Assembly (NCBI RefSeq): GCF_024713945.1
Contig: NC_134679.1
Location: 3,725,001 to 3,789,000 of the forward strand
Length of the DNA stretch: 64,000 nt
Source: Dermatophagoides farinae
Taxonomy: Eukaryota > Arthropoda > Arachnida > Sarcoptiformes > Pyroglyphidae
Direction of reading: 5' to 3'
Numbering within the stretch: position 1 is the first letter of the stretch; every line of letters starts with the position of its first letter. The translations under genes and the position numbers were made by a program. Under the pieces are notes generated by a model that was not told the DNA's origin, ran no database searches, and saw only the letters and a program-made list of their open reading frames with translations. Shown here one piece after another: positions 1 to 64,000 of this stretch.

Positions 1-1524
1 TTGCCTTGCCATCAGCATTTCTTCCTCTTCATCATCTCCACCAACTACAACAACAACAGCGTTGCTTTTGCTGTTGCCAGAATCTTCACATGGAATTGGA
101 AATTTTTGATCAAGATTATTGTTGAGCGTAGCCGTTGTTCCATGTTTTATAGAAAATTCGATAAGATTCTCTTCAGATTTCGTCTGTCGAATGATAGATG
201 TCGAATGAGTTTGTGAAGATGATTGTGATTCTAATGGACATTTTTGCTGCTGATTCAAATTGAAATTACCACCATGATTATGGTTTGTCATCATTAAAAA
301 ATTGATGCTATTACTGCTGCCATTGAGACTATTTCTGCTATTATTTAGTGCTTGTTTCACTGGAACTGGCGATTTTTCTATGTCATCACATTCACATATC
401 TCGAAATAAATCAAATATGGTGCTTTGTCTTTAGAATTCAACACGACTGCTGCATGTGGCGGTATTCGTACAATCATATGCGAATGTTTTGTATAAGTTG
501 GTATCCAAACACGAGCAGGTAGTTGAATGTTCAAGGTGGATAATTCGCTAATCAAAAGTTGTGATTTTATTTCTTTGCTAGGAACCGATTGCATTTTCAA
601 TCCAATGTTCATCAGACAACGTATAAATTCATATTCAGGTTTAATTCTTAGAGCTGCACAAAGACAGCTTGGAAATGCTTGTTTCAGATTATTATCTTGC
701 TCATTAGGATTTGAATTTTTCATTATTACGTTTGTAGTCGTCGACGGAATACGTAGAAAACGATTCTTTTGATTCTGTTGATGATGGATACAACCGATTG
801 TTGATACCGTTTGGTTCAGATTGGTACCGGATAATTGTGATTTGGTCATTGCATCACTAAATGATCGGTAATGTGTACGAAGATGATTGTGGCCAATTTT
901 TGCATTGGCCAAGGAATGATTTAAATTATTACTATTGTTCATGTCGTTTGATAGGTTAGCATCAGCTTTAGCAGCAGTTGATAATCGGAACTCTTCGTTG
1001 AGAATCGACTTTCGTAATCTATGTCCCAGGGATTTATTCTTACGGGAATGTAACATCGGGGTTATTGTTGATGTCTGTGTTTCTGGACAAAATGCATTTA
1101 AAAGCCATATACATTTAGTCGATGCATATACACTGTGACGACATCGATGTATCAGATAGGGATGTATAGCATCAGCAATGTTGTTATTGTGGATATATAA
1201 AACAATTAATTGTGGTAGAAAAAAATCTACATCATCTGGCGGAAATGTGAACATTCGATTACCCAAGTAGGATAATACACCGGATTCCTTGGAATTAAAT
1301 AGATACGTAATTGCAATATTCATGTTGAATAATTCTGACTCAAAAAGCCTAAGAAGCCACGATTGTTGCATTGGCGTTTGAGGTCTACATATCATCATTT
1401 CGGTTTCTGATTTTTCTTTGCTCTTGTTTTTACTTTCACCATCATCCATTTGACGATCTGTCGTTGTATCAATGGATCCATTTTTTGTAACGAATAATGA
1501 TTGTTGACTATTTGCAATATTCAT
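1..1524 (-). CDS. PI4KB: Phosphatidylinositol 4-kinase beta, N-terminal part (cut by window edge)
   Basis: An open frame of 508 codons runs from an ATG at 1524 to the window edge with no stop. PI4KB makes PI4P on Golgi membranes. Residues about 55-145 match the helical (LKU) domain of the family, starting WLLRLFESELFNM and including DVDFFLPQL and YLIHRCRHS. A variable Asn/Ser-rich linker follows, then the conserved block ISELSTLNIQLPARVW and AAVVLNSKDKAPYLIYFE near residues 310-355. The linker holds RTHYRSFSDA (216-225), in the same context as the regulatory PKD/14-3-3 site of the vertebrate enzyme. The lipid kinase domain itself lies left of the window. No intron is needed in the visible part. 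An upstream in-frame stretch without a stop exists, so an earlier start in another exon is possible. Divergent from MCM10, 762 bp apart. Confidence 0.93.
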   Translation of the reverse strand, partial: MNIANSQQSLFVTKNGSIDTTTDRQMDDGESKNKSKEKSETEMMICRPQTPMQQSWLLRLFESELFNMNIAITYLFNSKESGVLSYLGNRMFTFPPDDVDFFLPQLIVLYIHNNNIADAIHPYLIHRCRHSVYASTKCIWLLNAFCPETQTSTITPMLHSRKNKSLGHRLRKSILNEEFRLSTAAKADANLSNDMNNSNNLNHSLANAKIGHNHLRTHYRSFSDAMTKSQLSGTNLNQTVSTIGCIHHQQNQKNRFLRIPSTTTNVIMKNSNPNEQDNNLKQAFPSCLCAALRIKPEYEFIRCLMNIGLKMQSVPSKEIKSQLLISELSTLNIQLPARVWIPTYTKHSHMIVRIPPHAAVVLNSKDKAPYLIYFEICECDDIEKSPVPVKQALNNSRNSLNGSSNSINFLMMTNHNHGGNFNLNQQQKCPLESQSSSQTHSTSIIRQTKSEENLIEFSIKHGTTATLNNNLDQKFPIPCEDSGNSKSNAVVVVVGGDDEEEEMLMARQ

Positions 1525-2286
1525 ATTGAACGAATGGCCATTGATTATTGAGTTGAATGTATTGTGAGTGAGGAAAATTAATATAAAAATATATCATCAC
1601 GATGATGAAGATCAAAATATGATATCACGAAATATTTACGCCTATTCTGTACAAAAATTGAATACAAAATTAACTTGCATATACCATCATATAAATCTCA
1701 CTTACCTTTCATTGAAAATTTGTTGATTTTTCGGTCAAACTAAACATATTGTTTCATGCAAATCATTGTTCTATCAACGCGATATAATTATAATATACAA
1801 ATTCATTACAATTAGATTTTTTCATTTCATCAACAATGCATTCATTTTATTTTGGAGATGAAAAAAAATTTGTAAATTACAAGGCCAACGCGCCACAAAT
1901 ATGTACGAGGGCAATGACGGTGATAATTTTGGGCCAATAATGATGATAAAAAAAGCAATGAAATTGAGAACGGATTTAATGGGAAAATGAAGGCCAAAAA
2001 AAAAAAAACAAAGAGAAGAACTCTAAACAAGAAAATTAACTCAACAAAAAAAAATATTTGGATTTGGATCAAAGAAATTCGTATCGATTCAATGAATCCT
2101 CAAATTTCTACAGATATTAATATCAGAATCACAAACAAGACAACAAAACAAGAAAATTGTTGATTTTTTCCATTTTGACGCATGCACATACAAACGTTAA
2201 AATGGTCGAAATGTGTGCATGAAAAAATTTGCCGCCCAAATTTTATGGTGATCGTGATTGATTTTTCATAAAAAAAATTTCAGACT
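1525..2286. promoter_or_regulatory. Divergent promoter region, PI4KB / MCM10
   Basis: Non-coding 762 bp between two outward-facing ATGs. AT-rich with A and T runs. Near 2231-2240 the sequence TTTGCCGCCC resembles, with a mismatch, an E2F site, which would suit the replication gene MCM10; this is inference. No other feature was recognised. Confidence 0.5.
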
Positions 2287-4283
2287 ATGTCTTTCTCAGC
2301 TGAAGATTTATTTGGTAATATTGACGATCTAGATGGATTCAGTGATGATGATAATTTGGCTGGTGCCACTAGCAAACGTAAACAGAATTTCCAATCATAC
2401 AATCATGATGATGTCGGTGGTTTTTACTCGAATAAGAAAATACGTCGAGGTATATGTCGCAATTTGATGATAATTGTTTAATTTTTTTTTAAATTTCATT
2501 AGACAACTGGAAATCCAAAAACTCCAGCACTAATCAGTCTCATTCGAAAGATGAAACTGTAGTGAAAGAGCTGTATTCGGGAATTCGCATGACCAAGCCA
2601 TTAGTATCAAGTGATGAGCTTCGTGAATCGATGCGTGGTCGTAAAATGATCAAGTTGTCACAGATTAAATCTGCCATAAATAAATCTACTCATGATATCG
2701 ATGGTGATTGGGTTACAATCGGCGTCGTTTTAAACAAAATGACCAAGACAAGCAGAAACGGCAAAGAATATTCCATTTGGAACCTAAGCGATCTCAGTTC
2801 AGAAAAGTCTACTTTTAGTTTTTTCCTATTTGGAAAGACACACGAAAAACATTGGAAGCTACCGGTCGGAGCTGTCATCGGTCTATTGAATGCATCTTTC
2901 ATGGACAAGAACAATAAAAATCAAAAAGGTTCAGAAATTGGTCCTTTAACCATTGATGATCCTGATAAATTATTGCATATTGGTACTTCCAAGGATTTGG
3001 GCCATTGTAAAGCGATTAAAAAGAATGGAGATATTTGTGGCAGTTTAATTATGAAAGCGGATGATGAATTTTGTTTATATCATATTAAGAATGCATTTAG
3101 AAAATTTAGCTCGAAACGAGCCGAAATTCAATCGACGTTTTCCGATAAAGAACCTGAACAATATCATTTTGCCAATAATTTCGTACCGAATGCTACATTA
3201 AATCAGAATAATATTGTACTAGAAATGACAAAAGTGAATCGATCTCAATTGCAGGATAAAAAGCAAGTTGAAAAGGAGAATCTTAAAAAAGTAATGCTCA
3301 ATCCATTGTCACGATCAGCCAAAAGTTTGGCTGTAATTTCAAGTTTACAACAAACTAATCCAAAAAGCTCATTATCGAAAAAAATGTCATCATTACCACT
3401 AACTAGTGTACAAGCAGAACCAAATAAACCAATCTGTCCTCAAGATATTTTTATGCAGCTAAAAAATTCTCAAACCAAATTACCAAATACAAAAAATTGC
3501 AAAAGTGATTCACCCTTGTTGGCAAAAGGATATAAACCTGGACAAATGATTGATTTAAAGATTTCTAACAACCAAAAGCAACTTGATGTAACTAAACAAC
3601 GCGCGATTGAAATATTTAAAAAGAAACAACAAGCACAAAGTACAAAATCGATTACGAGCAAGAATGAAAAACTTGAACGAATTCTGAAAAAAGTTAACGC
3701 AAGTCTCGACGAATCGAATGAAGAATTGAAAAAAGAACAGGCAGAAACTGACAAGGAAAAATCTCGATTGATCGAAACTGCTATGCAACGGAAATCAATC
3801 AACAGTGGTGCTGTAGATTTAATCGAACGTATTGCTTGTGAGAAACATTTTCAGGCCTTAGAAAAACGTGAACGATATGAAAATCGATTGGCTGAAATAA
3901 CTGAAATGATGGTCAAAGTTGTTACTTGTCGAATGTGTGAATATACGGCTCCATCACAAAGTGACTTGTGTAAATCTCGTAATCATTTGGTACGATTTCA
4001 TGAGGTAAAAAAAAGATTTTTCCAATGCAAACATTGCAAAAAACGTCGTTTTACATATGATTCGTTATTTCCGGTCAATCAATGTCAACATTGTGGAGCT
4101 AGTTCATTCGAACGTACATCAATGATCAATGTGTGTGAGAAAATTTTATAAAATACTCATCGTTCAATTTCTAATAATTTAATTTTTTTCTTTCATATTT
4201 TATAGGTCAAAACTGAGACTAAACTTGTCGATAATTTATTAGTTCGAGGTGAAGAGATGAAATTTCTAAACAGCTTGAAATAA
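2287..4283 (+). CDS. MCM10: DNA replication factor MCM10
   Basis: Three exons, 2287-2449, 2503-4130 and 4206-4283, give a 622-residue protein. MCM10 binds CMG helicase, ssDNA and Pol alpha during origin firing. Visible parts: an acidic N-terminus (EDLFGNIDDLDGF), the internal OB fold from about residue 120 (GDWVTIGVVLNKM), the adjacent CCCH zinc finger (C223, C233, C245, H248) and the KRAEIQSTF tail. A C-terminal Cys-rich region follows (CRMCEYTAP, CKHCKKRRF, CQHCGASSFER). The last exon is only 26 codons but encodes VRGEEMKFLNSLK, which matches the end of animal MCM10 (RGEEHAKFLNSLK), so splicing at 4131/4205 is secure. Reading through that donor instead would end after seven extra codons. 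The first intron (2450-2502) is 53 bp. Human MCM10 is longer (about 875 residues); the missing length is in the N-terminus and linkers. Confidence 0.95.
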
Positions 4284-4364
4284 CGATAATGATGGACAGC
4301 CAAGTCAATTTTTTTCACGATAATCGCTTGATGAACAACAACAATACTATTGACAATCTATAAC

Positions 4365-4370
4365 AATAAA
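4365..4370 (+). terminator. Poly(A) signal AATAAA, MCM10
   Basis: A canonical AATAAA 82 bp after the MCM10 stop, the first one downstream on this strand. Confidence 0.6.
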
Positions 4371-6414
4371 TCATGGTAATTAACGTATAGTTATATTGTT
4401 TTTATTACGGTTGCTTCTTTCTCTTCTCTGGTGCACCACCATGCCATAGCAAACATTCCATCCATGATTATTATTATACTTAAAATAAATCGACATTTTA
4501 ATTTAATATGCACATTTTATTCATGCTCATTGATTGGTTTGAGGAAAAATCATTACATTATTTTTCTAAGCATAAATGGAAAAAGTTTTTTTCCCTCTTG
4601 GTACATTTGTTTGTTTGGGCGTCATTTTCAAAAAACAAAGATCGAATGTATCCAAAACAAACTAAATAAAAAAAAAATAGTACCTGCGCATAATTTCGTT
4701 TATTCGAACGAAACCAGAAAAAAAACTCTAGCAAGAACGCCACAGTGTGGTATCTTGGAGTAACTCATTGATTCATTCAATTCACAATTAGTAAGTGATC
4801 AGGGGGGTGTATTGTAATATGTTGGGGCTGACAGAAATGAAAGAAAAATGCACAACTCTGTTGTGTGTATATGAACTAAAGTGAGCTGAGTTCGAGCAGA
4901 CATTGCATGCCATATATCGTATACATACGATGTATTTAAACAACCGATAGTCTATAACTGTGTATATTGGAGGATTGGATGGCTACATTTGTTGTTGCCA
5001 GTTATTCCAATCTTTTCGATCATCGTCAATATTTCGATTTTGTTTTTTGTTATTGTTGTTTTTATTTGACCATACTTTCTTCATACTGCATGATTTTTTT
5101 ACTATCCATAAGTCATATTTATTCTATCTCATTGTCCTCTAGTGATATAATTAATTAGTCCCTATTTTTTCCGGTGTTTTTCTCATCAATCTCTTTTCGG
5201 TGTTGCTCAACCCTGCACCACCGTTACACCATACATCACAATGGTATATAATATCATCTGATCTCACTCTGATGTTGATGACCAAACAGGTATGACTAAT
5301 GAAATGAAATGACTTTTTATTTTGATAACTTATTCTTGTATGCTTACATATGATTATGTGTGTGTGTGTATGTTTTTTTCGTCATTATCGTTGTGAAGTT
5401 GTCCTTGTCCTTTATATATAAAAAAAAGTTGGTGGCCAATTTTCCAAACTTTCTTAATCGAAATAAAAGAGACTCTGTATAATGATGATACAATGTGCAT
5501 GACTCATATATTAAGTGCATGATAAAACTCTTCAGTATCTCTTGCATTCATTTGACGTTACTGATGCGTATTTATTTGTTGGAGAAAAATAATGACGATC
5601 CAATTTTCTCTTTTGACAGTTCCAGAAACGTATTTCCGGTTCAAAATCTCCGGTAAACTCTCTTTCATCATGCATGCACACACACACACACATAATTAAT
5701 TGATTTCAATGTTGATTGACAGTATTAATTGCTATATATTTTAAACTATTATTATTTTATTTGTTTATTTCTGCTCTCTTATATTTATATATGACGTTTT
5801 CATTTTTTTTTCTTTATAGCTAAAATCCAACACGTTCTGATTTAAGTCCAAATGCTACTGTCTTTGCCCGTAGTCAAGTTTTACTAGCCCCCCTCATTTC
5901 AAATGTGCAATTGCATTTGGCTTTGATTCGTTTGTAAAATATTCATCCATCATCATCGAAATCATATCACAGCATCCTAATTCCACTCAATACAAAATAC
6001 ATCGTGTTTGTGCTTGTTTATATGATGTTGCGTTCATTTTGTCAATGTGTTATAATAATAATCATTGATTAAAAGCAGAAAAAAATATATATCATTTGGC
6101 TCCATATTCACCTGCCTATTTGTTTTTTTTATCATAAATCAATGTGTTATCAGTCATGATAAATTAATGTTATATTGATTGATCGTATTCATTCTCATCC
6201 AACACATAACCGATCGATTGGTCTGTAATGAAGCAAAAAATTCCAAAAAACCAATCGATCTCTTGTATACGTTGACTTGTACTTGTGCGCATATCATAAA
6301 TATATTTGATGTATGAATCTTCTTTAATCCGGTGTTTAAGCTGGTATACTGATTTGATTCATCATAATCGTCGTTGTGTCATGTTGTGGCTGCTCATCAT
6401 TAGCATCATATATA
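4371..6414. other. Intergenic region upstream of TMCC
   Basis: About 2 kb of AT-rich sequence with T runs and a short CA tract near 5679-5691. A T-rich run ending in TTTATAG at about 5820 could be the acceptor of a 5' UTR exon for the TMCC gene, but nothing ties it to a donor. One AP-1 heptamer occurs at 5500-5506. No coding sequence was recognised. Confidence 0.5.
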
Positions 6415-8961
6415 ATGTTACGAAACTCGAACGACAATAATAATACTCGAACTGCTGCTGCTGTTAAGGCCTTTGTATGCACATCGGATCATCAAATAAC
6501 AAATATCGATACCACCATATCGCCAAGTACATTGTCCGTTGATCATAATCGAATATTTAATAATGATAAAACTAATAAAATTGTTGTTGATGATGATGGT
6601 AATGATGATAGGAATAATATCATCATCCATAAACAATCGACTAGTGATAATGAACGATCGAATACTATGAATGCTAGTCATGCTCAATTTCAGTTGTTAT
6701 CACAGCAGCCGAAACCATCGCCCACGCATTCACATCATTCGACCGCATCGACGACAACAATATCCTCATCAGCAGCAGCAGGGTTGAAGCCGACACATCG
6801 CCGTGGATACAGCCATGGTTCATTTAGTACGCTAAACCCCCAATCCATTAGAGATATTATGTCCTCATCTTCGACTAGTACGAATCACCATCATTCTCAT
6901 CTACCACCACCAACCCCACAATCCAATTACTTATCGCTAGGACGTGCACATAACAATTTGTTAGAATCGTCGTACATTAGTGATACCCGAAATCGAAATT
7001 TTTTATTAAATCCCTCGGAAGTGACCACAGCAATATCCGGATCGATTATGAAATCTAGTTCAAGTGAACAAGTCGATTCAGGTGCTGAACTTCCGTCACA
7101 AACAGCTGCTCTGCCATCGACTACTCTGACCCCGAATGATGAAACTAAACGTGCCATCGCCGAAATCGAACAGAAAATTCGGAAATTTAAGAAAAAAATC
7201 GCTCAAGAACAAATCAATTGTAATGATAATGTAAATGAATATCTCAAGTTGACATCGAGTGCCCAGCCAAATCAAAGTCAACGTTTGAAAACAGTGTTTG
7301 AAAAGAAAAATCAAAAATCTTCACAAAAAATTGCTCGTTGTCAGAAAAAGATGAATCGTTTGGATCAGGAACTTGAACGGATAAAGAACGGCGGCATCTA
7401 TCATCGCCATCCGAAAGAACGACTTCGTGATGTTGGAACAAATATCAAAGAAGGTATCAGTGGTCTTTCCGGTGGTGTAATCGAAGGCATCAAATCGGGT
7501 ATACATACGGCCGGAGAGTAAGTTTTCAACACAAATTTTCTCATTAATTTTAACCAATTTCACTTTATTTAGGACTGTGATTACAAAACCGAAAGAATTT
7601 TTCAAACGAACCACTGCCGATAATGCAGAGAGTATGTTTTTGCCCTATCTTCTTGGACAATAAACTTAAAAGTTTATTATATTTTTATAATACAGAGAAT
7701 AGCATGGAACAAGAACCAACCAGTACTTTTGTCACATATTTAATTGATCCGGAAATGTCACAACAGCCAACAACTGTTTCTGGCGGGGTAGGTGGTAATT
7801 CCGGGATGCTCAATTCGAATAGTCATTCACATAGTCATAGTACGAAATGTACATCAGATGATGATGATGATAGTTCAAGTATTACATCGGAATCTGGTCA
7901 ATTGGGTGGTATGAATAGCCATACTAATAGTGCTCATTACAGTAGCAGTCCATTACGAATGAAACCATTTAAACGTAAGATCTTTGAATATGATAATTCA
8001 CAATAGTAATAATAATGTTCATTTATCCTTGAAAAATTGGCACCATCCTATAGGATATTATACTGTTGCAGATATTGATCAGCTAAGAAATCGTATCGAT
8101 GAACGAACACAAGATTGTTTACGTTTTGGTGAAGAAATTGATACGCTAAAAAATCAATTCCAATCCGAATGTTTGCTATTCAATCAAACGCTTCAGGATG
8201 AAAAATATCGTGTCGAGGTATCATATATAATAATGATGTTTACTTTCCACTTTTGTCTTTTTATTCGATAATCTAAACATTTTGTTTCGTATCATATGGC
8301 CATTATAGCGATTAGAAGAGCAGCTTAATGATTTAACCGAGCTCCACCAGAAGGAGATTGAAAATCTCAAACAAACAATTTCAGATCTCGAGGAAAAGAT
8401 TCAATATCAAACCGATGAACGACATAGGGATGTACATGAAATGTTGGAAAGCTTCCAGACAAGGGTATGTTTGATAGTCGATTTCTAGAGATAAATCCAA
8501 TTATAAATTCTGTTCATACATCAGATATCACGAATGGAGCATCAACAACATCAACATTTACAGCAATTGGTCAATCTTGACTCATTGGATAATTCGAATG
8601 CCCGAGCACTCGTACTTAAATTGATCAACGTTCTGTTGACCGTTTTACAAGTTATTCTATTGCTGGTCGCTACCGTAGCTAACATTTTGGCACCATTTTT
8701 ACAGACACGGTGAGCATTGTTATGTTTATTTCCTATTTTGATTGATCATTTTTCATTATAATTTGGTACAGAGCTCGAATATTTACCAGCGTATTTGTAA
8801 TCATAATGTTCACATTCGTCTTTCAACATTGGCCGGAATTGGATATGTGGACGAGACAAAAACTCTATGATAATTGTCTATACGTATTGGATTTGTTTCC
8901 ATTCCTTTCATCGTCATCGATTGGTGTCAATGCCTATCCGAATCGACCAGCAACCACGTAG
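6415..8961 (+). CDS. Transmembrane and coiled-coil domain protein, TMCC1/2/3 family
   Basis: Seven exons: 6415-7517, 7573-7631, 7696-7974, 8054 (or 8072)-8217, 8309-8464, 8525-8709 and 8772-8961, giving 711 (or 705) residues. TMCC proteins are ER membrane proteins that self-associate through coiled coils. After a Ser/Thr/His/Asn-rich N-terminus comes the first family block ([19 protein letters not shown], then [20 protein letters not shown]). The second coiled coil contains [20 protein letters not shown], near-identical to human TMCC. The C-terminus has [13 protein letters not shown], two hydrophobic segments ([16 protein letters not shown] and [14 protein letters not shown]) and a short tail. 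The first in-frame ATG is 6415; the frame is open to a GTG at 6376 with a stop just upstream. TMCC1, 2 and 3 cannot be told apart; Drosophila has a single member (Dementin). Confidence 0.92.
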
Positions 8962-9948
8962 TATCATCCATTTCTTAAATCAGACATTAATCAATCAACC
9001 CAACGATAATGCAAGAATCATACCAATCAATCATTTCCTGTTCATTCAACAAATCTTTGTTTGATTTGAATTTACTTGATTTCACTAGTGATATGTTTTC
9101 TTTCTTGCTTTTTCGGTGTGATAACTTCATATTCACTAATCACTCTGGTCTCATTCATAATTGATGACCAATTTGCCCACAACCATAAACTGAATCAAAA
9201 AAAAAATTCTCTTTTTCGCAACAAAAACCAACAGATAGCTTTATTTCGATAAAAAAAAATCGATCGCATTCAAGCAATTTTGGACGAATTATCACACTTA
9301 GACTTGGATGATGATTAAAAAAAATGTCATTCTCTGCTAAGTTTTTTTCATGATTGTCGATTTTAATTTCAATTTTCCAATCAGTCATTAACAGCCGAAT
9401 AAATTGTACAAGTTTTTTCTTTTGTTCAATCCTTTTATGTTTTTATCCATTTTTGAATAATTGTCACATTTTATTTTCTATTTTCATCATCAAGCTTCTC
9501 ATTCGAAATATAAATTTCAAATCTAAAGATAATTTTCTATTCGATTATTTTATTTTATTTTATTTTGTAAATATTCATCATGGAACAAGTTGACAAAATC
9601 TTTTGTAAACAAATTTAAAATTTTTAGACTGTTGTTGAACCACTTCTTGACTACGAATTGACGAAATACAAGAAAAAAACAGCATTGCTTTTTCTTTCGA
9701 TGACGTCCACAAGTAAATTTAATCGCCAAAAAAAAAGATCAAGATTATTTATTATGTAATATTTTTGATTTAATAATTAAAATAAATGGCTCCTTTGTTT
9801 GCTTACTTGTCTTTGTGTATGTGTGTGTGTGTGTGTGTGAATATATATTATTGTTGATAATCGTATCAGTTTTGCAAAGTATGCAAAAATAAAATTGTCT
9901 GATCGATCAATCTAAGTACATTTTGTTAGTCATTATTTATATAATTGA
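8962..9948. other. 3' UTR of TMCC and intergenic sequence
   Basis: A candidate TMCC poly(A) signal, AATAAA, lies at 9399-9404. A (TG)n tract runs from about 9821 to 9839. Otherwise AT-rich sequence with no recognised content. Confidence 0.5.
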
Positions 9949-9954
9949 TTTATT
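9949..9954 (-). terminator. Poly(A) signal (minus strand), PYCR3-like gene
   Basis: Reads AATAAA on the minus strand, 8 bp beyond the reductase stop codon. Confidence 0.6.
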
Positions 9955-9962
9955 AACCAAAA

Positions 9963-11009
9963 TTATTGTTCATCTTTTCGTGCTACTTCTGTGGCTACAC
10001 CAACAGCATCCATAAGTACTGTTCGGAAACCATTCTTTTCCAAACTATACATGGCATTAATCGTACAGCCAGATGGTGAACATACATCATCCTTGTCGAT
10101 AAAAATTTAATATCAATGATGATTTTCGATAAATCAATATGACTTACCTTTAATCCAGCTGGATGTTTTTTTGTTTCCAAAACCATTTTAGCTGCACTAT
10201 AAATTTGAGCCATTGTTTTTTATCGATTAGATTTGATTAAAAAAAAAAAAAATTTTATTACCCAATCAAAGTATGAGCAGCCAGATTGTAGGAAAGTTCA
10301 CGAGACAATCCTTGCAGTACACCAGCATCAGCCAATGCCTCCAAAAACATATAAGTCTATGATCAAAAGATAATTTGAGAATTGAGCGATTAAACACTAT
10401 AGTCTTGACTTACGTAAGCAGGTCCAGAGCCACTCAGAGCCGTGCATGCATCGATCAAATTTTCTGGTACCTGGTCACAAATACCAACGCTTTCAAACAA
10501 TTTTTTTACTACATCTCCATCGGATTTCTGTGCATTACGTCCTAATGAAAATACGCTTGCACCTTCTTTGATTAATACTGGGGTGTTTGGCATCACTCGA
10601 ACCACTTTGGATTGTTCCGGTAATAATTTTTCAATCGAATTCGATTTAATGCCAGCAGCAATCGAAATCATCAGATGCTTAGGTGTGACAAAACTACTAA
10701 TGTCAGCCAATACTTGAGGTACAATCGGTGGTTTTACAGCTAAAATCACTATGTCCGAATGTTTGAGCACATCTTTGTTCTCATATGTAGTACGGCAGCC
10801 AATGTCCTGGCCATGCACAAACAAATAAACCGATGTGATTTTATTCGAAATTTTGGATTCATTTTACTTACACGAGTTTTATAATGATTTGTATAATCCT
10901 CTTTTGGAGCACTTGCCAATATACTTTCAACACGACATATTCCGGCACTGGTGAAACCCTTAATCAAAGCCTGAGCAATTTTGCCTGATCCAATAAAACC
11001 GATCAACAT
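9963..11009 (-). CDS. PYCR3: Pyrroline-5-carboxylate reductase, PYCR3-like
   Basis: Five exons on the minus strand, 11009-10872, 10806-10414, 10356-10262, 10196-10148 and 10091-9963, give 267 residues; human PYCR3 has 274. It catalyses the NAD(P)H-dependent last step of proline synthesis. The Rossmann start is MLIGFIGSGKIAQALIKGF. ILASAPKED and IGCRTTYEN are closer to PYCR3 (ILASAPT, LGCRTTHSN) than to PYCR1/2. The catalytic loop ALSGSGPAY sits at 169-177, followed by LEALADAG and KHPAGLKDDVCSPSG. All five junctions keep frame and restore conserved segments. The ATG at 11009 is preferred to one at 11051 because family members begin at this beta strand; the longer form would add 14 residues. 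The short C-terminus, without a mitochondrial tail, suggests a cytosolic enzyme, as for PYCR3. Divergent from the OVCA2 homologue. Confidence 0.94.
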
Positions 11010-11561
11010 TTTTTTTAGCGTATCTAATGTTCTAGCGTTGAATAAACACAAACTTTCAAGAAAATCTAATTGAAATCAAATCAACAAAACAATATTGACC
11101 GGAATGTTTCGTTTTTTCAAATTGTAAGTTGTCTATATATATATGTGTGTGTATGTGTGTATGTGTTAATGTTTGATAAGCAAATATTTTACTTTCCAAC
11201 AAGACATTTGCAATCAAATCACATTCAATGATTTGATTTTTATCACAAAATAAAAACTTGTATTTCCACTCTGCTTCTTCGTACATTATTATATTGACAG
11301 TTGATCTTCAGGTTACGATAAAAAAAACATCTTTTCAATCATTTTAAATGAACAGAAATCTAATATGGGCTAATAATAATATGGACAGCCTTATGATTGC
11401 TTTATAACGGCATTTTTTTTATATTGACGCGCGCTATTAAAAATTCAAATTCATATTTTATCGTATACGTATACTTTGAACACGATGACTACACGTGCAT
11501 CAATCAACTGAAACAATGTGTGAAACTGTTTTTTATTTTTGTTTTCCAACAAATCATTCAT
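11010..11561. promoter_or_regulatory. Divergent promoter region, PYCR3-like / OVCA2-like
   Basis: 552 bp of AT-rich DNA between two outward-facing starts, with a TA/TG-rich stretch at about 11133-11167. No specific motif is claimed. Confidence 0.45.
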
Positions 11562-12494
11562 ATGTCCGATAAAAATTGTCTCAAAGTAAGTGTTTTTCAT
11601 TGGAATTTTAAAAAATTTCATTCTTTCTGATTTATTGTTCCTGTTGAAAAGATTTTATGCCTTCATGGATACAGGCAAAATTCACAATCATTCAAGGCTA
11701 AATCGGGAGGATTTCGTAAAGTTCTCAAAAATCATTTCGAGTTTGGTAAGTTTTTAAGAACATGTGTTATCTTTTTTTTTTGTTCATGATGTGAATTTTA
11801 ATTTTATTTTTTTTCAAGTCATCATCGATGCGCCACATCAAATACCATTAGGTGAACAAAATCCCAACAATGAACAAGATTGTCTAAGCTGGTGGTTTTC
11901 TGGTGAAAATCCCGATTATTTTAGTTCTAAACACTTATCCAATTATGTTAAAGGGTATGATGAATCGATGAAGAAAATATGTGATTCTTTTGAAAAAATG
12001 GTCAGTTTTTAATCGAAATCTCTATCGCAAATCCTAATGATTATTCATTTTGAAAATAGGGACCATTTGATGGTCTATTGGGATTCAGTCAAGGGGCATC
12101 ATTGGTTGCTTTAATATGTATTCTCAAACATTTTAATGGTAAATGATTCAATTTTTTAAAAATTTTTATAATTTCTAAGCCGATTGTATAAATGCAACCA
12201 GAATTTCCATACGATTTTAAATTTGTTATCTTATGTTCTGGATTCAAAAGTCTGACATCAAGTCATGTGGCCATGTTTGATAGATTAGCAGATCAAAAGA
12301 TACGTATTCCCTCGTTACATATAATCGGTGAAAATGATCAAGTGGTGGATCACGATCGTTCTGAATCGTTAGCAAACGATTATTTTTATTGTCCATTCAT
12401 AATCAAACATGCGGGTGGTCACACCATTCCATCACAAACATCATTTCGACCACAATACCTGAATTTTCTTGATAAACTCAATGATTTTAGTTAG
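11562..12494 (+). CDS. OVCA2: OVCA2/FSH1-family serine hydrolase
   Basis: Five exons, 11562-11585, 11652-11745, 11819-12000, 12060-12138 and 12202-12494, give 223 residues; human OVCA2 has 227. OVCA2 is an alpha/beta-hydrolase esterase. The first exon holds only eight codons. Family landmarks in order: ILCLHGYRQNSQSFK (oxyanion region), APHQIPL, WWFSGENPDYF, GPFDGLLGFSQGA with nucleophile Ser110, VILCSGFKS, IIGENDQVVD with acid Asp172, and HAGGHTIP with His200. All three catalytic residues are present, so the enzyme should be active. The closest match in memory is human OVCA2 (RVLCLAGFRQ, GPFDGLLGFSQGA, HSGGHFIP). Convergent with the RalGDS-like gene, stop codons 131 bp apart. Confidence 0.94.
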
Positions 12495-12501
12495 CTTTAG
12501 A

Positions 12502-12507
12502 TTTATT
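12502..12507 (-). terminator. Candidate poly(A) signal (minus strand), RalGDS-like gene
   Basis: AATAAA on the minus strand, 118 bp past the RalGDS-like stop and only 8 bp beyond the OVCA2 stop on the other strand, so the two 3' UTRs probably overlap. Confidence 0.45.
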
Positions 12508-12524
12508 GAAAAATAACAGAAAAT

Positions 12525-12530
12525 AATAAA
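12525..12530 (+). terminator. Poly(A) signal AATAAA, OVCA2-like gene
   Basis: Canonical AATAAA 30 bp past the OVCA2 stop. A second plus-strand AATAAA lies at about 12598. Confidence 0.55.
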
Positions 12531-12625
12531 AAAAACGATTACAAAAAAACATAATATGTGTGACTTAGACTTTGTTTGTGACAAGTGTGATTTTCTTAAT
12601 AAAATTTTTTTTTTGCTGTTGGTGA

Positions 12626-15600
12626 TCATTTTTTGCCATTCTTCGTTGCTGGGCTTTCAATTCCAAGGGATATCTGATAGCTGATAGAGAAACAAAAGGT
12701 TATTTATTTGCCATTAAGATATACATTTCTTATTATTACCATTCACGATCACTGGGTAGATCGGATTCGTTGAGCTGGAACCAATTTCGAAAAATCCTTG
12801 CCACACGAGGTATAGATGGTACCGATTGTGATCGTAATGACAGATAATGATTGAGGCTATAGATTTGATGCTGATAGTTTTGTTGTTGCTGTTGTTGTAG
12901 GGCGGCGATTGCATTCTTTTGTAATAAATGCATTTGCATAAGAATTTCATATTGTTTAGCGCATTTTTCAAAATTGATCAATTTTTTGCCCTTTTCAATC
13001 TACAAAACAAAACAAGAAAAGGTTATTTTCAAATAACTATTCGGTTGAATAATTTACCTTAATATAATTGTCATATCGTGTGTTGATCATGGTTATATCG
13101 GTCAAAAATGTTCCCAGATATGGCACTGTACCGAATGAATCTTCGAGACTGAATGAACGAATTTTTTTTTATGAATTTTGATGATAATGATGAATTGTAA
13201 TAATGATTGATTAATGATAACTATAATCAAAATAAAACCACACAAACCTGACTTTGGATGTGCCCTCAATGAATAATTGTGTATGACGCAACATAGTCTG
13301 ATTATTCACATCGTCGACAATCGAAGACATATTTTGAAAAGTTGTCATTGAATTGCGAGACAATCTATTCCAGACAGTTGTTTTCAATCGATATATGGAT
13401 TCATTAGTCAAACCGGCTATGATGGCCTATGTAAATGAATTGATATAGACTATCAATCACGATCACAATAAACAAACTTACTTTTAATGAATTAAAATTT
13501 CTCATTTTTCTAAGTTGTTGTGCTATCTCGATCCAATGTACTGTGACGAGATGAGGTCTACACAAGTGGTTATATTTATTTATCAGAGTATTATGATGCA
13601 AATTAGTTTAAGTGGGCAATACTTACGTTGAATGTTGCAGGATAGTGATGATCACATGTCGAGATAATAGGTTAAAATTGCGAATCATTGTTTCGATTTT
13701 TGTTTTAGTTCTTACACTTGACAATAATGTATATGGTTTTAATGCTAAAAAATTTTCCTATTTAAAACAGGAAAAAATAATAAAATTTAGCGAACGAATA
13801 CTCATCATGATGATTTGCATCACAAACCAGATCGATGGCGGTCAATTGCTGAGCTACGAATTTGGCGTCCAATTCAATGATAGATGATGATTTATTTACC
13901 GATTTCTTTAGATCGACAACAACAACGAAAACAACAAAAACGATTAGATCAGAAATTCTATTTTTAGACTATTGCTACAAATAGGTTAAGAATCGATTTT
14001 GAAAAACAATGTAGACGAGTAACTGGAGAGTTAAAATCCACTATCGGACAACACGATAGGATTCAATTTCGATTCATTTTAAATAATAATAAAAAAAGGA
14101 ACACTTACATGTATGGAAGAATAAGGATGATGATTGAGTGTGGATGAATTGAATGTATTCTCTTTTTTCATATCAAGCAAATGAAGGCAATGTTTTTTCA
14201 CCTCTTCATCGATATGTCGCATGGAAATCAATTGATCGGCTAAAGTTAATGGCGAGAATCTTGATAATGATGATGATGATGTTGATGATTGGGATGAATC
14301 GGTGGATACATTGTTTGATGTGGATGACAATGATAGACTTGTTGCCGTGTAGCTAACGAGATTCGATGACAATGATGACGAAGATGCGTATTCACTACAC
14401 AATGAAGATTGATCATCATGGATTTGATTGCCATGATCAGGACTACAGGTGTGATCATCTATGTAATTCGTATTCGGATTGGTCATCGATGGTTGACATG
14501 GAGTCCAGAAGTCTTCGGGATAATTGTTGAGCCAATAGAATAGAATAAAATTGAATTGTTTCGAACTAGCAAACGGTTTTTGTCTGATGATCTCGGTAAA
14601 TAATTGCCATGGATAGCAGAATTGCCGATAAGTTGCGAATAATACATGCATTACATGGGCAACGTTATTCCTTTCCTCTATCAAATCGCTTGATTCCAGC
14701 TGGGATTCTTCATCACTATCGCTATGATCGCTGTGATGATGATGTTGACTAGATTTCGAATGATTATGATGCTGTTGTTGATATTCAGTTTGTAGTAGAA
14801 TGTATTGAACTAAGTGTTCCAAAGTGGCAGCTTTGATCTGTCGTAATTGTCTTGTTTCCCATTGTAAACTCTATACATATTAGAGTTATGTGACAAAAAA
14901 AACACATTTCGAAAAATAAAAAGAAAAAAAAATCAATACAGCCATCAAAGCAATAAGTGCAATTATTTTTTAGAAAAAGTTTTTTCTCATTTTAAAATTT
15001 AAACAAACGGAAGTCGTAAATTTGAAATTTTCAACAAGCTGTTAACTATTTGCTATGGTTTCATTCTCAAGACAGATGAGTTTGTGTGAATGTTTATGTT
15101 CGGGAAATGATCACATTTTTTTTCTTGGCAATTAAAATAAACTTTTGAATAGCTCGTTATCGGATGTTTAGTTAAGGTGAATGTAGTTAAAAAAAAAGTT
15201 GGCAAATGATGATGATGATGACTACATCATCATAGTTATAGTGCGGTCATATAATGTTAACTTAAAAAACCATTTATAATGGTATATGGTAAAAATTACA
15301 ATGGATCAAACAATTACGTGATCCATATGGATCGTTTTTTTCAATCATAGGTAAACCTACTGATCAATTGGAGAACCGTGCCAACATAACTTGTTTCTTA
15401 TAATAACAGGATTGATTTGATTAATAAAATTGCTAAAAATAGCATTTTTGTTCGATGATGATTATTTTTCTTTTCTCTCTTTTTTTCTCTGTGATAAGTG
15501 TATCCATTCTTATCAACCATCATCACCACCACAAAAAAAAATAACCGAGCAGACCAAAAATTAAAAATAAAATAAAATAACTGTGGTGAATTGATGGGTT

Positions 15601-16575
15601 CAATTGAAATATGAATGACGTTTAGGACAAGCATATTTAAACTGTACATTGTTATTTAACATCAAAAAAGCCCTTTGGGCGCTTTATTGCTTTAAAATCA
15701 TCGATATATGATATTAATAGCTATCCATATTGATTATTTTTATTACCTGAGAATATTCATCTGTATAATGCCGTCGCTGCTAATGCTAAAAGACTCATCT
15801 AAACACTTTCATCTTAGCTTCTGACCGATTATTTTTATTTATAATCATAGATACACACATAATATACTATTCGAACGTTAATGCAAATAGAAGACATTCA
15901 GGTCAGAGAGAAAAAAAATAAATAAACAACATTCAGAAAAAAAACTGGATCATCAAATAAATTATTTTCTAAATTCAAATCTCGGCCAATCGATTTGGAT
16001 GGTGTTAATAATGACAGTTTTCATCATTAAACTAAATAAAACATTACCATTCAAAATATTTTTAAAAAAATTACCTGTTGATCTTCTTGTTGTTGTTGAT
16101 GATGATTCCATTTATTGCCACCATTCTTTTTTATTTCTTGTTGTTCTTTAGTTGATGACGAATAATCCACCTGATCACAACGGGTGATGAAATTATCATT
16201 TTTTAACTTTTGTTGTTTATTAAGAACATTATTGAAAGTATAGGTTATCTTTTTCAGATATACGTTGTAGATTGAATCTTCATTAATTTCTTCAGTCATA
16301 TGTCGCCGTAAACGAGATTGATGATCATTATTCATAATCTGTGGACCACCATTTGTTGAATCGATCGAAGATTGGGCCATCACTGATTTTTGGTCGGAAT
16401 GGTCATTATTATTACCGTTCGATTTTGTTATTATCATCGAACCAAGATGATTATTTTGTGTTATGATTCGATTATTTTTTTCGTGGTTGTTGTTCGCGTT
16501 GGTGGTGGCCATGTTATTGTTATTGTTAGCCGAATATGCAGTGGCCGCCAAAGATATTGTTGGTGTTGGCATCAT
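12626..16575 (-). CDS. RalGDS/RGL-family Ral guanine nucleotide exchange factor, no RA domain
   Basis: Nine minus-strand exons: 16575-16075, 14870-14109, 13905-13828, 13757-13627, 13557-13482, 13426-13248, 13148-13058, 12999-12740 and 12680-12626, giving 710 residues. RalGDS/RGL proteins load GTP on RalA/B downstream of Ras. The N-terminus is low-complexity (Asn, Ser), then EEINEDSIYNVYLKKI, as in RalGDS. The REM domain starts LRQIKAATLEHLVQYI and continues in LFATYRQFCYPWQLF, interrupted by His/Ser/Asp-rich insertions. The CDC25 domain runs from about residue 422: FVAQQLTAIDL, HWIEIAQQLRKMRNFNSLKA, IIAGLTNESIYRLK, EGTSK, GTVPYLGTFLTD, KLINFEKC, ending at YQISLGIES. The protein stops 10 residues later. 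The family's C-terminal Ras-association domain is absent, and the OVCA2 gene leaves no room for it. The third exon's 5' end rests on an AAG acceptor and could be longer. Confidence 0.9.
14871..16074 (-). other. Large first intron of the RalGDS-like gene
   Basis: A 1.2 kb intron between the low-complexity N-terminal exon (ending GAAGATCAACAG|GTAATT) and the REM exon (beginning after TATAG). All other introns of the gene that I placed are about 50-300 bp. No second gene was recognised inside. Confidence 0.6.
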
Positions 16576-18020
16576 GGTCGTTGTGTTTCTTTCGTTATTA
16601 TAATGATCATTGAGCTTTTGTTGTTTTGATCGTGGTTGTGTTTATTTGAGTTGAAACACATCTCTACGACGGTATATCACAACAAAAACACACAGACACA
16701 CACATAATTACAAACACACAGTTTCTTGACTGATCGAGATGGGTATTGTTTGAGGTAGGTAGACAATACAAACATTTACTTCCTATTACTCACCCAGATA
16801 CAACTATCGTTGTCAGGGATCGGTCTGTTTGAATATTTGTATAAGATAAAATTAGAGCACAGATATATTGTAAGCAGAATCAAATGATGGAACATTCATT
16901 GTAAAACAATTTGAAACAATAATCTTGTCATATACGATGCTCATAAAACATGATGATGAAATGCGTGTGTGTGTGTTGTGTGTATGTCTGTGTTGCTGCA
17001 ATGACTCGTATATCGTGTTAACGATGTTCATAATGATGATGATGATGATGGATCAATGTAGCAATCTAACAAAAACCTTGAGACTAAATGAAAACACTAA
17101 CTGATCCTTCAAAGATCTGATTCAAGCTAAAAGTGAACTTTTTTCTACTACTCTATTATATTGTTATGTTTTTCTCTTTTTCTCGCCTCGTGCGAATCTA
17201 TTTCTCTTCTTGCATGGATTGATATTCGATTCGATCATCATCATCATCATCATCAACATTATGCAGCATTCATTCATTCACTCATTCGTTGACTCACCTG
17301 TTGAGCTCTATAGAGAGTGGTGGTTGTTTTGAGCCTTGACAGCTATCAATGTTTTAAATTATTCGCCGATATAATAAAAAGGTTGTTCGGGTTTAATAAA
17401 ACAACAAATAGTACACTTGGCCGAACGGGCAACAACAATTTATATAATCGGTTATTTGTTTTTAAATAATCACAATCACAAGATGGCGCCATATTGAAAA
17501 TTTAAAATCAATAAATATACTTCTGATTATAATCAATTTTGCTGCATTTTTGAAATATTTTTCATTTCGAATAATAATTTAATTTAATTCAATCTTGATT
17601 GATCTTTGAAATGGCAACATTTTTTTAATAGATAGAATGAATGAATTGTTTCATTGTAGAACATGTTGAACATTTATCCGCCCTTAATAATAATAATTAA
17701 AGTAGCTGAATGTATGTCTGTTTCAGTATATCTCTAATCGACAAGTTGAAATTATTAAATCAAAACAAAATAATTGCCAACATCTTTTGTACACACATTT
17801 CATAGATATCAGTATTGTTTCATTGGTCCAAATGATGAATGATGATGGTGAAATGTAAAAAAAGAAAAAAAAAGACAATTCAATTGTTGTCGGGCCACTA
17901 GAATGAAAAAAAAGTCAGTCGTTTCGTCGTTTGTCCGAAATGTAATGAACAAGGTGGCTAAAAGCTTCAGATTATTTCAGAAAGATTAACTGTGAAAAAG
18001 AATAGAATGAAACTCAGTTT

Positions 18021-18081
<61 letters not shown>

Positions 18082-19907
18082 AAGTTGAACAGCTTTGAAA
18101 AAACTTGAAACTTGTTTGTACTTGAAGAAGAAGAAAAAAAAACGATGCAAGTGTGTACATCTATTACAAATGCATCCATTAATATATGTATTGTGTGTTT
18201 TATTACATTTCCGTATATTTTTTTCCGACGTGAATTATGAATTTTTTCATTTTTTTTAAAGTTTTGTTTTTTTTTGTTCTTTGGTAAAAACTTTTATTTT
18301 TTTTCTCAAATTACAATTATATTCAAACAAACATCTAATCGAATGATTGGTCAAGTTTTGTTGTGTTGATGAATTATCGCCAATGGAAAAAAAATATTGT
18401 ATCTTTCACTTGAATACGATTGATTACAAACATGGATCCATTTCATCAAAATAAATAATCAAATTGACGTTACCACGTCATACACTACAAAGTGTTTAAA
18501 TATATTGATGATGATCAACAATATTGTCACGTGGATTGTTGTTGGAAGCAAAAAAAAATTTTTTCCTTCCACCACTACTATTAACAAGCAGGGTTTCTCA
18601 ACACATATATTTATCTCTCTTTTTTTTCTCGATTTATCCATATAGGATCTTTATCCAACAAATATCAATCAATCAAATAAACATTATGAATGATTTTTAT
18701 ACATTAAAAAACAAACAAACATGAACATTGATGTTTAATGGAATTTTACACTTTTTTTCTGATAGATAAGATAATGGAAATGTTAAAGCAATACAATGAT
18801 GACATTGATTTGACATTGTCAACCATCGTTGTAGTCGAATCATTTACAAATGATGAGTATATGGGGTCAATTGATTGCCATCCATTGTTTGAATCGATCA
18901 ATCGCTCTCTCTCTCTCCTAAACTTCCATTTTTTCAATTTAAATGATGATTAATATCATCATTATCCACATAGTAAAAAAAAGAGTAGCGATTGATAGAA
19001 AATGATATTGATGCGATTTACAATTGATACATGATGCATGACTATGAATCTGTGGATTTATGTGAACAAAAAAAAACAAATATCAACGACAACGAAGGTC
19101 AGCAGGATAAATTCATTTTTGCCTATTGTACTCTTTCTCATCTTTTAAACTTTGTACTTTTTTCAATAATCTCATCACATCTGATCGGCACACGACAATG
19201 TATGATCGCGAGCCAATTTCAAGGAAAAAAAATGTTGAACAACCATTTCATCTATCAATCATGATGGAACCAACTAATAATGTATCCACATAGCGGCATC
19301 ATCATCAAAATCGATGCCATGCATATATGTGTGAGCTGTCAATCATTTTTGAGAGGGATTGAATTGTTTTGTTTTGATCATTCATTCAGAAGATAAAACA
19401 GAGCTTTGGATTCGATGGAAATTTTTCACATCAATTCAAATCACTGCATTTCACTGCCGTTTTGAAGAACATTGATATGACATGAAAAACACAAACATTT
19501 GATTTTAGAAATAACCACGGATCATCATCAGACCTAGGTGGCATGATCATCGAATCACGGAAATGGCATCCAAATTGGTTCGCAAAAAAAATTTTCATCA
19601 TTTTAATGTCCAAGCGGAAAACGAACGATAAACGGTAATTCTTACAATATAAAATCTTATTGCCATCTAGTGGGCTTGAACTGTCCACTATTGTATGAGT
19701 GTATGATGAACATTAATAATGGAATACAATCATGATGAACGAACAGGCAATATATATAAGAAGTTTATTTTTTTACTGATTATTGCCATATCAGTTGCTG
19801 ATATGTTCTTAAAATACATTCCGTGTTCATTTCATTTTCAGTATATATTGATTGGTAAATAACAGTATCGGATTTACTCTAACCAATTACAATTGGTATA
19901 CCAAGTG
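16576..19907. other. Intergenic region between RalGDS-like and SLC24-like genes
   Basis: 3.3 kb containing the upstream regions of two divergently read genes. Contents: ATG/ATC triplet tracts (17035-17050, 17236-17257), a TG-rich stretch near 16967-16987, a long (CT)n tract at 18025-18079, and one AP-1 heptamer at 17290-17296. No open frame with coding character. Confidence 0.5.
18025..18079. repeat. (CT)n microsatellite, about 27 units
   Basis: An uninterrupted CT dinucleotide run of about 55 bp, the longest perfect dinucleotide tract in the window. The minus strand reads (GA)n. Confidence 0.97.
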
Positions 19908-22249
19908 ATGGCCAAAGCCTTTAACGGTTGGCAAACAAAAGACCAACAGTTTTTGAACTATTCTTCTCAATTCCGTGCACCAATATTCAGAGTGATAATT
20001 ATTGCTCTGCTTTTGTTGTTGCCATCGCCATTTTTCGTGAATCGATGTCCTGAATTGTCTACGGTGCAAGCATTACCCATTGGCTTGCAACTTGTTGATC
20101 ATTTTATTGTCAATCAATTTAATTCGACCAGTGGATCGGTGAATCGATCGATCGTATCATCAAAAGAGGAATCGCAATTTATTAAGGAAACGCCTTCATC
20201 AAATGAAATTACAAATGTAATCCAAACACTTCTTTTGGCGCCGAATAACAATCATCGATTCGTCGTCAAATCGAATGATTCGATTCCATCAAAAGTGAAC
20301 ACCATAAATAACGACATTCATCATCATCATATCATTGCCGATAAAAGCAAAGAAAACACAAATTCGGTCATTCATAATTCATCACCAATAGTTGTTGGCA
20401 GCAATTTAAAAAAAGATGATAACTCAAAGGTAAATTTGATTCTCATTGATTCGTGATAAAGTATATTTTTTTTTATTTTCTTGGTCGATTTTAAAAAGGC
20501 TTTATTTATAATCGAAATTTTGCTAAGAATCGTCATATTCATTTATTGCTGCTTGGTTATTGGTTATCTTTGTGACGAATATTTTGTTCCTTCATTAAAT
20601 AGCATCGGTCAAAGTACGTTCATTGATAATTTTATTGTTCTGTTATTTACAATTTTTAATTTTTTCATTTTTTTACAGCATTAAATTTACGAGACGACCT
20701 TATCGGTGCTATACTTATACCATTTGGTACATCTGGTCCTGAAATTTTCTCTTCTGCTATCGGTGTATTTTTCACCGAAAATGATATTGGTACTGGAGCC
20801 ATCATTGGTAGCGGTGTATTTAATATATTGGCAATACCGGCAGCATCTGGCTTGGCTGCTGCATATTTCATTGGCCAATCGATCCGATTGGAACAAAGTG
20901 CCGTACTTCGTGACCTTACTTTCTATTTTATTTCAATTATTGTCCTGATATTGGCTATTAAAGACAACACTGTCGATTTGTAAGTTATTTTATTTCAATT
21001 TTATCAACGTTCATTCATTTACTTTTGATTATCATATGAATATATAGTATTGATTCATTACTATTCACGATATTATTCGTGGTATATATTGGTGTTATGT
21101 TCTACAGTGCTGCTAGTGGCCCTGATGAACAATCTGATAAGACAAAATCACAAAATCAGACACCAATTCAATCGGATGAAAAGTCGTTACAGATGCAACG
21201 GCAACCTATTGAAAAGGATCGAAAATATATACAAAATAACAATAATCAACAGCATCAAACATTGTTTCTCGGTGGTGGCCAACTTCCTAATCTAACAATC
21301 AATTTCGATCATAGTTCTAAAATTGAGAAATCGTCACTCTCGAAAAATGGCAAAAATAAGATCATGAAAGAGTACCTAAACAAATGTAATGAAATTGCAA
21401 TGATTAACAAATTGCTGATTAAAGATAATCGAATAAGCAATCACAATCATCAACAATCTGATGGCAATGACAAATTCGATGATAAATTCATGTTTGAAAT
21501 ATTTATCGAAGACCTTATTCATCAACAACAGCAACAGAATGCGAAATTTACCAAATCAAAATCTGATTATGAAAAACTTGGCGATGAATGCGATGATAAT
21601 GGTGTTGGATTTACTGATAATATTATACTTCGTATATTATTAATGCCATTCATATTGATATATTCAATTTCAATGCCAGCAAAATTGCCTGTAGTCACAT
21701 TCTTTTTCTCTATTATTTGGTTATCACTTTTATCATATGTAACCGTATGGTCAATAAGCGGTCTAAGTATGTATTTTTATAATGATTTTTCATCATTCAT
21801 TCAATCTATAACTTTGAAATTTTCTTATAGGTGATATGATCTCTATACCATCGACCATTTCGGGGATGACCATTTTAGCTGCTGGTTCTGCTGTACCTGA
21901 TCTTGTAACATCGATTATTGTCATCAAAAAAACTGGCCAAGCTTCCATGGGAATATGTGCAGCTATAGCTTCAAATATTTTCGCTATTCTATTAGGTCTA
22001 GGTCTACCATGGGCCATACAATTCTCTTTGAATTGGATTAAAACTGGCAACTATCAGAAATCTTTGATTACATTACAGAGTAGTGCGTTGCCCTATACAT
22101 CCATATTATTGTTGGTCATCGTTGCTCTTTTATATTTGACATTTCGACAATGCGATTGGAAAATATCTAAAAGATTTTCATTCATTTGTTTTCTACTTCA
22201 TGTCATATTTGTGGTGTGCAGTATATTTCTAGAAATATCAATTAGCTGA
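19908..22249 (+). CDS. SLC24 (NCKX)-family cation/Ca2+ exchanger, atypical alpha-2 repeat
   Basis: Five exons, 19908-20429, 20499-20613, 20679-20979, 21048-21766 and 21831-22249, give 691 residues. NCKX proteins exchange Na+ for Ca2+ plus K+ across the plasma or organelle membrane. There is a hydrophobic segment near residues 27-45 (VIIIALLLLLPSPFF), then a long Asn/Ser-rich loop. The alpha-1 repeat contains CDEYFVPSL, GTSGPEIFSSAIG with Glu234, and GSGVFNIL. A hydrophilic loop of roughly 180 residues follows, then the alpha-2 repeat: SGMTILAAGSAVPDLVTSI with Asp576, and ASNIFAILLGLGLPW. Glu234 and Asp576 match the Ca2+ ligands of NCKX2. The family aspartate in SN(I/V)FD is Ala604 here; in NCKX2 (Asp575) this residue is tied to K+ dependence. 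The start is the first true ATG; a TTG lies 15 bp upstream in frame. Poly(A) signal at 22278-22283. Confidence 0.9.
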
Positions 22250-22277
22250 CAATTTATCTAATTACTAAAAATTTTAA

Positions 22278-22283
22278 AATAAA
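22278..22283 (+). terminator. Poly(A) signal AATAAA, SLC24-like gene
   Basis: Lies 28 bp after the exchanger stop. Cleavage 10-30 bp downstream would fall inside the convergent minus-strand gene that ends at 22296. On the minus strand the AATAAA of that gene overlaps its own stop codon (22300-22295). Confidence 0.6.
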
Positions 22284-22295
22284 GTTTGACCGGTT

Positions 22296-22997
22296 TTATT
22301 TGTGAAATGATCTTCGGCCAGTTGTTGTATGCATTCTGTTTTTGTTCTCGTTCATACCGGATGTGGTCGGCGTTGTTGATTTATTACTTGATTTAAAGCC
22401 ACTACATGATGCTGTTCTCGATTGAACTTTTGAAGCTGGATTAGTAGATTTTACTGCACTCGAACCAGAAATATAGGTAGTGTTAATTGAAGATTTTTTA
22501 GCAGACGAATGACCGAATATACTTGGTAAACCCTGATTACTTGATGTTGATTGTAGTCCTAGTTGACTGAAATTGCGGCCACTTTGGCCATTTTTCACTA
22601 ACGATGAATGTTGATTCGATATCGCACTCGATCCAGAGACATATGTCGTGTTCAATGATTGCTGTTTAGACTGAAATGAAGAGCTTGCTGTTCCTGACCC
22701 GGAAACATATTGAGTATCAAGTTGATTTGCCTGCGACAATGCCACATCTACCATGTCGTCAACGGCATGAAATATTTTCGAACCAATAGTAGATTCAATT
22801 CCTTCTTCAAAATCGGTTGTCGTCGTATAAGATGTTGACGCCGAAGATTTCCCTTTACTTTGAGTTACAGATGAACAATACGAACAACTTTTGCCTGATT
22901 GTGAACCTGATGTTGAGCATGAACACGAACAGGACACATTGGTGCTGGTACCTTTTTTACTACCAGCACCGGAAATGTAATGAGAATTTCGTGACAT
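22296..22997 (-). CDS. Ser/Thr/Cys-rich protein with repeated YxSGSSA motifs, function unknown
   Basis: A single-exon frame of 233 residues that I do not recognise. A short motif recurs: HYISGAGS (6-13), QYVSGSGTA (96-104), NTTYVSGSSA (116-125) and NTTYISGSSA (172-181). Residues 23-41 hold a cysteine cluster (CSCSCS then CSYC). A single non-repetitive, probably helical acidic segment lies at about 63-92 (DFEEGIESTIGSKIFHAVDD). The C-terminus is basic. No signal peptide or membrane segment is visible. The repeated motif and the in-frame length argue that it is real rather than chance. It lies 120 bp downstream of SPRING1 on the same strand, and its stop is 46 bp from the exchanger's stop on the other strand. 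Confidence 0.65.
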   Translation of the reverse strand: MSRNSHYISGAGSKKGTSTNVSCSCSCSTSGSQSGKSCSYCSSVTQSKGKSSASTSYTTTTDFEEGIESTIGSKIFHAVDDMVDVALSQANQLDTQYVSGSGTASSSFQSKQQSLNTTYVSGSSAISNQHSSLVKNGQSGRNFSQLGLQSTSSNQGLPSIFGHSSAKKSSINTTYISGSSAVKSTNPASKVQSRTASCSGFKSSNKSTTPTTSGMNENKNRMHTTTGRRSFHK

Positions 22998-23117
22998 TGA
23001 AACTTTCAGTTTGCTAACTTGCTATTATTTAGTGGAGCAATCATAAATACTTCCATTTCTCGTTTTAATTTGATTATTATGTAAGTAAATAATTGATTTA
23101 CAGAACTTTGACACCCG

Positions 23118-23997
23118 CTAATGATTAACTGTTACCATGAGTGTATAGCAATGTTTTGTTCGATGATTCTTATATGTATTCTCATGTCGAACCGAAGCAG
23201 ATGATGTACGACATTTGATTAAACATAACTCAAACAAATCAGTTATGGATGAAAAAAATATTTGCAATGATTCACGCATTTTCTTTTCTTCTTCATCGAA
23301 ATCAGCATCGCCGTTAATCATTCGATTCAAGTGATCACGATTTTCAGGTGCCATACAACATGATACACAATGTTCGTAAATCTCACAACATCCGTTAGTC
23401 TGAATGTTGAACAAACATAATTTAAAAAATGTTTCAAAAATATTCAATTGTAGAACATACCTGACATGTATCACAAACAAATTTCTTTGTTTCAAAATGT
23501 AGATCATCACAACAACCATTGATGATTATATGTTGACGTTGACAAACATGACCACGATCATCAGTGATTAAAAGTTTTCCTTGTGCCGAATTGCGGCATT
23601 TAATTCGAGAAAAGATCTTGCTGTCACCATTGCCAACAACCAAATGTTTGGCTTTTGACGTGGAATTTCTCAAAGATTGATCAATGTTCAATGAAGGCCT
23701 ATTAATTTGTTCATCATCTCCCAAATTCGAATTTGTTTCTTTCAATCGATGTTGACGACGTAAAGATGAAAATCCATCATCATTTATCTCACTATCACCA
23801 CTATCTTGTCGTTCATAAGTAATTGTGGTTGAATGTTCTGAAATTGAGTTTTTATTCTTGCTATTCAACACTATAGCTAAATAAATGATTATAATGATGA
23901 ACATTATGATCAATGAAAAGATCAAAATTCGTTTCATTCTCCAACACCGAAGTGTCCATATATTATGCATATAAAGCCAACATTCATTTAAAGACAT
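23118..23997 (-). CDS. SPRING1: SREBP regulating protein SPRING1 (C12orf49 homologue)
   Basis: Two exons, 23997-23461 and 23399-23118, give 272 residues; human SPRING1 has 205. SPRING is a Golgi glycoprotein that supports S1P and SCAP function, hence SREBP activation. It is a type II membrane protein here: one hydrophobic segment at about 22-43, then a longer acidic Ser-rich luminal linker than in vertebrates. The conserved domain starts at about 134: CRNSAQGKLLITDDRGHVC, NGCC, CDTCQ|TNGCCEIYEHCVSCC across the intron, then FELCLIKCRTSSASVRHENTY. The Cys pattern and CRTSS..VxHENTY are diagnostic. The first ATG is used; MKRILIF at residue 21 is an alternative start just before the membrane segment. 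Divergent from the WD protein gene, 235 bp apart. Confidence 0.95.
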
Positions 23998-24232
23998 ATG
24001 AACTAGATTAATGATAAAAATTTCAAAAACGATTTAACAACATAATTAATACACCTGTGATGCACATAGTTTGTTTTCAATAAACAGAATGGAAACATAT
24101 TGCAATCATAAACAATATAGATAGTCGAACATAGATGGCAGTGATAATTGTTTTGGATTCTTGACTCACATGCGTAAAGTTCAAGTGATTGCGTATGAAA
24201 ATTAAGAATAAACTTCGAAATTAAATTTTAAA
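23998..24232. promoter_or_regulatory. Divergent promoter region, SPRING1 / DCAF4-like
   Basis: 235 bp between two outward starts. One AP-1 heptamer TGACTCA occurs at 24172-24178. No other motif is claimed. Confidence 0.45.
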
Positions 24233-25540
24233 ATGACCGATCTAACCAGGTATAATTATCATATGATTATGGAAGGTGATCAACCACATTGGTACAATAT
24301 TGATCAATCAAGGATGACGCCAGATCAACGTGAACGATTCAAACGTTTGGAACGTGAACGACGTGCTCGTGAATTCATGCAATATTATCGTCAAACAATC
24401 ATATCGAACTTGAAACCATTAGCACAAACTTTTTATGAATCTCAGTACTATCCAAAAAAACGTCGTACATTCGAACTTGCCGGTGTGAACACTTATCTTC
24501 ACTCTAGATTTTGTTCTGTTGTCTCTAATCGTTCATTGGATAATGCATTTGACAATTGTAGACATCGAAGATTTTTTCATTTCAATCCTAAATCAACCGA
24601 TTCTGGACCGAAAAATTCTCAACTAGTGGCCGTCTATAATAATCAAAATTTAATTCATATAAAACCTCAAATGAACATTACTATTCCTTATGATGATGAT
24701 GATGAATATTTTTCATATCTGTTGAAGCCTTATTATGATCCTGTCACACAATTCAATACGATCAATTTAATTGAAACATATAAAGACGTATCAAGTTTTT
24801 CTAGGCATGATCTATACGAAATTATTGATGATAGATTAGTTTCAAAGTCGTCAAATCGTATTAGATTGGGCACAAATCCTTACACATGTTGTCATTGCAC
24901 GATTGGACATCTGGTTCTGCAGGCAGCACATCCTAAAAATGCTTGTTGTATAGATTTTGAAAGCGATCCAAATTCCAACGATGATTGTGCTGTCATAGGT
25001 TATCCTGGTGGAATAATCGAATTTGTCAGTCTTAATTGGGCACGCAATGGTCGTCCAAAATGGAGAAATTCACATCAACCTCGAAAAAATTCAAGAATAC
25101 TCGACATATGTAAACTAGACGAGAATCGAATGATTATATCCGCTACCAATCATTATCTAGCACAATATGACAAACGAATGTTTGGTCGCAAGGCTAAACC
25201 TGTCGTCGAATATGGAAAACATTACAACACTAGTCATTTTCATCAAATCAATATTGATCGAAAAAGAAATTTAATCATAAGCTCAGGTTCGGATGATATT
25301 GTCCGATTTTGGAACATTGATAATGGCCAATTATGTTATTGTTTAAATCTGAATGAAGCCGACTATTTTGGTACGAATAATGATTATCGTCTTCGACAAG
25401 CTTATTTTGCTAAAGATTTTTCTTTGTATGATGCAAGTATTCCTGATCGACAATCGCAACCAAAAATCAAAGGTGATACATTAATCATAGCCGATGGTGA
25501 TCAAATAAAATTTCTGGCCAATGATATGCTGGAATTTTGA
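24233..25540 (+). CDS. Divergent WD-repeat protein, DCAF4-like
   Basis: A single-exon gene of 435 residues. The N-terminus (DQPHWYNIDQSRMTPDQRERFKRLERERR) resembles DCAF4, where a GFYYDPEKNRYFR segment is followed by a charged helix. The C-terminal half fits the last WD blades of DCAF4: LDENRMIISATNHYLAQYD, then IDRKRNLIISSGSDDIVRFW, then a final TLIIADGDQIKFLA, aligning with VAVGQDCYTRIWSL and LLMAVGQDLYCY. DCAF4 is a substrate receptor of the CUL4-DDB1 ubiquitin ligase. Only one blade (SSGSDDIVRFWNIDNG) has a textbook WD signature. The middle, with a CCHCTIG cluster and GYPGGIIEFVSLNW, is poorly conserved. The family assignment is from pattern resemblance; other WD proteins remain possible. 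Confidence 0.6.
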   Translation: MTDLTRYNYHMIMEGDQPHWYNIDQSRMTPDQRERFKRLERERRAREFMQYYRQTIISNLKPLAQTFYESQYYPKKRRTFELAGVNTYLHSRFCSVVSNRSLDNAFDNCRHRRFFHFNPKSTDSGPKNSQLVAVYNNQNLIHIKPQMNITIPYDDDDEYFSYLLKPYYDPVTQFNTINLIETYKDVSSFSRHDLYEIIDDRLVSKSSNRIRLGTNPYTCCHCTIGHLVLQAAHPKNACCIDFESDPNSNDDCAVIGYPGGIIEFVSLNWARNGRPKWRNSHQPRKNSRILDICKLDENRMIISATNHYLAQYDKRMFGRKAKPVVEYGKHYNTSHFHQINIDRKRNLIISSGSDDIVRFWNIDNGQLCYCLNLNEADYFGTNNDYRLRQAYFAKDFSLYDASIPDRQSQPKIKGDTLIIADGDQIKFLANDMLEF

Positions 25541-28500
25541 GTTATTAAATTTAAATTTTAATTTCGATTTTTTTTTATTTTGTTATATTAAATGTTAAAT
25601 AATAACACTTGATAAAATTTGATTTAATTGAAAATTAAAATAACAAAAATAACTGGATTGAATATTTTTGGGAATTTCTATTTTTTTTTCTTGTATATGA
25701 CTCGTGTGTTTAGTGTTAGATCTGTGTGAATGTTCGAATACTGATAAGCTTCCAAAATCGGTCACAGACCGATGAATTTCTCTGAATATATTTGAAATTC
25801 TTTTTTTTTTTTTTATTCAACAACAGTCAGTCAGCAACGCGTGTCACATTGAAATTCGAAATTGTAAATTAAAACTATTGTGAAAATTGTTTTTTTTGCA
25901 ACTTTTTTTTCAAAAAAAAAAAATTACTTTTTATCCAAAGACACACTTGTATATATCACCAGATGTTTTCGAATCCATATATAATGGATAATTCTGTTGG
26001 TTTGTTCGTTTGTGTATATGTGTGTGTGTGTGTTAGTGCTTTGTCTCAAAGGATTAATTGGATTATGGATGCTAACCGTGCATGCATTCTCATTCAACCA
26101 ATCATCGGTTGGACAATACAATTTTCATAATTAATTCATTCACATTCAAGATATGATTACTTATTATTATTAGTTCAGGATATAGGCGAATTAATCCAGA
26201 AAAAAAACTGACATTTTTCTTTCAAACAAAAAAAAATTTTTTTGCTGTCAAAATTTGGAAAAATTCTTTTTTTTATATATATTTGATTGACGTATACGAC
26301 GAGATATATATATGATGTTGACATTGTCATTGTCATTGTATGTTTGATAAAAATTCGTAAATATACGTCATTGACAACCGAATAGTTTGATTTTACAATG
26401 ATGCATATATGCACCAATCTCTCCATACACTGTGTTGGATATTATGTCATATCAAAATGAAAAGCATGAATAGAATAGGGGCCATGTTTGTTTTGACAGG
26501 CACATTGATCTCCCTGGTATTTTTTTTATTTTTTTTAATTATATTCTTTGCATAGTAAGAGAACGATAGTGAACATATTTTTTTTCATACCGATCTCTAA
26601 TTCATTTTTTTCGGATCGATCCATTTATTTCATCCAACTATGATGATGACTATGACGATGACGATGACGATGATCGACATTTTCGCCATCATCATCATAT
26701 CTAGACACGTGTCCACTGTTAATTTAGAATTCATCATATCATCATTGTGTAGATAGATCGAATACGTCGATTATCAAACAGCCTCATCATAATAATAATA
26801 ATAATCATCATCATTTGATTTACATTATTTATATCGATGAATTGAATAGAAAATACTGAACCATTGATGGATTATGATGGATACAAACCAAGGTGGAGAG
26901 CAAATTTTAAAAATGAAATAAAAATCACTTGGGATTTGATGATGCCAATGTCAAGGTAACGAACAAAAAAAAAATGCTTAGTGATGATTGATCAAAAATG
27001 CATTACACATATATTGTCAAAAGCCAAAATTTTTTTCTGGAATTTCGTTTTTTTTTATCGAATCGCAAAATAAAATCGTTGGCTCATTTGTGGTCTTGTC
27101 TATTTTGTGTATTCTTCTTCAATTGCTAATGAATGAAAATAATTTTTTTTATTGATGATATCACACTAAAGCGATATACCTAACGGAAAATTCTCTATTC
27201 ACAAACACACACACAAACAGCAAAAAAAAATAAAAAAAAATACAATGGATACAGCAGACACGTGTCCTAATCTAGACTGATTCGTTGCTTTTGTATAAAA
27301 GAAATAGAAGATGACAACAACAACAAAAAACGAAAAATTCAATTAAATGAAAATATATTCAGGAATCAACCACACAGAGATAAGAGATGTTTGTTGTATT
27401 CTGTGTTCTGTGTATGTGTGGCTATTGTGTTGATGTGATGTTGGCACATTCATTATTTATTTTTATTTTTTTTTTTTACCACATCATAAAAAAGTTTCGA
27501 CTATCGACTGTCGGATATTCATATTCCATAATTTTAGAAAAACTTTATTCAAATGATAATATTATTATGGAAATATGATAATTCTTTGAAATAATGACAA
27601 AAGTTTTAATTTTTTTTTTAAATAAATAATTTTGAAATTTATTTTTGAAAACACAGTTTCGATAATCCTATGCGTCGTTTCGATGCATCAATCGATGATT
27701 GAATATCATCATCATCATCACCAGCATTGAAATATTTGGATTATGGATCAAATGACATGATGATTATGATAATTTGGTGTTTGAATTTGAGTGGAAAAAA
27801 AATCACAGTCATCGTTTCATTTATTTTTCAGAGCAATGATTGCTATGTACACAAACACAAGAGAATCTAATTTGAATAATGGTTTTCATTTTTTATTCTT
27901 TTAGACTAAATTATCAGTTGTGCAAATGCTTTTTTATTCTTACATACGGCCCGAATTTTTTTTTCGATATTTCATTCGATAAGACTCTATGGAACATAGA
28001 CATAAAAATTGCTCAAGTTTCTGTCATTAATATAGAAATCCAGACATTCTCTCCGATAAAACAGTCCCAGATAATTAGTGGTGGTGGTAGCATCATCTTC
28101 ATTTTTGAATAGAATATTCGAATCTAACTGTTATTTTACTCCGTTACCAGTGCACGCGACTTTTTTTTGGAACCTATTTTTATCTGATCATTAAAATTAA
28201 TCAATTTGAACCAAGTGAATACAATTTTGTATTCATTAGATGAATTACATTTGAATTTTTTTTTGTCTCATCCTGAAACATTTACCTGAAACAAATGCTG
28301 TTCGTTTTATTTTTTCGTTATTGAGTTCAAATTTTGCTTGCCCGTTCATTTCCAATTAACCAATGCAGTAACCAGCCATCCACCACCACCAGTCAAATGA
28401 ACGAACGTTCATTCAACTGTTTCGGAAACATTCTGTTATATGGCCAACGATCGATCATTTTTACTCAAAATGTCATTGGTTATAGTAGTAAGTTACTGGT

Positions 28501-29365
28501 CGCCAGCTGGTTGCCACCAGCAATGAAATAAATTAAGGATCCTTGAATCTATTTGGATCCAATCAAAAGTAATTTTGGGTTCAAAGAAAAATTGCTATGG
28601 CACACGTGTGTATTTGTTATTTGTTCCAACAATTGTTTCCAATTCGAATCCAAATGTTTCATCAATATGAACTATAGCATCCATCAAATTATGTCGAGAA
28701 CACAAATACGCACACACACACACACACATTTAAACTATCATATCATTATTGAAACAAACAAAAAAATTTGTTCGTTCGAAATTCACATATTGACTGATGT
28801 ATGATAGGGATACGTGTTTTCATTGTTGATAACTTGAAACAAGACAAAATGGATCCAAATTAAAATTGATTGAAATCATCATGTCAATGAATCGTCTACG
28901 CATTCTATATCGGATAGCAATGTTATAGCTGTTATATAATTATTATTTTCGAACGAACAAACAGGCAGTTTAATAGACTATATGGGTTTAATTTATTTTG
29001 AGAATTTCATAAAAATTACTGCCAAGACGAATAAAAAAAAAAGAATGTCAACATCTAGTTATCATCATGATGAATATTTAATGTTTGAAAGTTAAATTTT
29101 TTTAAGAGGAAAATTTTAAATTTAAATTGACACTAGATATTGTATGTCAAAGAAATTAAATGAATCAAAATTGGAACAACTCATCATCATGAACTTATTA
29201 TACATCTGTGACCAATTTTTCTTTGCTATCATCATCATCATATCACATAATCAATCATAATCATAATGGTGTTGGATGGAATTGACAGAAAGAAAAAAAT
29301 GTGGATTTTTTTTGATCAAATATAAGTGCAATCATTCATCAATAAAAGTTACAAAGAAAAAAAAA
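25541..29365. other. Gene-poor region between the WD protein and SmE
   Basis: About 3.8 kb of AT-rich, low-complexity sequence: T runs, ATC/ATG tracts (26640-26700, 27700-27722) and a (CA)n tract at 28711-28728. Frames here are short and lack coding character. One stretch at 28396-28490 ends in a good donor (GTAAGT at 28491) and is discussed as a finding. Confidence 0.5.
28711..28728. repeat. (CA)n microsatellite
   Basis: A perfect CA dinucleotide run of about nine units. Similar CA/TG runs occur at about 9821-9839, 31722-31742, 36752-36773, 37839-37857, 39134-39155 and 39694-39721. Confidence 0.9.
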
Positions 29366-29371
29366 TTTATT
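29366..29371 (-). terminator. Candidate poly(A) signal (minus strand), SNRPE
   Basis: AATAAA on the minus strand, 152 bp beyond the SmE stop. Confidence 0.45.
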
Positions 29372-29523
29372 TGAATTTTGAAAGATGTATGTAAAATGAA
29401 ATACGATTACAATGACAATAATATGAAGATGGGTTATTGATGTGGATGAGGTCATCAAATTGTTAATCGAAATAAACATGAGAAAATATTGATGATAATC
29501 TTGGATCCAATACCAATGTGATG

Positions 29524-29799
29524 CTAGTTGGCCTGTTCGGTATTCATAATCAACGTTATATTTTCGCCTTTGAGCAGGATACAACCAATTTTTTTTCTCG
29601 TATTACTTTTTTGATTCACTTCGTAGGCATCATCAAGCACCAGGTTCATATATTCATCGAAACCAATAATATGACCTTCGATTCGAAGATTGATATTTTC
29701 GTTAAGCCAAACTTGAATTCGTGCTCGATTCTGTAGATATCGAAAAATCAGATTGATGGGTTGAACCATCACTTTTTGGATTTTTTGACGTCCAGACAT
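29524..29799 (-). CDS. SNRPE: Small nuclear ribonucleoprotein E (SmE)
   Basis: Intronless, 91 residues; human SNRPE has 92. SmE is one of seven Sm proteins that form the ring on spliceosomal snRNAs. The sequence [18 protein letters not shown] is identical to the human protein. Sm1 follows ([32 protein letters not shown]) and Sm2 near the end ([10 protein letters not shown]), both intact. The start is the MSGRQK ATG; the frame extends 16 codons upstream to another ATG, but that extension ([11 protein letters not shown]) has no family counterpart and is AT-rich 5' flank. Complete lack of introns is unlike the neighbours, so a retrocopy is conceivable, but the sequence is undamaged. Confidence 0.97.
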
Positions 29800-32700
29800 T
29801 TTTAATAAAGTTTTTTTTATCTTATAAACAAAAAAAAAACAAATCAAAGAAAATCAGAATGAATCGTTTGAAATAATTTTGAAACAAAAACACAACACAA
29901 AGAAACAAACTCAGAAGCATGTGAGCCGGTAAAGTGATGGACGAATACTATCGATAATTTTCCCGCTTCGTGCTATATAACGATTTCGATTTCGATGCAT
30001 GCACTAATATAATGTCATTTTTCGTTGTAACAAAATGTCAAAACAAAGTTTAATGTCAAAAAAAAAACAATCACTAAATCTAACTTAGCATCTGATTAGT
30101 ACGTGACCATGAAAAATAATGAGTTCATGAACACCAAGACAATATTGTTTTTAAAAGGTAGAAAAGTAATAATTCCATGGATTCAGAGAAATAATGTTCG
30201 GGTCAAGTATATATGTTCGTGTGTATCCCGTATAGCAGCAACACGTTCATAAAGTGTCATTCAATATCATTAACTTGACAGCCGAACATTATTGTCTGGG
30301 CGACCAGAAAAATGTATACATATAATCGAGATTTTATTATTACAAACATTATCATTTCAAGTTTTCGAGAAAAAAAAACCTAGGGAACCGGATACAATAA
30401 TCTTAGGGAGAGATAGAATGTGCTTGAATTTATTAAATTTGACAATAACAAAATCGTCAAACAAACAAATGAAAATAATAAAACGATTCATTCTTTCAAA
30501 TGGAACCATTCATCTATGTGTGTGTGTGTTTTTTTTTGTCCATGTCGTCATTTGAATGAAAAACAATTTCCTTTGATGATTGAATAACAAAAATAAAAAT
30601 AGCACATAAAAGTTAACAAGATTAACTTGAAATCAGAATAATGACGAATAAAAAAAGATTCTCCCATCGATGATCAACTTCAATGACAGATTCTACTTAG
30701 ATTCTACATGATGAAACAATGTATCGTGAAATTGGTTGTACTATGTTTATATAGAAAATGAATTTGAAAATAAAAAACAATTACAGAATTTCAAAGATGT
30801 AAACAATGTTGAAATGAAACAAAACAAAACAAAAAACAGACGTACCAGCTAGGATTTGAGTCATTCAAACTTGTCAATGCCGATTATAATGATGATGATG
30901 AGCATTCATTTTTGTGACGATCATAAGTGGATTATTTATGATTGCTAGTAAGCTTTTATTCTCTTATTCTATTTATCTCAAATTGGGGAAAAAGGCATCT
31001 GTCCTGAAGGTCATCATTATTATTATTTTATCCTATGTGTACATTCTAGAATTTTTCGTTAACATATAATCGGGTTTTTGTTATCCAAAATAATGATGGA
31101 TGCATTCTGATGATAATTATGATTATGATGATGATGAAAGCTAACAATAATTCTTGTTCACTAATGACACGGTTAGTTCTTTTTTTCCATTTGAAAAATT
31201 CTCTTGATTTTCCGCTCTATCTTATCGCTTCTATGTTTGTATTCTGTGTGTTTGTGTTTGTTTGTTTGTTTGTTCCGCCGTACGTTTGTGTTCACCTTCG
31301 CCCTTCGTTTCTTTTTTTCAAAAAAAAGATAGAGAGAGACAAACGCATGACACGCGTCCAATTTATTTCCAGAAAACACATTCACATTGATTGGTATTTG
31401 TTCGGTCATCCGAGATTATTCCCAGACGAAACAAATAACTGAATGACTAGCTGAACTGATGCACTGATTATTATTATTATTATAAGACACACACACAACA
31501 AATGCACACACGAATGGACTTAGGAAAATCTCTCTTTTTTTTGATGTTTTTTTTCGAAACAAATCAAACAATCCTATCATGCGAATAGATAACGGGGCAT
31601 TCATTATGATTCGATTTATTCTACAGGATCAATTCGATTTAGAATGAATGAATGTGTGTGAGTTTGTTGACAAGCAAAACGAAAAAAAAAAAAATGCTAC
31701 AACGTGTCGACTTTGAACCAATGTGTGTGTGTGTGTGTGTGTCTAACACTGATACGAACTTGTGGATCAACTTTTCATCATTACCAATAATAATCATGTC
31801 ATAAAGATTAAAACCATGAATAATCCAAATATTGCAGAATATTATGAACGAAAAGAATTAATAAAAAAATGACCTTATTATTTATCGAAAATAATTATTG
31901 AAAATCGATTCGAATTACAATTGAGAATTTAGAATTTCATCATTCATATTCATATAAAAAGAATGGAAATATATGAAAATTTGTCCCTTTCATATAGTCA
32001 CGCAATCGAATGTAGTATTTCATGGCAAGGATTGTTGCAAAACAAGAAGCTTAAATTGAATCTGGCTTCTGTATGTGAAGAGCACAGAAGAAAAAAAAAC
32101 ATTTCCCGAATGACAAGAGTATGAACAATAAATGACCAAACAATTGAATGAATAAGTGAATGATCGTCAAATGGTTGTGATGGTGGTTATGAAATTTAAT
32201 GCCATTTCAAAATGAAATTCTATTGTATAGTTTGCTCGATTTTTTTTTCTATATTGAAATCCAGAAAAAAAACAAGCGGTAGATATTAGTCATCATCATG
32301 ATGATCATTATTATATTCGAGATATACAAACGATCGATGACATTTTACAAAAAGCAGAAAATGTCATTTTGATTTCCATTCACCATTATTTTCCTTTTGT
32401 AATTGTCAATGAAAATGACATTAACAGACAATAGGTTGATGACTGTGAACAATGAAATACATTATACAAACGGTATATGATGATGAGGGATAAGAAACAT
32501 GGATAGATGAATGGATGTATGGAGATAAAATCTACAAACTAGCGACAAACTCTAATCACAACTATGTTACGTTATCCAATTATTTACAACACAACATTTT
32601 AGCAACATTTCCGTTCATATTTATAGCATACATACAATGTGACACATGTCGAAAAAAAATTCAATGGACATTGTCCAATTGAAAATGTTCGACATGATGC

Positions 32701-35700
32701 ACAAGCAAAAAATGATACGCCTTTACCATGAAACAAGAAGAAAAAAGTTGTTTATTTTGATTTTTTTTTTTTGCTGAATATTCTACACCAGAATGATTCA
32801 TTCAATGCAATGATAGTTTCCTATAAAGCATCTATACGGACCAAAAAAAAAATATTTTTTCCATTCAGGTAACTTGATCTTGTATATGATGAATTTCATG
32901 TAAAAAAACTTGCACGTTTTATCGTATAAACAGTATTTCCGAATTGAAAAAATTGGATACAAACAAACAATCAAAAAAAATAAAAATAATATTTTTTAAA
33001 GTCATTTCCGTTTTTCCGTAAATCATTCAATCATCATGGAATGGTAATTTGAGATCATAAAACAACTATTATATAGAATAAAATGATGATTATATTGATG
33101 ATTCATGCGGATATTTTCATCTATTGAGTTATATTATATCATTATGTGTTATTTTAAGTTTAATAGGATGACTATATCACAAAAGTATGCATGCATGCAT
33201 TTCAAATGTTTGAATCATCAATGTTGATTTCATTTTGTCTAAAAATTATTGATTCATCATCATCATCATCATCAACATCATTAGGCCATAATGATCAGTG
33301 TTTACAATTTCAATTTTTTCAACAACGAAAAAAAAATGGCCGCTAATGATCAATGACAATGGAAACTCTTTCATTCGAATGAAAAACGTTATGGATAAGG
33401 AAGAAATAATTTGCACTTCTAATAGCAATAAGCTATAGATAATTTGTGTGAAAATAAAGAAAAAAAAATCTGGTCTCATGATAATCATGCAAGTGATTTA
33501 CGAAAAAAAAATCATAGAAAAACACAGTGACAACTTTTAGAATTGAGATCCAAAAAACGCATCAGCCAATCATCATTTATTATTATCACATTGGAAATAC
33601 GAGAAAATTTTTTTTTTCTTTACGCGTGTTTCTAATCCACTACTAACTACTACCATCATATACACATTGTTTTGTATTGAAGTTCATAAATTATATTCGC
33701 ATAGCGATTATTATCACCACCAGTCAGTATACTATAGATATAGCCTATAATGATAATTCCTCAATTTTCATTGTCTCTGCTTTTTATATATTCTGTATAT
33801 CGACATTGGATAATAATTCCCTGAAAATTTTCGACAAATGGCTCACTCCTCTTTTTTTTGCCATAAATACTATAGATCCATTATTTTGCAATAATATTCC
33901 AATTATCTATCACTAACATAATGATGAAAAGAATCTGTAAAATGAGTGCGAAAAAAAGTGATTGTATTTATGTGTGATCATGAACCAGAATGATCCATTT
34001 GTCTTTTTTTTTTTTTTTTTGCTTGCACTTGTAATAAAATGGACTGTGACAAATGAATATAAACATATAGAATTTGTAGATGTTCGAATGTTGATAAAAT
34101 GATTTCAACTTGTCACAAGTGAAAGAAACCATTTTTTTCCCTCTTCATATCCCAAAAGTATTATTGTGACATGGAACAACAACAACAACAACAACGGAAA
34201 AAAATCTGTACCATTGAGATTAACCAAAAAGGAAAGGCATGGATTTTTATCTAATAATAACAAAAAAAGTAATGTTTGAATTTGATTTTGTTGTTTTTCA
34301 GATTGTGGCAATGAAAATGACTAGAACATAAGTGCATAAGCAAAAAAAAAAAAAATAGAATTTTCAAATTTCCGTCATCAATCGCAAATGCCGCCGGGGG
34401 ATTCTACCATTTTTTTTGGTTTCGATTCCATTTGATATTCTTCTCTTTTTTTGCTTTAGATCACTTTCTGTTTTCCATATATATATAATCGGCGTGTAAT
34501 TCATCGCTCGAAGCTGTTTTTTTCTGTATATTCGATTCGTTCAACAACAACAAAAATGGACAAACCATATGGATATTATTATAAAATATAAAAGAAAATC
34601 CAAAAAAAAACCAAATAAATTGAAAAAGAACGCAATGATGATTCATCATCATTCATGTTTACATCTGTAGATTTCTGGTGGTTGTATTATATTCCAAAAA
34701 AAAAAAAAAATATTCATATGTCCAAAGTTTTATTCTTTTCTTTCTAGTTTTTTTTCTCGTTTCACATTTCTTTCATTATTTTTTTTTCATCATGGTTGTT
34801 TATCCTTAAGATATACTGTAAACATAAAGATTATATATGTGCGTGTTTGTGTCAACAATTATTTTCGAGAAAAAAATCCAAAAAAAAAATGATTTTGACA
34901 AAAACAGCCAAAATCTATGACTATTTTAGACATAAAACATGCATTTTTTCTTGTATGATGTTTAATGTTTTGATTGAGCAAATATTTGAAAATGATAAGG
35001 AAAAAATTGAACACCGACTTTTTTTTGTTAGCATTCTTTTTTCATTATTATTTGACGAAAATCACTGCGTTCAGTTGTGAAACAAATTAAATTCTTAACG
35101 ATATTGCAATCATCATTGTCAATGTCAATGATCATCATTTCATTAGGAAAATTCAATTACTCACATTCTGTGATTCATAGAATTCTGACGATACCATTGG
35201 AATTGGAAAATGAATACATACACACAAAATTGAATATTAGTTAATCGAATTCTTGTAATCCTTATTGTCAACATCATCAACTTTATTCACAAATTGAATT
35301 GTCAATTTTTTGGCTTTTTGTCGATTCTACTGTTGTTGTTAGATTTTTTTTTTGCTTTTGGCAATAAAATAGAATTTTACCATAAAGAATGAATTTTTTT
35401 TTTTTAAAGAATACCCAGTGATTGTGTTCGAGGTCAAGATTTTTTTTTATTCTTGATGATCATAATAGTCTTGTTGAAAACGTACCATGAAGAATAACTT
35501 TTCATTAGAAATGCTATAAATTAGGAAATTCTCTAGTGGCAACTTTCAATATTCGAGAATCGAATAGTGCGTTAAGTTTTGTATATATGAACTTCAATAC
35601 ACCTACGATTCCAAATACCGTATACATCCGTTTTCTATTCAACAACCATCAGCCACTTCATCAATTTTTTTTTGTTTCAATATAAAACTTTCAAGATACA

Positions 35701-38700
35701 TTGGCGAACATTAACCCTGTATTAAAATGGTTGCACTGTGGATCATTTTGTTCATAGTCCATAATAATGGATGTGCCTTTAAATTATATGTGCACGCCTT
35801 TTCATACATCACCCACTTATACAAACATTCATATATTCGGATCCATTTGTCAAGGTCCCTGGTGGTCGGTTCCCTTGTGATATTCGACGACCATGTATAC
35901 CCACATATACAACAAAGATAATTGCTAACGTAAACATATACATACAGAAGTTTGTTAGGATTGTTGGCTTCATCAAACATCCATGATTATAGTGTGTATG
36001 TGTGTGTATATATCGGTAACAATTTATTAGCGAAACCATTATCGCCCACTTATGAAATTGTTATCATCACTATTATCATCATCATCATCATCGATGAATC
36101 CATTTATTGAATCTAAGCATATATAATATAATATTCAAGGCTAAAATCTAAAACATTAGGTCCTTGTCCTTGAAACAAAAGTTTTCCTGGATCCTGGGTT
36201 CTATCCACTGATTTTGCTTAGCTCTCTCTCTCTCTCTTGAGAATTTGCCATGCCTGTAAGATTTATTCAAAATATTTGTTAGTGATGTTCTAGTTTAATA
36301 TTCTTGTTTTCATTCATATATAGGTTTTTGCCGTGATTGTAGTAGTTTTTGTTTTGTTTTTATTACATGTTTCCAGGATGAAAAATGTCATTCACAATGA
36401 GTGATGAATCATTCAGATTTGGTTTCAATTTTTTTTTCAGCATAAACAAACAAACCGACAGACAAACAGATGCAGAGCTTTTATTTTTGGTTTAATGTTG
36501 ACGGTGAAATACCAACGAAAAACAAATATTCTTTGATCAACGATGGTTAGTAAGTTTGTGATGTTATGCAAATCATCTGCAGCAGCAATTGTGTTTAAAC
36601 ATTGAAAGAATAGAATCCTTCAGAATAATATGAAACGAAACAATCTAAATTGAATTATAACAAAACCACTTGAACATCCTGAACGACAAAATCAGCCATC
36701 CAACCGAACCAGCTCAATAAAGAGGACCTTAATAATAATGGTGTTCATGTTTGTGTGTGTGTGTGTGTGTGTGCAATGCTAACGGTAAATATTTCCTATT
36801 TTATTTGTTTGTTCTAATGAAAAAAAAAATTCAAGTGGGCTTTTCTGTCATCACATTCATTCATTCATTCATTCATCCACATTTTTTGGATCAAGCTTCG
36901 TTCTAGAATCGGCAATTCATGTGTTGAACCAGGCAATATCTTATCAAGTGTTTTGTGTGTTTTAATGGAAAGAATTTTGAAAAAAAAAATTCTTTCCAGA
37001 AAAAAACTCGTTACAATTGGCCTTATTTTACTTGGATATATTCGAAATATGGATGTTAATATGAATGCAAGGAAATATTCTATATTCCATCTATATAGTT
37101 GAATGAATCTATGGCAATCTTTCACATTTAGTAGTCAAAATTAGCTCAATTATAATATGGTATATATATTAGAGTTTTTAATTTAAAAAATCGATTCGTC
37201 TACAATATGTGTGTGTGTGCGCGAGGCTTTGTTTCCATTTAGCAAATCATAAATGCACGTAAAAACTTTTGTTTCTTAATTTATTTAAATTAAAAAGAAT
37301 CATCATTTCAATTCTATTGTCATTTTGAATCCATTTATTCAATTAGAATTAGTCATCCATCTGGTTTTTTTTCCAAATCTGCAATAAACATTGTAAATGC
37401 ATCAGCCCATTTTTTTTTCTTTTGGCCTAAAGGCAAAAAAAAACAACAACCAAAAATATCTTTTTGTGTGTGTATTCAATGTTTTTAAAATGGATAATCA
37501 CATGATTCACATAGAATTTATAGTCCATCATCATCATGATCATCATCCTATAAAGAGAAGTGATCCATCGTTTCAACTTTGTATATTGCTTTTGTCTGTT
37601 TTCAATGATGATGATCATGATGATGACAACCAAAAAAAAAAACAAGCAGCAAGGGTGTATGATACTAAATGAACCGAACCAAATAACTAAACGAATTAAA
37701 CAAGCAAAATGATAAAGCTAGATATAGTGCGACAAAGTTTTTTTTCCTCTCTCCATATCATGGATCAAATTGTCTGTAATTTTGATTCGTCATCGTATAT
37801 ATACGATCATCAAGGATGATTCACGCGTTACGTATAATACACACACACACACACACATTTATAAATATACACGGTTCAAAAGAGACAATCACTATTCATT
37901 CATTCATTCATTGTGTTTGGGATGATGATGATCCAGATCTCGAGAAGAGATTGTAGACAATTCAATTAAAACTAGTTGAAAACGAATCGTCAAATGTGTA
38001 TGTGTGTGTGTGTGTAGGACAGACATGATAATGGCCTCGACAATGAAATTGATCACATCATTCAACCACAAAAAAAACATCTGAATCTGAATTTCAGTAT
38101 TGTTGAAGAAAAACGTTCAATGGACAGACGGCTTGTTTCACCATCATCACCATTGCCAACAACAATATAATCTGTCACTATTTTTTTTTTTTTTTTTTTT
38201 GACAAAATTTTCGATTGTTCATTCAATGTGGACACTCTCTCTCTCGTAGTCTTGTTGATTCGAAATAATCGAATTTCTAATTTACACAAATTCAATTTTA
38301 GATCGACATGAAAGTGAAAAAAAAATCTGGCCAATTTTTTTTCCTATGCACTTGAATCATAGATACAAATTTGGAACGTTCTTTTTATTTCGTACATACA
38401 ATTCAGAGGTCATCATCATCATCATCATTTCATTTATTTGATGATTGAGTTAGTTATTTGAGATTCTTTTCGGAATTTCTCTCCATTTATGGTTAAAACG
38501 AATTTCAGGAATATTATTAAACGCCCTAAAGGCAAAAAAAATGCTGTAAGAATCAAATATTTTAAAATTAGTTTAGAATTTTATTAAAAAATTTCAATTT
38601 TAAAATTGTTTAGATTCGTTCTCACATAAAATTCATGCCATATATATTTGAAACTAATTGTCATTTTCATTAGATTGTCATTTTCGTTCGAATGGGATTT

Positions 38701-39281
38701 TTTTTTGCCGTTTTGTTCTTAAAAAAATGGCCACGTGTCTGCTACTATTGTCATTGTCATCATTGTCATTGGTTGTTGTTGTGTTGAATTTATTTTTGTT
38801 TGATTTGATCTGATCGTTATAATGCTTGCATGCTCTATATATGTTATATTGCCGTCATTTTGGTTATGTTGTTGACATGTTGTATTTATATGTACATGAT
38901 TGAAAATTTGTTCGTAATTTTCAATTCACAATTCTATCGTTTAGATTTTCAGAATCGGATTGTTGTTGTTGTTGTTTTTGTTGACCATTGGTTGTACTAA
39001 TGTTGAAAGAAAATGAATTTGAATGACTCATTCATATTGCAAACACATGATTTCTTTTTCTTTTTTTTTTTGTTAAATTCTATTGAATCCGATTTCCGGC
39101 CACACTCACCATTATCTTTATCATACAGAATATTCACACACACACACACACACACAAAAGCACATGGACAAATAAATACAAATTCACACAGAATGAATGG
39201 AAATCGATATCCTATAGGTCAAACAAATTTGTTTTGTTTTTATATGAGAAGAACCCTGCTGTTGTTGTGAAAAGTTTCTGA

Positions 39282-39313
<32 letters not shown>

Positions 39314-41484
39314 TCCATCTCTTCAAATCCAAAATGGTTGAATGACCCATACATGGGAAACCTACAAGACTGAATGAATGATTGAGAGAAGGAGAGAGTC
39401 AAGATGTTTCCGGTTTTGGTTGGTTTTCACAATTCGATTGTGGTTAGGTTTTTTTTATTATCATTACTACCTATGGAGTAACGGAAATGGCATGCTCTCT
39501 TCTTTTTTCATCTTTTATTATAGGTTTATGTATGGGACTCGAATGAAAAATTTAATTTAGATTTTCGACTATCCAAAAAAAAACATACATCAAAAATAAC
39601 CGAAGCGGATTTATTTGTCAATGTCATGTATTTATTTGTGTGTGTATGTATGTACGATTGATTGACATCTGTGCCAATATGATGGACTTTGCATGTGTGT
39701 GTGTGTGTGTGTGTGTGTGTGACGAAATTAAAACCATGATATTCAGAAATAATTGGATTGTCTGGCTCAATGATTATAACAAACGCGTGTTCATCCGTTG
39801 TCCAACATTGTATTATGATGGTACGTGCTAAGCTTTAACAATTTGAATATCATCATAAGAAACATGATGATAATCATTGGTAAAATCGAATACACACACA
39901 CACACACAAAGACATTGAGTTGACAAATTAACTTGGATTTTATTTTGAATGTCCACATACATGACAAAGATATAGCGTAAACAAAATGAATCTAATTGAA
40001 ATTCTGAAAAAAAATCCAATATAAAATTCTGCTTGGCTAACATAGTTTACTTTTTGTATAAATAAATAAATAAATAAATGTTATATCATCAAAGTTGTTA
40101 TAAAACTTTACTTTTTTTTGGTATTTAATCAAATTATATCCACATTCCTAGCATTTGTCATTATATTAATTTTAAATATTGAACAATGGATGTTTTTACT
40201 ATTTGGAATTCTAATCAAATTAACCTACACCATGGTTTTATAATGATTGTTTCAATCAATGTAGCAGGGAAAAAAGGGGTGATGAACAACTCTTCACTAA
40301 CATCAAGGGAATTGATGGCCAGAGAAAAAAAATTTTGCAAAATGTTTGGAATCGATTCAATTTCTAGATATACAGGCAAACAAATAATATAGAATAAAAT
40401 TCATCCCTCTATTCATTTTGGACAGCAAACAAATTAAAATGATACAAACATACATTACCGTTGGTTAAACAATCACTTTTTTTGTGTGTTTGAAATACAC
40501 ACAATATTGGAATAACGGATTGTCAAATATTTACACACGACTGTTGTGTATATATAACATGGAGAATTAGCCAGAAAAAAAGCCGCTTATTGATGAATTG
40601 ACGAAAACCTATACCATTCATATGATTGTGTCAGCAATAATTCTTTTTTCGAATGAAAATTATTATTGCCAAAATGTTCGTTTTTCATCCCACACACACA
40701 CATTTGGTTTCATTTCAAATGTGAATTGTAACATTTGTTCCATCATCATCATCATCATCAAATCGCATCATTTCAATCCCACTCTCTTGAATCGATTCGA
40801 TGGTTGAACACCTCATGAATGGAGAGCAAACTACCACTAAAATATAATATAGAATCAATGAGAAAAAGGTTTTATAATTTTTATTGAATTTATTTATTTA
40901 GGAAAAAAAATACAAATTCTTTTTTTTCTAATAAAAGTTTTTTAGCACGTGGAATTCTACAATTGTTATTATTATTATTACATGCATCATTGCATTGCAA
41001 CCATCATCATCGAACAATAGAATTCCATTCGTATATCTAAAAAAAAAATCTAACCCGTTTTGAAATATTTTCTTATTGTGATAAACCGAATCTATGATGA
41101 TACGATTAAAAAATTCTCTTATAATTCCGCACGATTGCTTCGATGGAATCTATTCCAGGATTGAACCCTTTTTTTATCAGGTTCAAGTACTTTTCTTGAC
41201 AATAATAGAAAAAATTCTGTATTTCACAGGCTATTGCCAGCTGGTAAATATCCAACAAAATTAACCGACCACTCTTGATGCTTGACTAGACAATAAAAAA
41301 AAACCTATAGACTTGGCACTGAATTTCAATTTTTTTTTCAACACCCGGCTTTCTTTCTTTGATTTCTTTGCTTGAGGGATATTCACACATCTGCTATAAA
41401 TATATACAGTAAAAAATCCCGATATGCAAAATTCTATTTTAGTCTGCGTAATGATGATGAAAAAAAAATCATAATTAGTACAAA
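29800..41484. other. Gene desert, left part
   Basis: 11.7 kb with no frame of coding character on either strand. It holds many poly-T/poly-A runs, ATC and ATTC tracts (36857-36878, 37895-37913), CA/TG microsatellites, an AAAT run (40056-40078) and an ATGC repeat (33187-33200). AP-1 heptamers occur at 30857-30863 and 39024-39030. It could be intergenic or part of long introns of a gene whose exons lie elsewhere. Confidence 0.5.
39694..39721. repeat. (TG)n microsatellite, about 14 units
   Basis: A perfect TG run of 28 bp, the longest TG tract in the window. Confidence 0.93.
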
Positions 41485-41485
41485 C

Positions 41486-41513
41486 GTTATTGTGTAGATG
41501 ATATTTTTGGCTT
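41486..41513 (+). repeat. 28-bp exact repeat, copy 1
   Basis: Begins GTTATTGTGTAGATG and ends TTTGGCTT. Copy 2, identical and in the same orientation, is at 44594-44621, 3.1 kb downstream. The flanks do not match. The sequence is not a simple repeat. Confidence 0.9.
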
Positions 41514-44500
41514 TTAAAAAAAAATTCCGATCCGCGGATTCTTTTTCAATATATATATGAACTATATTGCAACTACGATTACGACAAATATACAGTGAAT
41601 CATCACTTTAGCTAGCCAAAAAAAAATCAGAACCAAATTATCATGATTCGTGCATATACTGTATTTTATCAATGGTTTCCTTTCTTTTCTTTACCGCTAC
41701 TTATATAAACAAATGCTCGTATGAGTCATCAATGAGAATGACCACATTGAAATATGTCCTTCTCTCTATCACATACACAAGTGACGTAAATACAATATAT
41801 ATATATATATTAGACCTGTTGAGTTACATTGAACACTACCACTACCACTACCACTGTGACTGAGAACCAGCATCATCAATTAGAAAAAAAAATGCACATT
41901 GATGTCATCAAATATACAACTCACTAACATAAAGTCATTTTGTAGTCGCGCGCATAATACGCGACAAGTAAACATTTTGGCATCGGTTTCATTTGATTCG
42001 ATTCGATTCAATTCGATTCTGTTATATATTATGCTGGCATTTTTGCCAATTCAAAATTGTTGCATACGCAAACCATACACATAAACTTGACATGGACATA
42101 ATATAATCGTCTGTATATAATAATAATAAAACATTATAAACGACTACGTCGAATTCTAAGAATTTGACGACATCAATCGGGGATTCATCATCTTCATATC
42201 TTCATATATACTTTAATCCATTTACAATAAATTCATTTATTCATTCAATTTCGTCATCATCATCTTATTTTGATTCATTAAATTCGATTCTGGTCTATTA
42301 TTTTGCCAACCAAAATTGTTCCTTTTTAGAGTGTTTTTTTTTAATTTTGTTCATTGCGACACCTGCATTCTGTTCTTCTGGTCACATTCCCATTCATCAT
42401 TGCCATAATCTATGTGTGAATCAATGTTGTACTTCACTGATTAATATATACTGGCTATTTATCGACCAAAATTAATGATAATCAATCATCTCATACTGAA
42501 TACATATCAAATAAAACAAAAAAAAAATTTCTTCAAAATATCTTCGAATCTCTGGATAAAAGTTTGAAGCTTTCAAAATAAAACCGTTATTGCCTCTGGA
42601 ATCCACTAATAACTTAATTATTATACAATTACAATTCACTTTGAACGGTAATAAAACTATTAAAACTTCAATGAAAAGTAAGTTTTGGATCTAGATTCTA
42701 GATATTCTTTTTTTTCCATACGTTTCTTATAAGAATTGATGTTACATTCCTCATTGATGATTTTTTGTTGAAAATGAAAATGTTAAATATGCGATCCATT
42801 ATTTTTTTTGTATAACTGTAAGGATCAATTGTTTTTTTTTAAATTTAGTGACACAACTCATATGACTCATTCACCTGTCGGTCTTTTTTTTTAAATTTCT
42901 CTCGATATATACTACTATTTAATTTCTCTTTTAATGTAATATGCCTTAAGTCGATATAATGTATGTGTGTGTGTGTGTATGTATTACCTATTAATGATAA
43001 TGTTGATGATATGACGCCCCAATTTGTCCTTGGCTTGTTTTTTTGTTGTTGTTGTTGTATTATTTGATAAACGGTTTCATAAAATTGTTGGTACATTTTT
43101 CGTTTTATATTGTATGAAAATGAATGCATTTGGTAAAATGATGGTGCAAATACATATGTGTATGAAGGAGAAATTTGAAAAAAAATTTTCAAGTAATTGA
43201 TGATACACAACACTGAAGTTGGAATGAATCTCATTCCTATCAATATATTTCTACAGACTATATTCAAATTCAATTCTCAACTTGTTGTTCATATATAATA
43301 ATACAAGCTTTAATCTTTAGGCACTTTTAATAATTAATTAAAAAAACATTTTGAACGGAAATGATAGATTATTAACCCTTCTTTTGTGTTGAATATATTA
43401 TGACTCACAATCGGTTTATTTCCTCTTTTTTTCCTTAGCCTTTCACTTAATAATAATCAATATTATTATTATGTGAATGGGCATTTCCATTGAAATGTCA
43501 TTAAATTCAAAGTTGTTAAATACGATGTTATTGCAGCTAGCCTACTACTTACCTCATAATCCTATACATAAGACATCCTGTATTTGTTTGCCTGTGTGTT
43601 TGTGTGTGTGTGTGTGTATGAGTATGCCGCCTACCTTTGGTTGTTTGTTTTAGTAATGAGTTGCATAGAAGACACACTCTCTTCTTTCTTTTTGTTATTA
43701 TTCAATTACTCCATTTAGGTTAGGTGTGATTCATCCATATTCGGGTATAGTAACTCGGTTTTCCATGACTATATGATTTCATTCATTTAAACCAAAAAAT
43801 ATAAAAAAAAATTCCATGCAATCATCTATGATGTGTTGAAATCATCATTCACTATAGTGATCTGCAATGATGATTTGTCTATTGTCACGATACCAGGTCA
43901 TTCACCACAGAATAATAACTTATTCATCGGGTTGTCATGGCATGACAAACATCCTATCATTTCCGATTGTCGTTTGTATTCTTTTGACCATCACCATGAT
44001 GACTAGGTCGATCCGTTTAATAAATGATGTATTTGATTTCCTTGATGATGATGATTCATCTCATCATTGAGCTTGAACGTTTCGGTTACGATTCAAATTG
44101 ACCCCCGGATATCGGGTTTCTTTGTTTTTTTAATGATCACTGATTACCATCATCATCATGTCTTAGACAATGTCAAGGATATGAGTCATAATTTCTTTTG
44201 AAGGTTGACTAGTTTGGTTGAGATCTTAATTCAAGCCAATCATCATCATCATCATCATCATAATCATTCAAATGAAATGATTCAAATCACCGCACAGGAA
44301 TTTTATTGTGAAAGTGAAAAGTGACGAAATAAGACAAACAAAAAAAACTTGAACAATTATAGAATTGAAAAAAAAATTCCATTAACATTAGACTGCCTGT
44401 AGACACGTCACTTAATGGTAATATATATGTGGTCAGGTCATATGATAGGAATCTGGTGTGTTGGTGACTCACAAATATTTGGTTTACATCAAGTCAAGTC

Positions 44501-44593
44501 TATATGAAGATCAAAAGAAGCGTTCTATATTTGTAACTAAATAATAATAATTCCATGCGCCTCTCATTCTATCCATCTTTAGAGATTGTTGTT

Positions 44594-44621
44594 GTTATTG
44601 TGTAGATGATATTTTTGGCTT
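44594..44621 (+). repeat. 28-bp exact repeat, copy 2
   Basis: Identical to 41486-41513. Both copies lie within the AP-1-rich interval upstream of the phosphatase gene. Confidence 0.9.
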
Positions 44622-46762
44622 ATGATTTTATTGCCAAAAATATTCTTGATTGTCATAGTTTTTGTTTGTTTTCTAAGAATTGAATAATATATAATGATCA
44701 TGGCCATTATATATTGTTCAGTAATTTAATGAAACAAAGTTGCTCTTGACCTGGCTTTTTTTATTCTTTCAAATCATTTGATATTGTTGTTATGGAAGAG
44801 AAAAGGAATTTTTTTTTTGGAACTTTTGTGGAACCAGTCTTTTTTTTGAAGCAAAATAGTAATTTACTTGATTGAAACTATATATATTCAACATGGAACT
44901 GGTATTTCATTTTTTCACTGTGTGTTTTTTCTGTTTTTAACAATGATGATTTATGTTTTTTTTTTGTTGAGAAAAAATACAAAAAGAATCAGCTTGTAAT
45001 CTGATACCTGATCTTTGATTTTTTATTTTCTATCAGATGAATAATGATGATCATCATCATTTGTATCCATTATGGCCTTATTTTCATTAATTTTTTCTCG
45101 GATGCACGTGTTTTTGGATTCATTCTCAATAATAAATTTTAGAATATTTGCTCTTTAGTTTTCCAATTTCATGTTGTTGTGTGTGCATTTGATCATAAAT
45201 GTAGTATTTTGCATTGTTGTTTTGTATTCCATTTTGATTTCATGGAATTCTAGCAACAAAAATGGACAAAACAAGAAAAATATTTATTTTTAGCAATAGA
45301 ATTGTTTTCGATATTCCACTTGGAACACATAGTTAGAAAGCTCTAATCATATCACGAATCCTATGATTATCTTATGAATTGGATGAGTCATCCATGAGAA
45401 TTGAAGAGAATTTTCCCCCCCCATGACCACTAATGTTCTTTTATCGTTTGATCATGGTGGTGGTTATTTATGCTAAATCCAGACGCCCATCTTGGACCAG
45501 TCAGTTATTTTGTATTAATAATCATTCAGTCCTCTCTGATCCATGTACATACATATGCACAAACTGGTGTTCAAGGCGCCAAATCCACACTTTTCGACAT
45601 TGAACATTGTTCCATTGAACCACTACAACCAAACGGTTTACACATTTACATTAGATTCTTTGAGTTTCAGAATCTCTTGTGAAAAATTGGCACATACTCA
45701 CGCATGCGGCGTCAGTTTAAAGGTTCATGTATCGCTATGGAATTGAATGACTAATTCGTAGGCACCTTGGTTATTCGTGGTTAACATGACGCCCGCCGAC
45801 TAAGAATGACCAATTGAATGAGAATGAAAATACATGAACATTGAATTGATCCCAATGAAACACGATTTTCAAACATTTTATTATTGTTGGTAGTGGTGGC
45901 CCTAAAAGATGGTACCATCATTATATATAGAAATCGCCTTGAAACTATACTATACCAATATTTGTGGATACACCTTGACTTTATCACAATAAAATATACA
46001 AATGACTCACGAATGTCGTCACCGATCGACTCTTAGTCATCAACGAAATAGTGGTGGTGGTTGTGTGTGTATATATATGAAGCTTCTTGAATTCTGTTTC
46101 TGAAACTGCTTATGGTATTCTCAATATATTTGGGTCTATATGTCTGAGTCATTCTTATATTCGTTTATTCTCCTCGGCATTCGACGACAATTCTTGTCGG
46201 TGTCTTTTTTGAACTAAAATTTTTGTGTGCAATATCTTTATGTGTATCTGTGCATCTAACATATCAATTCTTTGGTCAACAAGAATCACATATCATCATT
46301 AATGGCAATATAATTTATCATATCGAGAAATGGTATTTAAGAGGTAAAAAAAGTTTTTTTTTTAATTAGTCATAACCTCTATCCATTTGTGATAGCGATA
46401 TTGTAACAATCAATACCATTTGCATCATGCCACTATTTGTTTTAACCACCATTGGTGAGTAGTTATAATTTTTTTTATTTAAAATCTTGATTGTATTCTT
46501 GAAAATGCTTTCGTTTTGATCGTTTTATTACTCATCATCATCATCATCATCTAAACGATTGATGATTGTAATCTAATTTTTAACTTTGTTCGAATTTCCA
46601 AGTCCAATATTGGTAATTATTTATTGATAAAGATTGTTTTTAGTCTATCATATGATTTTTTTTTCATATCTATCATCAATAACAAAGATCCGATACTGAA
46701 AATGATTGATTAGATAATTAAATGAACTTTAAAAAATATTCATAGTCATTGATATTGAGTCA

Positions 46763-47329
46763 TTTCATTCATCATAATTTCTTAGTATAGCCGCTAGTCG
46801 AATGTTATTCATTCATGTTTGGATATTTTTGACAAGGAATAACCCAAACAAACAGTTATAATAATAACTTGTATTGTATTTGATTTTCCACCATTGTAAA
46901 TGATTTTTGGTTATTGCACTTTTTCTTATATATTACGATGACGATGACTTGACCATTGTTATTTTATGTGTTGGTTTACTATTACTCTAACTATTCTCTG
47001 ATGATCGTCTGTTACTAAAAACTGGTTCCTTGATGTAATGATGGTATATGACGAATGATATCGGTTACAACACCCCATATACAAATATTACACGCGCGTA
47101 TATAAATGCCGTATGACACATGGAAATCGTTAATTTTATTGTAATCCAGAGTTTGTGTATAATCGTCGCTAGTCAAAATTGAAATTGAAAATTTTTGATT
47201 TTTTTTCTTATATTTATATATAATGATGAATCGTTTGAATTTTTTTTATCTTGTTATAGGAAATTGATGAAAAAATTTTCTGTGACCTTTTTTCGACAAT
47301 TTCATTAATTTGCTCTACAACATATTATC
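46763..47329. other. Immediate upstream region and probable 5' UTR of the DUSP10-like gene
   Basis: AT-rich sequence ending in a T-rich acceptor-like run (ATCTTGTTATAG, ending about 47260) about 70 bp before the start codon. A possible matching donor GTGAGT lies near 46454, which would define a 5' UTR intron of about 0.8 kb. Unproven. Confidence 0.35.
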
Positions 47330-50300
47330 ATGGCAGTGGCAATGGTCAGTTTGGATTCAGGTGCCACGAACGGACATTTAGTGGTCGATTCTTTTGTTAG
47401 TTCGTTATCATCATCATCATCACCATCACCATCATCATCGTCGTTAGCTACAACATCAGTTGACGTAAATACTGCTGCCGATGATTTATTATTATCTACC
47501 TCTTCATCATCATCAAATGATTCTCATGATCTCATCATGATGGATTCAATATCATCATCTTGTCCACAAACACAAACAACATCGATGTTATTGCTACCAC
47601 CGTTGCCACCATCATCATCACCATCTTTGAATAGTAGTAAAACAACCGCTGATATAATGATCACTTCCAGTAATAATAATAATAATGTTCACCACCTCCA
47701 ATCTATTGTTCAGCGGCGGCAACAACGTCGTCCCAAATTAGACATAACAACAGTCAATTCATCATCGTTATTGTCACAAAAAGTTCGACTTTCATTGGAT
47801 ATGAATGGAATAAATCATCATCACTACAATCACCATCATAACCATCATCATGCAAGTCCAATGGTAATCACAATGGCCAATGCAGAACATAATAGTCGAA
47901 AATTGAAAATTGGAAAATCGGTAAGATTATCGTTTCATTTGTTTTTGAAAAATGTTTCTATTGAAAATTTTGCTTTAAATTTAAAATTACAGCAATCCCC
48001 ATGTTGTAAAACTTGTCGGATACAATTTTGTCGTCAAAATTCGTTTCAACAACAACAGCAGCAGCAGCAGCCACAACAACAATCACAATTCAAAATGGAC
48101 ATTCTTGAAACTATAGATCCAGATTATAATTCCAATCCATCAAGTGCACCAATATTGACGGGCGATGATGATGAACAGTCTTCAAAGAATTCTCTGCTAT
48201 TGAATTCAGTCAATTCTTGTTGTAATCTTATGATCTCATCATCATCATCATCTTGTTCATCTTCGGTATCATCAATGTCACCATCTTCATTTCTTTCAAG
48301 TTCCTCATCATCGTCATCTATGTCATCAATAGTATCGCCTTCATCATTATTCTGTGGTGGTTCATCCGCATTCAAACGTACCAGACGTAGTCTATTGATG
48401 GCGGCAACTGATCCACTGGATAATATGGCTACATCATCATCATTTACTTTTGATGAAACGCCCTCAGGCTTCGGTGATGAAGGTGATGGAGGAATTGGCT
48501 CCTCATCATCAGTAATGGAAGCAAATGCAACACCTATACTGCCTTTCCTGTATTTGGGTAATGAACGTAATGCCAACGATGTCAAACGTTTAGATGAGCT
48601 TTCTATATCATATGTTTTAAATGTAACATCTCAACCATCATCGACAACCACTAATGATCATAGTAAAGTAGCCGGAAATGTGAATGAATCATTTTCTTAT
48701 CAATCTAGTCATGATGATTCATCATCACAATTCCATAGTCAATCTAATCACTGTGATAGAAAAAATAAAAATATCGATAATACCACCAATTATGAAGAAC
48801 CAGAATGCTATGAATCTGATTCTGCCAAACATTTGCCATCATCCAAAACTATGAATCGTTTTTATAAGTGGCTACCAGCATCAGATAATTATCAACAGAA
48901 TTTAAAACAATATTTTGAAGAAGCTTTCCAGTTTATCGGTGAGTGTTTTATTCTCTTTTGCTTTTTCTATACATAATGCATTCGAATCGATTCATTGAAC
49001 CATAATGCTGCAATTGTTGTTTCATATGTTGAATCATCACCATAAATGCAGAATCTGATCAACCTCTAGCTTTAGTTAGTTTTTTTCCATTTACTCAATT
49101 ATATGAATCAATCTGTCTCTTTAAATGTGCGCGGCTGTGTGTTCATTTGATGACACAAATCTGATAGAACTACATTCAATAAAACGCGTGACCTTTGAAT
49201 GACTAACATCATTCATCAGTCATGTCAAGACCGTTTGAAACATCCTCACAGTTAAAAATTGTGTACATTTCGACCGATTAATTCAATGTTTGTGGTGATG
49301 ATGATTGACTGGCCACTATATTTTTTTTGTCTTCCTGCTTGCTGAAAGTGTTTGAGATCAATAGTTTGCCTTTGCTTACTGTTTCCGCTTCTAGGTCACA
49401 AGATGTGCATATTCTATAGCTATTAGGTCATATGACTCACACATTACACCCAGAAAGATCTATATTGAATCTCAGCCGCTTTTTTCAACTTCACACACAC
49501 ACACACATGTTGGACCAGAAATCTAGGGACCAAAAGCAAGGCAAGCCGCACGTGTGACCAACCATCTAAGGTCCATCTGTCTCTGGCTTCGTTTCGGTAT
49601 ATGCGACATTTATGATGATGAGTAATAATGTCCCCCTAATATCGGATCCAAGGCCTAGCATGTGCTCTGATTTATTTGGGTTCATAAAATCTTTCAATGA
49701 ATGCAATTGAATGCACGTTATTTGATCTATTGATGCTCGTTGATCGAGTGTAAAAGTCTGTGTGTGAGTGTGTGTGTGTGTGTATGTCTGTTTGTTGTTG
49801 GCGGTGATGTTGGTTGCCAAACAACAATCAGAACAATTGTGGTAATGATGACTCATTCAGCGTTTCAATTTATACATAGGCCTCAGGCCTTGGGAAACTT
49901 TCCCATCATCCTCATCATCATCGATTGTTTCGATATCATTGGGATTTAGCATGACTCATTTTGGATTCGATGTTTGCGTGTTGTTTGATTTTAATGTGTA
50001 CGCTTTGGATTTTCTACCTATTTGTCATCAATAAATTGATTGGAATTCTAACACCTGGCCATTTGTTTTATTTAGTCATCCAGGTGGTAAATTAATGGCA
50101 TGCTCGTTCGATATTCAATTCGTTAGAAAAAGATTTCTTTTGTTTTACTTTTGATTTTTCTGGTCACCAAACGTGTGTGTGGTTTACGCTACTTGTTTAA
50201 TGGGTGGACATAATGAATCAATCATTTTTTGTATGGCCAATATCATTAATGATGATGATGTGTATTATGGACAAGAAATAGGCCTATTTGCACCACATTT

Positions 50301-51242
50301 TCCTTTTCCATAAATTTCGATGCGTGACAGATGTTATTGTCAAAATTATTGGTAACATCTCATTGGATATGATGACCTCTAGTATACCAACACGAATTCT
50401 AGTTGGCATCTGTGCCATTCAATAACCCACTTGTCCTCTTTTCTTTCTTTCTCTCTTCATAAAAGTCCAAATTATGACTTTTTGACTGGTACTTGGATTT
50501 TCTTTTTTTTAAATAGAATCTGGTTTCTTTCTTCCCTCTTTGGGCAACAGCTTGACATTAGCGGAACACAATGATCTCATTGAAAGTTTTAAACAATTTT
50601 ATTGCTTTTTGCATTTGAATTTTAATTATTTGAATGGACTTGCTAAGTGTTTGGAGAATTTCCCAAGTGAGCAAGCCAATCATCATTCATTGTGAACAAA
50701 TAAAAGAGTCAAAGAGTTAAGTGCAAGTTTGTTTTGTGTGTGTGCAATTTCAGAATTGTTTACATACTGGACAACGGCCTTGCGATGTAAATAATATGAC
50801 AAATTGAATTTGCTCTTAATCGTGCTCTGGGCATTTTATTTCATTTGTTTGTTTGACTAATTTGACTTTACCGTTATTCATTCTCTCTCTCTTTTTTCTT
50901 TTCATGATCACAGATGAAGCCCGACAAAAAGGCCATCGCGTACTGGTACATTGTCAAGCCGGTATTTCTCGTTCAGCTACGATAACTATTGCTTACATTA
51001 TGCGTCATCTGTACATGACTTTATCCGAAGCATATAGCTATGTTAAATCACGAAGACCCATCATCTCACCCAATTTAAATTTTATGGGACAATTGGTCGA
51101 ATTGGAAGAAATATTACGTACTCAACAAAAACAACAGCGTGAAATACCAGCTAATGTTTCTACCGATATTGCTGAACTCAACAAAGTTGCAGTATCTGAA
51201 TCTATAAAATCAAACATAATGGAATCCGAAGATGCGACATAA
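47330..51242 (+). CDS. DUSP10: Dual-specificity MAP kinase phosphatase, DUSP10/puckered type
   Basis: Exons 47330-47920, 47993-48938 and 50914-51242 give 621 residues. DUSP10/puckered enzymes dephosphorylate JNK and p38. The N-terminal half is Ser-, His- and Gln-rich low complexity, and no rhodanese/CH2 domain is visible, as in Drosophila puckered. The catalytic domain starts [19 protein letters not shown] and continues [10 protein letters not shown]. It is then interrupted by an insertion of about 60-70 residues and resumes with [20 protein letters not shown] (general acid Asp495). After a 1,975-bp intron comes [15 protein letters not shown] (Cys526, Arg532), then [17 protein letters not shown], which is close to DUSP10 ([17 protein letters not shown]). 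The 72-bp intron 47921-47992 is in frame and stop-free, so a 645-residue form is also readable. The surrounding AP-1 cluster suggests JNK-dependent expression. Poly(A) signal at 51475-51480. Confidence 0.92.
48939..50913 (+). other. Large intron splitting the phosphatase catalytic domain
   Basis: Donor TCG|GTGAGT at 48939 and acceptor ATCACAG ending at 50913. It is 1,975 bp long, about 25 times the usual intron here, with less simple sequence than the desert and three AP-1 heptamers (49433, 49849, 49952). This suggests an intronic enhancer. No coding exon was recognised within it. Confidence 0.7.
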
Positions 51243-51837
51243 ATGAACACTATTTATGATGATAATTCATTACCATTATCATCCAATGATATGATCTAAT
51301 CAATCTATCGCTTATCATCATTAATATAAAAAAATCATCGTACTCATTATCATGAGACATAGCTGTAGCTCAACGTTCTTTTGTTTTACACATCCATATC
51401 CATTTAGGATTTATTAAATTTTATCATTTTTTTTCTCCTATCACTAAACATCTTTGTTTTTTTTCAAAATTCAAAATAAATTTGATTGCCATATAGAACT
51501 ATATAGAGTAATTTTCAGTCACATTTTGATTCATGAAAACATTTCGAACTTACACTTGTATATCTGATATCTGACAAAAAAAAATAATTCAGATAGCCAT
51601 CATTACATTTTTCATTTCAATTTAATCCATAGACATCTATGTATTTGTTTTTTTTATCTCACTTTATCACTTACACATCACAATCAAATGTATGATTCTA
51701 TTTATATTTATTAAATTAATATTTGTTTCTCCTGTGAATCAACAAAAAAAAACAGAAAAATTGATTTGATGGGAATTAAAAAATGTTTCATTCTGGAATG
51801 TTCTGTCTGTGTTAATTGTTTTTTTTTGTTTTCAATG
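51243..51837. other. 3' UTRs of DUSP10-like (plus) and CRPPA (minus)
   Basis: A 595-bp convergent interval. Plus-strand AATAAA at 51475-51480 serves the phosphatase; a minus-strand AATAAA at 51713-51708 probably serves CRPPA. Confidence 0.55.
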
Positions 51838-53388
51838 TTAGATGAAAAAAGTTTGCCCTGAAAATTCAAATGGTAGCTCTTTGCTCAGGTAGACGGCAAT
51901 ATTACGAATTCGTGAACTTTCCTGGTCCAAATCCTATGGCGAAATATCATATGAGAACGATTAGGTTGCTATAAATGTTTATCACGAACCTTTAGATGAG
52001 CGAATATTAGATAGAAATTTCGAATTTCTTTCGATTTAGCTGAACGAGCCCATTTTAACAAACGGTTAGAGGCATAATCATTGAGATTATGCTCATCGGT
52101 ATCTGAATTGACCACAATATAGACCAGATTTTCATATGCAGCCAAATTTTGTTCGATAACTCGGCTCCAATTTTCACAATAATGTAACAATACGTGAACC
52201 GTTCCAGGAGAATGAGCAACCAATGTATTTTTGAGCTTTACAGAATCAGAAAAATATTTCACCTGTCACAAAAAAAATGTCAGATTAATTATAAAATCCA
52301 ATATTCAAAAGATCCAAGTGATGAATAATCATTTCTTACATTGACAAAGCTAGATATCAGATCATCTTTAAGTTCCTTGATGAATTTATAATTAACATTA
52401 GGCTTTTCACAATCAAAATCGCAATGGAGTAGAATATTTCGCTGTTCTTTCAAGATATGATCAGCTGCATAAATATCTTTTCGGTATGTGACTTTAAAAT
52501 AAAGAGAAGGTTCGACTGGTATTAGTTTAGCATCAAATTTGCAATATCGTTTGACTAGATCTAAGCATTCCGTATTATTATCCAGATCATCGGTCGAACA
52601 TTTCTGATATGCATTGACCAATAAATTATAACGAAAAGCTTGTGGCGTTTCACTCGCCACATATCGAGAACGATCCAGAACTCGATTCAACATGAATGTT
52701 TCCTTTTGTGGCTCAATGATTGTCGATGTGAGAGGACAAAATACACCTGCCACACCGTGCTGATAACATTCGCTGACTAAACGATGGAGAACCTGTTCAT
52801 CTAGGTAAGGTCGCGCTCCATCATGTACGATGATAAAATCGGGTTGTATTCGTTTTGCTTCGATAAAGTCAAGGCCAAATTTAATCGAACGATGACGACT
52901 TGAACCACCGGGTACTATATTGAATCGTTTTTGCTGTTGTTTAGCCAACGATAACAGAATCTCTTGCATTTGAGGCATGGAATTCTGTGCTGTCATCACC
53001 AAAATGTGATCGATCCATTTTAACCTTGAATTGAAAAAAGTCAGAGATGAAAAGCCAATACCAATGAATGGACGAACTTTAGAAAAGCGGCCACTGTGTG
53101 ATAGATGAGTGGCTTATTACAGATGACCGTATATTGTTTTTCCGTCGAAGATGATGATGTTGATTTTTTGTTGAAAAATGGTGGCAACGATTGTGATCGA
53201 GTTCTATTTTTTGTCGATGCTTCATTGGTAATCATCGATGAAGAATTGGAAGCACAAAAACGTTCACTTGAACCGGCTGCCGGTATGATGACCATAAATT
53301 TAAATGAATTCACGTTGATCAATGATGATGATGCCATGTTTAATGCTGACCGTTCTGTGTTCTGTGTATATGCATTGAAGATCAACAA
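51838..53388 (-). CDS. CRPPA: D-ribitol-5-phosphate cytidylyltransferase CRPPA (ISPD)
   Basis: Four exons, 53388-53078, 53024-52340, 52262-51990 and 51933-51838, give 454 residues; human CRPPA has 451. It makes CDP-ribitol for the ribitol-phosphate part of alpha-dystroglycan glycans. The N-terminal IspD-type domain contains FMVIIPAAGSSERF, KQYTVICNKPLIYHTV, VPGGSSRHRSIKFGL, FIIVHDGARPYL, SETPQAFRYN, NTECLDLVKRY and LYFKVTYRKDIYAAD. The C-terminal domain has NVKYFSDSVK, LVYIVVN and RNIAVYLSKEL. Oddities: a Ser/Asn-rich insertion of about 35 residues between AAGSSERF and KQY, and two donors reading GTTCGT (53077, 51989). The first of these introns, 52 bp, is inferred because it alone keeps frame. 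The start could also be the ATG at 53337. A GTAAGT donor near 53486 hints at a 5' UTR intron. Confidence 0.9.
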
Positions 53389-54394
53389 CTCTTTGAAGAC
53401 GATTTAACGCAATGTACATATTTGCTGAATAATGAATGATGGCGATAAAAGATAGCTGGCGTTTTTTTTCTGTTCAACAACTTACGAGAGCAATATCGTC
53501 ATCAAGCCAGAAAATCGTGAATTATAAATAAAACTTTTATTTTTATTGCTATTCATGTAATTATTGTTGTTCTATTTTTGGCCTCTTATAGAAAACAAAA
53601 TATTTCCACAATTCTTGCACAAGATTTTCTAAAACGTGATCATTTGATTATAAGTATACAAAAATTTTAAACAGCCCAATGAATCTCCAAACAATCTGCC
53701 TTAGTGATCGCTTTATTGTTTAAAGAGGCTGATGACAAATCTTGTTGAGATTAAAATCGAAAACAGGTCAGCTAATCGAGATTCTTGTTAGTTTATGTTT
53801 ATTGAGGCGTCAAGACGTGGCTTAAATTACACTATTGTTGCATATAATTTTAATAGAAAGCAAATGATTAATTCGTTATGTTTGCTATGAATATTTAAAA
53901 TATTACTTCAATATTTATGGTATTCGTATTCAAGAATTTCGATTCAGCCTAAAATTTTTGCAAAAAAAACCACAAGATGATTATGAGTAATTTATTCATC
54001 AAATCTTGTCATACCACATTTCGTTTGATTCATGTGCACAAAAATTCACTGCATTTGGCGAAGCGTTGAATTGTTTTGCTTTCTGAAGAATCTTAAAAAT
54101 TAATAATAACAATAACAATATACTTTATGTGAATAATTAAACAACATTTGAATAAATTAGTTTGTCGCAACCATAAACAGCTCAAAACATAAATAGAAAA
54201 AATTTCTGAAAAAATTCCATAAATATAACTTGCAACATTTTAAAGAAATTGCCCGCGTTGTAACTATTCTTGCCAATAGATGATGCTAGTAGCAGCGATT
54301 AAAAAATATAGAATTCAAACTTTATATTTGTTTTTTATTTTTATTTTTATAATAAAAAATACATTTGTACAAAAATCAAAATCAAAAACAGAAA
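53389..54394. other. Region between CRPPA and PSMD5, with a possible short exon
   Basis: About 1 kb of mainly non-coding sequence: the CRPPA 5' region near 53390-53520, and a minus-strand stretch at 54091-53999 of 30 codons plus stop after a TTTTTAAG acceptor-like run (see findings). AATAAA follows that stop by 1 bp on the minus strand. The PSMD5 3' UTR with A-rich poly(A) signals is near 54335-54355. Confidence 0.4.
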
Positions 54395-56005
54395 TTATGA
54401 ACTTTCGAAAGCAACATTAACTTCTTTGTTGATTGGCCCATCTTTCAAATAACCACGAATTCGTAAAACCGATTCTGGTGGAAACGAAAGCCTTATGAAA
54501 GGAGACATGGCCAATTCACAGACAATTTCAAATTTAGCTTCACGACCTTGTTTGCAGGTCTCTGTGCTACGATCAAGTAGGTAATCGAGGAATCCTGAAT
54601 ATTCAGATAGCAATTTTTGACCCCAAAGTGACGTAGATAGAATTCGGATAAAATTGATGGCTGAGATTCGAACATCGATGAAAGGTTCGAGCACAAGTTT
54701 CATGAATCGATCCAATCCACAACCGGATGAATCTAAATGGTCATACCAGGTTTGGGTCAATTCAGTTGCTTTATTGCCGGGATCACCTCCATTGATCTGC
54801 ATGATTCCATTCAAAGCACTGATTGCACGACTCTTCAAATCATTATGACCACCGTTGATCATCATAATGATGGTATCCAAAAAAATTGGCATTCTATCAG
54901 CTAAACTAGATTTTCCTTCGCTTTGTTGACAAAGAAAAGCTGCTGATTCTATGGCCAGTAATTGAAGCTCGGTATTGCCGGCTCGTTGTTGTCGACAATA
55001 TTCTGTCAATTTGTTTAATACTTGAGGATATTCGTTCAACAATATCGACATGTTTGTTTGAGCAATCCGAACAAAGAAATTTATGCAACCGGGCAAAATT
55101 AACGATTCTAACATGTCTTCTTCATTGATGTTGTCAATTTTTTTAGCAATCAAAGGCAAAAGAGTAGTGGAATTTTTTACAAATTCCAAACCATGAGGTT
55201 TCGATGCTAGATCTGTGAGTAATTTAATGATATTCAAGGCGACCAACGGATCTCTATCGATTTTTTGTTGTGAATTTTCAATCATTTCCATAAGTAAACC
55301 ATTTGCTTCTAACATGTCAAGCAATAGTTGACTGCTTGCAGCGATATCAACAATAAGTTCGTAGAATCGTATCATAAATTGTTCAGCATCTTTTTCCGTT
55401 TGAAAATGTCTAGTCTTTAATCTTCTCAAACAGTCAAGAATTTGTGGTGAAAAAAATTCCTGGCGAAATATTTTAGCAGTTATCACGCAAATATCGTGGG
55501 AAGCAGAAGCAATCGATGTACTTTGGCTAGGCAATAATTCAATGACAGCTGTTAGGATTGGAACAATATTAACCGAACTTTTCGAAATATTTTTCAACAA
55601 TCCTTCATTGGTGAACAATGGTTTGACCACTTTTTGTACCCACATATCGATGATAGTAGCGTTGGACGATTGAAGACCTTGAAGAATCTGATCATTATAT
55701 TTAACAAAAATATCATTGATTGGCAATGATTCTAGGAACATGCCGAATACACGAAGTAATTCCTCGGTGAAAAGCTCATCTTTGACTGACAAAGCATTGA
55801 ATCGATCGAAAAGACGAGCCAGATTCATCTGATTGGTTACTTGCTGAACATCTCGATGATTCGCGGAAATAAGGAGCGCGTTTACATCTGCCAATATTTC
55901 TCCGAAATCCTGATTGTAACCACTTTCCAATTGTTGAATACGATCAGTAAGCTTTTCACGAATTACATTGCTTTGATCTTTCATTTGTTGTTGTTCAGTA
56001 GCCAT
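54395..56005 (-). CDS. PSMD5: 26S proteasome assembly chaperone PSMD5 (S5b)
   Basis: An intronless frame of 536 residues; human PSMD5 has 504. PSMD5 is a HEAT/ARM-type chaperone that holds the Rpt1-Rpt2-Rpn1 module during regulatory-particle assembly and then leaves. The fold is all-helical throughout. The clearest match is the C-terminus: DVRISAINFIRILSTSLWGQ, KLLSEYSGFLDYLLDRSTE, AKFEIVCEL and LRIRGYLKDGP, aligning with human [29 protein letters not shown] and LRLRTYLSEGP. The start ATG follows directly after non-coding sequence; a Gln-rich N-terminus (ATEQQQMKDQ) precedes the first helix. Its start lies 284 bp downstream of the POLR2G stop on the same strand, a tandem rather than an overlapping arrangement. 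Confidence 0.92.
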   Translation of the reverse strand: MATEQQQMKDQSNVIREKLTDRIQQLESGYNQDFGEILADVNALLISANHRDVQQVTNQMNLARLFDRFNALSVKDELFTEELLRVFGMFLESLPINDIFVKYNDQILQGLQSSNATIIDMWVQKVVKPLFTNEGLLKNISKSSVNIVPILTAVIELLPSQSTSIASASHDICVITAKIFRQEFFSPQILDCLRRLKTRHFQTEKDAEQFMIRFYELIVDIAASSQLLLDMLEANGLLMEMIENSQQKIDRDPLVALNIIKLLTDLASKPHGLEFVKNSTTLLPLIAKKIDNINEEDMLESLILPGCINFFVRIAQTNMSILLNEYPQVLNKLTEYCRQQRAGNTELQLLAIESAAFLCQQSEGKSSLADRMPIFLDTIIMMINGGHNDLKSRAISALNGIMQINGGDPGNKATELTQTWYDHLDSSGCGLDRFMKLVLEPFIDVRISAINFIRILSTSLWGQKLLSEYSGFLDYLLDRSTETCKQGREAKFEIVCELAMSPFIRLSFPPESVLRIRGYLKDGPINKEVNVAFESS

Positions 56006-56163
56006 AATTATGGATTCGAAAAATTTGTTTGGGATGAAAATTTCGATTATCCAATGATCATTAAATTTTATGCCAATTCATTCAATCATTCAAAACAATT
56101 CTGTGTCAATGGCCTCATCATAAACAACGTAAAGATTGAATTAATTTATACATTATAATCGAA

Positions 56164-56169
56164 TTTATT
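56164..56169 (-). terminator. Poly(A) signal (minus strand), POLR2G
   Basis: AATAAA on the minus strand, 120 bp past the POLR2G stop, in a T/A-rich stretch before PSMD5. Confidence 0.5.
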
Positions 56170-56288
56170 TTATTAATTTAAAAAGAAAATCCGTTTATAA
56201 TGATACATGATTGAGGTGAATGGAATGATTATCTACAACAAATAAGATAATTTGCAAATACGTTGGTAGGATTATTAATGGATGGAAT

Positions 56289-56804
56289 TTAATTAAGACC
56301 AAGATAATCGTCCATAAGCGTACCGATGGCAAATATATCGGTAGCATCGACACGTATACCAACAATTTTCACACGAATTTCATCATCCTGATTGATGACC
56401 ATCTCATCATCTTTTGTTTTATAACATGGTGGATTAGCATTAGCATCAAATTCCATATCGGCTGGTATAGAATGCCGGGATATGAAACAAGCCAATGGGC
56501 CTATTTCAGTGAATATACCGACCTTGTTGATCTGTGTAACGATAGCATCAAGTACTTCTCCTTTGAATGGTCGAAAAACGATAGCTCGATACTTGATCGG
56601 ATAAGTTACAAAACCAGTGCCAGATTGAATTACACCATCACCAATACTGTCAATCGTGGTCACAGCAATGACGAATCCATATTTGCCTGTACACGTTCCT
56701 TCAACATCTTTAAATAACTTCTTTTTGACCGTATCCAACAAGTTTGGTCCAAAATATCGAGGATGCAATTGGATTTCGTGTTCCAATTGAATATGGTAAA
56801 ACAT
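56289..56804 (-). CDS. POLR2G: RNA polymerase II subunit RPB7
   Basis: Single exon, 171 residues; human POLR2G has 172. With RPB4 it forms the stalk of RNA polymerase II. It is nearly identical to the family over its full length: [87 protein letters not shown] and ending LMDDYLGLN. The N-terminal tip (RNP) and C-terminal S1/OB domains are both complete. The frame continues 12 codons upstream to another ATG, but the family start is at 56804. Divergent from IFT57, 221 bp apart. Confidence 0.97.
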
Positions 56805-57025
56805 TTCGCACGGTGTGATCGTTTTACGATCAAGAATCAACTTGTCAAATGCGTGCAGAAAAACATTGTCTAATACCGTTCATAGACAATGTGACCATAA
56901 AAAAAAATTAAATTCCATGGCAACTAAGAATATTCTTGTAATTCAACGCAAAACAACACAAATAACTTTTGACCGGGTCTTAAATTTTTGGCCATTTTGT
57001 GGTTAACACTTGTAAACTTTGAACA
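56805..57025. promoter_or_regulatory. Divergent promoter region, POLR2G / IFT57
   Basis: 221 bp between outward-facing starts. GC is somewhat higher around 56805-56880 than in the flanks. No TATA box or RFX-type X-box was identified with confidence. Confidence 0.4.
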
Positions 57026-58306
57026 ATGCCTGGTGTTACGAAAAATTCAGCGAAAAGTATCTCCTCGGAAGAAATTTCAGAAGAATTGTTGGAAAAAATG
57101 CACGAACTGAATGAAAAATTGTTGGCCCTAGATTATACTAAAGAATTTGTTTCAAACTTTAAATGCCCACCAATACATCGATATTTTTTCAGCAAACAAA
57201 TTAATCAAGCACAGCAATTTTTCGCCTTTTGTTGTATGAGTTCATATTTGCTGAACAAATTGAACGATGGTCGACAACAGATTCAAGTGGACAGTTTTGA
57301 TGATCCAAATTTGACTATCGACAAGATTGTTGGTGCATCACAAGCATATGGTGTTGGTGATGTTTCTAAAAGCCGACTCAAACTTGGTTATGGTGCTGAA
57401 GTGATCGCTTTGCTTTCCACTTTGACCGACAAACTATTCCTGGAGAGATATAAGAGCAATGAAGTTCATATAGAAATCATAGTGCGATCTGGTGATGGCA
57501 TCCAAATTGAATCCGAAGACGACGACGATGAGTATATTGATGATGATGAACAGGAAAATGAAATTATATTGGAAGAAGAGTTTGAAGACTATTTGGAAAC
57601 AGAATCAGATTTAGTCGTTCACGAGGATGATAATGAGGAATGGCAAGACGCATCGCTGGAAAGCAATCATCAACAACAATTACGACAACAGATGATACAA
57701 GCCGCACGAATTGATTTGTCTGAATGGAAGCTGGAATTGGAACGTATTTTACCGCAGATGAATGCTCATCGATTCATGAAAAACCAAAGCAAAAATCGTA
57801 TGACTATGTTGACAACGGCTAACGATATAAGCAACGAATGGAGAATTCATTTGCAAGCTGCACGTCGTCACCATACCAATATTGAATCCATATTTAGCCA
57901 AACGGAAGGAATGCTAACCGGAATAGCGGCCGAAATGAAAACTGCATTGGATAAGATCGCGGCAAAAGAAAACTATCTACATCAGAATTGCAATACCATA
58001 CTGGCTGAATGGATCAATGTTCGCCAACGAGCCATTGAATTGAAACAATCATTGGATCAGGCAGAATCAGAACTCGAGGCAAGGTCATTACGGCTACAAG
58101 AATTGAACGACGAAGACCGATCGACCAAACAATCGATCGAAGAATATAGCTTACGAATGACCGATTCATCGCCGCTAGCTGAAGCAAAAAAGGCAAGGGA
58201 AATGCTTAAACAGGAAATGACCAGAATTAGTCTACAAATTGGAGTGGCCATACAAATTCTAGTGCGACATGTCTCTCTTCATTCATCATATTGTTCTTAT
58301 GCTTGA
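57026..58306 (+). CDS. IFT57: Intraflagellar transport protein IFT57
   Basis: A single-exon frame of 426 residues, in the size range of animal IFT57 (human 429). IFT57 is a peripheral subunit of IFT-B in cilia, which in arthropods are mainly those of sensory neurons. The N-terminal calponin-like domain has LLALDYTKEFV, HRYFFSKQINQAQQFFAFC, DDPNLTIDKIV and RLKLGYGAEVIALL. An acidic linker follows (EDDDDEYIDDDEQENE), then coiled coils with LSEWKLELERILPQM, EWRIHLQAARRHHTNIES and SPLAEAKKAREMLKQEMTR. MTDSSPLAEAKK matches human MTDGAPLVKIKQ. The last 15 or so residues (LVRHVSLHSSYCSYA) do not resemble the family, so the true C-terminus may come from a further exon near 58350-58410. Confidence 0.9.
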   Translation: MPGVTKNSAKSISSEEISEELLEKMHELNEKLLALDYTKEFVSNFKCPPIHRYFFSKQINQAQQFFAFCCMSSYLLNKLNDGRQQIQVDSFDDPNLTIDKIVGASQAYGVGDVSKSRLKLGYGAEVIALLSTLTDKLFLERYKSNEVHIEIIVRSGDGIQIESEDDDDEYIDDDEQENEIILEEEFEDYLETESDLVVHEDDNEEWQDASLESNHQQQLRQQMIQAARIDLSEWKLELERILPQMNAHRFMKNQSKNRMTMLTTANDISNEWRIHLQAARRHHTNIESIFSQTEGMLTGIAAEMKTALDKIAAKENYLHQNCNTILAEWINVRQRAIELKQSLDQAESELEARSLRLQELNDEDRSTKQSIEEYSLRMTDSSPLAEAKKAREMLKQEMTRISLQIGVAIQILVRHVSLHSSYCSYA

Positions 58307-60004
58307 ATTTCTGTTATATGTTTCAATGTTTGTTTTTGTTTGCCATTAAAGTCACAACTGATTTAATGATTAAAGTACACGAGGAACATAAAAAATAATA
58401 AGATTCTCTAATGCACAAACATCACTCTAATTAGAATTAGAATTAATCAAATTTCATTTTCAATGATTTCTATTAAATTCTCCTAGGTGGCATGACAAGC
58501 ATATTTAATTTTCACTGTCTTTTTGTTTGTTGTGGTACAATAATATCTACTTCCCGCACACAATCGAGGAGGGAGTGAACAATTTTTTTTTGTATATTTT
58601 GGAGCAGGGGGTTTAATTGTGTGTATACGAGACTCTAACGATGATGCGCATGCACAAAAAAAAAACCGAACGGACAAAAGAAAAACGCTGAGGAATGTGG
58701 AAAATTGAGTACGTGTACACTGTGTGATAGTATACAAGGAGGGTGATGATTGACCGGATACAACTACATAGGGTATTCATATATGTAACATAACATGGTA
58801 TTTATTCCACCTGTCCACCCTACAAAGAGGCTGTCGTCTCAACTTTACAAACTACCACTACTTGTATAGGGTGTCGTAGGAGTTTTTCAAATATCCAATT
58901 GCTAGTAGTATTGATATGATCATCATATAAGTAATATAATGATGATAGTTACCGCGCGCGTTGGCCGCGGCCAAACTTGTCTTAAATCATATATATCATC
59001 TCCTCTTCTATTTTATTTCATACTCTGTATGCTTTTTGGATTGTGTGTAGTCGTCTTTATTCATATATCCATACATATGTTCTTCTGTATATTATATATT
59101 TGTTTTAATTTAATGTTTTAAGTTCATCATCATCATGATCATAAGAACTGAATGCTCCCATCATCCATCTAGCCGTCGATAGAATCGAATCTATCACTGT
59201 CGTTATATATTTGTGAATATGTGTATTTCAGTCACAAATTGTTCAACTCGGGCGCCAATAACCCGACCAAACAGCAACATCTTTATATACATCTGTTTGT
59301 TGGCCAACTAAAATCAACTTACTAAAAATTTTCCTTAAGAATCGATATGAATGTAGATAGTGGCTATTGAATGAATAAAACAACAATCTCTGTAAGTTTG
59401 TCAAACTCTAAAATTCATTGTTCTATCGACCGGCTCTATACAGCCAATGTCGGTCATTTTCGACTAGTTCAAATTGTGCACGATCCTTATCCAATTTCAA
59501 ACAATTATTGTCAACACGTGCATTGCATCAACCAAGCCATCCAATTTGCCATCCCAAAAGTGTGAATCCTACATTCGATTTTTTTGGAATCGTCCATCGT
59601 TTGTTTTTTTTTTTGGTTTAATTTCTCGCGTTTATTTGAATCGATTCTTGTTTGCTATGTAAAATTTTGACATGGATCAAAAATCATCTAGAATAATCAA
59701 GTCAAACAAATTTTTTTACCATCAGTATCTTTTGTTGTTGTCATATCATCAGCTCTATAATTGCCAGGATGATTGTTGAATGCTATTTGAAATCAAGATT
59801 ATCCTAAAAAATTCTGCTTATTTTTGTTTTTATTTTCGTTGATGTAGATGTGTGTGTGTGTGTGTGTTTATGCCCACATCTGGCATCGATTAGCTCATTT
59901 TGTTCATATTGATTCACCATATTATCATTGAAATCAATGGTTTAATATTTCCATTGAAAACACCTTGAAAACATTTGGCTTGAAAATCAAAATTCGAAAC
60001 AATT
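58307..60004. other. Non-coding region between IFT57 and a candidate first exon
   Basis: 1.7 kb of AT-rich sequence with ATTAAA motifs near 58345 and 58368 that may serve the IFT57 poly(A) site, GC-rich spots (CGCGCGTTGGCCGCGGCC at about 58954-58971) and a TG run at 59848-59867. No recognised coding sequence. Confidence 0.45.
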
Positions 60005-60400
60005 ATGGAAATGTCATCCAACTTATACGAGTCGACATCGATGTCATCGACATCGAGATTAAAATGGAAATGTCTGCATCGATCTAAAAACAGACCAGGC
60101 TATAGCTTAAAACCAACAACTATTATTCACAAGCAGCAATCTCTAAATAGTGATTCATCAACATGGACATTAAATGGTTCCATAGATAAAAGACATACAC
60201 ATCATTGTGTTCGATCATCATCCTCATTATCGATGCCAATTACATATTCAAAGTGTTCATCACAATCGATATTGCTCTCAGATCGGCGATTAATATGGCA
60301 ATTCATTGTAAATTTGATTCCTATAAAGAATCTATCTTTATTTTTATTGCCGCTTTTGATGATAATTATAATCGCCACGACGACAGTATCGACCGAAAAG
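60005..60400 (+). CDS. Candidate first coding exon of a membrane or secreted protein
   Basis: An open frame from an ATG at 60005 gives 132 codons up to GAAAAG|GCAAGT, which fits a GC-AG donor. Features: a Ser/Thr- and Arg/Lys-rich hydrophilic start of about 100 residues, then one strong hydrophobic segment (LSLFLLPLLMIIIIATTTV) near the end, which could be a signal anchor or a delayed signal peptide. Beyond the proposed donor the frame turns into simple TG-derived sequence (CVCVYFVC). No family is recognised. Downstream exons would lie beyond the window or be missed in the next 3.6 kb. Confidence 0.35.
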
Positions 60401-63400
60401 GCAAGTCAATTTTTATTTTTGCTTTCATTTTTCTCTTCAAATCGATGGATGTGTACATCTCATAATTACATTGATGCTAAAAGGCTTGTTTACTTTGATC
60501 GTGTGTGTGTGTGTGTGTATTTTGTATGTTGATATCCTCATTTTGATATAATCGATTTAGATTTTTTTTTTTGATTTGATTTTTATTTTAGTCATTGAAT
60601 TTTCCAACTATAGATTATTGAGAGTTATAAATGACATGTTAATCAAAATGAAAAAATCATTCTGTCGAAATCATATCACACATACATCAAGTGGTCTTGT
60701 TTGTCAGTCGCCATTTTATATTTGATATCCTTATTTAGACATTACAAGCAAAAAGATGCCAGGAGAAAATGTCCTAGGTCACCCATCATCGTCATCATCA
60801 TCTTATCCAATGAAAAAAAAGACATAGCACACAGAATTACTGTTGAAGATGTCGTTATGGTAGTCATCGACAAGTTTGTATATGTCGAACAACATCGAAA
60901 CGAAATCGATAATGAAAAGAACGTAAAAACGTGACAATTGTTTACAAAATTCGGATATTATCATCATTCTATAATGATGATGATTCATCGTCCTTGATCC
61001 AAATTTTGATTTATCTGTCTATTTTTATGAACATACTAACTATAACGATCAAATGGCACGACAAACTAGGTCCTAGACTAGTGAATCTTTTTTTATCCAT
61101 TATCAACTTGGTCTGAATAGAATGAATGACCAGTATTTCGAATCTTTTTTTTTATTCAAGCTTCTTAATCTCTATTTTTTTTGTAGTTAGCCGGTTTTTT
61201 CTTTGTTGTTTTTTAAGCTGACAGTTTTTTTTTATTATCACCACTTTTTTTCTCTGATATCTCATCTTTTCTTGCCGACACTATATTTCACATTTTTTAT
61301 ATTTTTTGATATTATAGTTGACATGGTAATGGTAATACTTTTATATTTACCAGTAGCAACCAATGAAAAATCAAAAGATTTTTTTTTTTGATTTTTCCTA
61401 TCTATTCTTTGTTCATCTTTGGAAAAAATTGTGTTATATTCGTTTGAAATCAATAAATAAATTGAGCGATTGATGGAACAGCTGCTAAATTGAATGGTTG
61501 ATTAATTAATTTAGAGAAATGACTGTGTAGCCATTGAATTTGGAACTGTTTCTAAACTGCTATGAAACGTCAAAAGAATTCATTGTCCGTTGACATCTGT
61601 TTTTATTTAAAAAGTCACATCTAATCAGTTTTGTCGTTACTGTTATTGGGAAAACATCCTCTCGATGATTTTTTTTCAGTCCTAATTTAAGTGTTAAAAT
61701 AATTTCCTTTTTTTTCGTTGATTGAACCTCAACAAATAGTCTATATGTTCGTTAGTTGTCCGGCGGACAACATCAAAAGTATGCAATGTGCTGGACACAT
61801 TGATTGTTTGATTTTCCAAATGTGGCCATAGGCCATGAGTCTGTTTTTCTACACTATAGTGAAGCTTCAGCTTTGAAAAAGCTTTTAACCTACAGGAAAA
61901 ACCAAACTGACCATAAGGACTGTTAATTTGTCTGTATGGCTCAAGTGAGCCTTAAACTATACCGGCTGGTGGCCATCATAATCATCTGCCTCAATGTTAG
62001 TGCTGTTTTTAAGACACACACACACACACAAAAGGTTGGCAGAATTTTTCAATTAGAAACGCAGATCCAAATCCAAACAAACAATAAATATGGTAAATCA
62101 CGATGATTACAAACCAAAACGAATATCGGTTAAATTATGACCATGTGTTTATCTATAGTAAAGCTAATGTTCAATTCTATATGGGCTGGTTTCTTTTTTA
62201 AACATGAATATTTTAAAAATTCTAGACAATGAGTCGAAAATAAGATTGTGATGAATTGATTCGTGAATTGATGGGGATTAAATTTTTTCTTGTTTTAAAG
62301 TTAAATTTGACACTATACAACTGAAATGACTTACTCAATCTTGATCCATGTATCCAAGATTGTGATCTGTGAAACTCACTTTCTTTAGTTTTTTATTATT
62401 ATGTCATCATCATCATCATCATCATGTCTATAAACGTAAGAACGTTTCATTAAGTTCGTTCACATTTTCCGTTTTTTTTGGTGCCATGATTTTTGTCGCC
62501 TTTTATGTGTGATGGAATATAATCTATAGTTGATGTGTGTGTGTGTGTGTGTCGGTCGATATCAATGCCCATAAATCATGATGACGGTTTGTGTGGCTCT
62601 TATAAGTTGGATTTTTTTTCTGTTTGATACTCATTTTCGATGATAAAATATCTTCGCACAATGTCATGAAACAAGTAACTCTGTATAGTAGCATTTTTAA
62701 GACTAAAATCCTTAGTACTATCATCAAACTCATGGAATGCATAGAATCGTAAAAGGGTTGAACTTTTTTTCTTTACTTTTTTACTCTTCTTTTACGGTTA
62801 ATTCTTCTCATGGTCTAAAAGTTTTCCAAGTTTTTTTTATGAATAAGACAAAACTATCATATGTAAATATTTTATTCTTGATGATGATGATAATAATGAT
62901 GAGATTTGTCTACCTGATTTGTGGAAATGTGTAAACCTATACATTGTGGCTCATTTATTATATTTGATGATAATCGTCAGACTGGAAAAAAACAAATTGC
63001 ATTCTATTCATTTATTTGCTTTACTCACCAAGCCTTATTTATCCAGCTGATGCTTTATGTTGCCAATAAGATGTGTAATCATTTTATGTCCATAATCAAT
63101 GATGAGCATATAAGTCATCGGCCGTCCTTTATGATTTATATCTCGTTTAATTTTCTAATATGATCATGATCAAGATAAACAAGGGACTGGTTTTTGTATT
63201 AAAAGAATCTTAGAAAGTTCTATTGGCTTGATTTTCTGTCAAAAAAAAGAATTTACATAATCGATCATATTTGTGTGGCCATGATCGAATACATCATTCG
63301 AATGATTCTTGTTGTATTTTTTGCTGCTTCGAATTTTTTGCAAATCTCGTCGGTATTAATTTCATAGTCACAACAATGATGATGTCATTATGACTCTAAT

Positions 63401-64000
63401 GCATGTTGCTGCTTTTGTTGACATTTTTTCCATTAGCTATTCATTTATCTCACTGGCTTATCGTTTGTTTAGCTGTTTTTTTGTTGTTGTTGTTGTTGAT
63501 TGCATAAATGTTTCCTTCCGTTTCGGATTGATTTGATCATTTAGATGTGGTAAAGATGCAAGATGATGATGGTTGTGTATTGTCTATATCAATAGAACAT
63601 GTCCGGGTCAAACATATGTCCATTTTAGCTTTGACCCTAAATGCTTTTAACATTACTGTTTAAATTTTCCTCACTCAAAGACATCTTGGATCGCCACCGT
63701 TGTTTGTAGTCGTGTGTCCTGTTTTTGTTATTGTCGTTCATATAACAACGACAAAAACTGCAAGCAGATGGTTCTTGGCCATTTGACCTTTTACTTCATT
63801 CAGTGCATCCACCCACTTGCCCTGTTTATGTGAATAGAACAACAACTTTTGAATAGCTAAAATATTCCCGAATGGTATCCACTATTTTCCATTCTTGGAT
63901 AAGTCTTTTGCTGACACGAAATATTAAAAAAATTTAGTATTCATTCTAGAAAAAATCGTAGGTGATTTTCTTTAGATTCCAAAAACATTACACAATCTTT
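60401..64000. other. Non-coding right end of the window
   Basis: 3.6 kb of AT-rich sequence, possibly intron of the candidate gene starting at 60005. Simple repeats: TG at 60499-60518 and 62532-62551, CA at 62014-62029, ATC at about 62406-62425, TTG at 63482-63500. No recognised exon on either strand. Confidence 0.45.

Follow-up and report, generated by a model that had tools for sequence, protein, structure and literature searches.

Why is a phosphatase gene of the house dust mite Dermatophagoides farinae, a main source of indoor allergens, surrounded by so many copies of one short word? In a 64-kb stretch of its 62.4 Mb genome (62,435,336 bases; the whole stretch analysed is referred to below as the window), an initial annotation had placed 12 exact TGASTCA heptamers around and inside a DUSP10/puckered-like gene and had read the desert upstream of it as a possible dense JNK-responsive enhancer.

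Exceptional density of TGASTCA heptamers at the phosphatase locus

Within the window, positions 41722-49958 contain exactly 12 TGASTCA heptamers, all within the span that the annotation had given (Table 1), while the remainder holds seven, somewhat more than the approximately five first estimated. The whole genome contains 3111, corresponding to 0.41 per 8.24 kb, and dinucleotide shuffles of the window yielded 10.98 per 64 kb, corresponding to 1.4 in the cluster span, so that the annotation's expectation of about one heptamer was a fair one. The excess over the genome (12 versus 0.41) is of the kind expected of an AP-1-responsive regulatory region; by a Poisson model, 12 sites have a probability of 3e-14 if the genome rate is assumed and of 4e-8 under the shuffle rate. 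When 3111 sites were scattered uniformly over simulated genomes, no 8.24-kb stretch in any of 2000 such genomes contained more than nine; with the shuffle rate, three times higher, 12 were reached in one genome of 500. All 12 heptamers are non-coding, with nine upstream of the ATG at 47330 and three in the intron 48939-50913; the non-coding DNA carries one roughly every 0.56 kb. Their spacing is loose (103 to 2,677 nt, start to start), with a total spread of 8.2 kb.

The density also stands out against those parts of the genome to which it was compared. Among 418 of the 740 genome-wide sites with extended AP-1 flanks (RTGASTCAY), placed from six pattern lists of which four match cluster sites and thus favour the cluster in rank (100 of 141, 100 of 215, 100 of 114 and 80 of 80 matches listed), eight fell within 8.24 kb at the phosphatase locus and at most three elsewhere. 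Of the remaining two lists, one was restricted to contig C1 and the other, for pattern GTGACTCAT (100 listed of 119 matches), matches no site of the cluster; of the ten RTGASTCAY sites in the cluster, two occur in none of the six lists. The first 2.61 Mb of C1, which hold 100 of the 3111 TGASTCA sites, reach a maximum of three per 8.24 kb, and in twenty 10-kb segments of contigs C3 and C1, eight of which adjoin the window, we counted 11 in total and at most four per segment. Other multi-site places have four sites in 1.6 kb (L027), three in 10 kb with one flank sequence common to them (L041), three in 10 kb with a fourth just outside (L044) and three in 7 kb (L045).

Markov models of order 2-5 predict 0.057-0.096 TGASTCA per kb, with 0.079 observed in a sample that includes L041, a place chosen for its sites. 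A genome-wide avoidance of AP-1 sites, as might be read from the shuffle rate (0.17 versus 0.05 per kb), was not upheld by these models.

Identity of the heptamers and of the gene

The heptamers are AP-1-type sites. Ten of the 12 carry the RTGASTCAY flanks expected of an AP-1-responsive regulatory region, compared to 740 of 3111 genome-wide (binomial p 2e-5), and this bias is independent of the site count; it was a point that the initial annotation had missed. Relative to 255.5 kb of the same genome, no 7-mer in the region is more enriched than TGACTCA; the next unrelated one, ACCACTA, reaches only seven copies versus 0.96 expected. Single-base variants, 19 distinct ones in all, are raised at nominal p <0.05 in just two cases, TGACTAA (4 versus 0.78) and TTACTCA (3 versus 0.78). 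A Maf/CNC element (MARE or antioxidant element) was rejected, as GC follows or precedes the heptamer at none of the 12 sites, and so was a CRE reading, as TGACGTCA is absent from the non-coding part of the region.

Table 1. AP-1-type heptamers and parts of the phosphatase gene (window coordinates)
Feature	Position	Strand	Details
TGAGTCA	41722..41728	+	flanks A..T, RTGASTCAY
TGACTCA	42863..42869	+	flanks A..T, RTGASTCAY
TGACTCA	43401..43407	+	flanks A..C, RTGASTCAY
TGAGTCA	44182..44188	+	flanks A..T, RTGASTCAY
TGACTCA	44465..44471	+	flanks G..C, RTGASTCAY
TGAGTCA	45384..45390	+	flanks A..T, RTGASTCAY
TGACTCA	46003..46009	+	flanks A..C, RTGASTCAY
TGAGTCA	46145..46151	+	flanks C..T, not RTGASTCAY
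TGAGTCA	46756..46762	+	flanks T..T, not RTGASTCAY
First coding part, puckered/DUSP10-like phosphatase	47330..48938	+	Pfam DSPc profile 32-69, 27.1 bits, below curated cut-off
Candidate in-frame intron, 72 nt	47921-47992	+	inside first coding part
Phase-1 intron, 1,975 nt, three AP-1-type sites	48939..50913	+	GTGAGT donor, TCACAG acceptor
TGACTCA (intron)	49433..49439	+	flanks A..C, RTGASTCAY
TGACTCA (intron)	49849..49855	+	flanks A..T, RTGASTCAY
TGACTCA (intron)	49952..49958	+	flanks A..T, RTGASTCAY
Last coding part, motif HCQAGISRS and stop	50914..51242	+	Pfam DSPc profile 65-132, 99.3 bits

The gene encodes a dual-specificity phosphatase domain with the motif HCxxGxSRS and DSPc matches in both coding parts. 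Joining the exons across 48939-50913 restores a continuous DUSP10-like domain, and the large intron, with its three sites, splits the catalytic domain as the annotation had said. The catalytic domain is closest to DUSP10: a 103-residue query gave 87 PDB matches, and the 13 highest-scoring of them, at 134-138 bits, all belong to DUSP10, followed by a match at 107.5 bits and by DUSP7 at 105 bits, in line with the annotated identity. An N-terminal rhodanese domain is present in vertebrate DUSP10 and is not known from fly Puckered. No rhodanese family was found in the 555-aa frame (E up to 0.001), and the gene is therefore puckered-like rather than a strict DUSP10. By its sequence, the phosphatase is thus of the puckered/DUSP10 type, with JNK as its predicted substrate. 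The upstream "desert" may in part be a first intron: read by eye, the sequence resembles a splice donor near 46455 and an acceptor at 47259, which would place part of the cluster within such an intron.

The DNA upstream of the gene is single-copy. Apart from itself, 41600-47200 matched the genome in 43 short stretches of 29-54 bases (57 candidates, 40 scored), which fall mostly in its simple-repeat parts. No longer repeat beyond simple repeats is common to the surroundings of the sites and, given also the single-copy upstream DNA, a repeat origin of the cluster was rejected.

A putative JNK feedback region and its alternatives

We suggest, with a probability of roughly three in four, that the sites make up a dispersed regulatory region, bound by AP-1, for the mite orthologue of puckered/DUSP10, and that this region provides negative feedback on JNK in the manner of fly puckered. 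Stress or development would activate JNK; Jun together with Fos would bind the TGASTCA heptamers, both those upstream of the gene and those within the intron; the bound sites would raise transcription of the phosphatase, and the phosphatase would turn JNK off again. Jun- and Fos-type bZIP proteins are indeed encoded in the D. farinae genome, the Fos-type segment scoring first with c-Fos and second with ATF-4. Binding of Jun/Fos to the predicted sites and a response to JNK, the phosphatase gene as their target and a joint action of all 12 are inferred. The flanks, the phosphatase type and the Jun- and Fos-type proteins support the original reading, with the reservation that sites scattered over 8.2 kb may form several elements and not one dense enhancer. 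A bolder version, which we hold only tentatively and consider doubtful, is that a distributed array controls the JNK brake: some dozen near-ideal AP-1 sites, separate from one another and lying both around the gene and within it, would work as a many-step dial for AP-1 dose, at what would be the genome's densest AP-1 locus. Were it true, feedback strength would follow AP-1 dose.

The motif by itself cannot separate the bZIP dimers that read TGASTCA, and with 13 bZIP matches in the genome other proteins are possible as readers. The sites might accordingly work mainly through another dimer (of the ATF3, BATF or CREB/ATF type), or through Jun/Fos controlled by ERK or p38, in which case the region would be a general stress or growth enhancer instead of a JNK feedback element. 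We consider this unlikely, given the lack of CRE words and of Maf/CNC extensions described above, and given a gene of the JNK-phosphatase type, the classic AP-1 target in flies (PMC3324472).

Enhancers can skip genes, and nine of the sites lie upstream, so they could instead serve one of the flanking genes, located near 29.8 kb and at 52-53 kb, or a transcript of the upstream desert that has escaped notice. This is quite improbable: the sites lie on both sides of the first coding exon and reach into the phosphatase gene, the neighbour on the downstream side encodes an IspD-type enzyme, no Pfam family was found between 30 and 47 kb in the 10 of 21 frames of at least 80 aa that were scanned, and neither Rfam families nor tRNAs were matched in the window.

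Chance, local composition or a functionless word bias could also account for the cluster. In favour of this are the shuffle rate, about three times that of the genome, with its one simulated genome in 500, and the slice L028, in which a different word, ACTTACA, is strongly biased (13 copies). Such an origin is nevertheless very improbable in view of Markov expectations near the low observed rate, barely raised close variants, a flank bias independent of count and single-copy DNA lacking a longer repeat common to the sites.

Comparison with known systems

Homotypic clusters consist of many copies of one transcription-factor site near the gene that they regulate. The feedback region proposed for the mite phosphatase resembles them in repeating one site many times near a gene, but differs in its loose spacing. 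We found no literature on mite puckered or on mite AP-1/JNK enhancers, which is no proof that none exists.

In flies, puckered encodes a JNK-induced feedback phosphatase (PMC3324472; PMC5054425), Puckered in turn limiting JNK (PMC3324472). The mite locus likewise combines a phosphatase of this type with AP-1 sites but, unlike fly puckered, is known from sequence alone. In the fly damage enhancer BRV-B/DR-WNT of wingless-Wnt6, loss of three predicted AP-1 sites abolishes the response (PMC4786413). There, too, several AP-1 sites lie close to a JNK target, in one fragment with three sites as opposed to the mite's 12 over 8.2 kb. The cluster suggests that JNK/AP-1 signalling induces its own brake in mites, as it does in flies, that the JNK-AP-1-phosphatase loop of flies also operates in chelicerates, and that the feedback is written so strongly in cis that raw sequence reveals the loop. 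If so, a motif-density scan of this compact 62-Mb genome may reveal AP-1 targets without functional data. The loop itself is known from flies; the mite locus would be a further case, unusually strong in its sequence.

AP-1 heptamers at the puckered-like locus

The initial annotation had claimed twelve exact TGA(C/G)TCA heptamers in 8.2 kb at a DUSP10/puckered-like gene, and scanning recovered the same 12, from 41722 to 49958; its estimate of five for the rest of the window was too low, as the scan gave seven. The window corresponds to C3:3725001–3789000. Genome-wide, TGASTCA occurs 3111 times in 62,435,336 bases (0.05 per kb), so that 0.41 would be expected in 8.24 kb, compared with the 12 present in the cluster (Poisson 3e-14). 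Dinucleotide shuffling of the window gave an expectation above the genome rate, 10.98 heptamers per 64 kb, and even so p for the cluster was 4e-8. When 3111 sites were placed uniformly in 2000 simulated genomes, no window of any genome exceeded 9; at the shuffle rate, 12 sites in one window were attained in 1 of 500 genomes. Twenty 10-kb stretches of contigs C3 and C1 (200 kb, eight stretches adjoining the window) held 11 sites, with a maximum of 4 per stretch. The twelve-heptamer cluster at the puckered-like locus is confirmed.

The choice of word was not cherry-picked. When every 7-mer was counted in 41700–49980 against 255.5 kb from elsewhere in the D. farinae genome, TGACTCA was the top enriched word (12 vs 0.60 expected); in the same counting over 27 slices of 8,281 bases, simple words excluded, the top word of the cluster region was the most extreme and ACTTACA in the stretch L028 came second. 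The latter has 13 copies in 8.3 kb. Single-base variants of the heptamer (19 distinct ones) were counted in the 6,673 non-coding bases of the region: only TGACTAA, a weaker AP-1-like word (4 vs 0.78 expected), and TTACTCA (3 vs 0.78) exceeded expectation at nominal p < 0.05, and TGAATCA/TGATTCA stood at 7 vs 3.84.

Good AP-1 sites carry a purine 5' of the heptamer and a pyrimidine 3' of it (RTGASTCAY). Such flanks are found at 10/12 sites in the cluster against 740 of the 3111 sites genome-wide (binomial p 2.4e-5), a second signal that is independent of the heptamer count; elsewhere in the window they are found at 2/7. The GC extension of Maf/CNC sites, sought on either side of the heptamer, was present at 0/12 cluster sites.

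The phosphatase gene

When the two coding parts (table) are spliced, the phosphatase domain reads through without a break and includes [12 protein letters not shown] and [14 protein letters not shown]. Pfam placed domain profile positions 32–69, below the curated cut-off, 5' of the 1,975-base intron and positions 65–132 on its other side; the three-site intron therefore splits the catalytic domain, as had been proposed. The DUSP10/puckered-like identity likewise held: of 87 PDB matches, the top 13 were all DUSP10 (134–138 bits; next match 107.5, DUSP7 105). Because Pfam found no rhodanese domain in the phosphatase frame, the predicted protein is puckered-like rather than a strict DUSP10.

Between VLNVTSQ and FYKWLPASD (48630–48860), roughly 75 Ser/Asn-rich residues are inserted into the domain, and a 72-nt stretch at 47921–47992 is bounded by a GTAAGA donor and a TTACAG acceptor, the frame being kept spliced or unspliced. 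Read by eye, the sequence near 46455 resembles a donor and that at 47259 an acceptor, so that a first intron may take up part of the upstream stretch.

Other multi-site places and repeat content

In a ranking by RTGASTCAY that covered 418 of the 740 sites, from six match lists, the puckered-like locus was the densest place among the matches listed (8 within 8.24 kb, followed by four places with three each); four of the patterns listed also match the cluster's own sites, so that the density comparison leans towards the cluster. For the bare heptamer, the first 100 of the 3111 sites, which span 2.61 Mb of C1, showed no more than three per 8.24 kb.

Going by a reading of frames, the L027 sites lie within an apparent intron of a slit-like gene, ~42 kb downstream, and adjoin a histidine-rich frame and another nested frame; those of L041 are intronic in a musashi-like RRM gene, named in the same way. 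Two frames at L044 6158–7333 (C5:2821158–2822333) resemble RNA-virus polymerase pieces and probably stem from an old insertion into mite DNA.

Coding parts of the phosphatase gene (window positions) and multi-site places in other stretches of the D. farinae genome
Feature	Position	Contig position	Content	Basis
First coding part	ATG 47330 to GTGAGT donor at 48939			frame read
Further exon	50914 to stop ending 51242			frame read
L027	7551-9200	C3:3816551-3818200	four TGASTCA within 1.6 kb (RTGASTCAY at three of them)	
L041	5453-7363	C2:6956453-6958363	three RTGASTCAY, one flank sequence common to all, one inverted	
L044			three TGASTCA sites	multi-site place examined
L045			three TGASTCA sites	multi-site place examined

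An origin of the cluster as a repeat was rejected: compared with the genome, the upstream DNA (41600–47200) matched itself and 43 short stretches of 29–54 bases, mainly at its simple-repeat parts, and no longer repeat common to the cluster sites was found. Elsewhere, at window positions 18025–18079, TC is repeated perfectly 27.5 times.

A possible JNK feedback loop

A C6 gene of the genome codes for a protein that agrees with the Der f 7 structure at 190 of 191 residues, and in the published D. farinae assembly Der f 7 is placed on chromosome 6 (PMC11074847). A genome scan for bZIP domains returned 13 matches, 12 of them over the cut-off; one of the 13 is Jun-type (top PDB match JunD, 5e-11) and one Fos-type (top PDB match c-Fos, 9e-8, then ATF-4, 6e-7). 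The Fos-type gene, in the stretch L013 (C1:2541160), has three TGASTCA in 8.25 kb, at C1:2540982, 2544509 and 2549224, and is possibly under AP-1 autoregulation.

In Drosophila, the JNK pathway is described as inducing a phosphatase, Puckered, that in turn limits JNK (PMC3324472); puc is described as responsive at low JNK levels (PMC12450469) and is termed a canonical JNK target (PMC5054425), and a fly damage enhancer is reported to depend on three predicted AP-1 sites (PMC4786413). Within a collection of open-access papers, a search found none on mite puckered or on mite AP-1/JNK enhancers. The JNK/AP-1 feedback interpretation of the initial annotation is supported by the site excess, the AP-1 flanks and the DUSP10-type gene; binding, response and target we infer. 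The spread of the sites over 8.2 kb suggests that the cluster comprises several elements. The simplest reading is a fly-type JNK-Puckered loop, in which JNK would induce the puckered-like phosphatase via the AP-1 sites and the phosphatase would limit JNK. The feedback proposed for the mite would be that of the Drosophila Puckered loop, with unusually many sites.
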